Assembly (NCBI RefSeq): GCF_009852415.1
Contig: NZ_WOXS01000002.1
Coordinates: 4,380,001 to 4,444,000, forward strand
Direction: 5' to 3'
From: Streptomyces sp. Tu 3180
GTDB taxonomy: Bacteria; Actinomycetota; Actinomycetes; Streptomycetales; Streptomycetaceae
DNA length: 64,000 bases
Position numbers and translations under genes: made by a program. Positions within the stretch are counted from its first letter, which is position 1; every line of letters begins with the position of its first letter. The notes beneath the pieces were generated by a model. It saw only the letters and a list, made by a program, of their open reading frames with translations, made no database searches and was not told where the DNA came from. Below, one piece after another: positions 1 through 64,000 of the stretch.

Positions 1-85
1 CACCGGCCGGCCGGACGCGCGAGCGCCCGGCCGGCCCGCACGTCATCACCCGCTCCGAGTCCCACGTCCCCGCACGGGAGCAGTC

Positions 86-1705
86 ATGCCCAACGGCGTG
101 AACGGCGTCGCCCTCGCCGTCTTCCTCTTCTTCTTCCTGGCCGTCACGGTCATGGGCTTCCTCGCCTCGCGCTGGCGCAGGGCCGAGAACGAGCACAGCC
201 TCGACGAATGGGGCCTGGGCGGCCGGTCGTTCGGCACCTGGATCACCTGGTTCCTGCTCGGCGGCGACGTCTACACGGCCTACACGTTCGTGGCGGTCCC
301 GGCGGCGGTCTACGCGGCGGGCGCGGCCGGTTTCTTCGCGGTGCCGTACACGATCCTCGTCTACCCCCTGATCTTCACCTTCCTGCCCAGGCTGTGGTCC
401 GTGTGCCACCGGCACGGGTACGTCACCACGGCGGACTTCGTCCGCGGCCGGTTCGGCTCGAAGGGGCTGTCGCTGGCCGTGGCCTTCACCGGCATCCTGG
501 CGACGATGCCGTACATCGCGCTCCAGCTGGTCGGCATCCAGGCCGTGCTGGACGTGATGGGCGTCGGCGGCGGCGAGGACACCAACTGGTTCGTCAAGGA
601 CCTGCCGCTGCTGATCGCCTTCGGCGTGCTGGCGGCGTACACCTACTCCTCGGGGCTGCGCGCCCCCGCCGTGATCGCCTTCGTCAAGGACACGCTGATC
701 TACGTGGTCATCGTCGTGGCGATCGTCCACATCCCGATCAGGCTGGGCGGCTTCGGCGAGATCTTCGCCTCGGCGAGCGAGGCGTACGGCCGGACCGACC
801 CCGCGACCGGAGAGCCGCGCGGCGCGCTGATCAGCGCCCCCGAAGCGCAGTGGACGTACGCGACCCTGGCGCTCGGCTCCGCGATGGCCATGTTCATGTA
901 CCCGCACTCCATCACGGCGACGCTGTCCTCGCGCAGCCGCGAGGTGATCCGCCGCAGTACGACGGTGATGCCCCTCTACACCCTGATGCTGGGTCTGCTG
1001 GCGCTGCTGGGCTTCATGGCGATCGCGGCGGGCGTGAAGGTGCGGAACGGCCAGCTGGCGATCCCGCAGCTGTTCGAGGACATGTTCCCCGACTGGTTCG
1101 CGGGCGTCGCCTTCGCGGCGATCGGCATCGGCGCCCTCGTCCCCGCGGCCATCATGTCCATCGCGGCGGCGAACCTGTTCACCCGCAACATCTACAAGGA
1201 CTTCATCAGGCCGGACGCCACACCGGCCCAGGAGACCAAGGTCTCCAAGATCGTCTCCCTGCTGGTGAAGGTGGGCGCGCTCGCCTTCGTCCTGACCATG
1301 GACAAGACCGTCGCCATCAACTTCCAGCTGCTGGGCGGCATCTGGATCCTGCAGACCTTCCCGGCCCTGGTCGGCGGCCTGTTCACCCGCTGGTTCCACC
1401 GCTGGGCGCTGCTCGCGGGCTGGGCGGTCGGCATGCTCTACGGCACGGTCGCCGCGTACGGCGTCGCCTCCCCGACGCAGAAGCACTTCGGCGGCTCCTC
1501 GAAGGAGATTCCCGGCATCGGCGAGATCGGCTACATCGGCCTCACCGCCTTCGTCATCAACGTCCTGGTCACGGTCGTCCTGACCTTCGTCCTGAGGGCC
1601 GCCAAGGCCCCCGAGGGCGTCGACCGGACCAAGCCGGAGGACTACACGGCGGAGGCGGCTCCCGCTCCCCGCCCGGGTGCCTCGCCCGTACCCGGTCCCA
1701 GGTGA
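86..1705 (+). CDS. mctP: Sodium:solute symporter, MctP-like
   Basis: A 539-residue integral membrane protein of the sodium:solute symporter (SSS) family, expected to import a small monocarboxylate or amino acid with Na+. The sequence shows an N-terminal membrane helix, a basic RWRRAE loop, a glycine-rich WGLGGRSFGTWITWFLLGG segment around residues 42-62 and about a dozen further hydrophobic helices; the last 35 residues are a Pro/Ala-rich cytoplasmic tail. A GGGAG ribosome site lies 5 nt before this ATG. A reading frame open from the window edge stops at 99-101, overlapping the start by 16 nt; it could be the tail of the small DUF3311 partner usually found before MctP, but too little is present to call. 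Substrate is inferred from family only. Confidence 0.85.
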   Translation: MPNGVNGVALAVFLFFFLAVTVMGFLASRWRRAENEHSLDEWGLGGRSFGTWITWFLLGGDVYTAYTFVAVPAAVYAAGAAGFFAVPYTILVYPLIFTFLPRLWSVCHRHGYVTTADFVRGRFGSKGLSLAVAFTGILATMPYIALQLVGIQAVLDVMGVGGGEDTNWFVKDLPLLIAFGVLAAYTYSSGLRAPAVIAFVKDTLIYVVIVVAIVHIPIRLGGFGEIFASASEAYGRTDPATGEPRGALISAPEAQWTYATLALGSAMAMFMYPHSITATLSSRSREVIRRSTTVMPLYTLMLGLLALLGFMAIAAGVKVRNGQLAIPQLFEDMFPDWFAGVAFAAIGIGALVPAAIMSIAAANLFTRNIYKDFIRPDATPAQETKVSKIVSLLVKVGALAFVLTMDKTVAINFQLLGGIWILQTFPALVGGLFTRWFHRWALLAGWAVGMLYGTVAAYGVASPTQKHFGGSSKEIPGIGEIGYIGLTAFVINVLVTVVLTFVLRAAKAPEGVDRTKPEDYTAEAAPAPRPGASPVPGPR

Positions 1706-1724
1706 GACCCGGCTCCACGTACGC

Positions 1725-2324
1725 CTACGCCGCCGCCCGGACGCCGATCGAGTCCAGGGCGGCGGTCACCGTCCCGTGCAGCGTCGCGGCGTCCGCACCG
1801 GCGCGCGAGCGCAGGTTGACGCCGTAGGCGAGCAGGGCCAGCAGGTCCGCGGACGCGCCGGGGTCGGTGCCGGGGGCGAGCTGCCCCTCGTGGCCGGCGG
1901 TGACGAGTGCCGCGTGCATCGCCTCGCGCAGCTCGCGGTGGTGCTGGTCCAGGACGGCGCGCACCTCCGGATCGCTGTTCTCGGCCCCGGCGTGAGCGTT
2001 GGAGACCATGCAGCCCCAGCGGGCGTGCTCGCCCGAGCAGCGGGCCTCGATCAGGCCGGCGAAGAACTCGGAGATCGCGGGCAGGCCCCGCCCGTCCCCG
2101 GCCAGGCGCCGGAACACCGGCTGGGACCGCTGCTCCAGGTAGCGGCGCAGCGCGGCGAGGTAGAGCTCCTGCTTGCCGCCGAACGTGGCGTACAGGCTGG
2201 AGCGGTTGATCCCGGTCGCGCTCACCACGTCCTGGATCCCGGTCGAGGCCACGCCCTGCCGCCAGAACAGCCGCACCACGGTCTCCAGGACGGCGTCCGG
2301 ATCGAAGTGCTTGATGTCCGGCAT
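1725..2324 (-). CDS. TetR/AcrR family transcriptional regulator
   Basis: A 199-residue repressor-type protein. Residues about 10-55 form the TetR DNA-binding domain, with the helix-turn-helix around STGIQDVVSATGINRSSLY and the following FGGKQELYL typical of the family. The C-terminal part (about 80-199) is a helical ligand and dimer domain with Cys residues at SGEHARWGCMV that might sense a thiol-reactive signal (inference). Its own promoter region holds a palindrome (2338-2361) repeated almost exactly upstream of the peroxiredoxin gene at 2783, so I infer that it represses itself and that gene. It converges with the symporter gene, leaving 19 nt between them. Confidence 0.85.
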   Translation of the reverse strand: MPDIKHFDPDAVLETVVRLFWRQGVASTGIQDVVSATGINRSSLYATFGGKQELYLAALRRYLEQRSQPVFRRLAGDGRGLPAISEFFAGLIEARCSGEHARWGCMVSNAHAGAENSDPEVRAVLDQHHRELREAMHAALVTAGHEGQLAPGTDPGASADLLALLAYGVNLRSRAGADAATLHGTVTAALDSIGVRAAA

Positions 2325-2337
2325 GGTTCACCCCACC

Positions 2338-2361
2338 ATCTTGAAATAAGGATTCCAAGAT
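2338..2361. promoter_or_regulatory. Probable TetR operator, site 1
   Basis: A 24-bp imperfect palindrome with half-sites ATCTTGAAAT and ATTCCAAGAT, 14 nt upstream of the TetR start codon. The same half-site, ATCTTGRAA, recurs at 2684-2707. Position and symmetry suggest autoregulation by the TetR protein; this is inference. Confidence 0.65.
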
Positions 2362-2490
2362 ACTCCCCGTCCGGCACGCCGCAAAGGTGCCGGCGGACGA
2401 CAGAGCGGGACAGCTCGCCCACCGGTGCGAAGGCGTCCAGCTTCGTCCACGATCCGCCCCGTGGGCGCCGTGCGCCGCGACCATGCCCCC

Positions 2491-2637
2491 ATGAATCACA
2501 TACCAGCCCTCTGGGCGTCCGCGTACGGGTCGCAGTCCCCCCGCCTCCACCGTTTCCTCGCCCGCCGTGCGGTCCGTCTCGGCGCCTTCATCCGGGCCCT
2601 CGCCCTGGCCGACCACCGTCCGTTCGGCAGTTTCTGA
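2491..2637 (+). CDS. Possible small protein, 48 aa
   Basis: An ATG-initiated frame of 48 codons with strongly G/C-biased third positions, ending HRPFGSF. It is basic with no recognisable domain and no clear ribosome site. It lies between the TetR gene and the second TetR operator. Codon bias is its only support, and in DNA this G/C-rich that is weak. It may be non-coding. Confidence 0.25.
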   Translation: MNHIPALWASAYGSQSPRLHRFLARRAVRLGAFIRALALADHRPFGSF

Positions 2638-2683
2638 CACGTCGACACCCTTGTGCGGCTGGCGCGGGACCACGCGTGCCCTT

Positions 2684-2707
2684 ATCTTGGAACGGTCGTT
2701 TCAAGAT
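2684..2707. promoter_or_regulatory. Probable TetR operator, site 2
   Basis: A 24-bp palindrome, half-sites ATCTTGGAACG and CGTTTCAAGAT, matching the operator at 2338-2361 in its outer nine bases on each side and in total length. It lies 75 bp before the start of the peroxiredoxin gene, where it could block transcription. The shared operator links the TetR protein to that gene. Confidence 0.65.
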
Positions 2708-2782
2708 TTGCCCGCGGGTGCCGCCCGGACCCTTCGCCGCGTCCGGTCCCGCCCCCGTCGCCAGCCAGGAGGAACGAGCACC

Positions 2783-3432
2783 ATGACCACCCTCAACGCC
2801 GAACTGCGCGCCTTCTACGAAGCCCGCCGGCAGCAGATCCCCCCGAGGTCCGGTCCGTCATGCAGCGGGCCGGCCGGGAACTCGCCGACTCCGGCCAGGC
2901 CGAGCGCGCCCTGACCGCGGGCGACAACGCCCCGCGCTTCAGCCTCCCCTCCGCGACCGGGCGGATCCTGTCCCTGGACGACCTGCTCGCTGACGGCCCG
3001 GTCGTCCTGACCTTCTACCGCGGTGCCTGGTGCCCGTACTGCAACATCGCCCTGCGCTCCCTCCAGCAGCACCACGACGCCATCACCGCACGCGGCGCCC
3101 GCCTGGTGGCCGTCTCCCCGCAGATCCCCGACGAGTCCCTGTCCCTGACCGAGAAGCACGGCCTCGCCTTCGACGTCCTCAGCGACATCGGCTCCGACAC
3201 CGCCAAGCAGTACGGCCTCGCCTTCGACCTCCCCGACGACCTCGCCGCCGTCTACGACAAGCTCGGCTTCGACCTCCAGCGCGTCAACGACGGCCACCCG
3301 CGCACCCTCCCGCTGCCCGCCACCTACGTCATCGACCGGGACGGCGTGATCCGCTGGGCCTTCGTCGACACCGACTACACCACCCGCGCCGAACCGGCCG
3401 ACATCCTCTCCGCCCTCGACGCGTCGGCCTGA
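2783..3432 (+). pseudogene. Peroxiredoxin-like (AhpC/TSA) gene, frameshifted
   Basis: A thiol peroxidase-like protein of the AhpC/TSA thioredoxin-fold superfamily. The conserved FYRGAWCPYC box carries Cys codons at 3031 and 3040. The natural start is the ATG at 2783, behind an AGGAGG-type site and opening MTTLNAELRAFYEARRQQIP, but that frame runs out at 2914. The rest, from PEVRSVMQRAGRELADSG on, is in the -1 frame. One extra C in the six-C run at 2839-2844 would restore a single 217-residue protein. Either the gene is truly mutated (an internal ATG at 2860 could still give a 190-residue catalytic part) or the sequence has lost a base here. An operator shared with the TetR gene lies upstream. 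Confidence 0.75.
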
Positions 3433-3593
3433 ACCGGGCGGCCCGACCGGCACCGGCACCGCCAGGGCCCGTCGGGCACGGGCGGGCTCCCCGGCACCGA
3501 GGGAGACGCCGCACCGGACGCCGGCACCGCCGCACCGGACCGGATCCCCCGCACGGTCCGGTGCGGTCGCGGCACGGGCCCGCTCCGGCGGGC

Positions 3594-4415
3594 TCAGCCG
3601 TGCCGGGCGAGCCTGACCGCCGAGACGAGCAGGACCACGGCCAGCACGGGAATCAGCACCGAGGCCGGGAACATGCCCGGCGACGGACCGCCCAGCACCG
3701 CACCGGCGGCCGAGCCCGCGGCCATGACGGCGGTGAAGCGGAGGCTGGCGCCCAGCACCGCGAAACCGCCGTCCCGGCTGTAGCGGGCGAAGGCCACCAG
3801 CATGGTCGGCAGCGACACGAGCAGGGACAGGCTCCCGGCCGTCCTGACGTCGACCGCGAACAGCAACACGATCGTGGGGATCAGCGGCTCGCCTCCGGCC
3901 ACGCCCATGATCGCCGCGACGACTCCGATGCCGAAGCCCGCCACGACTCCGCTCGGCACCTGTGCCCACGACGGGAACGCGAGCGTCCCCAGGGCGGTGC
4001 CGTGCGTGACCAGCAGGACGGCGGCCATGAGCACCATCAGTGCCGCGAGCACCTCGTGGAGGGTGGAGCTGCGCATGCGCACGGCCCACGCCCCGAGCAG
4101 GCTGCCGGCCAGCAGGTTGGCCGCGACGGGCCAGTGCCCGGCCACCTCGCCCGCCGGAACCGCCGCCCGGCGGGCGGGCAGCGCGACCAGGACCACGACC
4201 AGGCTCATCGCCTTGTTGAGGATGACGGCCGGGAGCGCGGCGAACCCGAACAGGCCGATCAGCAGCGGCAGCCGGAACTCCGCGCCGCCCAGGCCGATCG
4301 TTCCGCCCAGCACGCCGAGGGCCGACCCGGCACCGAACGCCAGGGGCATCGAGCGCGTCGTACGCGCGGCGGCCAGGTCCTCGCCGGTGGCCACGACGGG
4401 ATCCTCGCCGGTCAC
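3594..4415 (-). CDS. TauE/SafE family sulfite exporter-like permease
   Basis: A 273-residue membrane protein of the TauE/SafE (DUF81) family, which moves sulfite, sulfonates or related anions. The sequence shows the two-repeat layout: repeat one around GSALGVLGGTIGLGGAEFRLPLL (about 29-51) and repeat two around GFGIGVVAAIMGVAGGEPLIP (about 150-170), each followed by three hydrophobic helices. Its start is on the far side of a palindrome at 4536-4553 from the divergent DUF1232 gene, so the two may share control. Substrate cannot be read from the sequence. Confidence 0.8.
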   Translation of the reverse strand: MTGEDPVVATGEDLAAARTTRSMPLAFGAGSALGVLGGTIGLGGAEFRLPLLIGLFGFAALPAVILNKAMSLVVVLVALPARRAAVPAGEVAGHWPVAANLLAGSLLGAWAVRMRSSTLHEVLAALMVLMAAVLLVTHGTALGTLAFPSWAQVPSGVVAGFGIGVVAAIMGVAGGEPLIPTIVLLFAVDVRTAGSLSLLVSLPTMLVAFARYSRDGGFAVLGASLRFTAVMAAGSAAGAVLGGPSPGMFPASVLIPVLAVVLLVSAVRLARHG

Positions 4416-4535
4416 CGGCCCCGACCGCTACGGCGCGGCCCGGTCCCCGGGGAAACGTCCCGGCCAAGGGGCCGGCCTTCGTCCGGTCCTCCGAGGCACC
4501 CCGTGAGGCGCCGACGCCCGCACGGGACACCCGGG

Positions 4536-4553
4536 ATGTTACACCCGTAACAT
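4536..4553. promoter_or_regulatory. Perfect palindrome between divergent genes
   Basis: Two 7-bp arms, ATGTTAC and GTAACAT, around ACCC. It lies between the divergent TauE/SafE and DUF1232 genes, 54 bp before the GTG of the latter, and has the shape of a dimeric repressor site. No regulator gene is adjacent, so the binder is unknown. Confidence 0.5.
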
Positions 4554-4606
4554 TGCACCGGGGCGGGCTCGAGGCCCGGTCGAGCGGCGACGGAGGAGCG
4601 GCAACG

Positions 4607-5029
4607 GTGAACCAGACGGGGCAGATCCTGATCGGCGTCGCCGCGGGCCTTCTGGTGTGCTGGCTGATCCTCCTGGCCGTCCTCGCCCTCGCCCGTCCCA
4701 AGGGCAACCTGCTCACCGAGGCCGCCCGCCTCCTGCCCGACCTGCTCCGCCTGGTCGCCCGCCTCGCCCGCGACCGCACCCTGCCCCGCTCCACCCGTGC
4801 CCTGCTCTGGACCCTGGCCGGCTACCTGGCCCTGCCCGTCGACCTGGTCCCCGACTTCATCCCGGTCCTCGGCCACGCCGACGACGCCATCGCCGTCGCC
4901 CTCGTCCTGCGCGCCGTCGTCCGCCGGGCCGGAACCGACGCCCTCACCCGGCACTGGCCCGGCACCGCCGGCGGACTGGACGCCGTACGACGCCTCGCCG
5001 GTCTCCCCGCCGCCGACCGGCGGAAGTAG
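4607..5029 (+). CDS. DUF1232 (YkvA-like) membrane protein
   Basis: A 140-residue protein with an N-terminal membrane helix (about residues 6-28) and the DUF1232 core TLAGYLALPVDLVPDFIPVL followed by GHADDAIAVAL (about 70-101), the family signature. Its biochemical role is not known. The GTG start is chosen because a GGAGG site lies 10 nt upstream; an in-frame TTG at 4553 falls inside the palindrome and has no ribosome site. It reads away from the TauE/SafE gene. Confidence 0.75.
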   Translation: MNQTGQILIGVAAGLLVCWLILLAVLALARPKGNLLTEAARLLPDLLRLVARLARDRTLPRSTRALLWTLAGYLALPVDLVPDFIPVLGHADDAIAVALVLRAVVRRAGTDALTRHWPGTAGGLDAVRRLAGLPAADRRK

Positions 5030-5109
5030 CCGCACACGGCCCTCGGGCGGGTCCTCCCCGGCCCGCCGGTCCGGGCCGGCGCGTGCACGACGTCCCTGGC
5101 CGCGGTCTG

Positions 5110-5661
5110 TCAGGACGCGCCCGGGCCCTCCGCGTCCTCCCCGGCCAGCGCCTCCCGCTCGAACCCGGCCAGGGCCTCACCGGCCCGCCTCAGCCCGGCC
5201 CGCACCCGCTCGCCCTGCGGAGCGCCGAAGTAGTCCCGCGACGCGATCTTCGCCACCCACGAGCGGAACCGCTCCAGGTCCGCCTCCGACTCCTCCACCT
5301 CCGCGAAGACCGCTCGCCCGCGCCGGGACTCCGTCTCCAGCTCGGCGAAGAACGACGGCAGCCGCTCCAGCACCTCCGCGTACTCCCGGTCGACCGCGGC
5401 GCTCATCTCCCCGGCGAGCTCCGACCGCTCGCCCTCGTCGACGACCTCGACGCGCACCACCCGCATCCGACCGCCGTCGGACCGCACCCGCTCGCCCAGT
5501 TCCGCCACCGCGGCGGCGACCGCGGGCCGGTCCGGCAGCAGACACACCGACTGCTGCAGATACAGCGCCCCCAGCCCTCTCAGCTTCCGCCACACCTGCA
5601 TCCGCAACGACGGCACCGCACCGGCCGTCGTCACCGACACCAGCAGCCACCGCACATCCAC
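5110..5661 (-). CDS. ChrB N-terminal domain protein
   Basis: A protein of about 183 residues matching the N-terminal domain of ChrB, the regulator/sensor of chromate resistance loci. The opening VRWLLVSVTTAGAVPSLRMQ followed by VWRKLRGLGALYLQQSVCLLP is the characteristic part, and the C-terminal half is charged helical sequence ending in the RSWVAKIASRDYFGAP region. No chromate transporter (ChrA) is adjacent and the second ChrB domain is missing, so a chromate role is doubtful. GTG codons at 5661 or 5655 are preferred starts; the frame stays open to 5724. Confidence 0.6.
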   Translation of the reverse strand: MDVRWLLVSVTTAGAVPSLRMQVWRKLRGLGALYLQQSVCLLPDRPAVAAAVAELGERVRSDGGRMRVVRVEVVDEGERSELAGEMSAAVDREYAEVLERLPSFFAELETESRRGRAVFAEVEESEADLERFRSWVAKIASRDYFGAPQGERVRAGLRRAGEALAGFEREALAGEDAEGPGAS

Positions 5662-5975
5662 CTCGCCTGCCACACCGCGACCGTAACCCAGCCACCGGAC
5701 CGGAGGCGGAACAGCCGCGAGCACCTCCTCGAGGGCATCCCCGAGACGCCGTCGACGACGACCGACAGGGCCGCGGCCTTCCGTCCCACGACGTCCGGAC
5801 GGCAGACGGACGGCCTCCGGCCGGCACGTTCGACCGGAGAGCGTCCCGCTCGCGACGCCTGTGACAAACCGTCACCCCCCGCCCCCTCCCGCCCGGTCGG
5901 GCGCGCGAGGAGCACACCGACCCGTTCGACGCGAGCTCGTGGCGGGACGACGGTCGCCGGGGCGACCCCGGCCGG

Positions 5976-6356
5976 TCAGTCTGCCGCCGGGCTCCGCGGG
6001 ACCTGCTCCCGCTCGAACCCGTGGCTCCGCTCCACCTTCGCCACATGCAGCGTGTAGCTCTGATACCACTGGGCTCGCCCGCGCTCCTGCGCCGCGCGGT
6101 GCTCGGCGTTGCTCCGCCACTCCGTCAGGGCGTCGGCGTCGCGGAAGTACCCGACGGTGATGGACAGCCCACCGGGAGTCTGCGCGTGGTCCGCCCCCAG
6201 GTATCCGGGGACCTCCTTCACCAGCTCTTCCATGCGTGCGTTGGTCTCGCTGTAGCCGCTCTGGTCCTGGGACCGCACCGTGGTGAAGACGGCGACGTAG
6301 TAAGGGGGTTCAAAGACCCCGACGGGCGCGACGGGCACTTCGGAGTGATCGCTCAT
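5976..6356 (-). CDS. Antibiotic biosynthesis monooxygenase (ABM) domain protein
   Basis: A 126-residue protein with the dimeric alpha/beta-barrel ABM fold. The core PPYYVAVFTTVRSQDQSGY through LSITVGYFRDADALTEWRSN (about residues 16-85) has the family spacing, with the WRSNAEHRAAQERGRAQWY helix and final YTLHVAKVERS strand. Family members act as small cofactor-free oxygenases, haem-degrading enzymes or stress proteins; which one applies is unclear. The ATG at 6356 begins the conserved part; upstream sequence in the same frame looks like leader. Confidence 0.7.
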   Translation of the reverse strand: MSDHSEVPVAPVGVFEPPYYVAVFTTVRSQDQSGYSETNARMEELVKEVPGYLGADHAQTPGGLSITVGYFRDADALTEWRSNAEHRAAQERGRAQWYQSYTLHVAKVERSHGFEREQVPRSPAAD

Positions 6357-6531
6357 GGCGCCACTGTGAGGCAGACGCACCCGACGATCCAGCACTTTTC
6401 CCGAGGCTCCCCGAGCCGACGTCTCCCGGCCACCCGACACCGGCACACCGAACCGCACGCCCGACCGGCCCGCCGCTCACCCCGGCCCGCTCCCGGCGGC
6501 CACCACCGCTCCCCTGCCGGCGAGCGCGGGC

Positions 6532-7071
6532 TCAGGCGGACGGCTTGTCCGGGGACCGCAGGCCGAGCCACTGCTCGGCGTCCCAGGCCCGGAACCGCTC
6601 CACCTCGGTGAACCCCAGCCTTGCCGCGAGGCGCATCGAGCGGACGTTGGCGGTCTGGGTGGTGAGCACCACCGGTTCGCCGGGAAGGACGCCGTCGAAC
6701 CAGCCGAGTGCCGCCGCGCACGCCTCGGCGGCGTATCCGCGTCCCCATGCCCTCGGCAGGAACAGGTAGCCGAGATCCGCCTTCCCCACGGCAGCCGGGC
6801 GACGATGCTCCGTCGCCCTCCTGAGCAGGATCTGGCCGATCATCGCCCCGTCGAGAGCAACGACGAAACTCCCGGGCCGCCGCCCGGGCACCTCGGGCAT
6901 CTCGCGCTCGAGCTCGTCACGCAGCCGGGGGCCGCCGAGGTGGGCGTGCACCTCCGGCGAGGCGTGCAGCTCGATGAACGCCTCGCGGTCCCGGGCCCCG
7001 GGCTCACGGAGCACGAGCCGCTCGGTCCTGATCGGGGCAGGCGGCCAGGCGACGAGGCCGAGTTCAGTCAT
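6532..7071 (-). CDS. GNAT family N-acetyltransferase
   Basis: A 179-residue GNAT acetyltransferase of the RimJ/RimL-like type. It opens with the typical IRTERLVLREPGARDREAF strand-helix and carries the acetyl-CoA binding loop LFLPRAWGRGYAAEACAAAL (about 104-123) and the TQTANVRSMRLAARLGFTEVERFRAW tail. It probably acetylates a protein N-terminus, an amine or an antibiotic; the substrate is not evident. It is the last intact chromosomal gene before the integrated-element region. Confidence 0.8.
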   Translation of the reverse strand: MTELGLVAWPPAPIRTERLVLREPGARDREAFIELHASPEVHAHLGGPRLRDELEREMPEVPGRRPGSFVVALDGAMIGQILLRRATEHRRPAAVGKADLGYLFLPRAWGRGYAAEACAAALGWFDGVLPGEPVVLTTQTANVRSMRLAARLGFTEVERFRAWDAEQWLGLRSPDKPSA

Positions 7072-7336
7072 GCCGACCAACCGATCAGCACGCTGGGCGA
7101 TGATCAAGGCGCGGGGGAGAAGCGCCCGTTCCATGGTCACAAGCCGACCACCGAGAGGCTGCCCGGCTTCCCAGCGCCCTGAGATGCCTTGACACGGCCG
7201 TTCCGCGCGAGAGGACCGGCACGACCCGCAGGCTTTCCACACCCGCGACCACACGCCACCGGAACACCGGCTCCCGCCCTGACCGCCGACCCGCGGCAGG
7301 CCGTGAGGGACGCGAGGCCCACGGATGCGTCCTCCT

Positions 7337-7741
7337 CGCTCGGCGCCTACGGCCCGGTGCGGCCGGAGGAACCGGCCGGCCTCCGCCGCCGGGACGTCGA
7401 CGCCGGCACCCTCGTGATCCGCGTGCGGGCCGCCGAACCGGAGCGGACCGACGGCAGGCGGGCCCCGGGCCGACCACGTGGGACGCGGATGCTCGCGTCG
7501 TCCTCCCGGCCTTCCTCCGCAAAGAGGTGAGGCGGCACCCCGACCGGTTCCCCGAGAAGGGCCCGGACGGGCTGGTCCTCGTGGGGGAAAGGGCGCGGCC
7601 TTCCGGCGCACGACCTTCGGGCGGACGTGGCGTCGGGCTCGCGAGGGCGCCGCCGTGCTGGACGACCTCGTACGCGCCGAGCGTGCGAAGCACCACAACG
7701 GCGACCGTGCGCACCACAAGGAGGAATCATCGGCGAGCTAA
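7337..7741 (+). pseudogene. Decayed tyrosine integrase of the resident element's family
   Basis: Remains of an integrase paralogous to the intact one at 29647-30816. Frame 1 reads LGAYGPVRPEEPAGLRRRDV (compare LGAYGPMRPEELAGLRRRDV in the intact protein). A second frame reads GPDGLVLVGE and a third reads KGAAFRRTTFGRTWRRARE. Two frameshifts separate these blocks, and the box carrying the second catalytic Arg and the Tyr is deleted. The fragment ends just before a terminator and the left att repeat, the same order (int, terminator, att) as at the right end. It is therefore the stump of an earlier element in the same tRNA-Gly site. Confidence 0.8.
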
Positions 7742-7788
7742 TGGTGCGGTTGTGGGGCGGCACCCGCTGACCGGTCTGGACAACAAAG

Positions 7789-7817
7789 AACCCCCGGGTC
7801 ACTGACCTGGGGGTTTT
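7789..7817 (+). terminator. Rho-independent terminator after the int remnant
   Basis: A hairpin with arms AACCCCCgGGTC and GACCtGGGGGTT around ACT, followed by TTTT. It matches the layout and core (GGGTC/GACCtGGG) of the terminator after the intact integrase at 30834-30860. Confidence 0.75.
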
Positions 7818-7818
7818 G

Positions 7819-7867
7819 CGTGGAGCGGGTGACGAGAATCGAACTCGCGCTCTCAGCTTGGGAAGCT
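7819..7867. repeat. Left attachment site (tRNA-Gly 3' repeat)
   Basis: A 49-bp exact copy of 30864-30912, covering the 3' part of tRNA-Gly(CCC) from the encoded CCA to the anticodon stem. Beyond it the tRNA similarity stops. It marks the left junction of the integrated element with the older remnant or chromosome. Confidence 0.9.
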
Positions 7868-7940
7868 TGGGTTACTTGCGGGCGGTGGCCGGGCTGACCG
7901 GCGATGGAGAAGCGCTGGGCCCTGGTGGGCCAGCATCTTG

Positions 7941-7992
7941 TTCCCCGGTGTTCCCCGTGGTTCCCCGCACGATCTGGCACGCGTCTGGCACG
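7941..7992. repeat. Putative integrase arm sites, left end
   Basis: Three TTCCCCG direct repeats at exact 10-bp intervals (7941, 7951, 7961) are followed by two TCTGGCACG repeats at 7973 and 7984, 11 bp apart. The TCTGGCACG pair with the same spacing recurs near the right att (30787, 30798) and, slightly diverged, near the tRNA-Arg fragment (17793, 17804). Spacing close to the helical period suggests cooperative binding by Int or Xis. Confidence 0.6.
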
Positions 7993-8147
7993 GGCGGTCG
8001 TCTGGACTCTCCCGCCACCGCGCTGGTGACCACCGCTTTAGGAGTTCGATCTGCCCTCGGCCTGGTCGGGGTTCGCCTCGTGCACCACTGCCGTGCGCGG
8101 GTGCCGTGTGCCGCCGCCGTCCGTGGTCGTTGAGTCAGCGTTGGATG

Positions 8148-8348
8148 TCAGCGGAACATGTGGGGCATCGGGCAGGGCTCCAACGGCTCCTCCGGTCGGT
8201 CGAGCCAACGCCACCAGGCATGTCGACCGGCACACCTCCACAGTGTCCGGCAGGTCCGCCGGCCATCGTCCTCCCGCTTGGAGACAACCAGGCCGCCGGA
8301 CCGCATGGGTTGGCCGCACTCGCGACAGGCCGGTGTGTCGGTGGTCAT
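8148..8348 (-). CDS. Small zinc-ribbon protein
   Basis: A 66-residue protein opening with MTTDTPACRECGQPMRSGG and continuing to CRTLWRCAGRHAWWRWLD and a CPMP end. CxxCG plus the later Cys pairs form a likely zinc ribbon. Function is unknown. It is the first plausible gene inside the left att site. The ATG at 8348 is chosen over one three codons upstream because a weak AGGTG site precedes it. Confidence 0.5.
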   Translation of the reverse strand: MTTDTPACRECGQPMRSGGLVVSKREDDGRRTCRTLWRCAGRHAWWRWLDRPEEPLEPCPMPHMFR

Positions 8349-8518
8349 GCAGCGCACCTAATGACGCGAGCTCCTCACCTGCGTCGATCGTCCGTACGCG
8401 TCCGGGCTCGTTCGCCGTTGTCGGTCGGCGTTGTGACGCAGTTAGACACTCAGCAGCGGTCTGCCTCGGCATGTGACACCTCGACCGACTGCACGCAGTC
8501 TTCACCGACGGTCACCCC

Positions 8519-8716
8519 TCAGGGCCGCTGAGGATCGACTGGGCCCGAGACGGGGGCCGGCCGTTGCGGCGGTTCGTCATTGCTGAGCGCTGCAATGAGT
8601 GGCACCCCGCCCAACAACAAGAGCATGAGGGCCGCAATGACTTTGCCACTCCTAATTTTCGTCGCCCGGAACAAAATTTTCGCGTTTTCCGACTCTGCTG
8701 AAAATGTAACTTTCAC
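8519..8716 (-). CDS. Possible small single-pass membrane protein
   Basis: A frame of about 65 codons in unusually A/T-rich DNA, which itself marks recent transfer. It has a charged N-terminus, one hydrophobic helix (VIAALMLLLLGGVPLIAAL, about residues 25-43) and a Pro-rich tail. A GTG start at 8716 sits close behind a TTGAGGAAA stretch. No family is recognised; it may be cargo of the element. Confidence 0.4.
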   Translation of the reverse strand: MKVTFSAESENAKILFRATKIRSGKVIAALMLLLLGGVPLIAALSNDEPPQRPAPVSGPVDPQRP

Positions 8717-8731
8717 TTTCCTCAACCTCAA

Positions 8732-9373
8732 CGTAGTCAGTGAATCATGACAAAACTGTATATAACGGACTCCATGGTGGCGGTTCGGGTGGTGTCGTCG
8801 CAGGCGAACGACCCTTTATCCCGCAATGTGGATTTCGTCGTGATTATTGGTTATGTGGCATGGATCGCCAGAGCGGCTGCCTAGGGAGCTGCGGCACGCG
8901 CGGGCGGCTGCCGCCGGCCGTCGAGCCTGCTCTGTAGCGCGGTGGCCCCGCGTGTGAACGGGCGGGGCCGCCAACCCGCCCGGCATGCGTCCTGCACGGG
9001 CGCCCACATGTCACCGCACCGTAGGACCGGCTTAGAAGATGCGGGCCCGCTGTGGTGGGCGGTCGGATCGTCTGTGCTGCCGTCCGCCGCCGTTGTCAGC
9101 GCTGTCATCGAAGGGGGCAGCAAGCCAACCGTCGTGGAAGCGTCGGCAAGCCGCTGACCCTGTCGCTCGGTTGGGCTGTTTGCCAGATTTCGTGGTCCTG
9201 TGGACGGTTATCGTTGGCGAGTCGTCTGTATAGGCCGTACGAGGCCCTCGCATGTAGGCGCCCGATAGAACGTCTCCGGTGTGTACGTGCCTAGTGCGTC
9301 CGAAATAGGCTGACGACAGGAACAGTAGGCCTTCGGGTCGCCACCTTTTGACGAGCAAGGACACCCCCGACTG
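8732..9373. other. Gene-poor region before the Type I restriction genes
   Basis: No convincing gene is seen in these 640 bp. The left part is A/T-rich and probably holds the promoter of the small membrane protein. A 30-bp motif (8813-8841) closely matches chromosomal sequence at 31142-31171. A hairpin with 11-bp arms lies at 8941-8972. Confidence 0.5.
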
Positions 9374-10945
9374 ATGGCAGTGACCCAGCAGGAGATCGAG
9401 AACCGGTTGTGGGACGCCGCTGACGAGTTGCGCGTGGCGATGCCTGAAGCGCAGTACTCCTCGGTCGTCTTCCCGCTGATGTTCTGGAAGTACCTGTCGG
9501 ACACCTGGGAGCACCACCACCAGGAGTTCCTGGCCGACAACGAGGGCCTGGACGACCTCTCTGCCGAGGAAGCTCGCGAGATCGAGTATCGCGACTACCA
9601 GTCGTTCGAGATCCCGTTCATCCATCCCGGCACCGTCGCCGAGCGTCGCGCCTCTTGGTCGTCCATCCTCGCCACCATCACCCAGCCCGGTCTCGGCCAG
9701 CGGGTCCGCGCCTCCCTGCAGGCCATCGAGACGGCCAATCCTGACAAGTTCTCCCGCCTGTTCGGGTCCATGACTTGGACCTCCGAAGAGGTGCTGTCGG
9801 GGGAGGTGTTGGCGGCGGTCATGCAGGCGATGGACCGCACCCCAAAGATGCACGAGGGCAACATGTCCCACGACGTGCTCGGTGGGGCGTACGAGTACCT
9901 GCTGAAGCGGTTCTCCGACGGGTCCGGCACCCGCGCCGGCCAGTTCTTCACCCCTCGCGAGGTCGTCGAGCTGATAGTCGAGGTCCTGGACCCCAAGAGC
10001 TTCGAGTCGGTGTACGACCCCACCTGCGGGTCGGGCGGCATGCTCATCGCCTCCGCAAACCTCCTGAAGGCCCGCGGCGGGCGTGGCTACACGCTCAGCC
10101 TGTACGGGCAGGAGGCCGTACCGGACACCGCCGGTGTGGCCCGCATGAACCTCTTCATGCACAACCTCACCCAGTTCCAGGTCGAGGTCGGCGACACCCT
10201 GAAAGACCCGCGCTTCAAGAAGCCGGACGGCTCCGTCGCACAGTTCGACGTGATCGTCGCCAACCCGCCCTACTCCCTGAAGTGGAAGCCCTGGACCAAC
10301 GACCCGCGCGCCATCGGCGGTGTCGCGCCGCAGTCCTCGGCGGACTGGGCGTTCGTGCAGCACATGATCGCCAGCATGGACCCGAAGAAGGGGCGCGCCG
10401 GCGTCGTCCTGCCTCACGGTGTCCTCTTCCGCAGCGGCCAGGAGGGTTCGATCCGTCAGCGCGTTCTGGACGACGACCTTCTGGAAGCCGTGATCGGCCT
10501 GCCCGCAAACCTCTTCTACAACACGACGATCCCGACCTGCATCCTCGTGTTCCGCGCCCCCGGTACCAAGACCGACGAGCGCAAGAACGGGGTGCTGTTC
10601 ATCGACGCCTCAAAGCGGTTCACCAAGGCCAAGAATCGCAACATCCTCACTGACGCCGACATCGCCGACGTCGTGACCGCCTACCACTCGAGCTTCGCCG
10701 ACGGCAACCCGGTAGACCCCGACGGAGAGGGCGGCCTCTCCGCGCGGTTCGTCCCCACCACGGAGATCGTGGCGAACGGGTACGACCTCAACATCGGCCG
10801 CTACATCAAGCAGGCCGCCGCCGAGCAGGAAGACCTCGGCACCCTCATCGACGCCTACAACCTCGCCCGAGCAGAGCGCCAGAAGACCGAGCAGCGCATG
10901 CTCGATCTCCTCTCCGCCGCAGGGATCGAGGGCTTCGATGAGTGA
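9374..10945 (+). CDS. hsdM: Type I restriction-modification DNA methyltransferase subunit
   Basis: HsdM, 523 residues, the N6-adenine methyltransferase of a Type I system. The N-terminal helical domain (about 5-140) is followed by the SAM motif DPTCGSGGML near residue 215 and the catalytic NPPY at about 297-300. FTPREVVELIVEVLDP, the usual lead into motif I, is also present. It overlaps hsdS by 8 bp, so hsdMSR is one operon. The three genes form the main cargo of the integrated element and would protect host and element DNA. Confidence 0.95.
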   Translation: MAVTQQEIENRLWDAADELRVAMPEAQYSSVVFPLMFWKYLSDTWEHHHQEFLADNEGLDDLSAEEAREIEYRDYQSFEIPFIHPGTVAERRASWSSILATITQPGLGQRVRASLQAIETANPDKFSRLFGSMTWTSEEVLSGEVLAAVMQAMDRTPKMHEGNMSHDVLGGAYEYLLKRFSDGSGTRAGQFFTPREVVELIVEVLDPKSFESVYDPTCGSGGMLIASANLLKARGGRGYTLSLYGQEAVPDTAGVARMNLFMHNLTQFQVEVGDTLKDPRFKKPDGSVAQFDVIVANPPYSLKWKPWTNDPRAIGGVAPQSSADWAFVQHMIASMDPKKGRAGVVLPHGVLFRSGQEGSIRQRVLDDDLLEAVIGLPANLFYNTTIPTCILVFRAPGTKTDERKNGVLFIDASKRFTKAKNRNILTDADIADVVTAYHSSFADGNPVDPDGEGGLSARFVPTTEIVANGYDLNIGRYIKQAAAEQEDLGTLIDAYNLARAERQKTEQRMLDLLSAAGIEGFDE

Positions 10946-12131
10946 CTGGCAGCAGATTCCCCTCGGTGACCTCCTAACCCGTGTGCGCCGCAAGGTGGCC
11001 GTGGAGGATGGCGTCACCTACCCCGCAGTCAGTGTCCAGATGTACGGGCGCGGCCTCGGTGAGAAGGAGCCATTCGTCGGCGGTGTCTCGAAATACACGA
11101 CGCTGAACACAGTGCGAGAGAACGACGTCGTGCTCCGCACGATCACGGCGTTCGAGGCCCCTGCAGGCGTCGCGCGGGCGGAGCATGACGGCACCCATGT
11201 CTCCGGTGTGTTCATCACCTATGAGGTGGACCAGAGAGCTCTCCCGGAGTTCCTGGAGCTGTACTTCCAGACGCCAGTGTTCTGGGACGAGATGCAGAAC
11301 CGTGCCTCGGGAACGGTCTTGCGCCGCAAGACCATCTCCGACGCTTCGTTCCGTGCCATCCCGTTCGCTTTGCCTCCGCTGCCGACACAGGAGCGGATCG
11401 TCGAGGTGATCGGCGCGGTCGACGACCAGATCACCGCACTCGACGCGGAGGCGGGGGCGCTGGCAGCGGTTTTGCGTCGCCGACGAGCTGACCTCATCAC
11501 CGACGGCTCGGTTGAAGCCGTGAGGGCCGAGTACGCCTTCGACTTCTCCACCGGCGTGCGCCGGACACCCGACAGGGCGACCGGCCCGTACATGACGCCC
11601 TACCTCCGCTCTGCGAACGTCGGCTACGGGACGCTCGACCTGTCCGACGTGCTCGAGATGAACTACGACCCGGCGGAGCGCAAGAAGTTCGGCCTCCAGT
11701 ACGGCGACGTCGTGGTGTCCGAGGGCAGCGCAAGCGCGAATGCGGTCGGGATGCCCGCCATGTGGCGGGACGAGCTGCCAGGGCCCGTCTGCACCCAGAT
11801 GACCCTGCTCCGTCTTCGGGCGCGGGAAGGGGTCTGCATCCCTGAGTTTGTCTTCCACTGGAGCATGTGGGCCTATGAGTCCAGGGCCTTCCTTGACGTC
11901 GCGGGTGGCACCAACATCAAGCACATCAGCGCCAAGCGGGCGAAGGGCATGGCCGTGCGCCTACCGTCGCTCGACCGCCAACGCGAGATGGCGGCGGAAC
12001 TTGGCGCGATGGAGTCCGCGTTGGGGGCGGTCCGCGCGGAGGCCGCCCGTCTCCGTGAAGTCCGGGCGGGGCTGCTGTCGGGGCTGCTGGACCGCACCAT
12101 CGACATCGAGTCTGCCGAGCTGGGGGTCTGA
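10938..12131 (+). CDS. hsdS: Type I restriction-modification specificity subunit
   Basis: HsdS, 397 residues, which selects the DNA target for the methyltransferase and nuclease complexes. It has the two-repeat layout: a first target-recognition domain (about 1-130), a conserved helix with PLPTQERIVEVIGAVDDQI, a second recognition domain (about 190-340) and a final spacer helix with LDRQREMAAELGAMESAL. The recognition sequence cannot be predicted here. It starts inside the end of hsdM and ends 3 nt before hsdR, so the three proteins are translated together. Confidence 0.92.
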   Translation: MSDWQQIPLGDLLTRVRRKVAVEDGVTYPAVSVQMYGRGLGEKEPFVGGVSKYTTLNTVRENDVVLRTITAFEAPAGVARAEHDGTHVSGVFITYEVDQRALPEFLELYFQTPVFWDEMQNRASGTVLRRKTISDASFRAIPFALPPLPTQERIVEVIGAVDDQITALDAEAGALAAVLRRRRADLITDGSVEAVRAEYAFDFSTGVRRTPDRATGPYMTPYLRSANVGYGTLDLSDVLEMNYDPAERKKFGLQYGDVVVSEGSASANAVGMPAMWRDELPGPVCTQMTLLRLRAREGVCIPEFVFHWSMWAYESRAFLDVAGGTNIKHISAKRAKGMAVRLPSLDRQREMAAELGAMESALGAVRAEAARLREVRAGLLSGLLDRTIDIESAELGV

Positions 12132-12134
12132 GCC

Positions 12135-15100
12135 GTGGCGAAGGGTATTCGGGAGCGTGAGTTCCAGAACCTGGTGATCCAGTGGTCCCTCCCGATGGGA
12201 TGGGGCTTCACGGCGGGCAGGTCGTTACCGCGCGAGACGACGCAGACGGTGGTCGTCGGCCAGCTGCGGGACGCCATCGTCCGGCTCAATCCTGGGGTGA
12301 TCGATGGGTTCGACGTGGACGCGGTGGTCGAGGAGATCGTCGCCACGGTCAACGCCGTCGAAGGTGGGCTGGTGCGGGCCAACGAGCAGGTGCTGCGCCT
12401 GCTGCGCGGGCGTAAGGAGTTCCGGGACGCCGACGGCGTGTGGCACGCCCTGAAGGTCATCGACTTCGAGCACCCGACCGCCAACACCCTCGTCGTGTCG
12501 GACGAGGTGACCATCACCGTCCCCGGCAAGACCTCCCGCCGGTTCGACCTCGTGTACTGGGTCAACGGCCTGCCCCTGGTCGTGGTCGAGGTGAAGTCAC
12601 CGACCGCGAAGTCCGGGTGGGCGGATGCCGCCCGCGAGATCAACGACGTGTACGTCACCGAGTACCCGTGGTTCTTCACCCCCAACGTCTTCGCCGTCGC
12701 CTCCGACGGGCTGAAGCTGCGGTTCGGTGCCGCCGGGGCGCCCACGAACCTGTGGCAGCCGTTCCGGTCCACCGCCGACGACGAGAACCTGTCCGGGCAG
12801 GCCGACGTGCAACGCTCCGTCGAGCTGCTGCTGGACCCGGCCACGATCCTGGACATGCTGGCCAATTTCGCCCTGTTCGACACCTCTGGGGGCGGGGTGG
12901 ACAAGAAGTACCTGCCCCGCTACCCGCAGATGGAGGCCGCGCACCTGATCCACGAGCGGGTCCTGGAGGGCGGGTCGAAGGGCCTGATATGGCACCACCA
13001 AGGGTCCGGGAAGACGCTGCTGATGGTGTTCGCCGCCTCGCTGCTGCTGGCCGACACCCGCACCGAGTCGCCCACGATCATCCTGCTCTCGGATCGGACC
13101 CAGCTCGTCCGGCAGACCTCCGGGGTGTTCACCTCCGCGATGGGGGACGCCCACTTCCACCAGCCCGCCACCAGCGCCGAGCTGCGGGCGCTGCTGGCCG
13201 ACGACGTGCGCGGCGTCATCTCCACGACCGTCCACAAGTTCGCCGACGCCGGCAAGAACCTGTCGACCCGGGACAACATCATCGTGCTGGTCGACGAGGC
13301 ACACCGCACCCAGTCCGCCCGGTCGAAGTCCCTGGCCGGGCAGATGCGCGCAGCGTTGCCGCACGCGAAGTTCTTCGGCATGACCGGCACCCCCGTCCGC
13401 AACCTCGCCACCGACACCTTCGCCCTCTTCGGCGAGGAGAGTGACCCGGGCCGGGTGCTGCACCGGTACTCGGTGTCCCGGTCCCTGCTGGACGAGGCGA
13501 CCGTCCCGGTGATGCTGGACCCGCATCCGGTCGCCTTCGAGATAGACGACCAGGCGTTGCAGGCCGAGTTCGACCAGTTCGCCGACGACTTCGACCTCGA
13601 CGACCCCGACCGCGAGGTTCTGTCCCGCAAGTTCGGGCGCCTCACCTCGGTGTTTGCCAATCCCGACCGCATCCACGCGGTGTGCCAGCACATCGTGGAC
13701 CACTACCTGGCCGGCGCCTACCGCAACGGCCTCAAGGCCCAGGTCGTCGCCTTCAACCGTGAGCTGGCCGTGGCGTACACGGACGAGATCAATGAGCTGC
13801 TGGCCGGCTTCGAGGCGTCACAGGTGCTCGCCGAGGTCGGGAAGCATGACCGGATCACCGCCGAGGTGAACATCTCCGTCTCGGACTCCAAGGACGAAGA
13901 CCTGGCCATGCGGCCGTTCCGGCTCTCGGAGGCCGAGGAGGAGGAGCAGAAGCGGCGGTTCCTCACCCCGGACGACCCGCTGTGCTTCCTGGTGGTGACC
14001 GCGAAGCTGATGACCGGGTTCGACGCCCCCAACGAGGGCGTCCTCTACCTGGACAAGCCGCTGAAGGCCCACACCTTGTTCCAAACGATCACCCGCCCGA
14101 ACCGCACCTGGGTGTCCCCGACCGGGTTCGTGAAGACCTCCGGCGCGGTCGTGGACTACATCGGCCTGGCCGAAGAGGTCCAGCGGGCCGTCGCCGACCC
14201 CACCGCAAAGGGGGCCGGCAAGGGCGGCGGGTTCGTCACCGACCTGTCCGAGCTGGTCGCCGAGTTCCGCACCACCTTCGCCCGCATCGAAGACCTCCTC
14301 GCGGACGTGGACGGCCTGGACCTCACGGTCCACGGATACGAATCCGTGCGAGCCATCAACGTCTTCCTGGACGCCAACCCTGGCGCCGCCGAGGTGTTCA
14401 CCAAGGACTACCGGCTCCTGGCCCGCCTGTACCCGCTGATCAACACCGACAAGCGGATCGCCAAGTACCGGGACGGCTTCGCCCTGTTCGGGTCCGTGTA
14501 CACGACCCTGTTCAAGAAGTCCTCCGACGAGGAGCGCAAGGAACGGCTGGCCGAGCTGGGACCGATGGTCCTGGAGATCATCAACGCCCACGTCCACTCC
14601 TTCTCCGTGGTCGCCTCCCAAGAAGAACCCCTCGTCCTGGACGCCCAGGGCATCGCCATACTCAAGGAGCTGCTGGCCCTCGTCCGCCCCAAGCCCGACA
14701 AGGACGACGGCGAGGACAAGAAGCCGCCGTCCGCGGCGGAGATCCTGGACCACATCAAGGCCGCCCTCGACAAGGGCGTCGACCCGGGCTCCGCGAAGTA
14801 CACCGCCCTCGCGGAGCGGATCAAGCAACTGCGGGACCGGATCATCCAGAACGCCCAGGACGCCCTCGAGTTCCTGTCCGAAGCACTCCGGGTCGCCCGC
14901 GCCATCGTGGACGCCGAAAAGCACCCCGACGAAGCCGTCGTCGTGCTGGATGACGACCACGTGGGCGTTCTGTCGCGGATCATCCATGACCACGCGCCAT
15001 CCGGCCTCACGGTCACGGAGAGGAACCTGGCCGAGGAGATCGACCAGGTGGTCACCCACACCCTCGCCCGGTCATGGGACAACGCCGATGCCCGCAACCG

Positions 15101-15212
15101 AGGCGTCCGCCGCGCCACCGCCCAGGTCTTCCGGCGGTACGCCCTGAAGCCGGTGGGGGAGCCGTACGATTCCACCGTCGCCTATATCGAAGCCCACTAT
15201 CTCGTTGACTGA
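12135..15212 (+). CDS. hsdR: Type I restriction endonuclease subunit R
   Basis: HsdR, 1025 residues, the translocating nuclease. The N-terminal PD-(D/E)XK nuclease is visible as FDLVYWVNGLPLVVVEVKSP (about residues 137-156). The motor has Walker A HHQGSGKTLLM near residue 290, the DEAH box VLVDEAHRTQ near 385, and motif III MTGTPVRN. The C-terminal third is helical and contacts the methylase. It starts with GTG 3 nt after hsdS. No disruption is visible, so the system looks functional. A hairpin at 15222-15247 follows. Confidence 0.95.
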   Translation: MAKGIREREFQNLVIQWSLPMGWGFTAGRSLPRETTQTVVVGQLRDAIVRLNPGVIDGFDVDAVVEEIVATVNAVEGGLVRANEQVLRLLRGRKEFRDADGVWHALKVIDFEHPTANTLVVSDEVTITVPGKTSRRFDLVYWVNGLPLVVVEVKSPTAKSGWADAAREINDVYVTEYPWFFTPNVFAVASDGLKLRFGAAGAPTNLWQPFRSTADDENLSGQADVQRSVELLLDPATILDMLANFALFDTSGGGVDKKYLPRYPQMEAAHLIHERVLEGGSKGLIWHHQGSGKTLLMVFAASLLLADTRTESPTIILLSDRTQLVRQTSGVFTSAMGDAHFHQPATSAELRALLADDVRGVISTTVHKFADAGKNLSTRDNIIVLVDEAHRTQSARSKSLAGQMRAALPHAKFFGMTGTPVRNLATDTFALFGEESDPGRVLHRYSVSRSLLDEATVPVMLDPHPVAFEIDDQALQAEFDQFADDFDLDDPDREVLSRKFGRLTSVFANPDRIHAVCQHIVDHYLAGAYRNGLKAQVVAFNRELAVAYTDEINELLAGFEASQVLAEVGKHDRITAEVNISVSDSKDEDLAMRPFRLSEAEEEEQKRRFLTPDDPLCFLVVTAKLMTGFDAPNEGVLYLDKPLKAHTLFQTITRPNRTWVSPTGFVKTSGAVVDYIGLAEEVQRAVADPTAKGAGKGGGFVTDLSELVAEFRTTFARIEDLLADVDGLDLTVHGYESVRAINVFLDANPGAAEVFTKDYRLLARLYPLINTDKRIAKYRDGFALFGSVYTTLFKKSSDEERKERLAELGPMVLEIINAHVHSFSVVASQEEPLVLDAQGIAILKELLALVRPKPDKDDGEDKKPPSAAEILDHIKAALDKGVDPGSAKYTALAERIKQLRDRIIQNAQDALEFLSEALRVARAIVDAEKHPDEAVVVLDDDHVGVLSRIIHDHAPSGLTVTERNLAEEIDQVVTHTLARSWDNADARNRGVRRATAQVFRRYALKPVGEPYDSTVAYIEAHYLVD

Positions 15213-15221
15213 CGAATACGG

Positions 15222-15247
15222 GAAGGCCCGGACCGCCCTGGGCCTTC
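15222..15247 (+). terminator. Terminator-like hairpin after hsdR
   Basis: Arms GAAGGCCC and GGGCCTTC with a 10-nt loop, 9 bp after the hsdR stop and between the convergent hsdR and AIPR genes. There is no long T-run, as is common in streptomycetes. Confidence 0.55.
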
Positions 15248-15313
15248 GTTGCCTCGTCTGCCAGTTCGGACACTCTCAGCTGGCTTCGTGTCCTGCGAGG
15301 TTAGGCAACAAGC

Positions 15314-17391
15314 TCATTCTTCCTCTTCTTCTGCTTCCTGGCGCAACCGGTCGGCGATGTCCACTAGAGAACCGCGCTGCGGAACGAACCAGCGCCGCGT
15401 GCCCTGAAGCGGTTTGCTCTGGTAACCGGCCTCCACGAGCATCTTCTGGGCCAGACCGGTCGGCGAGTATGCGACACCGTCCACCGCCCATACCAGGCAG
15501 TTGCGGCGCTGCCGGGTCCAGGTCGCACGAGCCCGGCGTGCATCGGCCGTGAGCCAGGGGGTGAGCTGCTGCTGTTCGCGGCCCGGGACTGGGCGGAACT
15601 CGACGAGCGTCCCTTCCTCCAGCGCGTTGTTCTCGAAAATCACGGTGACAGCGTTGGCTTGCCGCGCGTGCCGTTCACGCTCGGACGCGCGGTACTCCGA
15701 TGAGAGGGGCGGAGGTTGATTGTCCCCCTGCAGGGTCACCAGCGCTGAACCAGCGACGTCCGAATATCGCTCAGCATTGCGGAAGATGCTGCTCACCTGA
15801 CTCTTGGGTCCGTAACCCGTGTCGATCCAGTGGATCAGCGTGGCTACAGCGGCGTCCACGAGCTCGGCGACGCACGCCGGTACCGTCGGCCAATCTGATT
15901 CGGAAATCTCCTGCCAGCCTCGGGGCAGGCACTGGAAGGTCACGTGGGCGATGAGCAGTCGCCCAAGGTCGGCGAGTGTGCCGGCGCGCCCCTCCCACTG
16001 CGGGCGTTGTACGTCGATCTGCCGCTCAACCTCCCGGAGCACCAGGATGGTGCGCCAGGTCTTCACCGCGTCGGTGCGGTGGAGCGGAAATAGCCGGTGG
16101 TGCTGCTTCGGATCCCAGAGAAGATCGATGTCCACGTTGGCTTGGAAGGACAGTTCCGGAGAGGCGTGGGCACAGGCGAGCGCGGTTGCGGCCTCCCTGA
16201 GGGTGCAACCGTCCTCCTTCGACTGCGGTGGCTCCTCGCCCCGGCGCAGGACGTAGGTCTTCCGCAGCCGAAGCAGAAAGTCGTCGCGGAGCTGCTGCTG
16301 CACCTTCTCCAGGGCGATGAAGTCCTGGGGCTCCACCCTGTTCTGGGTGTTGGTCGTTCGGGTGACGTCGTGGTCGAAGCCCTCCGGGCAGTCCGTCAAG
16401 GAGATGATGCGGACGCCGATTCGTGCGCGTGTGGCGACATCCGGGGTTTGCTGGTACGCCTCGTGGACGGAGGCGACCGTCTGAGCGCCGTTGACAATGC
16501 TCGCTCCCTCCATTTCCAGGTCCCCCGAGGGCCCATGATCACCTTGTCGCATAGCACCGTGATCCCGTTGTTGAAGTACCAGAAGTACTCGGGCCTTCTG
16601 CGAAGGGTCTCCACAAGGGTGCGATTTACCGCGGTGACACCGAGCGGATTGCGGATATTCCGCTGGAAGAGTCGGTGGTGGTTGTCCTCGTACCAGCGGG
16701 CGACCTCCGCGCCTCCTATCGTTCCGTGGTACGCCAGGATGGGATCCTTGATCGGACTGACATCGACAGCCGAGGCCGACGCCTTCAGCTTGATCTGGGG
16801 TTCGGCGATTCCGGAGCGCAGGATGCGGATGAAGTCCGGCAGTCGCAGGGGGCGCAGGCGCAGCGAGTCCTCGTACTCCGCGCAGAACCGGTCGAGCACC
16901 TCCTTGGCCTCGGCCCCCATCGGCTGGGTCCCTGCCCAGGCTGGCAGCAGGGTGATCTGTACCCGCGGATTGCTGAGTGCCCGTTCCAGATCGGGGATGA
17001 GCGGCGTCAGCTTAGCGTTGAAGCACTGGTACTCCCGAGCGATCAGTAATTCCAGACCATTCTTCAGGTCGAGGGCAGCGTTCTTAGAGAAGGTGGCTGT
17101 GCCGTCGCTACTCCACTTCGCCTGTACCACCCAGACCTGGGGCTCTTCTGAGGCGAGATCCACCGCCACGGCGTCGATGCCCTGGTCGCTGAACGAGTCG
17201 ATGACGAACTCGGCGCAACGCTGCAGCGGATAGCCGGTGAACTCGCGGATCGCCAGGGCAGCCAGGGAGCGGGAGAGAAATGAGTTCCGCTGGATTCGCT
17301 GCTCAAACTTGGACAGATCCTCAACGGGGACGATCCCAGTGAACTGCTCATCGAGGGCGTGTTCGAGCTGCTGGGCGTGCAGAGCGGTCAC
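15314..17391 (-). pseudogene. AIPR-family phage-resistance protein, frameshifted
   Basis: A homologue of the intact protein at 18143-20251, in the AIPR (abortive infection phage resistance) family. The first frame carries an N-terminal restriction-nuclease-like segment (GIDAVAVDLASEEPQVWVVQ then AKW) and ends its homology at YFWYFNNGITVLCDKVIMGP. The second continues with GASIVNGAQTVASVHEAYQQ to the glutamate-rich end. One extra base in the five-C run (plus strand) at 16522-16526 would join them into a protein of about 691 residues. GTG at 17391, with GGAG 5 nt upstream, matches the paralogue's start. It may be a dead gene, a phase-variable switch, or a base-calling loss. Confidence 0.75.
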
Positions 17392-17644
17392 TGTGCTCCT
17401 GTCGGCGGCTGGCGGCCGTGCTGGGACGGTGGCGAGGGGTTCGCCCACGCCTCATCAGCGATTCAGGTTGCTTGCCGAAGAGTCAGCACGTCAAGCACTT
17501 TGCCGCACTGCGTAGCTCCGATGGGACTGAGAGCAGCGAAGATCCGCTGGGGTCCGGGACTCACGGGCCTAGCCGAATGGCACGGTGCGAGCCGTCGGAT
17601 TACCCCCGCGTCGGTGGCCACCGTGGCGATCGGGGCCTTTGCGC

Positions 17645-17694
17645 TGGTGCCCCCGGCAGGATTCGAACCTGCGACACCCGCTCTAGGAGAGAGG
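17645..17694 (-). tRNA. tRNA-Arg(CCT) 3' fragment, att remnant
   Basis: On the minus strand the sequence from the anticodon loop CTCCTAG, through AGCGG and the T-arm GCAGGTTCGAATCCTGC, to the acceptor strand CGGGGGC and ACCA is well preserved. The 5' half is not: the matching acceptor strand GCCCCCG is absent and the D- and anticodon stems have mismatches. This is what an integrase leaves at the distal end of an element. I read it as the att scar of a second element that used tRNA-Arg. Confidence 0.75.
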
Positions 17695-17792
17695 CTGGGT
17701 GATCTCCCTCCTGAGCTGCGGCTTCACCGGGCGAGGTAGCGGGCGGGTACTCGCCCATGAGGCACCGGTGTTGACCGTGGCTGCCCCCTGCA

Positions 17793-17812
17793 TCTGGCAC
17801 GGTTGTGGCACG
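17793..17812. repeat. Putative integrase arm sites beside the tRNA-Arg scar
   Basis: TCTGGCACG at 17793 and TGTGGCACG at 17804, spaced 11 bp, about 100 bp inside the tRNA-Arg fragment. The tRNA-Gly att has the same motif pair, spacing and distance on its left side. Confidence 0.55.
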
Positions 17813-18142
17813 AACCTCAGCCGACGACAGCCAGCCACGACGGCGGGTGCGTCGACCGACCAGGCGCGCGTGTGTCTCGCTGCAGCCCCACCGGCCTCAG
17901 CCACGTTGTCGAGTGTTGCCAGCCACTCCTTCCGCGGCGAGAGGAGTGGCACACGGCTTCGGAGGCCCCGTGAGTCCCACACGTATTGCGAGGGCAGGGG
18001 CCTAGAGACGCCCTCCGTCGCCCCGCCAGTCCATGAATAGGCCGCAGAGCTGGCAGGGCACTATGCACTCGCTGCCACTCTGAGCAAGCCGCTAGCGGAG
18101 GAAGGAGTACACCCGCTCCAGGAGGGCGAAAGGGGACCTCGG

Positions 18143-20251
18143 CTATTCTTCCCCCTCGTGAACTGCCAGCCACGCCTGCGCCAGCTCGTAGAGCGTTTGA
18201 TCACCGTCGACTTGCCATCGCGTTGGACCCTGAACTGCAGCTGGCGCTTCTGCCCAACCCGCAAGTCCCCAAATACGGATGACGAGTCCGCTGACCGAAT
18301 AGGCGAGACCGTCGTATGACCAGATAAGTGGTGCCGTTCGGTGGTTCTGCCAACGTGCCTGAGATCTACGCTCGTCCGCCGCAAGCCACTCCCTGGTCGC
18401 CAGCTTCTCGGGGGCGTTGCTGGGAACATAAGTCAGCGGTGTTCCATCCTTGATCACGTGAGCGCTGACAAGAGTTGGTACCGTGGCAGGCTTTCGACGC
18501 AGTTTCGGTCGTGTCGATTGCGCAAGCTCATAGGAGAGTTCTGGCGCGGCGGCTCCACTGCGTACGTCCTCCGTCACCATCTGGGCGAGCTCTCTGCAGC
18601 GCACCTCATCCGTAAAGATGCTCATGGGAAATGAGGTAGGGCCGTAGCTGAGGTTCACTCGATGTACCAGCGAAGGCGCGATGGCCTCGGTCAAGGCGGG
18701 TATGGCCGTAAGTCTCGATTCGACTGAAAATGACAATTCGTCAATTTCCGCCAGATCAAGCAACTGAAATACCAGGTGTGTGATCAACATATCGCCGCGC
18801 TGGACAATGGCGTGCGTGCGACCCTGTAGGCGACTGCGCAGCGCGTCGAGGATTTTTCCAGTCTCTCGCTGAATTTGCACACATCGCCAGATGCGAAGGG
18901 CACTCGGAATTTCCCCGAAAAGGCGTTGATACGCTCCCTGGGCGCCCGGCTCCCAGAGTAGTTCGGTATCCCGCTTAGCGCGTACAGCAAGCTCCGGTGT
19001 CCTGTAGGCGCATGCGAGGGCTACGGCTGCTTGCACCACCGAGCACCCGGAGTCCGCGGTGGGATCTATCTCACCGCGCTTATATGCGTAGGTTTTTCCG
19101 AGGGTCAGGTCGAAATCCTCGCGGATTGTGGCCTGCCGCTCATCGAGGGAGATAAAATCTCGACGGTAAACATCATTCTGCGTGTTTGTGGTTTCGGCAA
19201 TCCGAGAGGCGAATCCGGCGTAGTCTTCGCCCAGGGCGATCACTCTCACCACCACATCGGCCTCTGTCACCGCCTCCGGTTCCTGCTGCAAGGCCCTATG
19301 GATGGACGTAACTGTTTGTGCGCCATTCACGACAGTGGCGTGCGTCAGCTTCAAGTCTACGGGGTGGTCGGGATGCCGACGCCCCGGGTAGAAGGGCTCA
19401 ACTTTGTCACACAGGATGGTGATGCCGTTATTGAAATACCAAAAGTTCTCCGGCTCCTCTGTCAGCGTCTTCTCGATGCCGACGTTAATACGGGTGAGCC
19501 CCAGCGACTGCCGGATGTTTTTCGAGAAGAGTCGAGCGCCGTGCCTTTCGTACATGTCGGCCACATCCCGCGCCCACAAGCTTCCCTGATATGACGGGAA
19601 CGGCAGATCTCGTTTAAGCCATTTCAGCATTCGGAGTGTGAAGTCTACCGGATCGGGCTTTCGATCTTCGCGTAGCTGCTGCAGCAGTTCGACGGTTGTC
19701 AGTAGGCTGTAGCTAAGCATCGGCCCGTGGCCGTGGTGATCATCGCCAGCACGGTCAAGGATCGCCCTGGCGTGAGAGCTGAGTGGATCGTTGCCGACGA
19801 GGGCGATGACCAAGTTAATCTTGAGGTTAGGGTCACCCAACGCCGAGTCGAGGACAGCCGTGAATGGCTGCAGCTTCTTATTGAATGCGCTGAACTTCCT
19901 ATCCTCCAGCAAGCGTAGTCCATCGATAAAGGCGCGGGCAGCATCGGTATGGAACCCTGCCGTTCCCTTCTCGCTCCACTTTGCCTGCACCAACCAAACC
20001 TGGGAACCGTCTACGACCGCCACAGCATCGATTCCGTTGTCGTCACTTCCATCGATGACGGCCTCTGCGCAGCGCGCCGGCTCCCACCCCGTTGCTCGAC
20101 GGATTGCTGTGGCTGCCACTGCCCGCGACAGAAAAGCGCGTTCTCGCTCCTGGCTGGAGTTCCGCTGTAGGTCGCTTTCATCGATGAGTCCTTGGTACGC
20201 CTGCGTCAGAGCTGACCGCATCTGATGCACCTCAAGTAGCGTTGTTTTCAC
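18143..20251 (-). CDS. AIPR-family abortive infection phage resistance protein
   Basis: An intact AIPR-family protein of about 702 residues. Near the N-terminus, GIDAVAVVDGSQVWLVQAKW resembles the PD-(D/E)XK core of Mrr-type restriction nucleases (Asp, then Gln-x-Lys). The central AIPR domain includes NFWYFNNGITILCDKV and VVNGAQTVTSIHRAL. Family members are linked to phage exclusion, but the mechanism is not settled. GTG at 20251 is chosen because it aligns with the start of the paralogue at 17391; an ATG at 20221 has a better ribosome site. Codon use is less G/C-biased than in the chromosome, fitting transfer. Confidence 0.75.
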   Translation of the reverse strand: MKTTLLEVHQMRSALTQAYQGLIDESDLQRNSSQERERAFLSRAVAATAIRRATGWEPARCAEAVIDGSDDNGIDAVAVVDGSQVWLVQAKWSEKGTAGFHTDAARAFIDGLRLLEDRKFSAFNKKLQPFTAVLDSALGDPNLKINLVIALVGNDPLSSHARAILDRAGDDHHGHGPMLSYSLLTTVELLQQLREDRKPDPVDFTLRMLKWLKRDLPFPSYQGSLWARDVADMYERHGARLFSKNIRQSLGLTRINVGIEKTLTEEPENFWYFNNGITILCDKVEPFYPGRRHPDHPVDLKLTHATVVNGAQTVTSIHRALQQEPEAVTEADVVVRVIALGEDYAGFASRIAETTNTQNDVYRRDFISLDERQATIREDFDLTLGKTYAYKRGEIDPTADSGCSVVQAAVALACAYRTPELAVRAKRDTELLWEPGAQGAYQRLFGEIPSALRIWRCVQIQRETGKILDALRSRLQGRTHAIVQRGDMLITHLVFQLLDLAEIDELSFSVESRLTAIPALTEAIAPSLVHRVNLSYGPTSFPMSIFTDEVRCRELAQMVTEDVRSGAAAPELSYELAQSTRPKLRRKPATVPTLVSAHVIKDGTPLTYVPSNAPEKLATREWLAADERRSQARWQNHRTAPLIWSYDGLAYSVSGLVIRIWGLAGWAEAPAAVQGPTRWQVDGDQTLYELAQAWLAVHEGEE

Positions 20252-20868
20252 AGCTGCCCACCCCGTCCCGGTCACGTCACGCTGATGACGCACGTTCACT
20301 TCCGTGCCTGGCACGCGAGATAACCCTAGTAGCGCTTGTGCTCCTGGGAGGTACAGATTCGGAGCAGCGCGCAACCATGCGGTGATTCACCTTCTTCGAG
20401 GCGGAGAATCAAGCGGTGTCAGCCACAGCAAGCCCCTGCTGTCATCCCGTCTGCCGTCGACCCACACGGAGTAATAGTGGGGCAGGCTGCTGGGGGGCTC
20501 AGGTGGAGTGCCCTGCTGCACGAACGACCTGGGCCCCAGCAGCCTGGTCTGCTATGGCTTGCCTGGGGCGACGGCAGACGGGATGACAGCTCCCCACCTG
20601 CACCACGAACCGACTGGCAGCGGCACGACTGGCCCCGGTCATCCCGGAGCCTGAGCGCCCCCGCCGGAGGCATCTGTTCTGGCAGTCAGTTGCCAGATCA
20701 GCTCGGGTTCATCCCATCAAGCCCTTAGCCGCAGTGGCGCGCGGCCGGCGGTCCGGGCTGGAGCGGGGCGGAGACAGGAGCGCAGGCCCGGGGCGACGGC
20801 CGCGCGACGCCGCCTTGGGCGGCGGAGCCGCCCTTGAACCCGTGAAGAAGGTTGTAACTCAGTGGGAT
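20252..20868. other. Non-coding region holding a large inverted repeat
   Basis: No gene is supported in about 600 bp. The region contains a nested inverted repeat (20438-20590, separate entry). Extra partial copies of its arm sequence, such as GTCATCCCGG near 20638, lie to the right. Confidence 0.5.
20438..20590. repeat. Nested inverted repeat, 153 bp, possible structured origin
   Basis: The outer arms at 20438-20459 and 20569-20590 are perfect 22-bp inverted copies. Inside them lie perfect 13-bp arms, CAGGCTGCTGGGG (20483-20495) and CCCCAGCAGCCTG (20534-20546). Single-stranded DNA here could fold into a long branched stem. In a rolling-circle element this could be a single-strand origin or a transfer locus; it could also be a MITE or an RNA structure. 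No flanking target duplication was noticed. Confidence 0.7.
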
Positions 20869-21111
20869 TCAGGCTTCGGTTGGCCCGTCTGACCGCTTGG
20901 CTGCGGTGATCCTGCGTGCTTGTCCTGCGGCGCGTTGGAGTGCCTGGGCCACCTGGTCGGCGTCGTCGGCGTTCAGCAGGATCTCTTGTGTCCAGAGGAG
21001 CGAGAGCCTGACCGTGCCATCGTGAAGGTGGACGGCTACGTCGACTTCTGTGCCGTGGCCTGCTGCGTCCCGGACTTCGTTCAGGCCTGGGTCGCTTGCG
21101 AACGCGCTCAT
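20869..21111 (-). CDS. Small protein coupled to the DUF1152 gene
   Basis: An 80-residue acidic-then-basic protein (MSAFASDPGLNEVRDAAGHG at the start, AAKRSDGPTEA at the end). Its ATG overlaps the stop of the DUF1152 gene as ATGA, so the two are translationally coupled and probably work together. The alternating hydrophobic pattern around VDVAVHLHDGTVRLSLLW suggests a small beta fold followed by a helix. It has no recognised family. Confidence 0.65.
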   Translation of the reverse strand: MSAFASDPGLNEVRDAAGHGTEVDVAVHLHDGTVRLSLLWTQEILLNADDADQVAQALQRAAGQARRITAAKRSDGPTEA

Positions 21112-22196
21112 GCTCCGATGTTCCACAGCGGGGCGTCGTACTGGTCCGGTCGGCTGTGGAGGAGGAGCCGGCGCAGCTCGTCGCGCTGGGAGCCACTGAG
21201 GTTCAAGGCCTCGGTGAGGTGGCGAAACGTCGTGTGGGTGACTCCGCGGGCGCGGACCTCACTCTGGAACTGGTCGAGCCGAGACAGGACGTCGTCGGGA
21301 TCCAGCTTTGTCGGCGGCCGCTCAGTGAGCCACGCTGCCTTGTTGCGCTCGTAGTCGATCTCCGAGAACCCGCAGATCTCGCGGCTGTACGCCTCGGCCT
21401 CGTCCAGAGCGGCGGTCGTCATGATGGCGCGGGCCAGGTTGTTGCGGCTGACCGCGTCGTCCAGGTCGACCTCGTGGACCGTAGGTCCTTCATCGGTCAG
21501 GGAGACGGGAAGGCGGGCGTCGCGCACCTCGCAGATGCCGCGGGCTCCTCGGGCTGTTGCGGCGAGCATGGCGGTCGCCTCTGAGGGGTGCCACTCCAGG
21601 ATGCTGCCGATCGCGTCCACGTCCTCAGCCGTGAAGGTGTGGACGAGGGCGCCGAACAGGGGGCGCAGGTCGTCGGGGGAGATCTCGCCGTCCAGCCCGG
21701 GGCCTGCGACCAGGAGTCGGATCGGGGCGTTGACCTGGCAGCAGGCGGCGAGGGTGAGGGCGTCGGCGAGTGGGCTCTTGAGGGTGGGTTCGTCGCCCTG
21801 GGCGAGGATGTCGCCGCCGACGTCGAGCAGATCGATCGATGCCGGCGCCAGGTGGGATACCAGCTCTTCGAGTTGGCGGGTGATGCCCTCAGCGCCGTGG
21901 TGAGGGTCGAGCAGCGCCAGCGTGTGCGGGAGCTCTGCCGCGAGTCGGGGGAGTGTGGAGCCTGCCGGGGCGATCGGCTGGGCCTCGGCAGGTACCGACC
22001 AGACGGACCGAGTGAGGGGCTCGAGTCCCGTGAAGCTGTCGGCTCCCCGCGGTCCCGGGAGTGGGTCGATCAGGAGGCGGTCCCAGGCGTACGTGAGGAT
22101 CACCGCCTGGTCCTCGTCGCCGTAGAGGGCGGCGTGAAGCATTGCGGCGGCGACTGCGTCGCCCCCTCCTCCTGCTGCGACGATCAACCGCGTCAT
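21108..22196 (-). CDS. DUF1152 domain protein
   Basis: A 362-residue DUF1152 protein. It opens with MTRLIVAAGGGGDAVAAAML, a glycine-rich nucleotide-binding-like loop, and has a second nucleotide-fold motif, IDLLDVGGDILAQGDEPTLK, near residues 119-138. The family has no established reaction. It is divergent from the GntR gene at 22282, and the 85-bp gap holds that regulator's palindrome, so it may be co-regulated with the element. Its place between AIPR and transfer genes makes it cargo, possibly defence-related. Confidence 0.75.
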   Translation of the reverse strand: MTRLIVAAGGGGDAVAAAMLHAALYGDEDQAVILTYAWDRLLIDPLPGPRGADSFTGLEPLTRSVWSVPAEAQPIAPAGSTLPRLAAELPHTLALLDPHHGAEGITRQLEELVSHLAPASIDLLDVGGDILAQGDEPTLKSPLADALTLAACCQVNAPIRLLVAGPGLDGEISPDDLRPLFGALVHTFTAEDVDAIGSILEWHPSEATAMLAATARGARGICEVRDARLPVSLTDEGPTVHEVDLDDAVSRNNLARAIMTTAALDEAEAYSREICGFSEIDYERNKAAWLTERPPTKLDPDDVLSRLDQFQSEVRARGVTHTTFRHLTEALNLSGSQRDELRRLLLHSRPDQYDAPLWNIGA

Positions 22197-22237
22197 GCGG
22201 CCAGACTACGGGTTCGAGGGTTGGCCACTCACCCTAT

Positions 22238-22260
22238 AGTGGCTAAAGGCCATAGCCACT
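22238..22260. promoter_or_regulatory. Operator for the first GntR regulator
   Basis: A perfect palindrome, AGTGGCTA and TAGCCACT around 7 bp, lying over a likely -10 box TATAGT (22235-22240) and 22 bp before the GntR ATG. The same AGTGGC/GCCACT core recurs twice at 23063-23102. Confidence 0.65.
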
Positions 22261-22281
22261 TGGACGAGGAAGGGAGGGGAG

Positions 22282-23022
22282 ATGCCGCAGATTGAAGAGG
22301 CTCAGCCGAAGTATCTCCAGATCGCCCACTACATCCGTGACCAGATCCTTCGTGGTGACCTGCGGCCGGGGGACGAGGTTCCCTCGGAACGGCAGCTCGC
22401 CGCGGACTGGAAGGTGTCCCGGCCCACGGCCGCGCGGTCGTTGGAGGCGCTGAGCCATCAGGGCCTGGTCGAGAAGCGCCAGGGCTCGGGGACGTACGTG
22501 CGCAGCCTTGAAGTGAACCGACGGGCAAGGGAGTTGTACGGGCGCGCCCGGCAGACCGGGAAGATCTACACGCCCGGAGAGTACGCGGTGATCACCTCGG
22601 CCGGTTGGCTGGAGGCTCCGGACTACGTCGCCGAAGCCTTGGGGCTGGTGAAGGATCGCCGAGCCGTGCACCGCCGGCGGGTGACGAACAACCAGGCCGG
22701 TCCGATCAACCTGTCCACTTCGTGGTTCGCTGCGGACGTCGGCCAGCGGGCGCCTAAGCTCACGGATCCTGGGCGGATCCAGGAAGGGACGCTCATGTAC
22801 GTCGAGCGGATGACGGGGCGTCAAGGCAGCTATGCCGAGGACCGTATGTGTGCCCGGGCCGCCACGGACGAGGAAGCGGCCGACCTGAGGTTGGAGCCGG
22901 GGTCCGCGGTCCTCATCGTCCATCACGTCGTCTTCGACCTCCAGGACCGCCCTCTGGAGTTCGCCGAAGCCACCTACCCGCCGCACCGCTGGGCGTTCGA
23001 ACAGGGCTACCCGCTCACCTGA
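22282..23022 (+). CDS. GntR family regulator with UTRA domain (first)
   Basis: A 246-residue regulator. Residues about 8-75 form the GntR winged helix (QIAHYIRDQILRGDLRPGDE, then PSERQLAADWKVSRPTAARS), and about 95-240 form a UTRA effector domain. Family members of this type (KorSA in pSAM2) silence transfer and replication genes of integrative elements until induction. Its promoter and the region after it carry the AGTGGC palindromes, so autoregulation plus control of the following small gene is likely. GGAAGGGAGGGG precedes the ATG. Confidence 0.8.
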   Translation: MPQIEEAQPKYLQIAHYIRDQILRGDLRPGDEVPSERQLAADWKVSRPTAARSLEALSHQGLVEKRQGSGTYVRSLEVNRRARELYGRARQTGKIYTPGEYAVITSAGWLEAPDYVAEALGLVKDRRAVHRRRVTNNQAGPINLSTSWFAADVGQRAPKLTDPGRIQEGTLMYVERMTGRQGSYAEDRMCARAATDEEAADLRLEPGSAVLIVHHVVFDLQDRPLEFAEATYPPHRWAFEQGYPLT

Positions 23023-23062
23023 CGACGACTCGCCAGTTCCGGCGAACCGCTTGCACCTTCAA

Positions 23063-23102
23063 AGTGGCTAATGCCACTATCCAGGAAGTGGCTAAGGCCA
23101 CT
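23063..23102. promoter_or_regulatory. Two tandem GntR-type operators
   Basis: AGTGGC-TAAT-GCCACT at 23063-23078 and AGTGGC-TAAG-GCCACT at 23087-23102, 24 bp apart, upstream of the small Cys-rich gene. They repeat the core of the palindrome at 22238-22260. Confidence 0.65.
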
Positions 23103-23123
23103 TGGAGGAGAAGGGGGCACGAC

Positions 23124-23297
23124 GTGACGAGTCGGCGGCCGGTACAGGACGCGCGGTTAGCTTGCCGGGGGTGTCGGGGGCGTGGATGGAAGCGCGTCGG
23201 CTCCCGAACGGTGCTGGCGCTCTCCACGGCCAACGACCGCAGCCGTGCCACGTCGAAGCGGCGCTGCCTCGACTGCGACGGCAGCGGCAAGGAGTGA
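23124..23297 (+). CDS. Small Cys-rich DnaJ-zinc-finger-like protein
   Basis: A 57-residue basic protein with two CxxCxGxG-type knuckles, CRGCRGRGWK (residues 13-22) and CLDCDGSGK near the end. Together they could bind one zinc ion as in the DnaJ finger. The GTG start follows a GGAGGAGAAGGGGG stretch, and two operators precede it, so it looks like a regulated element gene. Similar small proteins occur in streptomycete transfer elements, but no function is known. A 6-bp gap separates it from the next gene. Confidence 0.6.
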   Translation: MTSRRPVQDARLACRGCRGRGWKRVGSRTVLALSTANDRSRATSKRRCLDCDGSGKE

Positions 23298-23303
23298 GCA
23301 CGC

Positions 23304-23741
23304 ATGGCCTACACGATCGACCGTCACCCCTGTGAGGACTCACCGCGGCTCGGAGCGATGACCTTGCATCCGGAGCCGGAGTCCGTCCCCCGCGCCCGGC
23401 GCTGGTTTCGGAAGTTCATCGCTCCGTACAACCCATCCTGCTCGATCGACGATTGCGTGCTGATGATCTCGGAGCTGGTGACCAACGCCATCCGCTACGG
23501 GAGGTCGGATGACTCGTGGGTGGTGCGGGTCGAGTGGTACCGCGAGGGAACCTCACTCCGCGTCGACGTGCACAACCCGGGGTTCCCGGCGAGTGTGCAG
23601 CTGCGGCACCCGGAGGCGGATGACGCCCACGGGCGGGGGCTGCTCCTGGTCGACTCCATCGCCGACTCCTGGCGCTCCGGGCCCAGCTGCTTCGGCGGAA
23701 CGGTCGTTTCCTTCATGGTCACTGATGCCTGGCCGGCGTGA
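23304..23741 (+). CDS. ATP-binding anti-sigma-factor-like (HATPase_c) protein
   Basis: A 145-residue GHKL-type ATPase domain of the RsbW/SpoIIAB-like class. The N box is visible as ISELVTNAIRYGRSDDSW (about 51-68) and the G boxes as ADDAHGRGLLLVDSIADSW (about 106-124). Such proteins bind and may phosphorylate sigma-factor partners or antagonists; streptomycetes carry dozens. It follows the Cys-rich gene closely and probably shares its transcript. Its partner is unknown. Confidence 0.75.
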   Translation: MAYTIDRHPCEDSPRLGAMTLHPEPESVPRARRWFRKFIAPYNPSCSIDDCVLMISELVTNAIRYGRSDDSWVVRVEWYREGTSLRVDVHNPGFPASVQLRHPEADDAHGRGLLLVDSIADSWRSGPSCFGGTVVSFMVTDAWPA

Positions 23742-23783
23742 TGGGATAGCTCACCTCTCCTACTGCCGGTGTGAAAGTGTCGC

Positions 23784-23808
23784 TAGGCTGGTTGACCAGT
23801 TGACTTGG
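23784..23808. promoter_or_regulatory. Promoter and operator of the second GntR gene
   Basis: A -10 box TAGGCT (23784-23789) is followed by TTGACcAGTTGACTT. CAGTTGACTT at 23797-23806 is the reverse of AAGTCAACTG, the motif repeated upstream of the gene at 24686. The placement suggests autorepression by the second GntR protein. Confidence 0.55.
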
Positions 23809-23830
23809 CCAATCTCGACGGGCGGCGTTC

Positions 23831-24559
23831 ATGGCGTATGAAGTGGAGCCACCGAAGTACGTGCGCCTCGCGCAGACGCTTCAGCGGCGCATCGAGGACG
23901 GCACGTACGCGCCCGGCACCCGCGTACCGAGTGAGAACCAGCTGGTGCAGGCGTTCGGGATGTCCCGCCCGACCGTCGTCCGAGCGCTGGAACTGTTGAA
24001 GCGGGACGGCTGGCTTGAGTCCCGGCAGGGCTACGGCACGATCGTCCGCGGTCGCCCGGAAGTCGTCGAGCAGAAGGACCGGCGGGGGCGTGAGGCGCTG
24101 GAGCGCGACGAGTCGCAGGGCGCGGGTCGCCTGGTCGAAGTCGGGCGCGTGCCTGTCCCGGCCCGGGTTGCCTCGGCGCTCGGTCTGCCGAAGCGGGCCG
24201 AAGTCCTCATGCGTCGCTTTCTGGTCGAGGAGGACGGCGAAGCTGTCGAGCTGGTCTCGTCGTACTTCCCCGCCGGCCTGATTGAAGATACTGAGCTGGG
24301 GTCCGGAGAGCCCTTGAGTGGAAGTCCCCGCGAACACCTCGAAGCGCGGAAGAAAGTTCGCTTCGACCACGTGGTCGAGCGTGTGTCGGCTCGTCTGCCC
24401 GAGGCGGGTGAAGCCGAGCTGCTGGATCTGCCGGACGGCGTTCCCGTGCTGAGCGTCCTGGTGGTCGCGTGTGACGCCTCCGGCCGATCCTTGCAGGTCT
24501 CCGATGTGCTCCTGCCTGCTGACCGGCAGGAACTCGAAGACACCTACCGTCTGAACTGA
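23831..24559 (+). CDS. GntR family regulator with UTRA domain (second, KorSA-like)
   Basis: A 242-residue GntR/UTRA regulator with the winged helix at about 5-72 (YVRLAQTLQRRIEDGTYAPG and MSRPTVVRALELLKRDGWLE) and the UTRA domain from about 90. It is about as long as the first GntR protein but clearly diverged, and it has its own operator family (AAGTCAACCTG). Its position immediately before the transfer operon is that of korSA/pra-type controllers in pSAM2-like elements. I infer that it represses the promoter at 24594. Confidence 0.8.
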   Translation: MAYEVEPPKYVRLAQTLQRRIEDGTYAPGTRVPSENQLVQAFGMSRPTVVRALELLKRDGWLESRQGYGTIVRGRPEVVEQKDRRGREALERDESQGAGRLVEVGRVPVPARVASALGLPKRAEVLMRRFLVEEDGEAVELVSSYFPAGLIEDTELGSGEPLSGSPREHLEARKKVRFDHVVERVSARLPEAGEAELLDLPDGVPVLSVLVVACDASGRSLQVSDVLLPADRQELEDTYRLN

Positions 24560-24593
24560 CCCCCACCTCGGGCGAGACTCCCGCGATAGCAAC

Positions 24594-24659
24594 TTGACAA
24601 GTCAACCTGGCATCCCTAGCTTCGGACTTGCTAAGTCAACCTGTCAGGCTGGCAGGTTG
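24594..24659 (+). promoter_or_regulatory. Transfer operon promoter with overlapping operators
   Basis: TTGACA (24594-24599), a 17-bp spacer and TAGCTT (24617-24622) make a strong promoter. ACTTGACAAGT overlaps the -35; AAGTCAACCTG occurs at 24599 and 24633; and CAACCTG/CAGGTTG form an inverted repeat at 24637-24659. The same motif flanks the second GntR gene. Confidence 0.65.
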
Positions 24660-24685
24660 ATCGACTCTCAGAAGGAGCAATTCCT

Positions 24686-25036
24686 GTGCGTGTGATCCGC
24701 GTTGACGCCTCGACCGCCACGATCCTGCTGACCGAGGCTCCGGCGCCGAAGGTGCGCGACCGGCAGACCGGTGAGATCGCCAAGGATGCGGTGACCGGTG
24801 AGGCGCTGATGACCGTCGGCGTCGTCTACATCGACGAGGGCGAGTCGTCGCTGATCCAGGTCACCGTCCCGGAAAGCGGCGTGACCGAGGGCCTGACGGT
24901 CGGCGCTCCGGTCTCGCTTCCGGGTCTGGTGGCACGGCCTTGGCAGAGCGTCTTCAACGGCCGGGAGCGGCACGGCATCGCCTACCGGGCGACCGCTGTC
25001 GCTCCGGGTGCCTTCTCGATGGCTCAGGCGGGCTGA
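24686..25036 (+). CDS. Conserved small protein heading the transfer operon
   Basis: A 116-residue soluble protein (MRVIRVDASTATILLTEAPA at the start). The alternating beta pattern and the PVSLPGLVARPW motif suggest a compact beta domain. Proteins like this commonly sit between the KorSA-like regulator and the translocase in streptomycete integrative elements, but their role is not established. The ATG follows GAAGGAG, and the stop is 5 nt before the next start, so the genes are co-translated. The promoter at 24594 drives it. Confidence 0.65.
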   Translation: MRVIRVDASTATILLTEAPAPKVRDRQTGEIAKDAVTGEALMTVGVVYIDEGESSLIQVTVPESGVTEGLTVGAPVSLPGLVARPWQSVFNGRERHGIAYRATAVAPGAFSMAQAG

Positions 25037-25041
25037 CCGCC

Positions 25042-26415
25042 GTGACGGATCTGGTGACGTGGGCCGAGCTGGGCGGTTCGCTCGCTGCGGTAGGCGGTGC
25101 TGCCTACGCCCGGCACGCCCACCCGGCGGCGTACTGGTCCACGGTCGGGCTGCCGCTCTCGGTGGTCCGGCTGCTGGCCTCGTACTCCTCGACCATGGAT
25201 GCCTGCGGCCTGACCGTCGAGCCGTCCCGGTGGCGGGCGCTGGCTGTCCGGGCGGCCACCCGCCGTGAGGTCAGGCCGGTGCCTCCTCGCCGGGGCGTCA
25301 TCCGTCCCACCACGACCGGCCTGCGCATGCGGCTGCGGCTGGCTCCGGGGCAGGAGCCGGCTGACGTGGCGGCCTCCGCCGAACGCCTCCGACACGCCTG
25401 GGGCGTCCACGCCGTCCACGTGCGGGACGTCAAGCCGGGCGTCGTCGAACTGCGGCTCGTCGGCTTCGACGTGCTGCGGAAGGTGCGGATGCCCCGGCGG
25501 CTGGACGGCGGACCGCTTCGGATCCCGGTGGCGTTAGGGGAGGACGCGACCGCGTTCGTGCGGGACTACCGGGCCGTGCCGCATGAGCTGGTGCTCGGGG
25601 CCACGCTCTCGGGCAAGTCCATGTACCTGCGGAACCTGCTGACCGGGCTCGCTGCCCAGCCGGTGGCCCTGGTCGGTATCGACTGCAAGCGCGGGGTCGA
25701 GCTGGCACCCTTCGCACCTCGACTCTCCGCCCTGGCGACCGAACCGGACCAGGCGGCCGAGCTGCTTCCCGCGCTCGTGAAGGAAATGGAGGACCGGTAC
25801 GACCTGATCAAGGCCCGGCAAGGCATCGCGCCCGGCACTCCGGAAGAGTTGATCACCTCGGACGTCTGGGGACTTCCGGAGGACGAACGCCCCGCCTCGA
25901 TCGTGCTGTTTATCGACGAGGTGGCCGAACTCTTCCTCGTCGCCACGCGGAAGGAGGAGGAGCGGCGGGACGAGATGGTCACCCAGCTCATCCGGCTCGC
26001 CCAACTCGGCCGGGCCGCCGGCATCTATCTCGAAGTCTGCGGACAGCGCTTCGGCTCCGAACTGGGCAAGGGCGCGACCATGCTCCGCGCTCAGCTCACC
26101 GGCCGCGTCTGCCACCGTGTGAACGACGAAGCCTCGGCGAAGATGGCGCTCGGCGACATCGCCCCTGAGGCCGTTTTCGCGGCCTGTGCCATCGCCGCCG
26201 AGCTGCCCGGCCTGGCCGTCGTCGGCGACACCTCCGGCGGCTGGTCCCGCATCCGCACCCCCTACCTCTCCCTCGCCGACGCTGCGGCCACCTGCCGCGC
26301 CACGGCGGACCTCGCCCCTGACGTACCGGCGCTCGACCCCTTCCGGCCGTACGTCCCGCCGATGCCGGTGGAGGCGTCCGGGCCCGTGGCCACGGCCCGC
26401 CCGGTCACCGAGTAA
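25042..26415 (+). CDS. FtsK/SpoIIIE-type conjugative DNA translocase (Tra)
   Basis: A 457-residue translocase of the actinomycete TraSA/TraB class, which moves double-stranded DNA between mycelia. Two hydrophobic stretches in the first 55 residues anchor it to the membrane. The motor has Walker A GATLSGKS near residue 185 and Walker B IVLFIDEVAEL near 288, and a C-terminal region with the conserved VCHRVNDEASAKMALGD stretch. GTG at 25042 is preferred because it lies 5 nt after the previous stop. This is the central transfer gene of the element. Confidence 0.85.
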   Translation: MTDLVTWAELGGSLAAVGGAAYARHAHPAAYWSTVGLPLSVVRLLASYSSTMDACGLTVEPSRWRALAVRAATRREVRPVPPRRGVIRPTTTGLRMRLRLAPGQEPADVAASAERLRHAWGVHAVHVRDVKPGVVELRLVGFDVLRKVRMPRRLDGGPLRIPVALGEDATAFVRDYRAVPHELVLGATLSGKSMYLRNLLTGLAAQPVALVGIDCKRGVELAPFAPRLSALATEPDQAAELLPALVKEMEDRYDLIKARQGIAPGTPEELITSDVWGLPEDERPASIVLFIDEVAELFLVATRKEEERRDEMVTQLIRLAQLGRAAGIYLEVCGQRFGSELGKGATMLRAQLTGRVCHRVNDEASAKMALGDIAPEAVFAACAIAAELPGLAVVGDTSGGWSRIRTPYLSLADAAATCRATADLAPDVPALDPFRPYVPPMPVEASGPVATARPVTE

Positions 26416-26496
26416 GCGCACCCACCCATGGCCGGCACGGCCGTTCCGTGCCACGTCCCTACCCCCTCCATGCCTGGAACCGGAAGGAGCTGCGCC

Positions 26497-27126
26497 GTGC
26501 GTGCCCTGTCCGTCCGCATCGACGCCGTACTCGTCCAAGCGCTGATCGCCGCCGCGCTGTCCTTCGCCCACCTGCACGACCTGGCGCTGGCCGCCGGACA
26601 GGACGGTTGGAAGGCCTGGGCCTACCCGGTCTCCGTCGACCTGCTGTTGGTCGCGGCCTGGCGGCGGCTGCGCTCCGGCGAGGCGAAAACGGCCGGGTGG
26701 TGCTGGTTCCTCGTCGCCCTGACCGCCTCGCTCGGCGCCAACGTCGCCACGGCCGGACTCCTCGACCTCGACGACGTTCCGGACTGGCTGCGCATCCTCG
26801 TCGCCGGATGGCCCGCGATCGCCTTCCTGGGCGGAACGCTGCTCGCCCACGGAGCGGCCGCGGACGCCTCGACGGGGGGACGCGAGGCGGCCCCGAAACC
26901 CATCGCGCCTGAAGCGCCTGCGTCTGCACCTGAGTTGCCCGCTGCGGAGTCGGAACCGGCTCCGCCCTCCACGCCCCCGGTCCCGACGGCGCTCGTCACG
27001 CTCGCGCGCAAGGTCGCCGACGAACACCGCGCCCGGACCGGAACACCCATCGACACCCCGACCCTTCGCGCCCGGCTCGGCGTCCCGCTGCCGTTGGCCG
27101 AAGCCATCTCCGCCCGCCTGACCTGA
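26497..27126 (+). CDS. DUF2637 membrane protein, Spd-like
   Basis: A 209-residue protein with a DUF2637 domain: four hydrophobic helices in the first 110 residues (VLVQALIAAALSFAHLHDLA through WPAIAFLGGTLLAHG), then a Pro/Ala-rich linker, then a small helix-turn-helix-like C-terminal part (DTPTLRARLGVPLPLAEAIS). Proteins of this kind accompany Tra and are thought to help plasmid spread inside the mycelium (Spd function). GTG at 26497 is chosen because GGAAGGAG lies 8-9 nt upstream. Confidence 0.7.
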   Translation: MRALSVRIDAVLVQALIAAALSFAHLHDLALAAGQDGWKAWAYPVSVDLLLVAAWRRLRSGEAKTAGWCWFLVALTASLGANVATAGLLDLDDVPDWLRILVAGWPAIAFLGGTLLAHGAAADASTGGREAAPKPIAPEAPASAPELPAAESEPAPPSTPPVPTALVTLARKVADEHRARTGTPIDTPTLRARLGVPLPLAEAISARLT

Positions 27127-27144
27127 CCCGGAGGACTTTCCCCC

Positions 27145-27336
27145 GTGCGCCCGTCCACGCTCCGCGCGCTGAAGCGCGCCGCCGAGCTGACCCGACAGAA
27201 CCGCCTCACCGAAGCCGTGCTCATCGCCGAGCCCGTGATCCTCGCCGCCAATGCGTACGAGGGCGACGAGATCTTGCGCTGGCTGGCCGAGCACGTCACC
27301 GACTTCACCGGCGAAGACCCGAAGGAGACCGCCTGA
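27145..27336 (+). CDS. Small transfer-region protein, 63 aa
   Basis: A 63-residue helical protein (LRALKRAAELTRQNRLTEAV, then ILAANAYEGDEILRWLAEHV). Its TGA overlaps the ATG of the next gene by one base (TGATG), marking translational coupling. It is conserved in position within element transfer operons, but its function is unknown. GGAGG precedes the GTG start. Confidence 0.6.
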   Translation: MRPSTLRALKRAAELTRQNRLTEAVLIAEPVILAANAYEGDEILRWLAEHVTDFTGEDPKETA

Positions 27337-27527
27337 TGACCGCCAACCGCCGCTTCCGCCGCGTCGTCCGCATCGGCCCCGTGCAGGTCGCCACCTACTA
27401 CGACGGCCGCGGCCGCGAGAAGCACACCGCCGCCTGCACGGCTCCGCGCTGCGGCTTCGCCACGGACTACGACAGCCGTGCCGCCGCCGAGCTGGCCGCC
27501 CGTACCCACCGCTGCGCCGTCCGCTGA
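27336..27527 (+). CDS. Small mobile-element transfer protein with Cys/His pair
   Basis: A 63-residue basic protein. CTAPRCGF (about 34-41) and THRC near the end give three Cys and one His that could hold zinc. The opening RFRRVVRIGPVQVATYYDGR is typical of the small Spd/transfer proteins annotated in AICEs. It is coupled to the gene before and lies 10 nt before the next start. Confidence 0.6.
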   Translation: MTANRRFRRVVRIGPVQVATYYDGRGREKHTAACTAPRCGFATDYDSRAAAELAARTHRCAVR

Positions 27528-27537
27528 GGGAGCTTCC

Positions 27538-27732
27538 GTGACCGTCTCGCTGCCGCTCGTCTTCGTCCTGGGCGTCATCGCCTGGGCCGTGATCAAGTTC
27601 CTCGGCGTCCGGCTCTGGGTCGCCGTCGTGATCGCGCTCTTCGGCTTCTGGCTCTCGCACACCTTCCTCGCCCCCGCCATCGAGTCCGGCACCCGCTCCG
27701 GGGTCGACGTCGTCAACGGCACCCACGAGTGA
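27538..27732 (+). CDS. Small hydrophobic Spd-like protein
   Basis: A 64-residue membrane protein with two helices (LPLVFVLGVIAWAVIKFLG and LWVAVVIALFGFWLSHTFL) and a polar tail. It begins with GTG behind GAGGGAG. Size and position match the SpdB-type spread proteins of integrative elements. Its end overlaps an alternative start of the next gene. Confidence 0.65.
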   Translation: MTVSLPLVFVLGVIAWAVIKFLGVRLWVAVVIALFGFWLSHTFLAPAIESGTRSGVDVVNGTHE

Positions 27733-27746
27733 CAAGGAGATCCGCC

Positions 27747-28004
27747 GTGTTCCGTCCCAAGCTGCCCGACGTCCCGACTCCGCCGACGACCACCGTCACG
27801 CATCAGCAGACGCAGGCTCCGGTTCCCTCGGCCGGTCGTCCGGTCGCTCCGTACGTGGGCATCGGTGCCGGCGCGGTCGCCGCCGTGGTCGTCGTCGGGG
27901 TCGTGCTCACCGCGCTCCTGGCGGCGGTCGCCGTCTCGGCCGTGTCCGTGGCCATCGCCGCCGTGGTCCTGCGCTCGCTCGTCAACGGCGCACACAAGCA
28001 CTGA
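27747..28004 (+). CDS. Spd-like membrane protein, 85 aa
   Basis: An 85-residue protein with a Pro/Thr-rich N-terminus (PKLPDVPTPPTTTVTHQQ) and one or two very hydrophobic helices (VGIGAGAVAAVVVVGVVLTA onward). It resembles SpdB-class spread proteins. GTG at 27747 sits 6 nt after AAGGAGA and is preferred over GTG 27729, which overlaps the previous gene. Confidence 0.65.
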   Translation: MFRPKLPDVPTPPTTTVTHQQTQAPVPSAGRPVAPYVGIGAGAVAAVVVVGVVLTALLAAVAVSAVSVAIAAVVLRSLVNGAHKH

Positions 28005-28011
28005 CCGGCCG

Positions 28012-28051
28012 CCGGGGCGGCAACAAGCCGCCAAGCATCCCGCCGCCCCGG
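28012..28051. repeat. Hairpin between spd and rep genes
   Basis: Arms CCGGGGCGGC and GCCGCCCCGG separated by 20 nt, in the only gap of the transfer operon. It could be an intercistronic attenuator or part of the replication origin acted on by the Rep protein; neither is shown. Confidence 0.45.
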
Positions 28052-28136
28052 GGCCGTCCCTTCCGAACCGTCACGACAGCCGAAAGGAACTCCCATCATC
28101 ACCCGGCAGACTCCGCCCCCGCTGGCGGAACTCTCC

Positions 28137-29438
28137 ATGCTGGCCTCCCTCGGCACCCTGCCCGAGCTGGGCCGCCAACTGTCCGGCCTGGGCGGCTGCA
28201 CCCGCCCGGTACGCCTCGACGGCCACCGCACCGAATACGCGGTGGACCGGACGACCGGGGAGATCGGCCGCGTCCTGCACCACCTGGACTCCTCCGCCCT
28301 CCCGGCCGGCCAGCTCCTCGTCCGCTGCAACAACCGCCGCGCCACCCGGTGCGTGGCCTGCGCCGAGACCTACCGCCGCGACACCTACCACCTGATCACC
28401 GCCGGACTCCGCGGCGGCAAGGGCACCCCCGAACGGGTCGCCACCCACCCGCGCGTCTTCGCCACCTTCACCGCCCCCGGCTTCGGCCCTGTCCACAACC
28501 GCCCCTCCGGTGATCGCCCCTGCCGCTGCGGCATCCGCCACGACGACCAGGACCCGGCCCTGGGCACGCCCCTCGACCCGGACACGTACGACTACGAAGC
28601 GGCCGTGCTGTGGAATGCGCACGCCGGGGCCCTCTGGCAACGCTTCTCGATCTACCTCCGCCGGGAGGTCGCCAAGCGAGCCGGCCTCACCCAGCGGGCC
28701 TTCCGGGACCATGCCCGGGTCTCCTTCGCCAAGGTGGCCGAATACCAGAAGCGTGGCGCCGTCCACTTCCACGCGATCATCCGCCTCGACGGCCCCGACG
28801 GCGGCGAGACCGCGCCCCCGGCCTGGGCAACGGCCGAGCTGCTGACCGACGCCATCCGCGCCGCCGCTGCTGCCGTCCGCGTCGACGGCCCGGAGATCGA
28901 CGGCCGGCCGCACACCTTCGTCTTCGGCCGACAGCTCGACGTCCGCCCGATCCGCTCTGCCGACTTCGACGACGACCAAAACCTGACCGAGCGGGCCGTA
29001 GCGGCGTACGTCGCCAAGTACGCCACCAAGGGCGCCGAGACGGCGACGGGCACCCTCGACCGGCCGATCCGCTTCCTCGCCGAACTGGCACAAGCGAGGA
29101 TCACCGACCATGCCCGACGCATGATCCGCACCGCCTGGACCCTGGGCGCACGCCCCGAGCTGGCAGACCTCCGCCTGCGGGCCTGGGCCCACATGCTCGG
29201 CTTCCGCGGCCACTTCTCCACCAAATCCCGCCGCTACTCCACCACCCTCGGCGCCCTCCGCGACGCCCGCGCTGAATGGCGCCGCGCCCAAGCCGCTCCG
29301 GCCGTCGACACCGGCCAGGAAACGACTCTCGTCCTCGCGCACTGGGTCTTCGCCGGAACCGGCCTCTCCGGCGCTGAGAGCTGGCTCGCCGCCACCCTCG
29401 AACCCGCTCCCGGAACGGAAGGAGAGCCGACCGCATGA
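28137..29438 (+). CDS. HUH replication initiator (RepSA-like)
   Basis: A rolling-circle replication initiator of at least 433 residues. Counting from the ATG at 28137, the HUH metal motif is HFH at residues 210-212 (AVHFHAIIRL) and the nicking-Tyr candidates are Y291 and Y295 in YVAKYATK. The N-terminal CNNRRATRCVACAETYRRD is a likely zinc finger, as in pSAM2 RepSA. The best ribosome site (AAAGGAA) lies before 28095, where an in-frame ATC ATC ACC stands where an ATG would be expected; the true start may be that site after mutation, or ATG 28137. The 3' end overlaps xis. Confidence 0.85.
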   Translation: MLASLGTLPELGRQLSGLGGCTRPVRLDGHRTEYAVDRTTGEIGRVLHHLDSSALPAGQLLVRCNNRRATRCVACAETYRRDTYHLITAGLRGGKGTPERVATHPRVFATFTAPGFGPVHNRPSGDRPCRCGIRHDDQDPALGTPLDPDTYDYEAAVLWNAHAGALWQRFSIYLRREVAKRAGLTQRAFRDHARVSFAKVAEYQKRGAVHFHAIIRLDGPDGGETAPPAWATAELLTDAIRAAAAAVRVDGPEIDGRPHTFVFGRQLDVRPIRSADFDDDQNLTERAVAAYVAKYATKGAETATGTLDRPIRFLAELAQARITDHARRMIRTAWTLGARPELADLRLRAWAHMLGFRGHFSTKSRRYSTTLGALRDARAEWRRAQAAPAVDTGQETTLVLAHWVFAGTGLSGAESWLAATLEPAPGTEGEPTA

Positions 29439-29647
29439 ACGACCGCTACCTGCCCGTGGACCAGGTCGCCGAGCTGCTCGGCACCTCTGTCCGCTTCCCC
29501 CGGCGGCTCATCGAGGAGCGGCGCATCCGGTACGTGAAGATCGGCCGACACGTCCGCATCCCGGCGAGTGCGGTGGAGGAGTTCATCACGTCCCACACGG
29601 TGGAGCCGCGTCGGCGGCCCCGTGCTCGGTACGGGAGGGCTGCCTGA
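29435..29647 (+). CDS. xis: Excisionase (Xis), helix-turn-helix
   Basis: A 70-residue MerR/excisionase-like protein with the helix-turn-helix YLPVDQVAELLGTSVRFPRR, the winged part ERRIRYVKIGRHVRIPASAV, and a basic tail. Its ATG overlaps the rep stop (ATGA) and its own TGA overlaps the integrase ATG, the classic rep-xis-int arrangement of pSAM2-like elements. It would direct the integrase toward excision. Confidence 0.85.
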   Translation: MNDRYLPVDQVAELLGTSVRFPRRLIEERRIRYVKIGRHVRIPASAVEEFITSHTVEPRRRPRARYGRAA

Positions 29648-30816
29648 TGGCCAACAGCAGGGGCAGGCGCCGCCGTTTCGGTGCGATCAGGCGGCTGCCT
29701 TCCGGTCGGTACCAGGCCCGCTATCCCGGCCCGGATGGCGTGATGCGCCCGGCTCCCTTCACCTTCGAGACGATGGCCGATGCGGATGACTGGCTCGCCG
29801 AGAAGCAGACCGAGATCCGCCGCGGCGAGTGGAGGGATCCTGAGGCGGGCGCGGTGGGCTTCCGGGCCTACGCCGACAAGTGGGTGGAGGAGCGCGAGTT
29901 GGCTCCGCTGACCCGGGACCTCTACCGCTACCTCCTCGACAAGCACCTGACCGCCTTCGCAGACCTGGACCTGGACGAGATCACCGCACCCCGCGTCCGT
30001 GAGTGGCGGGCCGAACGGCTGCGGATTACGGGCGCCAAGACGATCACCGCGAAGGCGTACCGGCTCCTGAAGGCCATCATGGAAACGGCCGTCGACGACG
30101 AGCTGATCCCACGCAACCCGTGCCGGATCAAGGGCGCCGGCAAGGAGAAGGCGGCCGAGCGGCGCATTGCCACCGTCGCCCAGGTCGACGCCCTCGCCAA
30201 TGCCGTGGGGATGCGGTGGCGACTCATGGTGTACCTCGGCGCCTACGGGCCGATGCGACCGGAAGAGCTGGCCGGCCTCCGTCGCCGGGACGTCGACGTC
30301 GACACCCTCCGCGTCCGGATCCGCCTCGCCGAGCCGGAGCGGATGAACGGGCGGCGCGTCCAAGGCGGGACCAAGTCGGAGGCCGGGACCCGGACTGTGA
30401 TTCTTCCCGCGTTCCTCCGCCGGGAGCTCCGGTGGCACCTGGAGTCGTACGCCGAGCCGGGGCCGGACGGGTTGGTCTTCGTGGGGGAGAAGGGGGCACC
30501 CTTCCGGCGCAGCACCTTCGGGCGGAAGTGGCGGCGGGCGCGGGAGGTCGTCGGCATGCCCGAGGGCTTCCGGTTCTACGACCTCCGGCACACCGGGCAC
30601 ACGCTCTCCACCCGGTCGGGCGCCACCCTCAAGGACACGATGGTCCGCGCCGGGCAGTCCTCCGAGAAGGCCGCGCTGATCTACCAGCACTCCGACGACG
30701 AGCGTCAGGAAGAGGTTGCCGCCGGCCTCGACGCGACCGTCCGGAGGGCTCGGGCCGCCGCTGCCCGGAAGGCTGCCGAGGAGCGTTCTGGCACGGATCT
30801 GGCACGCGGCGAGTGA
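29647..30816 (+). CDS. int: Tyrosine site-specific integrase
   Basis: A 389-residue tyrosine recombinase. Residues about 75-165 form the core-binding SAM-like domain. Catalytic residues visible are Arg204 (MRPEELAGL), Arg314 in YDLRHTGHT and the nucleophile Tyr346 in IYQH; the usual His before the second Arg is Tyr here, and the LGH box reads AGQ. It acts on the 3' end of tRNA-Gly(CCC), 48 bp downstream. Its final codons contain two TCTGGCACG repeats (30787, 30798) that look like arm sites. A decayed relative lies at 7337-7741. Confidence 0.92.
   Translation: MANSRGRRRRFGAIRRLPSGRYQARYPGPDGVMRPAPFTFETMADADDWLAEKQTEIRRGEWRDPEAGAVGFRAYADKWVEERELAPLTRDLYRYLLDKHLTAFADLDLDEITAPRVREWRAERLRITGAKTITAKAYRLLKAIMETAVDDELIPRNPCRIKGAGKEKAAERRIATVAQVDALANAVGMRWRLMVYLGAYGPMRPEELAGLRRRDVDVDTLRVRIRLAEPERMNGRRVQGGTKSEAGTRTVILPAFLRRELRWHLESYAEPGPDGLVFVGEKGAPFRRSTFGRKWRRAREVVGMPEGFRFYDLRHTGHTLSTRSGATLKDTMVRAGQSSEKAALIYQHSDDERQEEVAAGLDATVRRARAAAARKAAEERSGTDLARGE
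30787..30806. repeat. Putative integrase arm sites, right end
   Basis: TCTGGCACG at 30787 and again at 30798, 11 bp apart, inside the last codons of int and about 60 bp from the att core. They match the pair at 7973/7984 on the other side of the att core in the circular form. Confidence 0.6.
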
Positions 30817-30833
30817 TCACCGCGGACAGCAAA

Positions 30834-30860
30834 AAGGCCCGGGTCTCTGACCTGGGCCTT
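30834..30860 (+). terminator. Terminator after int
   Basis: Arms AAGGCCCgGGTC and GACCtGGGCCTT around TCT, followed by CTTC. It sits between int and the att/tRNA and shares its core with the terminator at 7789-7817. Confidence 0.75.
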
Positions 30861-30863
30861 CTT

Positions 30864-30912
30864 CGTGGAGCGGGTGACGAGAATCGAACTCGCGCTCTCA
30901 GCTTGGGAAGCT
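30864..30912. repeat. Right attachment site within tRNA-Gly
   Basis: The 49-bp sequence identical to 7819-7867. It supplies the 3' half of tRNA-Gly(CCC); the 5' half beyond 30912 is chromosomal, so the tRNA stays functional after integration. Confidence 0.9.
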
Positions 30913-30939
30913 GATGTTCTACCATTAAACTACACCCGC
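30866..30939 (-). tRNA. tRNA-Gly (anticodon CCC)
   Basis: A complete 74-nt tRNA on the minus strand. The acceptor strands GCGGGTG and CACCCGC pair fully, the T-arm is CGAGTTCGATTCTCG, the anticodon stem is TCAGC/GCTGA with loop TTCCCAA, and CCA is encoded. It is the integration target of the element. Confidence 0.95.
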
Positions 30940-31000
30940 GTAAGTCGCCGGGACCCCGATCCGCTGGTCGGTGTCCGGACGCTCGCTCACTCTACCTCAT

Positions 31001-31035
31001 GTCAGGCCCCCGGTGTTCAGGCCCGGGGGCCTGAC
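31001..31035. terminator. Strong hairpin upstream of tRNA-Gly
   Basis: Arms GTCAGGCCCCCGG and CCGGGGGCCTGAC with a 9-nt loop, between the tRNA gene and the next chromosomal gene. No gene obviously ends here now; it may be the terminator of a gene displaced by the element. Confidence 0.5.
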
Positions 31036-31219
31036 GCTGTTTCAGGGGATGGATGCGGCTGCGGGGGCAGAAGTTGGGGCGTACGGTGGAGGGGTGGGAG
31101 AGGCGCCGGGCGGGTGCGGGGTGCCGCCTGGAGAGACGTTCCTTTGATCCCGTAATGTGGCTTTTGTCGTCAGGGCAGCAAGCCAGACGCGGCTCTTGGG
31201 GAAGGGACTCTTGGACTTG

Positions 31220-31378
31220 ATGGAGCGCACCGTCGTCCGCTGTGCCGATGGGCACGTGTTCACCGCCGCCTCGTTCCCGATGCAGCAGGCCGAGCGACTC
31301 GGCCCCGGCCGGCTTCTGCGGTGCCCGCGCTGTGCGCGGCTCCGCAGTGTCGTGCCGGTGACCCTCCAGAAGCAGTAG
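31220..31378 (+). CDS. Small conserved zinc-ribbon-like protein
   Basis: A 52-residue protein ([20 protein letters not shown], then [13 protein letters not shown]). The first Cys/His and the CPRC pair could bind zinc. It looks like a short conserved streptomycete protein of unknown role. ATG 31220 is used; a TTG three codons earlier lies nearer a GAAGGGA site. A 30-bp motif at 31142-31171, near-identical to one inside the element, is its upstream region. Confidence 0.6.
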
Positions 31379-31432
31379 CGAGGGGCACGGGAGACCGGGA
31401 GAGACTGAGGACGTGGGCGCGCGGGACGGCGA

Positions 31433-31463
31433 TTGTGGCCGGTCCGCGCGCCTTGCGTATCCT
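31433..31463 (+). promoter_or_regulatory. dcd promoter, probably leaderless
   Basis: TTGTGG (31433-31438) and TATCCT (31458-31463), 19 bp apart. The -10 ends 6 nt before the dcd GTG and no ribosome site is present, so transcription may start at the GTG itself. Confidence 0.5.
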
Positions 31464-31469
31464 CGGGGC

Positions 31470-32045
31470 GTGCTTCTCTCAGACAAGGACATCCGGGCCG
31501 AGATCGACGCCGGGCGGGTGCGGATCGATCCCTACGACGCATCCATGGTGCAGCCGTCCAGCATCGACGTACGTCTCGACCGCTACTTCCGGGTGTTCGA
31601 GAATCACCGGTACCCCCACATCGACCCGTCCGTCGAGCAGGCGGACCTGACCCGGCTCGTGGAGCCGGAGGGGGACGAACCGTTCATCCTGCACCCGGGC
31701 GAGTTCGTGCTGGCCAGTACGTACGAGGTCATCACGCTGCCCGACGACCTCGCGTCGCGGCTGGAGGGAAAGAGCTCGCTGGGGCGGCTCGGACTCGTCA
31801 CCCACTCCACCGCCGGGTTCATCGACCCCGGCTTCTCCGGGCACGTGACCCTCGAGCTCAGCAATCTCGCGACCCTGCCGATCAAGCTGTGGCCCGGCAT
31901 GAAGATCGGCCAGCTGTGCATGTTCCGGCTCAGCTCGCCCGCCGAGTCCCCGTACGGCAGCGAGCGGTACGGATCCCGGTACCAGGGGCAGCGCGGGCCC
32001 ACCGCCTCGCGGTCCTACCTCAACTTCCACCGGACGCAGGTGTGA
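31470..32045 (+). CDS. dcd: dCTP deaminase
   Basis: Dcd, 191 residues, converts dCTP to dUTP (or directly to dUMP in the bifunctional form) in pyrimidine deoxynucleotide supply. The sequence shows the opening [20 protein letters not shown], the substrate/metal-binding [20 protein letters not shown] segment and the trimer-forming [17 protein letters not shown]. Length is normal for the family. The GTG start is fixed by the conserved N-terminus. It overlaps the following phosphoribosyltransferase gene by 4 bp, giving a nucleotide-metabolism operon. Confidence 0.95.
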
Positions 32046-32560
32046 GCGGCGTGAGCGGGGCGCGGGAGAACCTGACCTACGAGCAGTTCGGGGTGGCCGT
32101 GCGCGAGCTCGCGCAGGCCATCGCCGACGACGGGTACCGGCCGGACGTGGTGCTGAGCATCGCGCGCGGCGGTGTCTTCGTCGCCGGCGGGCTCGCCTAC
32201 GCGCTCGACTGCAAGAACATCCACCTGGTGAACGTCGAGTTCTACACGGGGGTGGGGACCACGCTCGAGATGCCGGTCATGCTCGCGCCGGTGCCCAACG
32301 CCATCGACTTCACCGACAAGAAGGTGCTGATCGCGGACGACGTCGCCGACACCGGCAAGACGCTCAAGCTCGTGCGCGACTTCTGCCTCGACGCCGTCGC
32401 CGAGGTGCGCAGCGCCGTGGTCTACGAGAAGACGCAGTCACTGGTGAAGTGCGAGTACGTCTGGAAGCGGACCGACGACTGGATCAACTTCCCGTGGAGC
32501 GTCCTGCCCCCAGTGCACGGGGCGGGGGAAGCGGCCAGGCCGAACACGGAAGCCCTCTGA
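32042..32560 (+). CDS. Phosphoribosyltransferase
   Basis: A 172-residue type I phosphoribosyltransferase. The PRPP-binding signature is [14 protein letters not shown] (about 98-111), with the [17 protein letters not shown] loop (about 39-55) and [20 protein letters not shown] near the C-terminus. It most resembles Gpt/xanthine-guanine-type enzymes of actinobacteria, salvaging a purine base. Its GTG overlaps the dcd stop (GTGA); another GTG 9 nt later is possible. Confidence 0.85.
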
Positions 32561-32601
32561 GGGAGGCCGTCCCGTACGCGGAGGCGGTCCGGGACGGCAC
32601 C

Positions 32602-32904
32602 CTAGGCGGCGGCTTCCTCCAGCGTGTCCCGTACCTCCAGGACGGTGTCCATCCCGGTGAGCTCGAGGACCCGCTGGAGCTGCCGTGCCGGCGCGGCCAC
32701 GCGCAGGGCGGCCTCCCGGTGGGTGAGGGCCAGCAGGTTGAGGAGGGACGAGTCCGCGAAGGTGATGCCGGAGGCGTCCAGGACGACCTTCGGGTGCTCC
32801 TTGGCGGCGGTGGTCAGCGCGTCCGCCAGGGGCTTGATCGACTGCATGTCGTAGGAACCCTGTGCGGCGACGACCCAGGCGCCGCGCCATTCGTACTGGA
32901 TCAC
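32602..32904 (-). CDS. STAS domain protein (anti-sigma factor antagonist-like)
   Basis: A 100-residue STAS-domain protein. The SpoIIAA-type core VVLDASGITFADSSLLNLLA (about 38-57) carries the serine pair normally phosphorylated by an anti-sigma kinase. GTG at 32904 is chosen because GGAAGGAGG lies just upstream and the domain starts there. No kinase partner is adjacent, so the sigma factor it affects is unknown. Confidence 0.8.
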   Translation of the reverse strand: MIQYEWRGAWVVAAQGSYDMQSIKPLADALTTAAKEHPKVVLDASGITFADSSLLNLLALTHREAALRVAAPARQLQRVLELTGMDTVLEVRDTLEEAAA

Positions 32905-33115
32905 CGCAACCTCCTTCCTCGCCTGTGCGCCGGCCCCGTCGGGCGGCCGGGCGCCGCTCCCCTCGCTGCCGTCCGTGCACTCCGGCCCGGCGGATCCGTC
33001 CAAGAACACCCTCGGGTCCCTCCTGTGACCTTCCCGCGGGATCATGTCAGCCGTTACGTGAAAAGTATGTCATGTATCTCGGTTCCGGCAATGGGGGGCC
33101 GCTAAAATGCTGGGC

Positions 33116-33478
33116 ATGGTCGGAGTGCCCGAATCCCACACCGGATGGACGTTCATCACCAACCACGCGCGCGTCCTGGCGGCCATCGCCGACAACCCGA
33201 ACGTCCGGATCCGTGACATCGCCGCCCGCTGCCGGCTCACGGAGCGTGCCGTCCAGCGGATCATCACCGATCTGGAGCGGGACGGCTACCTCTCCCACAC
33301 CCGCGACGGACGCACGAACACCTACCGCATCGAGCCGGGCAAGGTGCTGCGCCACCCCGCGGAAGCGGGACTCTCCGTGGCCTCCCTGCTGTCCCTGCTC
33401 GTACAGGACGAGACCGACCGCACCGGCACGCCCACCGGTACGCCGTCACGCCTGGTGGACGCCGGCGACGCGCGGTAG
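33116..33478 (+). CDS. Winged-helix DNA-binding protein (MarR-like)
   Basis: A 120-residue regulator: TFITNHARVLAAIADNPNVR, then IRDIAARCRLTERAVQRIIT and DLERDGYLSHTRDGRTNTYR make a winged helix-turn-helix. The last 45 residues are an extension without a clear domain. ATG 33116 lies 7 nt after a TAAAAT -10-like box (33103-33108) with no ribosome site, so the mRNA is probably leaderless; ATG 33107 is the alternative. Target unknown. Confidence 0.75.
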   Translation: MVGVPESHTGWTFITNHARVLAAIADNPNVRIRDIAARCRLTERAVQRIITDLERDGYLSHTRDGRTNTYRIEPGKVLRHPAEAGLSVASLLSLLVQDETDRTGTPTGTPSRLVDAGDAR

Positions 33479-33556
33479 GGACCGGTCCGTCCGGCCGCGC
33501 GCGGCCCGTCGGCCGGGGGCGGGTGCCCGGCGCCCGCGGCGGCGCGTGGAACGACG

Positions 33557-33588
33557 GGACGGGGGCTCCCGTCCGGGAGCCCCCGTCC
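33557..33588. terminator. Bidirectional terminator
   Basis: 15-bp arms GGACGGGGGCTCCCG and CGGGAGCCCCCGTCC with a 2-nt loop, between the convergent winged-helix and Yip1-like genes. Confidence 0.75.
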
Positions 33589-33606
33589 TCGAGCGGGTGG
33601 CGCGGG

Positions 33607-34551
33607 TCAGAACGTGCCGAGCTTCACGATCGACAGCAGTGCGACCAGCTGGATCGCCGACGCGCCCAGGGCCTTCGGCCAGGGGAGGTCGTGGGAGCGG
33701 CTGACCATCACGGTGAGCAGGGCGCCGGCCGCCACCCAGGTGGCCCAGCCGAGGAGCTGGACGAAGGTGGCGTCGCCGCCCGCGAACATGGCGAACACCA
33801 GGCGGGGCGCGTCCGTGATGGACATGATCAGCATGGACAGGGCGACCGTGGGCTGCCAGGCGCCGTCGCCGCCGAGCTGACGGGCCAGGGTGTGGGTGAC
33901 CACGCCCAGGACGAAGGCGCTGAGCACCATCGCGACGGCCGTCGTCAGGACGATCGGCACGGCGTTCGACAGCGTGGCGCTGATCGCGTCCTCGCGGGCC
34001 GTGTCGAAGCCGAAGACGGCGAGCAGGCCGTAGAGGAAGGTGACGACGAGGGCGGGGCCCCACATCGTGTAGTCGCGCATCCGGAGGAACGTCTGGGCGG
34101 GGGACAGGACGATGCCCTTGAGCAGTTCCTTCCAGCGCAGGCGGGGGCCGACCGGGCCGGGGGACGGGGCGGAGCCGGCGCGGTAGGTCTCGCCCTGGTG
34201 GTAGGGGTCCTCGCCGATCGAGAACGCCTGGGTGTGGCCCGGGTTGTTGGCCGCGTACGGGTCGTGCGGGCCCTGGGCGCCGTGCGGGTGCGCGCCGTCG
34301 CCGAAGTACTCGGGTTCGCCGTGACCGCCGTAACCGGCGCCGTGTCCCCCGGGTCCGCCGTGCCCGCCGTCCGCGTGCGGCCATGGGCCGCCGCCGTTGC
34401 CGTACGACGGCTGCTGCGGGTACGGCTGAGGCGCCTGCGGGTAGCCGTACGACGGCCCCTGCGGCGTCTGCTGTCCGTACGGGGGGTGTTGCGGTCGCGC
34501 GTGAGGAGCGCCGTTGTTGTCCCGGCCGCGTCCGATCCTGAATCCAGCCAC
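33607..34551 (-). CDS. Yip1-family membrane protein
   Basis: A 314-residue protein. The first 150 residues are disordered and rich in Gly, Pro, Tyr, Gln and His (PYGQQTPQGPSYGYPQAPQP and similar). The remainder has five hydrophobic helices typical of the Yip1 domain, with RWKELLKGIVLSPAQTFLRM leading into the membrane part. The function in bacteria is not known. GTG at 34551 is likely, because upstream codons in the frame look unconstrained. Confidence 0.7.
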   Translation of the reverse strand: MAGFRIGRGRDNNGAPHARPQHPPYGQQTPQGPSYGYPQAPQPYPQQPSYGNGGGPWPHADGGHGGPGGHGAGYGGHGEPEYFGDGAHPHGAQGPHDPYAANNPGHTQAFSIGEDPYHQGETYRAGSAPSPGPVGPRLRWKELLKGIVLSPAQTFLRMRDYTMWGPALVVTFLYGLLAVFGFDTAREDAISATLSNAVPIVLTTAVAMVLSAFVLGVVTHTLARQLGGDGAWQPTVALSMLIMSITDAPRLVFAMFAGGDATFVQLLGWATWVAAGALLTVMVSRSHDLPWPKALGASAIQLVALLSIVKLGTF

Positions 34552-34658
34552 GTCCTCGAACGTACCTGGTCCCGGGCGTTCGTGTGCCGGGCCCCGGCGT
34601 TCGGGCCCGGCTTTGCGGCCGAGCTGTGACATCCCCTAAGGGGCCGTCAGCCCGGGCG

Positions 34659-34706
34659 TCCGTCCTCCGTAGGGGCTCCGGTGGGGGCCGTCCTACGGAG
34701 GACGGA
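34659..34706 (-). terminator. Terminator after the FG-GAP cluster
   Basis: Perfect 15-bp arms, TCCGTCCTCCGTAGG and CCTACGGAGGACGGA, 11 bp downstream of the last FG-GAP gene on the minus strand. Confidence 0.65.
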
Positions 34707-34716
34707 GGAGCCGGGG

Positions 34717-36186
34717 TCAGCCCGCCAGGACGTCGCCGAGGGCGGCGAGGCCCGAGGGGGCGCCCAGCGTGCCGGCGCCGAAGGACGTGGCGCCGGTGGC
34801 GGTGATGCCGGACGTGGCGGACTTCAGCAGCCAGACGGAGCCGGCCCCGGCGTTCTCGGCCGGCGCGCTCGCCACCAGCTCCGCCCGGCCGTTGCCGTCG
34901 GCGTCCGTGAGGTGGACGGCGGAGCCGAAGTGGTCCTCGGTCTCGGCGGTGCCGGGCACGCCCGAGGTGTTCTGGGTGAACGACTTGGCGCCGGTGCCGG
35001 TCAGCCCGGACGCGGAGCCGCGCAGCACGGTGACGGAGCCCGCCCACCTGGCCGAGCCGACGGTCTCGCTCTCGGCGCCGACCGCGATGTCGGCGTAGCC
35101 GTCGCCGTCGGTGTCGCCGGCCGACAGGCTCCAGCCGAAGCGGTCGCCGGTCTCGGCGGTGCCCGGGACGTTGGTGGTGTCCTGGGTGATGCGGACCGGG
35201 GTGCGGGTGCTCAGGCCGCCGGACGCGCCGTAGGTGACGGTGACCGCGCCGCCGTGGCCGCCGTTCGGCTCGTCGGTGGACTTCTCCATGAAGTTGCCGG
35301 TGACGACGTCGCCGTAGCCGTCCTTGTCGACGTCGGCGATGACGGCCGCGTAGCCGCCCGCGAGCTTGCTGCCGGGCTCGAGGCCGGTGGCCGAGCCCCG
35401 GTAGAGGACGCTGCGGGTGCGGTAGCCGTCGGTGATCTCCTCCCCGCCCATGACCAGCAGGTCGCTCGCGCCGTCGCCGGTGACGTCGCCGGCGACGAGG
35501 CGGTCGGTGTTGATGCCGGTCTGCTCGTAGGTGTCGATGCCGACGAGCCCGGTGGCCCGGCCGGTGCGGGTGAAGGGGCCCTCGAAGACGTTCAGCTCGG
35601 GCAGGGCGAGGTTGGCGGCGGCCAGGTCGGTGTCGCCGTCGCCGTCGAAGTCGCCGGCGGCCACGGACCAGCCCAGCTCGTTGCGGTGCTCGGGCAGCGG
35701 GGAGGCGAGGTCGGTGGCGGTCTTCAGGCCGCTCGCGCCGCCCCAGATCACGGTGAGGGCGCCGTGCTCGTCGGTGGAGCCGACGCGCTCGGCGTGCACG
35801 CCCACGACGAGGTCCGTGTAGCCGTCGCCGTCCAGGTCGCCGGTGGTGAGGCGGTCGCCGAAGTAGTCGCCCGACTCGGGGACGCCGGGGATGCCGGTGG
35901 TGGCCTGGCTGATGATCTGGCGCCCGGAGGTCTTCAGACCGCCCGCGGTGCCGTAGACGACGGCGACGTATCCGGCGCCGGACTTGCCGTCGATCTTGGC
36001 GAGGGGGGCGGCGACGGCGACGTCGCGGTAGCCGTCGCCGTTGAAGTCGGCGGCCGGGCCGGAGGGGGCGGCGGCGGCCGGCGGGGCCGCCAGGGCGAGC
36101 AGGCCGCCGGTCAGCGCGGCGGCGGCCGCCACGGCGGTGAGGCGGAGCCGGGCCGTGCGGCGGGGCGCCGGGGGCGTCGGGGTCAT
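34717..36186 (-). CDS. Secreted FG-GAP repeat protein 1
   Basis: A 489-residue exported protein. The signal peptide is MTPTPPAPRRTARLRLTAVA followed by AAAALTGGLLALAAPPAAAA. The body holds about seven FG-GAP/VCBS repeats, each with a DxDxDG calcium loop such as DFNGDGYRDVAV, DLDGDGYTDLVV or DTDGDGYADIAV. This is the integrin-alpha-like seven-bladed propeller. It may act in cell-surface adhesion or ligand binding. GGAGG precedes the ATG. It follows FG-GAP gene 2 by 37 bp. Confidence 0.85.
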   Translation of the reverse strand: MTPTPPAPRRTARLRLTAVAAAAALTGGLLALAAPPAAAAPSGPAADFNGDGYRDVAVAAPLAKIDGKSGAGYVAVVYGTAGGLKTSGRQIISQATTGIPGVPESGDYFGDRLTTGDLDGDGYTDLVVGVHAERVGSTDEHGALTVIWGGASGLKTATDLASPLPEHRNELGWSVAAGDFDGDGDTDLAAANLALPELNVFEGPFTRTGRATGLVGIDTYEQTGINTDRLVAGDVTGDGASDLLVMGGEEITDGYRTRSVLYRGSATGLEPGSKLAGGYAAVIADVDKDGYGDVVTGNFMEKSTDEPNGGHGGAVTVTYGASGGLSTRTPVRITQDTTNVPGTAETGDRFGWSLSAGDTDGDGYADIAVGAESETVGSARWAGSVTVLRGSASGLTGTGAKSFTQNTSGVPGTAETEDHFGSAVHLTDADGNGRAELVASAPAENAGAGSVWLLKSATSGITATGATSFGAGTLGAPSGLAALGDVLAG

Positions 36187-36223
36187 GGGGTGGTCCTCCG
36201 GTGGGTCGGTGGGGTGAGGGCGG

Positions 36224-37690
36224 TCAGCCGCCGAGGGCCGTGCCGAAGCGCGGGCTGCCCGTGGTGGACACGCCCGTCGCCGCCGGGCCGAAGCTGGTCG
36301 CGCCCGTGGTCGTGGGGCCGGTCGCCGTGCCGCGCAGGGACCAGACCGAGCCGTCGCCGGAGTTCTCGCCCGGCGCGGACAGGGACAGGTCGGCGCGGTG
36401 GTCGCCGGTGTGGTCGGTGAGGACGACGCGGGTGCCGAAGAGGTCGCCCTGCTCCGAGGTGCCGGGCACGCCCGCGGTGCTCTGGGTGAAGGACGCGGAG
36501 CCCTTCGTGGTGAGGCCCGAGGCCGAGCCGTACAGGACGGTGACCGAGCCGGCCCCGCCGTTCTCGCCCGCGGCGCCCACGGCCAGGTCGGCGTACCCGT
36601 CGCCGTCGACGTCGCCCAGGGCGAGGCCGCTGCCGAAGCGGTCGCCGGCCTCCGACGCGCCGGGGACGCCGGCGGTGTCCTGGGTGAGGACGACCTCGGG
36701 GCGGTTCCCGTCGCGGCCCTCGGGGCCGCCGTAGACGATGGTGACCCGGCCGCCGAGTGCGCCGTAGGCGTCGGCGGAGGGCTCCCGGTCGTTGCCGACG
36801 GCGATGTCCGCGTGGCCGTCGCCGTCGATGTCGCCGACGGCGGAGACCTGACCGGGGGGCAGGTAATCCATCCAGTCGCCGAAGTTGTCGACCCGGGCGT
36901 CCGCCAGCTGGGTGGCGGTGTCGCCGCCGCTCCACCGGCCGTGGACGACGAGCGAGTCGAAGCCCTCCCCGGTGACGTCTCCGGAGGAGAGGTGCGGGAC
37001 GCCGTGGGAGCCGGTGTAACCGGACAGTCCGTGCGACGAACCGCCGGCGGGCCACGCGCCGGACCGGGTGATGGGGCCGGGAACGACGGTGAGCAGCGTC
37101 GAGCCGGTGGCGCCGACGGCGATGTCCGGGTGGCCGTCGGCGTCGAAGTCGCCCGCGGCGAGGGACAGGCCGTAGCGGTCGTGGCTGGAGTGGGCGAAGT
37201 TGTGCACCGTGCGGGCGCCGGACAGGCCGGAGGCGGATCCCCAGACGATGGTGGCGACGCCGTCGTTGGTGTCGTCACTGGTGTCCTCGCCGGGGGTGCC
37301 GACGACCAGGTCGGCGTAGCCGTCGCGGTCGAGGTCGGCGGAGGTCACGGAGGTGCCGAACGCGTCGTCGGCCTCGGCGCTGCCGGGGATGCCGGCGGTG
37401 TTCTGGGTGAGGAGGGTCCTGGTCGAGGTCTTGGGGCCGCCGGTGCCGCTGTGGACGACGGACACGGCGCCCGCCTTGGCCTTGCCGGCGACGGTGGCGC
37501 CGGGCGCGCCGATCGCCAGGTCGGCGCGGCCGTCGCCGTTGAAGTCGTACGGGGCGGCGGCCGTGGCGGCGTGCGCGGCGGGCACGGTGAGGACGAACGG
37601 GGTCAGGGTGGCCGCGACGAGTGCGGTCGCGGCGGTGCGCAGGCGCACGGGGAACCTCGTGGTGCTGTGCGGGGGGCGAGGGGGTGTCAC
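36224..37690 (-). CDS. Secreted FG-GAP repeat protein 2
   Basis: A 488-residue exported propeller protein with a signal peptide ending near VLTVPAAHA and calcium loops DFNGDGRADLAI, DLDRDGYADLVV, DFDADGHPDIAV, DIDGDGHADIAV and DVDGDGYADLAV. GTG at 37690 overlaps the stop of FG-GAP gene 3 as GTGA, so the two are translated together. One internal repeat (DVTGEGFDSLVV) has lost the consensus calcium residues. Confidence 0.85.
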   Translation of the reverse strand: MTPPRPPHSTTRFPVRLRTAATALVAATLTPFVLTVPAAHAATAAAPYDFNGDGRADLAIGAPGATVAGKAKAGAVSVVHSGTGGPKTSTRTLLTQNTAGIPGSAEADDAFGTSVTSADLDRDGYADLVVGTPGEDTSDDTNDGVATIVWGSASGLSGARTVHNFAHSSHDRYGLSLAAGDFDADGHPDIAVGATGSTLLTVVPGPITRSGAWPAGGSSHGLSGYTGSHGVPHLSSGDVTGEGFDSLVVHGRWSGGDTATQLADARVDNFGDWMDYLPPGQVSAVGDIDGDGHADIAVGNDREPSADAYGALGGRVTIVYGGPEGRDGNRPEVVLTQDTAGVPGASEAGDRFGSGLALGDVDGDGYADLAVGAAGENGGAGSVTVLYGSASGLTTKGSASFTQSTAGVPGTSEQGDLFGTRVVLTDHTGDHRADLSLSAPGENSGDGSVWSLRGTATGPTTTGATSFGPAATGVSTTGSPRFGTALGG

Positions 37691-39111
37691 TGGGCGAAGG
37701 CCCAGGCGAAGGAGGCGTTGCCCTTGAGGGAGACGTCGCGGGCGGACAGGAACGTGGCGCCGGAGGTGGCCGGCCCGGAGGCGGTGCCGCGCAGGACGGT
37801 GACGGCGCCGTAGCCGTTCTCGTAGCCGGAGCCGACGACGAGTTCGGCCTTGCCGTTCTTGTCGAGGTCGGCCAGGCGGACCGCCTGGCCGAAGGCGTCG
37901 TCGGTCTCGTTGCTGCCGGGCACGCCCGCGGTGTCCTGCGAGTACTGCTTGGCGCCCTTGCCGGTCAGCCCGGAGGCCGAGCCGAACAGGACGGTCACCG
38001 TGCCGGTGTCCTTCTTGGTGCCCAGGTCCTCGCCGAAGGCGCCGACCGCGACGTCGGCATAGCCGTCGCCGTTGACGTCGCCCGCGCTCAGCGCGGAGCC
38101 GAACAGGTCGCCGGCCTCGCCGCCGCCGGGCACGCCCGCCGTGTCCTGGTGGATCACGGTGGGCGTCTGCGCCGGGTCGGGGCCGGTGGGGCCGCCGTAC
38201 CAGACGGTGATCTGGCCGCCCTTGTGGCCGCCGGGCTTGGCGGCGCGGGGGTCCTCGTGCTCGCCGAGGACCAGGTCGCCGTAGCCGTCGCCGTTGACGT
38301 CGCCGACGGTGCCCTGGGCGCCGTCGGCCGCGGGCAGGTCGGTCTCCGCGAACTTGGTGCCGGTCCAGCGGTGGTAGCTGATCTCGCCGCCGGGGTCGCC
38401 GTCGACGTTGAAGGGGTAGACGCGTTCGGCGGCGCCGTCGCGGTTCAGGTCGCCCGCGATCACCTCGTACGTGGAGCCGAGGGGGAGGCTGCTGTGGCTC
38501 ACCGGGGCGCCGGTGCGGGTGAAGGGGCCCCGGTACAGGCGGGTGCGGTCCTGACCGGTGACCGTCACGTCCGCGTCGCCGTCGTCGTCGAAGTCTCCGA
38601 CCGCAGCGCCGGAGCCGTAGCCGCCCCACTCGGCGAGGGTCGACGGCTGGGGCAGGACGGCGCCGCCGGACAGGCCGGACCTGCCGCCCCACAGGACGGT
38701 GACCGAGCCGACGCCGTCGCGGTCGCCGATGGCCTCGTACTGGGCGCCGACGACGAGGTCCGAGTAGCCGTCGCCGTCGAGGTCGCCGGCGGCGAGGCTC
38801 TGGCCGAAGCGGTCGCCCTCCTCGGCGGTGCCGGGGACGCCGGTGGAGTTCTGGGTGACGACGGTCCTGCGGGACGCCGACACCCCGGACGACGAGCCGT
38901 ACAGCACGACGACGGCGCCGGCGTGCGGCACGGAGCCCACGTCGGCGCTCGACGCGCCGACGGCGACGTCGCGGTAGCCGTCGCCGTTGAAGTCGCCGGC
39001 CAGGCCGGAGGGGGCGGCGGCGGCCGACGGCGCCGACAGGGTGAGCAGGCCGCCGGTCAGGGCGATGGCGGTGGCGGCGGCCAGGGCGAGGTGCGCGGGG
39101 CGCTGGTGCAT
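37687..39111 (-). CDS. Secreted FG-GAP repeat protein 3
   Basis: A 474-residue exported propeller protein. The signal peptide MHQRPAHLALAAATAIALTG runs to SAPSAAAAP, followed by repeats with DFNGDGYRDVAV, DLDGDGYSDLVV, DFDDDGDADVTV, DVNGDGYGDLVL and DVNGDGYADVAV. The start follows AGGAGAA. It is first in a run with genes 2 and 1, all on the minus strand, and is closely related to them, so the group arose by tandem duplication. Confidence 0.85.
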   Translation of the reverse strand: MHQRPAHLALAAATAIALTGGLLTLSAPSAAAAPSGLAGDFNGDGYRDVAVGASSADVGSVPHAGAVVVLYGSSSGVSASRRTVVTQNSTGVPGTAEEGDRFGQSLAAGDLDGDGYSDLVVGAQYEAIGDRDGVGSVTVLWGGRSGLSGGAVLPQPSTLAEWGGYGSGAAVGDFDDDGDADVTVTGQDRTRLYRGPFTRTGAPVSHSSLPLGSTYEVIAGDLNRDGAAERVYPFNVDGDPGGEISYHRWTGTKFAETDLPAADGAQGTVGDVNGDGYGDLVLGEHEDPRAAKPGGHKGGQITVWYGGPTGPDPAQTPTVIHQDTAGVPGGGEAGDLFGSALSAGDVNGDGYADVAVGAFGEDLGTKKDTGTVTVLFGSASGLTGKGAKQYSQDTAGVPGSNETDDAFGQAVRLADLDKNGKAELVVGSGYENGYGAVTVLRGTASGPATSGATFLSARDVSLKGNASFAWAFAQ

Positions 39112-39427
39112 GCGGGGTTCTCCTGCGGGGGCCGGACGCGGTGGGCGTGCCGGGGCGTTCAGGGGTGGGGTGCCGGTCTCTCGACCGGTGACGCGGGCGG
39201 TGGCGCAGGCGACGTGGGGCGTGGTGGGCGCGGGGCGGGTGTCCGTCCGGTCGCCGCGTCCGGCCGGCCGGGGGGATCGGTCCGTGCGGTGGTCCGGCCC
39301 CCGATCACGGTCCGCACCGGACCGTGGGGACGGTGGGCGCGGGGCGCGGGGGATCTTCGCGCGTCGCGGGCCGGGACCGGCCACCGGCCGGTCCCGGCCC
39401 GCGCTCCGTTCGCGCGGCCGGAGGGGG
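39112..39427. other. Intergenic region between FG-GAP genes 3 and 4
   Basis: A 316-bp gap. It should contain the promoter of FG-GAP genes 3-2-1 and holds the terminator of gene 4 (39366-39402). No gene is seen. Confidence 0.5.
39366..39402 (-). terminator. Terminator after FG-GAP gene 4
   Basis: Perfect 17-bp arms GCGGGCCGGGACCGGCC and GGCCGGTCCCGGCCCGC around a 3-nt loop, 25 bp after the stop on the minus strand. Confidence 0.75.
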
Positions 39428-39937
39428 TCAGCCGTTGACGTGGAAGCCGAACAGCGGGTAGCCCTCCGAGGACAGGCCGGCGTCGGTCAGGCCGATCCCG
39501 CGGCCGGCGGTGCCGATCCTCGAGCCGTCGGACTCGAAGACGACGGCGTAGCCGTTGGCGGAGTTCTCCCACGGCACGCCGACGGTCAGGTCGGCCCTGC
39601 CGTCGCCGGTGACGTCGGAGAGGAGGACCTCGCCGCCGAAGCCGTCGTTCTCCTCGCTGTTGCCGGGGACGCCCGGGGTGCCCTGCTCCAGGGCCTGGGT
39701 ACCGGTCTCGGAGAGGCCGCCCTCGAAGCCGTGGATCACGGAGACCATGCCGGCGTCCTTGATCCCGTCCAGGTCCTCGCCCGGCGCGCCGACGACCAGG
39801 TCGTCGTGGCCGTCGCCGTCGAAGTCGCCGTCGGTGCCCGGGGCGGCGGCCACGGGGCCGGCCGCGGCGACGAGCAGGCCGCCGGTGAGCGCGGCCGCGG
39901 TGGCGGCCGCCAGGATGGTGCCGGTCTTCTTGTGCAT
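39428..39937 (-). CDS. Short secreted FG-GAP protein 4
   Basis: A 169-residue exported protein with the signal peptide MHKKTGTILAAATAAALTGG to AAAGPVAAAP and only two clear calcium-loop repeats (DFDGDGHDDLVV and DVTGDGRADLTV). That is too few blades for a full propeller, so it is either a truncated relative or must assemble with other blades or copies. It is separated from genes 3-2-1 by its own terminator, so it is probably transcribed alone. Confidence 0.8.
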   Translation of the reverse strand: MHKKTGTILAAATAAALTGGLLVAAAGPVAAAPGTDGDFDGDGHDDLVVGAPGEDLDGIKDAGMVSVIHGFEGGLSETGTQALEQGTPGVPGNSEENDGFGGEVLLSDVTGDGRADLTVGVPWENSANGYAVVFESDGSRIGTAGRGIGLTDAGLSSEGYPLFGFHVNG

Positions 39938-40094
39938 GGGTCTCCTGCCGTGTGCGGGACGGCCGCCGGCTGCGGCGTCCCGTGCCGATGCGGTGGATCA
40001 CCCGTGTTCGTCCTGTGTCGGTCCCGGGTTCGCCGGGTGATCACCGCACAGGAGACCCGTGAGGGGGCCGGAGGGTTGTACGTGAACATGACGA

Positions 40095-40120
40095 AGGGGC
40101 CGCCCGTTCGGACGGCCCCT
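40095..40120 (-). terminator. Terminator after the Fe-S oxidoreductase gene
   Basis: Arms AGGGGCCG and CGGCCCCT with a 10-nt loop, 28 bp after the stop on the minus strand. Confidence 0.65.
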
Positions 40121-40147
40121 CCGGCGGCGTGCCGCGCGGGTGTCGCG

Positions 40148-42430
40148 TTACTTCACCGGCTCCGGTTCCGGAGTGCTCTCGCTCTCCTCGTCGCCCGCCG
40201 GGTCGGCCGGGGTCTTGACGGACTCCAGCAGCAGCTGGGCGACGTCGACGACCTGGACGGACTCCTTGGCCTTGCCTTCGTTCTTCTTGCCGTTGACCGA
40301 GTCGGTCAGCATGACCAGGCAGAACGGGCAGGCGGTGGAGACGATGTCCGGGTTGAGGGAGAGGGCCTCGTCGACGCGCTCGTTGTTGATGCGCTTGCCG
40401 ATCCGCTCCTCCATCCACATCCGGGCGCCGCCGGCGCCGCAGCAGAAGCCGCGCTCCTTGTGCCGGTGCATCTCCTCGTTGCGCAGGCCCGGGACCTTGC
40501 CGATGATCTCGCGCGGGGGCGTGTAGATCTTGTTGTGGCGGCCCAGGTAGCACGGGTCGTGGTAGGTGATGATGCCCTCGACCGGGGTGACCGGGATCAG
40601 CTTGCCCTCGTCCACCAGGTGCTGGAGCAGCTGGGTGTGGTGGATGACCTCGTAGTCGCCGCCGAGCTGCGGGTACTCGTTGCCGAGGGTGTTGAGGCAG
40701 TGCGGGCAGGTGGCGACGATCTTCTTCGCCGACTTCGGCTTGCGGGACTCCTCCGTCACCTTGCCGTCGTCGTCCATCTCCTCGCCGAAGGCGGCGTTGA
40801 GGGACATGACGTTCTCCATGCCGAGCTCCTGGAACAGGGGCTCGTTGCCGAGGCGGCGGGCGGAGTCACCGGTGCACTTCTCGTCGCCGCCCATGATCGC
40901 GAACTTGACGCCCGCGATGTGGAGGAGTTCGGCGAAGGCCTTGGTGGTCTTCTTGGCGCGGTCCTCGAGGGCGCCGGCGCAGCCGACCCAGTACAGGTAC
41001 TCGACCTCGGACAGGTCCTCGACGTCCTTGCCGACGACCGGGACCTCGAAGTCGACCTCCTTGGTCCACTCCAGGCGCTGCTTCTTGGCCAGGCCCCAGG
41101 GGTTGCCCTTCTTCTCCAGGTTCTTGAGCATCGTGCCCGCCTCGGACGGGAACGCGGACTCGATCATGACCTGGTAGCGGCGCATGTCGACGATGTGGTC
41201 GACGTGCTCGATGTCGACGGGGCACTGCTCGACGCAGGCGCCGCAGGTGGTGCAGGACCACAGCACGTCCGGGTCGATGACGCCGTTCTCCTCGAGCGTG
41301 CCGACCAGCGGGCGCTCGGCCTCGGCGAGGGCGGCGGCGGGAACGTCCTTGAGCTGCTCCTCGGACGCCTTCTCCTCGCCCTCCACGGTCTTGCCGCCGC
41401 CGGCCAGCAGGTAGGGGGCCTTGGCGTGGGCGTGGTCCCTCAGGGACATGATCAGCAGCTTGGGGGAGAGCGGCTTGCCGGTGTTCCAGGCGGGGCACTG
41501 CGACTGGCAGCGGCCGCACTCGGTGCAGGTGGAGAAGTCGAGCAGGCCCTTCCAGGAGAAGTGCTCGACCTGGGAGACGCCGAAGACGTCGTCGTCACCG
41601 GGGTCGGTGAAGTCGATCGGCTTGCCGCCGGACGTCATCGGCAGCAGGGCGCCCAGCGAGGTGTCGCCGTTGGCATTGCGCTTGAACCAGATGTTCGGGA
41701 AGCCCAGGAAGCGGTGCCAGGCGATGCCCATGTCGGTCTTCAGGGCGACCGTGATCATCCAGATGAAGGAGGCCGCGATCTTCAGGCCGGCGAAGAAGTA
41801 GGTGAGGTTCTGGAGCGTGGAGACGTCCATGCCCTCCAGCCACGACACCACCGGGTAGGAGATGAAGAAGGACGCCTCGTAGCCGTCCACGTGGTGCTGC
41901 GCGCCCTCGAGCGCGTGCAGCATGAAGATGCAGACGCCCACGACGAGGATGACGGTCTCGACGAAGTAGGCCTGGCCGGTGTTGGAGCCCGCGAAGCGGG
42001 ACTTGCGGCCCGGCCTGCCCGGCCGGGACAGCTGCCGGATGACGATCAGCGTCAGGATGCCGAGGACCGTCATGGTGCCGATGAACTCGACGAAGACGTT
42101 GTACGGCGCCCAGTCGCCGATGACCGGCAGCACCCAGTCGGCCTGGAACAGCTGGCCGATGGCGTTGACGATCGTCAGGAGCAGTGTGTAGAAGCCGATC
42201 GCCACGAACCAGTGAGCGACGCCGACCACGCCCCAGCGGTTCATCCGGGTGTGGCCGAGGAACTCCCTGGCCACGGTGATGGTGCGCAGCACGGGGTCGT
42301 TGGTCCGCGATCCGGCCGGGATCGGCTGGCCGAGTGTCATGAAGCGGAAGATCTGCAGGATGGCACGGCCGAACAGGGCGACGCCGACTGCCATCAGGAC
42401 CATCGACACGATGATCGCGGCGAGTTGCAT
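40148..42430 (-). CDS. Membrane Fe-S oxidoreductase, heterodisulfide-reductase/EtfD-like
   Basis: A 760-residue protein. The N-terminal 250 residues contain about five membrane helices (a NarI-like cytochrome b fold). Two [4Fe-4S] ferredoxin motifs follow: CTECGRCQSQCP from residue 302 and CTTCGACVEQCP from 393. The C-terminal half has HdrB-type CCG domains (for example GFCCGAGGARMW, CPHC, CPFC). The architecture equals mycobacterial EtfD (Rv0338c), which passes electrons from ETF in fatty-acid oxidation to menaquinone; that role is inferred. An acidic tail ends the protein. A TTAC-N6-GTAA site lies upstream. Confidence 0.85.
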   Translation of the reverse strand: MQLAAIIVSMVLMAVGVALFGRAILQIFRFMTLGQPIPAGSRTNDPVLRTITVAREFLGHTRMNRWGVVGVAHWFVAIGFYTLLLTIVNAIGQLFQADWVLPVIGDWAPYNVFVEFIGTMTVLGILTLIVIRQLSRPGRPGRKSRFAGSNTGQAYFVETVILVVGVCIFMLHALEGAQHHVDGYEASFFISYPVVSWLEGMDVSTLQNLTYFFAGLKIAASFIWMITVALKTDMGIAWHRFLGFPNIWFKRNANGDTSLGALLPMTSGGKPIDFTDPGDDDVFGVSQVEHFSWKGLLDFSTCTECGRCQSQCPAWNTGKPLSPKLLIMSLRDHAHAKAPYLLAGGGKTVEGEEKASEEQLKDVPAAALAEAERPLVGTLEENGVIDPDVLWSCTTCGACVEQCPVDIEHVDHIVDMRRYQVMIESAFPSEAGTMLKNLEKKGNPWGLAKKQRLEWTKEVDFEVPVVGKDVEDLSEVEYLYWVGCAGALEDRAKKTTKAFAELLHIAGVKFAIMGGDEKCTGDSARRLGNEPLFQELGMENVMSLNAAFGEEMDDDGKVTEESRKPKSAKKIVATCPHCLNTLGNEYPQLGGDYEVIHHTQLLQHLVDEGKLIPVTPVEGIITYHDPCYLGRHNKIYTPPREIIGKVPGLRNEEMHRHKERGFCCGAGGARMWMEERIGKRINNERVDEALSLNPDIVSTACPFCLVMLTDSVNGKKNEGKAKESVQVVDVAQLLLESVKTPADPAGDEESESTPEPEPVK

Positions 42431-42490
42431 TTCGGGGCTCCTCGGGCCTGCGAGGGGTTTCGTCGGGGCTCCCGTACGGCTTCCCCGAGA

Positions 42491-42504
42491 TTACTAAGCG
42501 GTAA
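42491..42504. promoter_or_regulatory. Inverted repeat upstream of the EtfD-like gene
   Basis: TTAC-TAAGCG-GTAA, about 60 bp before the start codon. It has the size and symmetry of TetR-type sites that control fatty-acid genes in actinobacteria (comparison by shape only). TAACTTAT just beside it recurs at 42679-42686. Confidence 0.4.
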
Positions 42505-42689
42505 CTTATGCAGTCTGTTCGAGAGTACCCCCATCCTCGGCCGCACTGTAGCCGGGCACGGGGTGATCTGAGTCGCTGAGGGTTGCCTGAGAAGGCGCCC
42601 CGGCGCCACCCGGGTGATGCCCGGATGGCACCTGGGGCGCGATCGTGTTATTCGCGCTCAATCAGTACATACGCTCCTAACTTATATCC

Positions 42690-43727
42690 GTGCTCTACGG
42701 GATCGTCGCCACCGCCATCGCCCTGCTCCTCGCCGCCCTGCTCGCGCAACTGCTCCGGTCGCCCGCCCTGCGCCTCGGCGTCCTGGACCGCAGACGCCGG
42801 CGGGCGGTTCCGCTGTCCGGGGGAGCGGCCGTCGCGCTGGCGACCTGCCTGGTCGCGGCCGCCGGGGACGCGACGGGCGCCGCCCCGCTCGGCACCGGGG
42901 TCGGGGCGCTGCTCGCCGCCGGGGCCTGCGTCGGCGCGCTCGGGCTGGCCGCGGACGTGTGGCGGCTGCGGTGGTGGATCCCGCTCGCCGGCACGGCCGT
43001 GGCGGCGGCGCTGGTGGTGCCGTACGAGGAGACCGGGGTGCCGGGCGGGCTGCTCGCCGTGGGGTGGGTCGTGGGCCTCGCCGCCGCCTTCCGGGGGCTC
43101 GACCACGCGGACGGGCTGGCCGGCACGGTGGGGGTGGTGACCGCGTTCGGGACGGCGGCCTGCGCGGCGGCCGGGCTGATGGACGGGATCGCGGTGCTGC
43201 TGGGCGTGCTGGCCGCCGCGCAGGCCGGGTTCCTCGTCCACAACTGGCATCCCGCGCGGGTCGCCCTCGGCTGGTGCGGTGCGCTGTTCACGGGGTTCGT
43301 GCTCGCCTCGGCGGCGGTGTTCGTGCGGGCCGGGCACGGGGCGGGCGCGAGCGCCGGGGTGCTGTTCGCGCTGACCGCCGTGGCGTGCGCCGACGTCGTG
43401 CTCGTGTTCCTCGCGCGGTGGCCGGCCCGGCGGCCCCTGGTGTGCGGCGGGCCGGACCACCTCGGGCACCGGCTGCGGCGGCTCGGGCTCGCCCCGCGCG
43501 CGGTGACCCTCCTGCTGGGCGTCGGTGCGCTGGGCGGGGTACTCGCCGGGGTGTGCGCGCACACCGGATGGGCGTCCGGGGGTGTGGTGCTGTGGGTGGT
43601 GGCGGCGGCCGCGGTGGCCGTCCTGGCGCTGGTGCGGGTTCCCGTCACCCCCGTTCTGCCGCCTCGTCAACGATCTTCCACCGCGTCCCCGCAGGTCAGC
43701 GAGCGGTTGCGTGTAAGGAGCGGATAA
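42690..43727 (+). CDS. MraY/WecA-like glycosyl-1-phosphate transferase
   Basis: A 345-residue protein with about ten membrane helices, related to the polyprenyl-phosphate sugar-1-phosphate transferases. GLDHADGLAGTVG (about 130-142) corresponds to the catalytic Asp-Asp loop, and HNWHPARVALGWCG to the later metal-binding loop, where the usual MGDxGS motif is lost. It may therefore be a diverged or inactive relative. It is divergent from the EtfD-like gene and ends about 90 bp before dnaK. Start codon uncertain. Confidence 0.65.
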   Translation: MLYGIVATAIALLLAALLAQLLRSPALRLGVLDRRRRRAVPLSGGAAVALATCLVAAAGDATGAAPLGTGVGALLAAGACVGALGLAADVWRLRWWIPLAGTAVAAALVVPYEETGVPGGLLAVGWVVGLAAAFRGLDHADGLAGTVGVVTAFGTAACAAAGLMDGIAVLLGVLAAAQAGFLVHNWHPARVALGWCGALFTGFVLASAAVFVRAGHGAGASAGVLFALTAVACADVVLVFLARWPARRPLVCGGPDHLGHRLRRLGLAPRAVTLLLGVGALGGVLAGVCAHTGWASGGVVLWVVAAAAVAVLALVRVPVTPVLPPRQRSSTASPQVSERLRVRSG

Positions 43728-46345
<2,618 letters not shown>

Positions 46346-46381
46346 CGTAATAGCTGACGCAGGGAAGGAGGGACGTCGGGG

Positions 46382-47560
46382 ATGAGCACCAAGGACTTCA
46401 TCGAGAAGGACTACTACAAGGTCCTCGGCGTCCCCAAGGACGCCACCGAGGCCGAGATCAAGAAGGCGTACCGGAAGCTCGCCCGCGAGTACCACCCGGA
46501 CGCCAACAAGGGCAACGCCAAGGCGGAGGAGCGGTTCAAGGAGATCTCCGAGGCGAACGACGTCCTCGGCGACCCCAAGAAGCGCAAGGAGTACGACGAG
46601 GCCCGCGCGCTCTTCGGCAACGGCGGTTTCCGCCCGGGGCCGGGCGCGGGCGGCGGCTCCTTCAACTTCGACCTGAGCGACCTCTTCGGGGGTCAGGCCG
46701 GCGGCCAGGGCGCGGCCGGCGGCTTCGGCGGCGGTCTCGGTGACGTCTTCGGGGGCCTGTTCAACCGCGGCGGCGCGGGCACCACGCGTACCCAGCCCAG
46801 GCGCGGCCAGGACATCGAGTCCGAGGTCACCCTCAGCTTCACCGAGGCGATCGAGGGCGCGACCGTCCCGCTGCGGATGTCCTCGCAGGCGGCCTGCAAG
46901 GCCTGTTCGGGCACCGGCGACAAGAACGGCACACCACGCGTGTGCCCGACCTGCGTCGGCACCGGGCAGGTGGCGCGGGGCTCCGGCGGCGGCTTCTCGC
47001 TCACCGACCCCTGCCCCGACTGCAAGGGCCGCGGTCTGATCGCGGAGGACCCCTGCGACGTCTGCAAGGGCAGCGGCCGGGCCAAGTCCTCGCGGACGAT
47101 GCAGGTGCGCATCCCCGCGGGCGTCAGCGACGGCCAGCGGATCCGGCTGCGGGGCAAGGGCGCACCGGGCGAGCGGGGCGGCCCGGCGGGCGACCTGTAC
47201 GTCGTCGTGCACGTGGGCACCCACCCGGTGTTCGGCCGCAAGGGCGACAACCTCACCGTCACCGTCCCCGTCACCTACCCCGAGGCGGCCCTCGGCGGCG
47301 AGGTCCGGGTCCCGACGCTCGGCGGTCCCCCGGTCACGCTGAAGCTGCCGCCGGGCACGCCCAACGGCCGCACCATGCGGGCGCGGGGCAAGGGCGCGGT
47401 CCGCAAGGACGGCACCCGCGGGGATCTGCTGGTCACCGTCGAGGTGAGTGTTCCCAAGGACCTGTCGGGGAAGGCTCGTGACGCGCTGGAGGCGTATCGC
47501 GAGGCCACCGCGGGCGAGGACCCGCGGGCGGAGCTGTTCCAGGCCGCGAAGGGAGCTTGA
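46382..47560 (+). CDS. dnaJ: Chaperone DnaJ
   Basis: DnaJ, 392 residues, the DnaK co-chaperone. The J domain (about 8-75) has the HPD triad in [11 protein letters not shown] Gly/Phe-rich linker is followed by the zinc domain with four CxxCxGxG knuckles ([32 protein letters not shown]) at about 165-230, and then the two substrate-binding beta domains. It lies 36 bp after grpE and 6 bp before the hspR ATG. Confidence 0.97.
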
Positions 47561-47566
47561 TTGCAG

Positions 47567-48019
47567 ATGGACGGCCGTCGACGCAACCCGTACGAACTGA
47601 CCCAGGACACCCCGGTCTACGTCATTTCGGTGGCGGCCCAGCTCTCCGGCCTGCACCCGCAGACACTGCGCCAGTACGACCGTCTGGGGCTCGTGTCGCC
47701 GGACCGCACCGCCGGCCGGGGCCGCCGCTACTCGGCCCGCGACATCGAACTGCTCCGCCAGGTGCAGCAGCTGTCGCAGGACGAGGGCATCAACCTGGCC
47801 GGGATCAAGCGCATCATCGAACTGGAGAACCAGGTCGCCGCCCTCCAGGCCCGCGTGGCCGAACTGGAGGACGCCCTCGACGGCGCGGCGGCGGCGATGC
47901 GGCAGCGCGAGGCGGCGGTGCACGCCTCGTACCGCCGCGACCTGGTGCCGTACCAGGAGGTGCAGCAGACCAGCGCGCTGGTGGTGTGGCGGCCGAAGCG
48001 GCAGCAGCAGGCGGACTGA
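47567..48019 (+). CDS. hspR: Heat-shock repressor HspR
   Basis: HspR, 150 residues, a MerR-like repressor of the dnaK operon, clpB and lon. The winged helix YVISVAAQLSGLHPQTLRQY (about 18-37) and YSARDIELLRQVQQLSQDEG are followed by a coiled coil, IIELENQVAALQARVAELED, and a basic C-terminus. It binds the HAIR sites present at 43730-43802 and 52607-52627. ATG 47567 is used; a TTG at 47561 is closer to the GGGAG ribosome site. Confidence 0.95.
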   Translation: MDGRRRNPYELTQDTPVYVISVAAQLSGLHPQTLRQYDRLGLVSPDRTAGRGRRYSARDIELLRQVQQLSQDEGINLAGIKRIIELENQVAALQARVAELEDALDGAAAAMRQREAAVHASYRRDLVPYQEVQQTSALVVWRPKRQQQAD

Positions 48020-48034
48020 CGCGGAAGCGAAGTA

Positions 48035-48079
48035 CCGCGAGGGGCCCGGGAGTTCACCGAACTCCCGGGCCCCTCGCGG
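48035..48079 (+). terminator. Terminator of the dnaK operon
   Basis: A perfect 21-bp stem (48035-48055 with 48059-48079) around a 3-nt loop, 16 bp after the hspR stop. One of the strongest hairpins in the window. Confidence 0.9.
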
Positions 48080-48294
48080 TGTGCGCGCCCATGTCTGTGA
48101 GGGGTGTATGCGGGAGGGTCCGGCAGATCCCCGCCGGTCGTCCGCGCGTCCTCCACGAGTTCGGCGCATTGTGATGTGTCCATCTCGTTAAGTGGTCGCT
48201 CTTGACTGAAGTGGTACTGGAAGCGTTGGCTTTTCAGTCACATGGGCCACAAAGTTGTGCCCACGTCCGGAACGCACCTGAAGTGAGCCCTCGC

Positions 48295-49401
48295 ATGCGT
48301 CGTATCGCCATATCCGTGGCCGCCACATCGATGTCCGTCATGCTCGCCGGATGCGGCGTGCTCAACGCGACGGGGAGCAGCGACGACGCGAGCCCGACCA
48401 AGGGGGACGACATCACCGTCGGGCTGCTGCTCCCGGAGAAGGCCAACACCCGGTACGAGACGTTCGACTACCCCATCTTCAAGAAGAAGGTGGAGTCCCT
48501 CACCCAGGACCGGGGCAAGGTCGAGTACGCCAACGCCGAGGCGGACGCCGACAAGCAGGCGAGCCAGCTGCAGCAGATGATCGACAGCGAGGTCGACGTC
48601 ATCGTGCTGGACGCGGTCGACGCGCACGCCATCGCGGACGGCGTGCAGAAGGCCAAGGACGCGGGCATCCCGGTCATCGCCTACGACCGGCTGGCCGAGG
48701 GCCCGATCGACGCGTACATCTCCTTCGACAACGAGCTGGTCGGCGAGGTCCAGGGCCGCACCCTGCTGGAGTCCTTCGGGGGCGGCGCCAGCATCACCGA
48801 CAAGATCGTGATGATGAACGGCTCGCCGACCGACCCGAACGCCAAGCAGTTCAAGGCGGGTGCGCTCTCCGAGCTCAAGGGCAAGGTGACGATCGCCAGG
48901 TCCTACGACACCAAGGACTGGAAGCCGGAGAACGCCCAGGCCAACATGACCGAGGCGATCAACGCGATCGGCGCGGGGAACATCGCCGCGGTCTACTCCG
49001 CCAACGACGGCATGGCGGGCGGCATCGTCCAGGCGCTCAAGGCCGCCGGTGTCACCGAGCTGCCCCCGATCACCGGTCAGGACGCGGAACTCGCGGCGGT
49101 GCAGCGGATCATCGCCGGCGAGCAGTACATGAGCGTGTACAAGTCCTACCCGGAAGAGGCCGAGAGCGCCGCGGAGATGGCCGTGGCGAAGGTCCAGGGC
49201 CGGGACATCCAGTTCGACTCGCTGACCCGCGACCGGGTGGACAGCCCCACGCACAAGGACATCCCGGCGCAGCTCGTGCCCGTGGTCGCGCTGACGCAGG
49301 AGAACATCCAGGACACCGTCATCGCCGACGGGATCTACGAGGTGCCGGACATCTGCACCGCCAAGTACAAGGCGGCGTGCGCCGAACTCGGCCTGAAGTA
49401 G
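48295..49401 (+). CDS. Sugar ABC transporter substrate-binding lipoprotein
   Basis: A 368-residue periplasmic-binding-protein type 1 family member, closest in layout to xylose/multiple-sugar binding proteins (XylF/ChvE type). The lipobox MLAGC puts the lipid-anchored Cys at residue 19. The sugar-binding fold shows ITVGLLLPEKANTRYETFDY and VIVLDAVDAHAIADGVQKAK and, in the second lobe, ANDGMAGGIVQALKAAG. No ATPase or permease gene is adjacent, so it either serves a distant transporter or acts as a sensor. ATG 48295 is set by the signal peptide. Confidence 0.85.
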   Translation: MRRIAISVAATSMSVMLAGCGVLNATGSSDDASPTKGDDITVGLLLPEKANTRYETFDYPIFKKKVESLTQDRGKVEYANAEADADKQASQLQQMIDSEVDVIVLDAVDAHAIADGVQKAKDAGIPVIAYDRLAEGPIDAYISFDNELVGEVQGRTLLESFGGGASITDKIVMMNGSPTDPNAKQFKAGALSELKGKVTIARSYDTKDWKPENAQANMTEAINAIGAGNIAAVYSANDGMAGGIVQALKAAGVTELPPITGQDAELAAVQRIIAGEQYMSVYKSYPEEAESAAEMAVAKVQGRDIQFDSLTRDRVDSPTHKDIPAQLVPVVALTQENIQDTVIADGIYEVPDICTAKYKAACAELGLK

Positions 49402-49652
49402 CCCCCGGACCGCCTCTCCCGGGTCGTCCCTCCCGCGCCGCCGGTCCCCGGCCGGCGGCGCGCGCCGCCGGCCGTCGGTATCCGGCCACCCCCTCCGCAG
49501 GTTTGTCGCGACATCACGACCCGGGGCGCGGAAATAGCCGGACACACCGGTGGTTTCCGGCGGTCGCACCGGGAGGACCCGTGTTGCGGAGCCGGTTTCG
49601 GCCGCGCATAGTTGCGCTGCGGAAAGTGGCTCAACCGGGGGTGGGACGGGCG

Positions 49653-50684
49653 ATGGCCGGGCACGGGACGGACGAGCATCCACACGGTGCTGACCGACTG
49701 TGCGAGGCCGGGGATCGGGTGTATTCCCGGGCCGTACGGCGCGGACGCGTGCCGCGCCGGGACGCGGAGCCGGTGCCCTGCCTGATGGAACTGGCCCTGC
49801 TGCACCCGGACCCCGACGACATGGACTGGCTGGTCCCGACCGCCCCGCAGGAGGTCATGACCCGGCTGCTGCGCGGCATGTACGACGAGATCAGCGCGAG
49901 CCAGCGCCGGGTCGGCTCGGCCGTCGCCGCCTTCGAGTGGTACGCCGGTCTGGGCCGCCAGATGCCCTCGACCCCCTCGGCGGCGGAGGGCCCGGCGATC
50001 CGGGTGCTGGACGGGCTGGCGCGGATCCAGGCGGCGATGGACGAGGCGACGCGGGCCTGCACCACCGAGGTGCTCACCGTCCAGCCCGGTGGCATCCGGC
50101 GCGAGGCGGAGCTGTCGGAGGGCCTGCACCGGGCGACGGAGCTGCGCGGCCGCGGGGTGCGGATGCGGGACCTGTACACGCACGTGGCCCGGCACGGCCA
50201 GGGGCTGCTCACCTACCTGGAGCTGATGGGCGACGCGGTGGAGGCGCGCACCCTGGACGAGGTGATCGAGCGGCTGATCCTGTTCGACCGCACGGTCGCC
50301 TTCATCCCCGCCAACGCCGAGCGCACGATGGCGCTGGAGCTGCGGCACCCGGCGCTGGTGGAGTACCTGGGCACGGTCTTCGAGCGCCTGTGGCGGCTCG
50401 CCATCCCGCTGACCGCCCCGCTGCCCGACACCGGCATCGAGGGCATCTCGCACCGCGAGCAGTCCATCGCGGCGCTGCTGGCCGAGGGCCACCAGGACGC
50501 GGTGATCGCGGAGCGGCTGGGCATCAGCGTGCGCACCTGCCGCGCGCACATCGCCCGGCTGTCGGAGACGCTGGGCGCGGCCAGCCGCACCCAGCTGGGC
50601 GTCCGCATCGCGCAGGCCGGCCTGGACGGCGCGCGCCGGTCGGCGGTCGCCCTTCCCGGCCGGGAGTCCCCGAGCGCCCGGTGA
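49653..50684 (+). CDS. LuxR-type regulator with TrmB/PLD-like sensor (A)
   Basis: A 343-residue regulator. The C-terminal GerE/LuxR helix-turn-helix is at about 265-325 (LLAEGHQDAVIAERLGISVR, then TCRAHIARLSETLGAASRTQ). The N-terminal 250 residues form a TrmB/phospholipase-D-like sensor fold with EVLTVQPGGIRREAELSEGL and TLDEVIERLILFDRTVAFIP. A paralogue (50714-51724) lies immediately downstream in the opposite direction, and a small exported protein gene lies beyond it. Ligand unknown. Confidence 0.8.
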   Translation: MAGHGTDEHPHGADRLCEAGDRVYSRAVRRGRVPRRDAEPVPCLMELALLHPDPDDMDWLVPTAPQEVMTRLLRGMYDEISASQRRVGSAVAAFEWYAGLGRQMPSTPSAAEGPAIRVLDGLARIQAAMDEATRACTTEVLTVQPGGIRREAELSEGLHRATELRGRGVRMRDLYTHVARHGQGLLTYLELMGDAVEARTLDEVIERLILFDRTVAFIPANAERTMALELRHPALVEYLGTVFERLWRLAIPLTAPLPDTGIEGISHREQSIAALLAEGHQDAVIAERLGISVRTCRAHIARLSETLGAASRTQLGVRIAQAGLDGARRSAVALPGRESPSAR

Positions 50685-50713
50685 GGCGGCCGGGCCGGGC
50701 CCCGGTTCCCGGC

Positions 50714-51724
50714 TCACGGGTTCTGCTCGAGGATCCCCGACTGCGCGATGAGGTACCCCAGCTGGGCGCGGCTGCCGCTGCCGAGGGCGGAGGCGAGTTT
50801 GGCTATGTGGGCGCGGCAGGTGCGCACGTTCATGCCCAGCCGGCGCGCTATGGCCTCGTCGACGTGCCCCTCGACCAGGAGCTTGGCGATGGAGTGCTGG
50901 ATCTCGGTGATGCCGTCGGAGGCGGCTCCGTACGGCGCGCCGGCGCTCATCGGGACCGCGCGGTCCCACAGGTACTCGAAGACCTTGACGAGGTAGCGCA
51001 CGAGCCCGGGGTGGCGCAGTTCGAGGGCGACCTGGTGGTCGTCGCGCGCGGGGATGAACGCGACGGCCTCGTCGCAGATGATCAGCCGTTCCACCAGCTC
51101 GTCGATCGTGCGGTACTCCACCTTCCCGTCGGAGAGCCGGGCGACGTAGGACAGCTTCTCCGGGTTGTAGCGGGCGGTGTGCTGGTAGAGGCTCCGGACC
51201 TTCACACCACGTTCGATCAGCGGCTTGTCGCGCTCGAGGCTCCGCAGGAGGCTCCGCTCGGAGACCCGGTCGCTGGGCTGGACCGTCAGGAGCTCCGTCT
51301 GGCACTGGGCGGTCGCGATGTTGAGCGCCGCGTTGATCCGCTCACCGCCCTCCAGCACGGTGATGGAGTCGCTGGTGGCCGCGGTCTGCACGCCCAGCGC
51401 CAGGAACGGTTCGAAGGCGTCGGCGAGTTGCACGGACAGGCGCCGGTGCTCGGTGATCTCCTGCTCGATGGGCTGGAGGCGCTGTGCCAGCGCGACCGCC
51501 GGCGGCACGGGACGCAGCCAGGTCGGATCGTCCGGATCCGGGTGCAGGAGGGCCAGTTCGAGGAGACAGGGAGCGGTTCCGGTGTCCGCGCGCGCGACGC
51601 GCCCGGCGCGCAGCGCTGTGGTATAGAGACGACTGCCTTCCTCGCAGAGTTCGGTGATCGGGTGGGGATGTGCGCCCTTAGTCCGATGAGTACCCAAATC
51701 TCCACCCCCCAGGGTCCTGAACAT
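50714..51724 (-). CDS. LuxR-type regulator with TrmB/PLD-like sensor (B)
   Basis: A 336-residue paralogue of the gene at 49653, sharing CLLELALLHPDPDD, ELLTVQPSDR, TIDELVERLIICDEAVAFIP and the C-terminal RRLGMNVRTCRAHIAKLASA helix-turn-helix. It converges with gene A and is divergent from the NTQWP-repeat gene, with 86 bp between start codons, so it probably controls that gene. The first 10-15 residues are doubtful: homology with gene A begins near GAHPHPITELCEEG, and the ribosome site is weak. Confidence 0.8.
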   Translation of the reverse strand: MFRTLGGGDLGTHRTKGAHPHPITELCEEGSRLYTTALRAGRVARADTGTAPCLLELALLHPDPDDPTWLRPVPPAVALAQRLQPIEQEITEHRRLSVQLADAFEPFLALGVQTAATSDSITVLEGGERINAALNIATAQCQTELLTVQPSDRVSERSLLRSLERDKPLIERGVKVRSLYQHTARYNPEKLSYVARLSDGKVEYRTIDELVERLIICDEAVAFIPARDDHQVALELRHPGLVRYLVKVFEYLWDRAVPMSAGAPYGAASDGITEIQHSIAKLLVEGHVDEAIARRLGMNVRTCRAHIAKLASALGSGSRAQLGYLIAQSGILEQNP

Positions 51725-51810
51725 GCAGGAACATGATGCACCGATTGTGTGGCCATGACGTGCCTGAATGAGCCATCGTCGTACTCGACGGGGGAAAAGG
51801 GGACCTTCAA

Positions 51811-52068
51811 GTGAGGACGAAGCCGACTATGCGCAACAAAATGCTTCGCTCGGTGCTTGTCGCCGCCTTCTCCACCGTTGTGGCCCTCGGCGCGATGAGC
51901 GGCTTCTCCGACGAGGAGGACGTCGTCCGGGCGAACACGCAGTGGCCGGCGGTGGCCGCGGACACCGCGGGCACCGACAACACCCAGTGGCCCTCGGTGG
52001 GCGCGAACGCCGCGGGCACCGACAACACCCAGTGGCCCGTCCCTGGGGCGGACGGAGCCGGGAGCTGA
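51811..52068 (+). CDS. Small exported protein with three NTQWP repeats
   Basis: An 85-residue protein. A basic start (MRTKPTMRNK) and a hydrophobic helix (LRSVLVAAFSTVVALGAMSG) form a signal peptide. The mature part contains NTQWP at residues 42, 57 and 72, an exact 15-residue period, separated by Ala/Gly-rich spacers (for example AVAADTAGTD). GTG 51811 follows AAAGGGGA; ATG 51829 is an alternative. It is translationally tied to the Rieske-like gene, whose start is 1 nt after its stop, and divergent from LuxR-type gene B. No known family; a secreted signal or precursor peptide is possible (inference). Confidence 0.7.
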   Translation: MRTKPTMRNKMLRSVLVAAFSTVVALGAMSGFSDEEDVVRANTQWPAVAADTAGTDNTQWPSVGANAAGTDNTQWPVPGADGAGS

Positions 52069-52069
52069 C

Positions 52070-52405
52070 GTGACCACTCCACCCGACGACCGATCCTTCC
52101 GCCGTGAGATGGCCACCGCCTACCGGTCCGGATGGCACTTCATCGACCTGGTCACCGCCATTCCCCACAACGGGGACTCGCTGATGGTGACCGTGTTCGG
52201 TGAGCCGGTCGTCGTCACGCGGGACGAGGACGGAGACGTACGGGCGTTCCGTTGCCTGCGGCGGCCCAGGGGGGCGCCGCAGCCCGTACGGTGCGCCATC
52301 CGGTACGGAATGATCTTTGTGAACCTCGACCAGCGGGACCATCGGCAGGTGGAGTCCGACTCCCCCGTGCCCCGGACCGTCTCGGCCACCCCCCGCAGTG
52401 CCTGA
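52070..52405 (+). CDS. Rieske-like small protein lacking cluster ligands
   Basis: A 111-residue protein resembling the N-terminal part of Rieske oxygenase subunits: SGWHFIDLVTAIPHNGDSLM, VTVFGEPVVVTRDEDGDVRA, then RYGMIFVNLDQ. The first CxH motif is replaced by CLRRPRGAPQ and the second CxxH is missing, leaving two Cys only (RC at the first loop and VRC later). A [2Fe-2S] cluster is therefore not expected. It probably modifies or binds the partner peptide, or is a structural relic; unknown. Confidence 0.65.
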   Translation: MTTPPDDRSFRREMATAYRSGWHFIDLVTAIPHNGDSLMVTVFGEPVVVTRDEDGDVRAFRCLRRPRGAPQPVRCAIRYGMIFVNLDQRDHRQVESDSPVPRTVSATPRSA

Positions 52406-52448
52406 CGCGATTCCCCCGTCGTAACAGATCGCGCAGGTGCTTCCCCCC

Positions 52449-52495
52449 GCAGCGGCGTCACCGTGACCTGAACACGGTGACGCCGCTGCAGTTTT
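52449..52495 (+). terminator. Terminator after the NTQWP/Rieske-like pair
   Basis: 17-bp perfect arms (52449-52465 and 52473-52489), a 7-nt loop, then AGTTTT: a classical rho-independent terminator closing the two-gene unit. Confidence 0.9.
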
Positions 52496-52606
52496 CCCGC
52501 ACATGTCCGGGTATCGGCCCGATCGCGTGATGGCCGGTAATGGCCCTCCGCCGGGTGTGCGGCGACCGTTCCGCGGAACTCGGCCGCTCCCTTCCTCCTG
52601 CCTTCG

Positions 52607-52627
52607 CCTTGAGTGGAATAGACTCAA
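52607..52627. promoter_or_regulatory. HAIR operator upstream of clpB
   Basis: CTTGAGT-N7-ACTCAAG, identical in both arms to the perfect site before dnaK, 70 bp before the clpB GTG. HspR control of clpB is established in streptomycetes. Confidence 0.9.
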
Positions 52628-52696
52628 GTTTGTGTACGCTGACAGAGTCAGCCACGAAAGGCGCTGAAGGGTCGCCGCAAGGAGGAGAACGCGAAC

Positions 52697-55294
<2,598 letters not shown>

Positions 55295-55313
55295 GTCACC
55301 GGATCCGGGTCCC

Positions 55314-55344
55314 GGGCCCGCCGTCCCGCGAGGACGGTGGGCCC
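55314..55344 (+). terminator. Terminator after clpB
   Basis: 13-bp arms, GGGCCCGCCGTCC and GGACGGTGGGCCC (one G-U pair), with a 5-nt loop, 20 bp after the stop. Confidence 0.75.
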
Positions 55345-55471
55345 GCCCTCCGACGGGTACCCGCAGATTGACCGGATCGAGTCAGCCCAGGGCTGACAGG
55401 CCCGTCGGGGCTTGCCACCCCCCTCCCCGCATGGGGGAGGATGGCGGGATCCGTACGAAGGGAAAATCACG

Positions 55472-56002
55472 GTGAGCATCGACCCGTCCTCGATTCCGAA
55501 CTTCGGGGGCCAGCCCGAGCCGCAGCCCCAAGGACCGGCGGGCCCCGTCGTCCCGGATCAGGACCTCGTGAAGCAGCTCCTCGACCAGATGGAGCTCAAG
55601 TACGTCGTCGACGACGAGGGTGACCTCGCGGCGCCGTGGGAGCAGTTCCGCACCTACTTCATGTTCCGTGGGGAGGGTGACCAGCAGATCTTCTCCGTGC
55701 GGACGTTCTACGACCGGCCGCACCAGATCGACGAGAAGCCGCAGCTGCTCGAGTCCGTCGACGACTGGAACCGGCGCACCCTGTGGCCCAAGGTCTACAC
55801 CCACACCCATGACGACGGCACCGTCCGTCTCATCGGTGAGGCCCAGATGCTGATCGGCATGGGCGTCAGCCTGGAGCACTTCGTCTCGTCGACGGTCAGC
55901 TGGGTGCGGGCCGCCATCGAGTTCGACAAGTGGCTCGTCGAGCAGCTCGGCCTGGAGAAGGAGATCAACGAGGCGGACAAGCCCGAGGACGACGAGGAGT
56001 AG
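55472..56002 (+). CDS. YbjN domain protein
   Basis: A 176-residue acidic protein of the YbjN (type III secretion chaperone-like) family. The core runs from DLVKQLLDQMELKYVVDDEG through TYFMFRGEGDQQIFSVRTFY, LESVDDWNRRTLWPKVYTHT and VRLIGEAQMLIGMGVSLEHF. The C-terminus is very acidic (ADKPEDDEE). Family members are linked to stress and regulation without a defined activity. GTG 55472 follows GAAGGGA by 8 nt and begins where conservation begins. Confidence 0.8.
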   Translation: MSIDPSSIPNFGGQPEPQPQGPAGPVVPDQDLVKQLLDQMELKYVVDDEGDLAAPWEQFRTYFMFRGEGDQQIFSVRTFYDRPHQIDEKPQLLESVDDWNRRTLWPKVYTHTHDDGTVRLIGEAQMLIGMGVSLEHFVSSTVSWVRAAIEFDKWLVEQLGLEKEINEADKPEDDEE

Positions 56003-56694
56003 CCGTCCCCCGGCGGCCACCGCCGAACGCGGCGACGCGACGGGTACCGGCGGGTACGCGCCGCTCGCGGGAGGAGCCCGGCCCGGACACCGGCCGCACC
56101 GCGGTCGGCTGCGGGGGCCGGGCTCTCCCATGACGTCGCCCGCCCCGCAGCGGCGGGCGCGGCACCTGCGTCATCGCAGCCTTCGGCCGGTCGGCTCCCG
56201 CAGCGGCACCACGTGACCGGGACGTCGTCCTCGGTGGCTTCGTGGACCGGTCGGTGTACGGGGTCGCGGTGCGCGACGGCTACGCCACCGACCGGCGGAT
56301 TCCTGCCGAGGCGTCGTCCCCGTGCGTGACAGCGAGGCCCCGCACGGCCCGGTGCTGTGCTTCGAAACCGCCTCCCGGGCCTCCTCCACGGGCGAGCCGA
56401 GGACCGGGCACCGCCGTTCCCGAGTCGGCCGGGGCCCGGTCACCGGCCGTCTTCCGGGCCGACCGGGCCCCTGTCCGCGACGGGCCGGTCAGCCACTGAC
56501 CCCCCGAAGGACCGGGAGAAAGAACCACCCGCCCACCCACCCTCCCCGACCGCGTCACCCGTCCGGGTGACCGGCTTGCGGGGGCGGGACACGGACGGTT
56601 ACGTTCGCCGCGACAACCGCAAACAGATACGGCCCCCGGCCGGGACGGCAATCCCGAACGAGGGCCTGACCGATCAGGAAGAAGCACCTTCCCG
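56003..56694. other. Gene-poor region after the YbjN gene
   Basis: A 690-bp stretch. A terminator-like hairpin with arms GAGCCCGGCCC and GGGCCGGGCTC spans about 56075-56126. A perfect palindrome, GTCACCCG-TC-CGGGTGAC, lies at 56554-56571 in the likely promoter of the next gene. No convincing gene is seen. Confidence 0.5.
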
Positions 56695-57596
56695 ATGGCT
56701 GACCCGCAGTCTAACGCGCGCCTGCGCGCCGACGCCGGAGCTCCGACCTCCGGGGTGATCCACGTCCGCACCCGGCTCACCGCCGACTTCACCGTGATCT
56801 CCAACGCCCTCGCCCAGCGGCGCGGCAGCGCGGTCGCGGTCGGCGTCGCGGTCTACATCCTCCCGCTGCCCACCGGCACCCCCGTGACCATCGCCGCCCT
56901 GTGCGCGCACTTCACCGAGGGCGAGATCCTGATCTCGCGGGCGCTCAGGGAGCTGGAGGCCGCCGGGTACCTGGAGCGCCGCCGCGAGCGCCTGCCCTCG
57001 GGGCGGATCCGCACCCGGACGTACTTCCACGACGTCCCCGGCGGCACCCTCCACCCGGGCCCGGACGGGCCCCTGGACCGCCGAAGCCGTCCCCGCCCCG
57101 GAAGCCGCCCGCGGCCGAGCGCGCCACGTCCTCTCCGGCGGCCGTCACGGAAGCGGCGCCCGCTCCCGCCGCGGACCGGCCGCAGGAGCCGGCGTCACTC
57201 TCCGACGCGGACCCGCAGGCGGTCACCGTCCTGGCCTCCCTCCGCCGCGTCGATCCGCGTCTCGTCCTGTCCGAGCGGGAGGCCGTGCGTCTGGCACCGG
57301 CCGTCACCGCGTGGCTGGCGGCCGGTGTCGCCCCCTCCCGGATCATCACGGAGATCACGACCCGACTTCCCGAACGCCTCCTGACCCGTCCGGCGGGCAT
57401 CCTCGCCTTCCGCCTCCGGGAGACGCCCCTGCCCGCACCGCCCCCGACCCCGTTCCCGCCGGGTTCCGGCCACCCGGCCGTACCGCCCTTCCAGACCTGT
57501 GACGGTTGCGAGCGCGCCTTCCGCGCACCGGAACCCGGGCCCTGTCGGGACTGCCGGGGCCGTCTCGCCGGGGGTCTTGTCCGTGCGGCCTGCTGA
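56695..57596 (+). pseudogene. Helix-turn-helix regulator, frameshifted
   Basis: A streptomycete-type winged-helix protein broken by a frame change. The first part (about 120 residues) reads MADPQSNARLRADAGAPTSG, then VTIAALCAHFTEGEILISRA and LRELEAAGYLERRRERLPSG, an intact DNA-binding domain. The C-terminal half is in the -1 frame: VTVLASLRRVDPRLVLSERE, ITEITTRLPERLLTRPAGIL, and a four-Cys zinc-like motif CDGCERAF...CRDC. The change falls in the Pro-rich linker, about 57055-57120, and one extra base would repair it. It could be real or a lost base in a C run. Confidence 0.65.
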
Positions 57597-57690
57597 GCCG
57601 ACGGGCGGGTGTGCGACCGGTCACCGGACGGGAGGCTCGATGTGCGACGGTGCGAAATCCGGCAGCGGACCCGGATGCAGGAGGCGGAGC

Positions 57691-58325
57691 ATGGCCGACC
57701 GGTTCAGGGACGGACTTCTGACTCCTGCGGAAACAGCCCCTCACCTCCAGATTCCGCAGTCGACGCTCATCTCGTGGCTGAGGAGCAGGGCCGCCGGGGC
57801 GCCGCTGGTCCACCAGGGGGAGCCGTTGCGCAAGGGGCAGCCCCCGGTGCCGTTCATCGCGGTGGCCTAGGCGCACGTCCTCCGTTCCCTGCGCACCCGG
57901 GGCTGCGGATGAGCGAGATCAGGGAAGCGGCCGCCGCCGTACGGGACGCCTTCGACACCCCCTACGGCCTCGTCTCGAAGCGGATCGCGACGGACGGCGT
58001 GGACATCTTCGTCGAGCACGGGCTGGGGGACCTCCGCAGGGCCCGGGACGGTCAGGCCCCCATCCGCGAGGTGGTCTCCGACCACCTCCGCCACCTGGAC
58101 CGGGAGCCCGGCGACGACTTCCCCCTCCAGCCTGCGGCTCAGCCAGTACCCGGAACCCGTCCCCGTCGTGATCGATCCGAGGTGCGGTCACGGGAGGCCC
58201 GTCGTGGCCGCCAACCGTGTCGCGGTCAAGGCCATCACGGACCTCCGGCAGACCGGGGAGAACGTCGAGGACATCGCCTACGACTTCGACATGACGCCCG
58301 AGCAGGTCGATGAGCTGTGCCGGGC
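57691..58325 (+). pseudogene. DUF433-type antitoxin gene, degraded
   Basis: The remains of a DUF433 antitoxin. Blocks in three register segments read MADRFRDGLLTPAETAPHLQ, then (after an in-frame TAG at 57868 and a shift near 57899) MSEIREAAAAVRDAFDTPYG with EHGLGDLRRARDGQAPIREV, then (after a second shift near 58120) PVPVVIDPRCGHGRPVVAAN with EDIAYDFDMTPEQVDELC. The last block is the DUF433 signature. AGGAGG still precedes the ATG. One nonsense change and two frameshifts make loss of function certain unless repaired. Confidence 0.7.
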
Positions 58326-58500
58326 CGTGGTGCGCCTTGCCGCCCGAGTTCTTCCTCGACCGCAATCTCGGACGTCGCGTCGCGGAAGGCCTGAAGGCGT
58401 GCGGCTGGACCGTTCACCGCATCGGGACGAGGTCCACCGCCTCGCGTTCTTCCTCCGGCGGGTGGTCGGACATCACCGGCACGGGAGACCGGACCCGCCC
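58322..58500 (+). pseudogene. DUF5615 PIN-like toxin fragment
   Basis: Immediately after the antitoxin remnant, a different frame reads PPEFFLDRNLGRRVAEGLKA followed by CGWTVHRI, the start of DUF5615 (Mut7-C/PIN-like) toxins, and then loses all similarity. The remainder of the toxin is gone, so this is a 5' stump. Together with the antitoxin remnant it shows that a VapBC-like pair once occupied the site. Confidence 0.6.
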
Positions 58501-58590
58501 ACAACCCGTCGTCGCCCGACGGGTTCCTTCCGCGGAGCCCCCCGCGACGCGGGCGCTCCCCCTGCCCGTGAGAAGCACCGCCACCCGCGC

Positions 58591-59775
58591 TCAGCGGGCC
58601 CCCAGGCCCTTCAGGCGCCGTGCCGCCTCCTCCAGGACCGGCCGCTGCTTGCAGAACGCGAACCGCACGAAGGGGGCGCCCGCCTCCCGGTGGTCGTAGA
58701 AGACCGCCGTGGGGATGGCGACGACCCCCGCGCGCTCGGGCAGGGCGCGGCAGAAGGCGACGCCGTCGCTCTCGCCCAGGGGCCGGATGTCGGCGGTGAC
58801 GAAGTACGTGCCGGAGGGCCGGTAGACGGTGAGGCCCGCCTCCTCCAGGCCCGCCGCCAGGACGTCCCGCTTGGCCCGCAGGTCGTCCCGCAGGCCGGTG
58901 AAGTACGCCTCGGGCAGCGCGAGGGCCTCGGCGACCGCGTACTGGAACGGGCCCGCGGAGACGTACGTCAGGAACTGCTTGGCCGAGCGGACCGCCGTCA
59001 CCAGCTCCGGCGCGGCCGTCACCCAGCCGACCTTCCAGCCGGTGAAGGAGAAGGTCTTCCCCGCGCTCGAGATGGTCACGGTCCGCTCGCGCATCCCCGG
59101 GAAGGTCGCCAGCGGCACGTGCTCGGCCCCGTCGAAGACCAGGTGCTCGTACACCTCGTCGGTGACCACCAGCAGGTCGCGCTCCACGGCCAGCGCGGCG
59201 ATCGCCGCCAGCTCCTCGCGGGTCAGGACGGTGCCGGTCGGGTTGTGCGGGGTGTTGACCAGCAGCAGGCGGGTGCGGTCGGTGACGGCGTCGCGCAGTT
59301 CGTCCAGGTCGAGCCGGAAGCGGCCCTCCCGCGGGCGCAGGGTGACGGGGACGCGCCGGCCGCCCGCCATGGCGATGCAGGCGGCGTAGGAGTCGTAGTA
59401 CGGCTCGAGGGCGACCACCTCGTCGCCGGGCTCCACCAGGGCGAGCAGGGCGGCGGCGATCGCCTCGGTGGCGCCGGCGGTGACCAGGACCTCGGTGTCG
59501 GGGTCGAGGGACAGGCCGTAGCGGCGCCACTGGTGCGCGGCGACGGCGGTGCGCAGCTCGGGGACGCCCGGGCCCGGCGGGTACTGGTTGCCGCGGCCGT
59601 CGCGCAGGGCCCGCACGGCCGCCTCCCTGACCTCCTCGGGGCCGTCGGTGTCGGGGAACCCCTGGCCCAGGTTGATGGAGCCCGTCCGCAGGGCCAGGGC
59701 GGACATCTCGGCGAAGATCGTCGTCCCGAACTCGGCGAGCCGGCGGTTCAGCAGGGGGCGCGGGCTGGAGGTCAT
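58591..59775 (-). CDS. PLP-dependent aminotransferase, class I/II
   Basis: A 394-residue fold-type I aminotransferase. Visible features are LGQGFPDTDGPEEVREAAVR near the N-terminus, the substrate-loop NTPHNPTG (about 175-182), the DEVYEHL turn with the PLP-binding Asp and Tyr, and the Schiff-base Lys in SSAGKTFSFTGWKVGW (about 232-247). It groups with the kynurenine/methionine aminotransferases (YbdL/KAT type); the amino donor is not certain. ATG 59775 has AGGA 8 nt upstream; ATG 59784 is possible. Confidence 0.88.
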   Translation of the reverse strand: MTSSPRPLLNRRLAEFGTTIFAEMSALALRTGSINLGQGFPDTDGPEEVREAAVRALRDGRGNQYPPGPGVPELRTAVAAHQWRRYGLSLDPDTEVLVTAGATEAIAAALLALVEPGDEVVALEPYYDSYAACIAMAGGRRVPVTLRPREGRFRLDLDELRDAVTDRTRLLLVNTPHNPTGTVLTREELAAIAALAVERDLLVVTDEVYEHLVFDGAEHVPLATFPGMRERTVTISSAGKTFSFTGWKVGWVTAAPELVTAVRSAKQFLTYVSAGPFQYAVAEALALPEAYFTGLRDDLRAKRDVLAAGLEEAGLTVYRPSGTYFVTADIRPLGESDGVAFCRALPERAGVVAIPTAVFYDHREAGAPFVRFAFCKQRPVLEEAARRLKGLGAR

Positions 59776-59923
59776 GACGGCCATCCTGCGCCGAAGCTCT
59801 GGACTTCCTCAACTCTGCTTTGGGCCGCGCGGGCGGTGGGCATCTCCCGGTCACGCACGTGAGCGAGGCACCCACGGGGGGCTGCTTCGGGGGATCACGG
59901 GGGATGGAAGGGAGGGCGACGCC

Positions 59924-60250
59924 ATGGTCGTCGGCATCGTCGTGACTCTGGTCTTCGCACTGTTCGTCGCGCTGGTCGTGACCGCGGCCCGCAGGGCCGC
60001 GAGCCGGGCGGCGGTCCGCACCCGGACGGCCGGCGGCCGCGCCGGATCGTCCAGGAGCCGTCGCGACGGCGGTGACAGCGGCGGCAGCGGCGGCGGCAGC
60101 GACAGCAGCTGGTGGGCGGGCGGCGGAGCCGTCACCGCGTCCTGCGGCTCGTCGTCCGACAGCGGCTCCGGCGGCTCGTCCTGCGGAGGTGGCTCGTCCT
60201 GCGGAGGCGGGTCGTCCTGCGGGGGCGGCGGATGCGGCGGAGGCAGCTGA
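59924..60250 (+). CDS. Small membrane protein with Cys/Gly-repeat tail
   Basis: A 108-residue protein: one N-terminal membrane helix (VVGIVVTLVFALFVALVVTA), a basic Arg-rich stretch, then a Gly/Ser-rich tail ending in tandem SSCGGG units and CGGGGCGGGS with five cysteines. A GGAAGGGAGGG site precedes the ATG. The tail could bind metal or crosslink outside or inside the membrane; no function is known. The repeats are near-perfect at DNA level (CTCGTCCTGCGGAGG copies), so copy number may vary. Confidence 0.65.
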   Translation: MVVGIVVTLVFALFVALVVTAARRAASRAAVRTRTAGGRAGSSRSRRDGGDSGGSGGGSDSSWWAGGGAVTASCGSSSDSGSGGSSCGGGSSCGGGSSCGGGGCGGGS

Positions 60251-60736
60251 CACGGGGCAGCTCGCCCGCACTGCGGGGACGACGCGTCCGCGGCAGCGGG
60301 GTCCGCACCTGGGGCGGGCCCCGCTGCGTTGCCGGGCGGCGGCGGGCGGCGGGCGGCGGGCGGAGGGCGGCGGCCGGCGGGCGGGGGCGGGAGCGACCCG
60401 CGGCGGGCAACGGGGGGACGGGTGACGGGCGGCGGTCCGGTCCCGGGCGGGCGGGAGGGCCGGTGCGGCGGACGGGCGCCCGCCGTCACCACGGGGCGCA
60501 CGCCGGATTGAACAGTTGAGCTGGGGAGTCCCCTACGGGATGGAAAGCCCACGAAGTTGGGTAAAAACGCTGTGGCGGCGCCACCGTTCATGATTCCCTC
60601 TCAAACACCGACGCAGCCCTCGGAATCCCTGCGGATCCTTCCTCCGGCGGACCGGGCTGACGGGCCGCACCCCCCGGTGCGGCCGGGGCGTACGGACCCA
60701 CATCTCCCTCTCCTTGTGCGCTTGCGGAGCCGATCC
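60251..60736. other. Intergenic region with G-rich tract
   Basis: No gene is supported. The stretch 60335-60390 on the plus strand is a run of GGGCGGC-type units with many GGG runs, able to form G-quadruplex structures in principle. The promoter of the DUF2617 gene must lie to its right. Confidence 0.5.
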
Positions 60737-61255
60737 ATGCTCACGACCCTGAACACCGCCTACACCGACACCCGTGCGGCCGACCTCGCCTGGGCCCTGG
60801 GGCGCGAGCCGCTTCCCGCGCTGGCCACCCTCGACCTCGAACTGACCGGCGCGAAGCTCCAGTTGAGGCTCCTCGGCGCGTCCCACCAGGTGCTGCTGGA
60901 GGAGGAGCGCGGCCTGTGCTCGGAGACGGTGGCGTGCATTCCGGGCAGCAGCACGCCCCTTCCGCTGGGCGTGGCCAAGCGGGTGAACGACTGGGAGTAC
61001 GAGTTCGCCGCCCGGGTGGAGATCCTCTCCCCGGGCTCCTTCGCGGGCCGTGCGCAGGAGTTGCTCGCGCTGGTCTCCGACCATCCGCAGGGCCTCGCCG
61101 GGGTCTTCCCCGGCAGTCCGCACGCGTTCACCGCGATGCTCGCCCAGCACCACGAGGGCCAGGTCCACTGGCGGACCTGGCACGCCTACCCGCAGGACGG
61201 TCAGCTGGTGGCGACCCGGACGAAGGTGGGGACGCGCGGGGGAGCGGAGCGGTGA
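60737..61255 (+). CDS. DUF2617 family protein
   Basis: A 172-residue soluble protein of the DUF2617 family, which has no defined role. It opens MLTTLNTAYTDTRAADLAWA and contains LQLRLLGASHQVLLEEERGL, YEFAARVEILSPGSFAGRAQ and the C-terminal QVHWRTWHAYPQDGQLVATR strand-rich part. It precedes a membrane spermidine-synthase-like gene on the same strand, 132 bp away. The ATG is set by the conserved start; the ribosome site is weak. Confidence 0.75.
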   Translation: MLTTLNTAYTDTRAADLAWALGREPLPALATLDLELTGAKLQLRLLGASHQVLLEEERGLCSETVACIPGSSTPLPLGVAKRVNDWEYEFAARVEILSPGSFAGRAQELLALVSDHPQGLAGVFPGSPHAFTAMLAQHHEGQVHWRTWHAYPQDGQLVATRTKVGTRGGAER

Positions 61256-61336
61256 GGGACCGGTGCGCGGAGCCCGCGGTCGCGTGTCCCGGCGGATCCG
61301 TCGCCCGTACCGGCATGGGGCGAGCGTAAACAAACA

Positions 61337-61348
61337 CCACACGTGTGG
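61337..61348. promoter_or_regulatory. Palindrome CCACACGTGTGG upstream of the synthase gene
   Basis: A perfect 12-bp palindrome centred 45 bp before the GTG of the spermidine-synthase-like gene, followed by TGACGTAACGTC. Possible operator; no regulator identified. Confidence 0.35.
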
Positions 61349-61387
61349 GTGACGATGCGCACCGGAGGCGTGACGTAACGTCGCAGG

Positions 61388-63052
61388 GTGATCGAACCGC
61401 AGGCCCCCGCCCCGCCCGGATCCGCGCAGTCCGGGGACGGGCCGTGCGGCCCCGGCGGCGGCCCCGTGCGGCTGCCCGTGCGGCAGGGCACCGGGCGGTT
61501 CCTGGTCCTCGCGGGCGTGTTCGTCTGCGCGGCCTGCGGACTCGTGTACGAGCTCGAACTGGTCGCGCTGGCGACGTACCTGATGGGCGACTCGGTCACC
61601 CAGGCGTCCGTCGTGCTGTCCGTGATGGTCTTCGCGATGGGCGTCGGATCCCTGGCCGCGAAACGGCTGTGCCGGCACGCGGCGGCCGGGTTCGGCGCCG
61701 TCGAGGCCGTGCTCGCCCTCGTCGGCGGGTGCAGCGCGATGGCCCTGTACGCCGTCTTCGCCTGGACCGGCGACTGGGGCGGCGCCTGGGCGAGCGGCCC
61801 GCGCGTCCTGCTGGTCGCCTTCTCCCTCGCCACCGGACTGCTGATCGGCGCCGAGGTCCCGCTGCTGATGGAGCTGATCCAGCGGATCCGCCGGCAGGAC
61901 GCGGGCGGTGCGGTGGCCGACCTGTTCGCCGCGGACTACGTCGGCGCGCTCGTCGGCGGCCTCGCCTTCCCCTTCCTCCTCCTGCCGTTCCTCGGCCAGC
62001 TGACCGGCGCGCTGATCACCGGCGCCGTCAACGCCGCCGTCGGCGGCGCGCTGGTGCTCGGCCTCTTCCGGCAGGACCTCACCCGCCGCGCCCGTCTGCT
62101 GCTGGTGGTCACCAACACCTGCGTGCTCACCGTCCTCGCCTCGGCCGCCGTCCTCGTCGACGACTTCGAACACGCCGCCCGGCACGCCCTGTACGGCCCG
62201 GACGTGCGGGTGGCGCTGCAGACCGGCGTCCAGGAGGTGGTGCTCACCGGCGGCCGGGACGGCCGGCCGCTGGACCTGTACCTCGACGGGCGGCTGCGGA
62301 TCAGCGGCCGGGACGCGCCGCGGTACCACGAGGCCCTGGTGCACCCCGCGATGGCCGGGCCGCACGCCCGCGTGCTCGTCCTCGGCGGCGGCGACGGGCT
62401 GGCCGCCCGCGAGGTGCTGCGCCATCCCGGCGCGCACCGGGTCGACGTCGTCGGGGTCGACGCGGGCGTGGTGCGGCTGGCCCGACGCGACCCGGCGCTG
62501 TCCGCGCTGAACGGGCACGCCCTCGACGACCCCCGCGTGCGCGTGAGCGCCGAGGACGCCTTCGACTGGCTGCGCGGGGCGCCCCCGGCGGCGTACGACG
62601 TGGTCGTCTCGGACCTGCCGCACCCCGGGGTCACCACCAGCACCAAGCTGTACTCGCAGGAGTTCTACGGCCTGGCCCGGCGCGTCCTGAAACCCGGCGG
62701 GCGGCTCGTGGTGCACGGCGGCCCGGTGGCGTCCCGCCCCCACGACTTCTGGACGGTGGAGACGACCGTGCGCGCGGCCGGTTTCCGCACCGCCCCGTAC
62801 CGCACGCGCGGCCGGCTCGCCGACGCCGCCGCCGGTCCCGGCCGCATCCCCGCGGACACCGGCCGCGCCCACCGCGACTGGGGCTTCGTCCTGGCCGCCC
62901 GCACGGACCCCGAACTGCGCCTCGACCCGTCCGGGCCGCGTCCGCGCACGCTCACCGACGCCTCCCTCGCGGCGGACGCCCGGGCCGCCGCGCGCACCCG
63001 CGTGCCCGGCCTGCCGCCGTCCACGCTGGTGCACCCCCGGTACGCCCGCTGA
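61388..63052 (+). CDS. Membrane spermidine-synthase-like protein
   Basis: A 554-residue fusion. The first 240 residues have seven or so membrane helices. The C-terminal domain (about 270-520) is a spermidine-synthase fold with [40 protein letters not shown] and [20 protein letters not shown], and the catalytic region [20 protein letters not shown]. This matches actinobacterial membrane-anchored SpeE proteins, whose substrate is uncertain; aminopropyl transfer to putrescine is the classical reaction. GTG 61388 starts the conserved part. Confidence 0.85.
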
Positions 63053-63123
63053 GCCCCTGCCGCCCCGGGCACCGACGCGCCGCGACTTCGCGCCGACGGG
63101 GGTACAGCCCGGCGCCGCCTGGG

Positions 63124-63129
63124 TAGGCT
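63124..63129 (+). promoter_or_regulatory. -10 box of the CoxG-like gene
   Basis: TAGGCT ends 8 nt before the ATG at 63138, with no ribosome site between them. The transcript is probably leaderless or nearly so. No good -35 is visible. Confidence 0.4.
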
Positions 63130-63137
63130 CCGCAACC

Positions 63138-64000
63138 ATGGAGCACGAGGTGTTCGTTCCGGTCGAGGTGGAGCGGCTCAGGGAGGTGCTGGACGACCCC
63201 GCGAGGGTCGCCCGGGCGGTGCCCGGGCTCCAGCACGACGCCGGTGCCCCCGACCCCGTCGCCGGCCGGCTGAAGATCCGCGTCGGCGGCCACTCCGTCA
63301 CCTACCGGGGCGCCCTGCGGGTGTCCGGGCGGGACGACGGTTCCTACGCCGTCGAGGGCGACGCGGCGGAGACCCGCGGCACCGGCTCGGTGAAGCTGGC
63401 GCTGCGGCTGCGCCTGCGGGAGGCGGAGGGCGGCACCGTCCTCACCGTCGACGGCACGGCGACGGCCGACGGCCGGATCACGGACCTCCCGGCGGACGCG
63501 GTGGCCTCGGCGGTCTCCCGCCTGTGGGACCGTTTCGCGGGGAACCTGGGCACGGTGGCGGCGGATCGGGGGACGGACGCACCCGACGGCGCGGCCCCGG
63601 AACCGGCCGGCGCGGCCCCCGGCCCGGAGTCGCCGGAGCTCCTGGCGGCGGGGGACTTCGAACCACGGGCCACCGACGACTTCGAGACCACCCCGGACGC
63701 GGACGACGCCCCGCCCCCCGCGCCCCGGCCGGCGGAACCCGCCGAGCCCGCCGAGGAGCCCGCCCCGGACCTCCCCTCCGTCTTCGGCACGGAGGTCCCC
63801 CCGCCCGCCCCCGGCCCCGCCGCCGGGGAGGAGGGCGACTCCGTCGCCGAGGCGGCCCACGCCCGGCGGACGATGATCGGCCGCAGCGCCGAGGAGGTGG
63901 ACCACGCCCCGCCGCGCGGCCGGTACGCCCCCGTCCCGGCCCCCCAGACCGTCTCGCCCCGCAGCCCCCTGCGCTGGGCGGCCCCGGCGGCGGCGTTCGC
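63138..64000 (+). CDS. CoxG/SRPBCC family protein (partial, runs off window)
   Basis: At least 287 codons, open to the window edge. The first 145 residues are the SRPBCC/CoxG fold: MEHEVFVPVEVERLREVLDD, PARVARAVPGLQHDAG, KIRVGGHSVTYRGALRVSGR and the helix AVASAVSRLWDRFAGNLG. A long acidic Pro/Ala/Glu-rich linker follows (about 155-265), and RSPLRWAAPAAAFA at the edge may begin a membrane helix. In carboxydotrophs CoxG anchors CO dehydrogenase; in streptomycetes its role is unclear. Confidence 0.8.
   Translation, partial: MEHEVFVPVEVERLREVLDDPARVARAVPGLQHDAGAPDPVAGRLKIRVGGHSVTYRGALRVSGRDDGSYAVEGDAAETRGTGSVKLALRLRLREAEGGTVLTVDGTATADGRITDLPADAVASAVSRLWDRFAGNLGTVAADRGTDAPDGAAPEPAGAAPGPESPELLAAGDFEPRATDDFETTPDADDAPPPAPRPAEPAEPAEEPAPDLPSVFGTEVPPPAPGPAAGEEGDSVAEAAHARRTMIGRSAEEVDHAPPRGRYAPVPAPQTVSPRSPLRWAAPAAAF

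Follow-up and report, generated by a model that had tools for sequence, protein, structure and literature searches.

What is the role of a small, apparently exported protein that carries the same pentapeptide, NTQWP, three times and is encoded divergently from a LuxR-type regulator? This question is raised by positions 49653–52489 of the window, i.e., the whole stretch of 64,000 nucleotides of Streptomyces sp. Tu 3180 DNA that was analysed. The features of the locus are as follows:

49653–50684, forward strand: paralogous LuxR regulator, 343 aa; a member of the neighbourhood in which the peptide code is not followed
50714–51724, reverse strand: divergent LuxR regulator, 336 aa, the proposed peptide receptor; TrmB-like N-terminal part, PLD-like sensor (118–262), LuxR-type HTH (268–332); specificity residue Leu145
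51716–51735, no strand: operator-like element CCTGAACATGCAGGAACATG, made of two direct half-repeats of 10 nt (8/10 alike) and reaching over the regulator gene's start; putative function
51811–52068, forward strand: gene of the predicted exported precursor, 85 aa; basic n-region, hydrophobic segment, then NTQWP three times
51934–51948, forward strand: peptide copy 1, NTQWP, direct repeat, preceded by VRA
51979–51993, forward strand: peptide copy 2, NTQWP, direct repeat
52024–52038, forward strand: peptide copy 3, NTQWP, direct repeat
52070–52405, forward strand: gene of the Rieske-like protein, 111 aa, closely coupled to the precursor gene; Cys62 and Cys75 kept, Arg at both His ligand positions, conserved TPRSA tail
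52449–52489, no strand: terminator-like perfect inverted repeat, 17/17 nt, after the peptide/Rieske-like unit

Layout and distribution of the locus

Within the 85-aa frame the NTQWP copies start at 51934, 51979 and 52024, a period of 45 nt, and a gap of 1 nt separates this frame from the 111-aa frame. The frame with its three copies, the 1-nt coupling, the divergent LuxR gene, its paralogue and the 17-nt repeat were all found as the initial annotation had placed them. The exact 15-residue period pointed out there holds in the species of the window and is not a general trait, copy number and spacing varying between species.

The divergent LuxR was found in 161 of the 198 Streptomyces genomes sampled and the Rieske-like protein in 163, all 161 LuxR-positive genomes falling among the 163 Rieske-positive ones. 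A LuxR sequence, the peptide and the Rieske-like gene occurred together in each of the 317 fetched loci, and the precursor frame was present in 317/317 (288 distinct loci, picked through a peptide or Rieske-like match). The co-occurrence with the LuxR gene at issue in the initial annotation was thus borne out, and, as judged from these genomes, the repeat peptide, the Rieske-like protein and the divergent LuxR belong to one unit that is conserved in Streptomyces and adjoins the chaperone genes dnaK/clpB in most of the Streptomyces genomes sampled. The loci comprised the best 30 of one similarity search, the best 30 of another, most (not all) further places, and the best 80 of 570 of a third.

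The Rieske-like protein is the best conserved member of the unit. Its Pfam Rieske match scored 18.9 bits, below the cut-off of 20.3, the sequence match was to the N-terminus of a dioxygenase alpha subunit (E 2.5e-5), and the predicted model (pLDDT 70) gave a best Foldseek match with E 4e-3. Rieske [2Fe-2S] proteins carry the ligand set CxH...CxxH, whereas CxH or CxxH was found in 0/233 of the proteins here, CxR...CxxR being in place. The loss of both ligand motifs claimed earlier is correct for the two His residues, replaced by R64 and R78 in 271/271, and incorrect for the two Cys residues; since Cys62 (269/271) and Cys75 (271/271) are kept, the label "cluster-less" is not established.

The operator-like element is largely conserved in the aligned intergenic regions of 263 of the 288 loci, those with a VRTK-type start. 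A genome search with it returned one exact copy and one site with three mismatches. A wider regulon was considered on this basis and rejected, the three-mismatch site being the only one beyond the locus and close to chance by a rough estimate; with practically no second copy elsewhere in the genome, the element suits local control better than a broad regulon.

The precursor and its peptide motif

Motif analysis was carried out on 288 distinct loci, corresponding to 284 distinct precursors, and codons and neighbouring LuxR genes were analysed in 230 loci of at least 4.7 kb, many of which end before the next gene, so that the LuxR counts from them are lower bounds. All 284 precursors carry 1–20 copies of [N/D/E]-x-x-W behind an export-type start, as judged by hydropathy and charge alone: the best 15-residue window has a hydropathy of at least 1.57 in 284/284, and the net charge ahead of the hydrophobic segment has a median of +5 (5th percentile +3, minimum −1). 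A single copy is present in 68/288 loci, and 18 of the 216 multi-copy precursors contain a deviating copy, so repetition is not essential.

One tetrapeptide is used throughout in 198 of the 216 multi-copy precursors, against at most 15 in shuffled sequences. Within genomes, identity between copies at offsets −2/−1/+1 from the W is 0.98/0.95/0.77, as compared with 0.28/0.18/0.15 between genomes; at the remaining offsets from −9 to +9 (without the W and position −3 of the motif) it is 0.14–0.41 within and 0.11–0.22 between genomes, positions +2 to +4 being about twice as alike within genomes as between them. The copies therefore agree inside a genome and differ across genomes, a concerted change, and the spacers drift near background; within the secreted region, constraint is strongest at the motif. 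The idea that NTQWP-type motifs are better conserved than their spacers is in agreement with these results, and random drift of the motif was not seen. In precursors with many repeats (L145, L220), the likeness extends to some of the spacers.

Different codons were used in 994 of 3788 same-residue core codon pairs (230 loci). Because the core residues are kept by differing codons, an untranslated frame is unlikely, and translation of the frame at 51811, a point at issue in the initial annotation, is favoured. In 93/288 loci a single residue stands between the last W and the stop, which favours a pentapeptide length. The commonest three residues ahead of the first copy are VRA (60/288).

Covariation of peptide position 2 with LuxR residue 145

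Structure searches with the AF2 model of the divergent regulator assigned a PLD/TrmB-like fold to residues 118–262. The match with 5box had Z 16.3 over 230 residues, aligned from residue 21, with an rmsd of 18.2 Å indicating shifted domains, and that with 2f5t had Z 14.7 and rmsd 2.6 over 129 residues; the N-terminal part may be a TrmB-like winged domain. These matches lend model-based support to the TrmB/PLD-like sensor noticed initially. The C-terminal HTH was matched by structure around residues 268–332, model residues 269–331 aligning with VqmA (6ugl, Z 11.4), and its GerE match of 16.9 bits lies below the Pfam cut-off of 23.5; the paralogue matches GerE with E 6.8e-10 (Pfam). Neither TPR nor the autoinducer-binding domain (PF03472) was matched in Pfam at E up to 1 in the divergent regulator, nor was HTH_3 matched in Pfam, the recognisable HTH being C-terminal and of the LuxR/GerE type.

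Among the 287 readable loci, Ser at position 2 of the peptide pairs only with Met145 of the divergent LuxR, and Met145 only with Ser. The alignment of 271 of the 288 loci contained Ser–Met145 in 136/136, Thr with Val in 64 and with Leu in 6, and Pro–Leu in 11/11. Seventeen loci with a LuxR frame that was partial or outside 300–420 aa were read separately; 16 were readable (L244 was not), and all agree with the code. The code is degenerate, Val145 occurring with Thr, Ile, Val and Leu, and a divergent branch shows a His–Ser pairing.

A phylogeny-aware test gave 20 co-changes versus 3.5 expected (P 1.3e-9), and P 0.02 for the next LuxR column after residue 145 (0.007–0.02 over all the trees used). 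Trees built without the sensor region led to the same outcome for residue 145 (P 1.1e-9 and 6.9e-10), and the signals at peptide positions 3 and 5 were weaker and tree-dependent. With about 20 paired switches in which residue 145 tracks peptide position 2, the sensor-LuxR proposed initially as a reader of the peptide gained in standing, and peptide recognition by the divergent LuxR is strongly supported by the sequences compared. In paralogous loci and other genera, Ser–Met was found in 12/12 and Thr–Val/Leu in 8/8 by one rule, which required a signal-peptide-like start and was written after some of these pairs were already known, the loci being partly related (the Thr count is 8, not 9, L379 being the window's own locus and left out). 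Of 61 LuxR-like regions beyond the main set, 35 yielded no peptide under this rule, and two of the 26 finds (L374, L375) resemble GTPase fragments, several loci being close relatives.

The LuxR paralogues of the same loci served as a negative control and showed no pairing with the peptide. A second LuxR reading the same peptide, as the initial annotation had allowed, was not borne out: the equivalent residue is Val in 133 of 138 opposite-strand neighbours whatever the peptide. Since the residue equivalent to 145 does not track the peptide in them, the neighbouring LuxR genes were dismissed as co-readers. The Rieske-like protein was likewise rejected as specificity partner, 0 of 47 tested columns co-changing with the peptide at P<1e-4. 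Three apparent exceptions to the code (L256, L308, L123) were due to other LuxR segments of the same loci, and each of them conforms to the code once its best-matching LuxR is read. At the LuxR pair of L151 no peptide was seen among the ORFs by visual inspection. The concerted change of the motif from species to species, with a matching LuxR residue, goes beyond the single sequence on which the initial annotation was based.

A proposed peptide signal and its meaning

These data make it probable that the unit encodes a secreted, often multi-copy pentapeptide pheromone, for which the divergent LuxR would be the reader through its PLD/TrmB-like domain. The 85-aa protein would be an exported precursor, cut outside the cell into pentapeptides [N/D/E]-x-x-W-x, here NTQWP, several copies giving several peptides per precursor. 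The peptide would then be re-imported, probably by an oligopeptide permease (neither a protease nor a permease was recognised in the unit), and bind the PLD-like sensor in a pocket formed by the end of strand 144–149 and the start of helix 156–171, where residue 145 would face peptide position 2 and residues 152–162 position 3. The peptide-bound LuxR would alter transcription, at the least from the divergent promoter of its own gene and thereby of the unit of peptide and Rieske-like genes. As signal and receptor switch together, species would have dialects of their own. The repeated short peptides of a secreted precursor, read by a sensor-LuxR, that were suggested initially are thus supported, with export and cutting as predictions from sequence.

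Covariation speaks for recognition and is silent on the compartment, and it would also suit an unexported or uncut protein which, tethered to the membrane or in the cytoplasm, would bind LuxR directly inside the cell through its xxxW motifs as a multivalent inhibitor (anti-activator). The repeats would supply avidity to such docking, and the unit shows no recognisable protease gene. It is nevertheless unlikely, since 284/284 precursors have a hydrophobic segment, in most cases preceded by a basic start, from which an exported tail is predicted, some loci have a single copy (68/288), and a stop one residue past the W (93/288) is what a fixed mature C-terminus would give; elsewhere the partners start signal-peptide-like as well, although the search rule demanded such starts.

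A multi-core RiPP or peptide antibiotic, in which the repeats would supply the cores of the bioactive product and LuxR would be the pathway regulator or immunity sensor, is very improbable: multi-core precursors occur among RiPPs and a LuxR may autoregulate, but neither a modification enzyme nor a transporter was recognised in the unit, the core has just 4–5 residues, the partner protein is without an intact Rieske ligand set, and regulation by a product does not require residue 145 to match the core. Tandem repeats of exported proteins are often structural, and the similar spacers of L145 and L220, together with the twofold likeness at +2 to +4 past the W, would suit a structural or wall-binding protein with repeats kept alike by gene conversion or recent duplication. 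This reading can hardly be upheld with identical cores beside spacers diverged to near background, synonymous differences in core codons (994/3788) and single-copy forms, and it is largely contradicted by the covariation with the regulator.

The proposed pheromone resembles the RRNPP systems (PlcR-PapR, Rap-Phr, PrgX, ComR-XIP) in its small exported precursor adjoining a cytoplasmic regulator (317/317 loci here, export by hydropathy and charge only), in its short linear peptide with presumed export, cutting and re-import, and in co-diverging signal-receptor pairs. Those systems belong to Firmicutes and have a TPR sensor with an N-terminal HTH_3-type domain, whereas the actinomycete regulator has a PLD/TrmB-like sensor without TPR match and a C-terminal LuxR/GerE-type HTH, its peptide, frequently present in many copies, is [N/D/E]xxWx, and a Rieske-like gene is added. 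Fungal alpha-factor-type precursors likewise hold several identical pheromone copies parted by variable spacers in one secreted protein (predicted to be so here); the present peptides differ in being bacterial, of 4–5 residues and with a transcription factor instead of a GPCR as receptor. The N-terminal and PLD-like part shares its fold with TrmB/TrmBL2 (5box, 2f5t); TrmB reads sugars according to the title of 2f5t, whereas here the sensor matches a peptide by covariation and a C-terminal LuxR HTH is added. The GerE/LuxR HTH, with a sequence match below the curated cut-off, is shared with LuxR-type quorum regulators (AHL LuxR, VqmA); AHL LuxR differs by its autoinducer-binding domain, which found no match here, the ligand presumably being a peptide.

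We know of no peptide receptor with a PLD/TrmB-like sensor on a LuxR HTH, and a literature search of open-licence papers, mainly of titles and without bioRxiv preprints, returned no description of the system. In S. coelicolor, clpB is SCO3661 and dnaK is SCO3671. SCO3665 and SCO3666 are listed as LuxR family (PMC3282765). Because of this gene order SCO3664 is probably the divergent regulator. An insertion in SCO3664 is listed among those raising actinorhodin more than 50-fold in a transposon screen (PMC6585502), which provides one lead, to actinorhodin, for a trait under the regulator. S. coelicolor also has a 655-Da peptide signal taken up by the BldK oligopeptide transporter, and strains may use different peptides (PMC9640686). 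Entry of a Streptomyces peptide signal through an oligopeptide transporter is a likeness to the proposed route; the account names no source gene, and a connection with NTQWP-type peptides is speculation.

Three candidate peptide-receptor pairs were found in the window's genome. It is likely that the unit belongs to an actinomycete peptide-signalling family with a PLD/TrmB-like-sensor LuxR receptor, a one-residue code (Ser–Met, Thr–Val/Leu, Pro–Leu and, in the divergent branch, His–Ser) and possibly several channels per genome, in which the dnaK/clpB-side Streptomyces channel would be a species-identity signal feeding antibiotic control (the lead from SCO3664) and might even be connected with the BldK-imported signal. 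Accounts of Streptomyces signalling usually centre on gamma-butyrolactones. These compounds are what a 2026 quorum-sensing review connects with the genus (PMC13220807). If the proposal is true, most Streptomyces species (161/198 genomes) would also use a genetically encoded pentapeptide language, with words readable from the genome and a receptor match partly predictable from one residue. Synthetic peptides could then be added to cultures as a possible tool to wake silent antibiotic clusters, and synthetic biology would gain a collection of signal-receptor pairs. The co-evolution of peptide signal and receptor would become directly testable, as would whether the Streptomyces oligopeptide signal is such a peptide. 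The results suggest that the bacteria from which many of our antibiotics come use a peptide language that has not been described before.

Gene neighbourhood and distribution

The unit of the window lies in an 8.63 Mb genome, with a dnaK-grpE-dnaJ-hspR block on one side and clpB on the other (genes named from translations). Between them are a gene for a sugar-type binding protein, the four genes below and, after the Rieske-like gene, an inverted repeat:

49653-50684, +, LuxR paralogue
50714-51724, -, LuxR-like regulator (the divergent LuxR)
51811-52068, +, 85-aa repeat protein (the precursor)
52070-52405, +, 111-aa Rieske-like protein

The close relatives of this genome are Streptomyces, and the LuxR of S. 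griseomycini (L258) is 94% identical to the divergent LuxR of the window. A total of 317 main-unit loci, of which 288 were distinct, were compared; a LuxR sequence, the peptide gene and the Rieske-like gene were present in each of the 317, with three LuxR flagged as partial. In the 230 long loci, one to five LuxR-type genes were found upstream and clpB was also visible in 215. The gap between the precursor stop and the Rieske-like start ranged from -7 to +8, most often -4 or +1.

Among Streptomyces genomes, the peptide gene was detected in 128 of 199 (single-sequence search, E 0.01, at which the weakest matches may be chance). Of 198 genomes, 163 gave a match to the Rieske-like protein at E 1e-10, five of these matches being weak (1e-13 to 1e-19), and 161 gave one to the divergent LuxR at E 1e-90. 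Two genomes were positive for the Rieske-like protein and negative for the divergent LuxR, G048 (weak Rieske match) and G063 (partial LuxR). In an order-wide sample with partly overlapping genomes the Rieske-like protein was found in 181 of 245 genomes, yet in only one of eight genera; the LuxR class is wider than the unit, with matches at E 1e-20 in 137 of 296 genomes and 48 of 114 genera of a class-wide sample. In four genomes (G047, G050, G105 and G184) the Rieske-like match was weak (E about 1e-19) and three LuxR matches were obtained, the best near 1e-109 to 1e-113; these genomes perhaps carry a divergent version of the unit. In L074 and L311, both apparently from G063, the partial LuxR matches residues 1-177 and the adjoining DTGWG precursor is intact, so that G063 is possibly a signal-only strain.

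The precursor and its repeated peptide

All 284 distinct precursors showed a hydrophobic stretch, usually preceded by a basic start and followed by 1-20 copies of [N/D/E]xxW. N, D or E stood three residues before 787 of the 796 tryptophans of the secreted part, and among these copies the within-genome identity at -3, -2, -1 and +1 was 1.00, 0.98, 0.95 and 0.77, versus 0.68, 0.28, 0.18 and 0.15 between genomes. The remaining offsets from -9 to +9 gave 0.14-0.41 within genomes versus 0.11-0.22 between them, with offsets +2 to +4 at about twice the background. A single tetrapeptide was used throughout in 198 of 216 multi-copy precursors (random dealing: mean 6, maximum 15), the other 18 containing a deviating copy. 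Recent duplication is not the only source of this identity, since 994 of the 3788 codon pairs that encode the same core residue show synonymous differences. In 93 of 288 precursors exactly one residue separates the last tryptophan from the stop codon, which argues for a pentapeptide as the putative mature form. Over the whole set the main tetrapeptide took 46 forms and the main pentapeptide 92; on the LuxR tree the main tetrapeptide required 81 changes versus about 225 with shuffled labels. The most repeated precursor seen was that of L220 (DTKW x19 and DQAW x1).

Residue 145 of the divergent LuxR and peptide position 2

An alignment of 271 divergent LuxR was searched for branches of their tree on which both a protein column and a peptide position change (277 columns, 230 LuxR and 47 Rieske-like). 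For peptide position 2, counting the tryptophan as position 4, residue 145 of the LuxR showed 20 co-changes with 3.5 expected (P 1.3e-9), the second-best of the 277 columns reaching P 0.02. Serine was paired with Met in 136 of 136 cases, and Met at 145 occurred with no other position-2 residue; Thr was paired with Val (64) or Leu (6), Pro with Leu (11), and Ile, Val and Leu with Val, Ile or Leu. Of the 17 loci outside the alignment, read separately, 16 were readable and all 16 were consistent with this code. The result was retained with a tree built without residues 130-170 (P 1.1e-9) and with one from the LuxR ends and the Rieske-like protein (P 6.9e-10). The first tree required 15 switches from Ser-Met to Thr-Val and three reversals, each of the two alternative trees 17 switches, with four or six reversals. 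For position 3 the best LuxR columns fell mostly within 152-162, a weaker and tree-dependent signal (lowest P values 1e-3, 1.5e-4 and 1.8e-4). At position 5 no clear signal emerged from two of the trees, and the third gave residues 158 and 155 (P 1.6e-5 and 1.8e-5).

As a negative control, the residue equivalent to 145 in the LuxR paralogues of the same loci did not track the peptide (Val 113, Leu 48, Met 3 and others 7 in Ser loci). Out of sample, one rule for locating a small exported partner in the neighbourhood of LuxR-like genes, written after some of its pairs had been seen, was applied to other families and genera with the window locus excluded. It gave a candidate at 26 of 61 LuxR-like genes; two of the candidates (L374 and L375) resemble GTPase pieces. 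The pairing was Ser-Met in 12 of 12 and Thr-Val/Leu in 8 of 8; the exact P of about 8e-6 (our own arithmetic) is too small because some loci are closely related. In a divergent branch the receptor position is Ser where the peptide is NHDWG x5, and Asp where it is NNDWQ. In five loci of other genera (L354, L355, L356, L357 and L360) the candidate peptide gene is downstream and convergent instead of divergent, with peptides such as DTSWG x2, or DTGWR x2 plus DTGW at the extreme C-terminus.

With the two following loci of the window's genome (G000), the second a member of the divergent branch, that genome holds three candidate pairs:

L149:4240-5642 (G000:C2:520500-530000), LuxR paralogue and, divergently oriented, a 73-aa exported protein; DSGWG x2, Met at the code position
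L150:3673-5235 (G000:C2:3822500-3832000), LuxR paralogue and, divergently oriented, a 101-aa exported protein; C-terminal HEWD, Ser at the code position

No Rieske-like gene was seen adjoining the L149 pair. L405, a relative of L150, carries NHDWG x5. At L151 (G000:C2:6508953-6510216) two neighbouring LuxR-like genes of the same class adjoin acyltransferase- and thioesterase-like genes that probably belong to a biosynthetic cluster, and no peptide partner was visible there by eye.

The AlphaFold2 model of the divergent LuxR (mean pLDDT 80, pTM 0.52) contains a PLD-like domain at 118-262 and, at 268-332, a LuxR HTH. The best match of the PLD-like domain was NucT (6ehi, Z 17.2, rmsd 2.2), and the TrmB sensor 2f5t gave Z 14.7. 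Residue 145 belongs to strand 144-149, whereas 158 and 162 lie one turn apart on helix 156-171; the surroundings of these three may form a pocket. Q149, P150, Y180 and H182 are invariant in 271 of 271 LuxR.

The Rieske-like protein resembles the N-terminal part of the alpha subunits of ring-hydroxylating dioxygenases (match to 5xbp at E 2.5e-5). Cys62 is kept in 269 of 271 and Cys75 in 271 of 271, Arg replacing both histidines, and this Cys2-Arg2 site could hold a cluster or another metal or form a disulphide. A linker that varies in length leads to its C-terminal TPRSA tail, which is conserved in at least 269 of the 271 sequences. None of the 47 columns tested in this protein co-changed with the peptide as residue 145 does. 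We propose that it acts in the cytoplasm as an output of the channel or as its modulator.

S. coelicolor and known peptide signalling systems

In S. coelicolor, SCO3664 ("regulator") is among the genes whose insertion gave more than 50-fold more actinorhodin (PMC6585502), and SCO3665 and SCO3666 are labelled as LuxR family (PMC3282765). The gene order, these labels and the commonest LuxR arrangement (+ - -, 89 of 230 loci) suggest that SCO3664 is the divergent LuxR, whose weak GerE score would account for the plain "regulator" label. PMC6585502 lists a complementation plasmid for SCO3664 and reports 12 of 16 mutants as restored, among which the SCO3664 mutant may be. In the same species a 655-Da peptide that enters through BldK is a presumed signal (PMC9640686); a link to the peptide system of the window is speculation.

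No earlier description of the system was found in the open-licence literature, which does not prove its absence in print. The system works like the export-import peptide signalling of RRNPP, export and re-import being what we infer here, and its precursor is often multi-copy. It differs in the fold of the receptor and is for this reason not an RRNPP member; in our judgement it is a variant at the far end of the RRNPP-type range, outside RRNPP itself.
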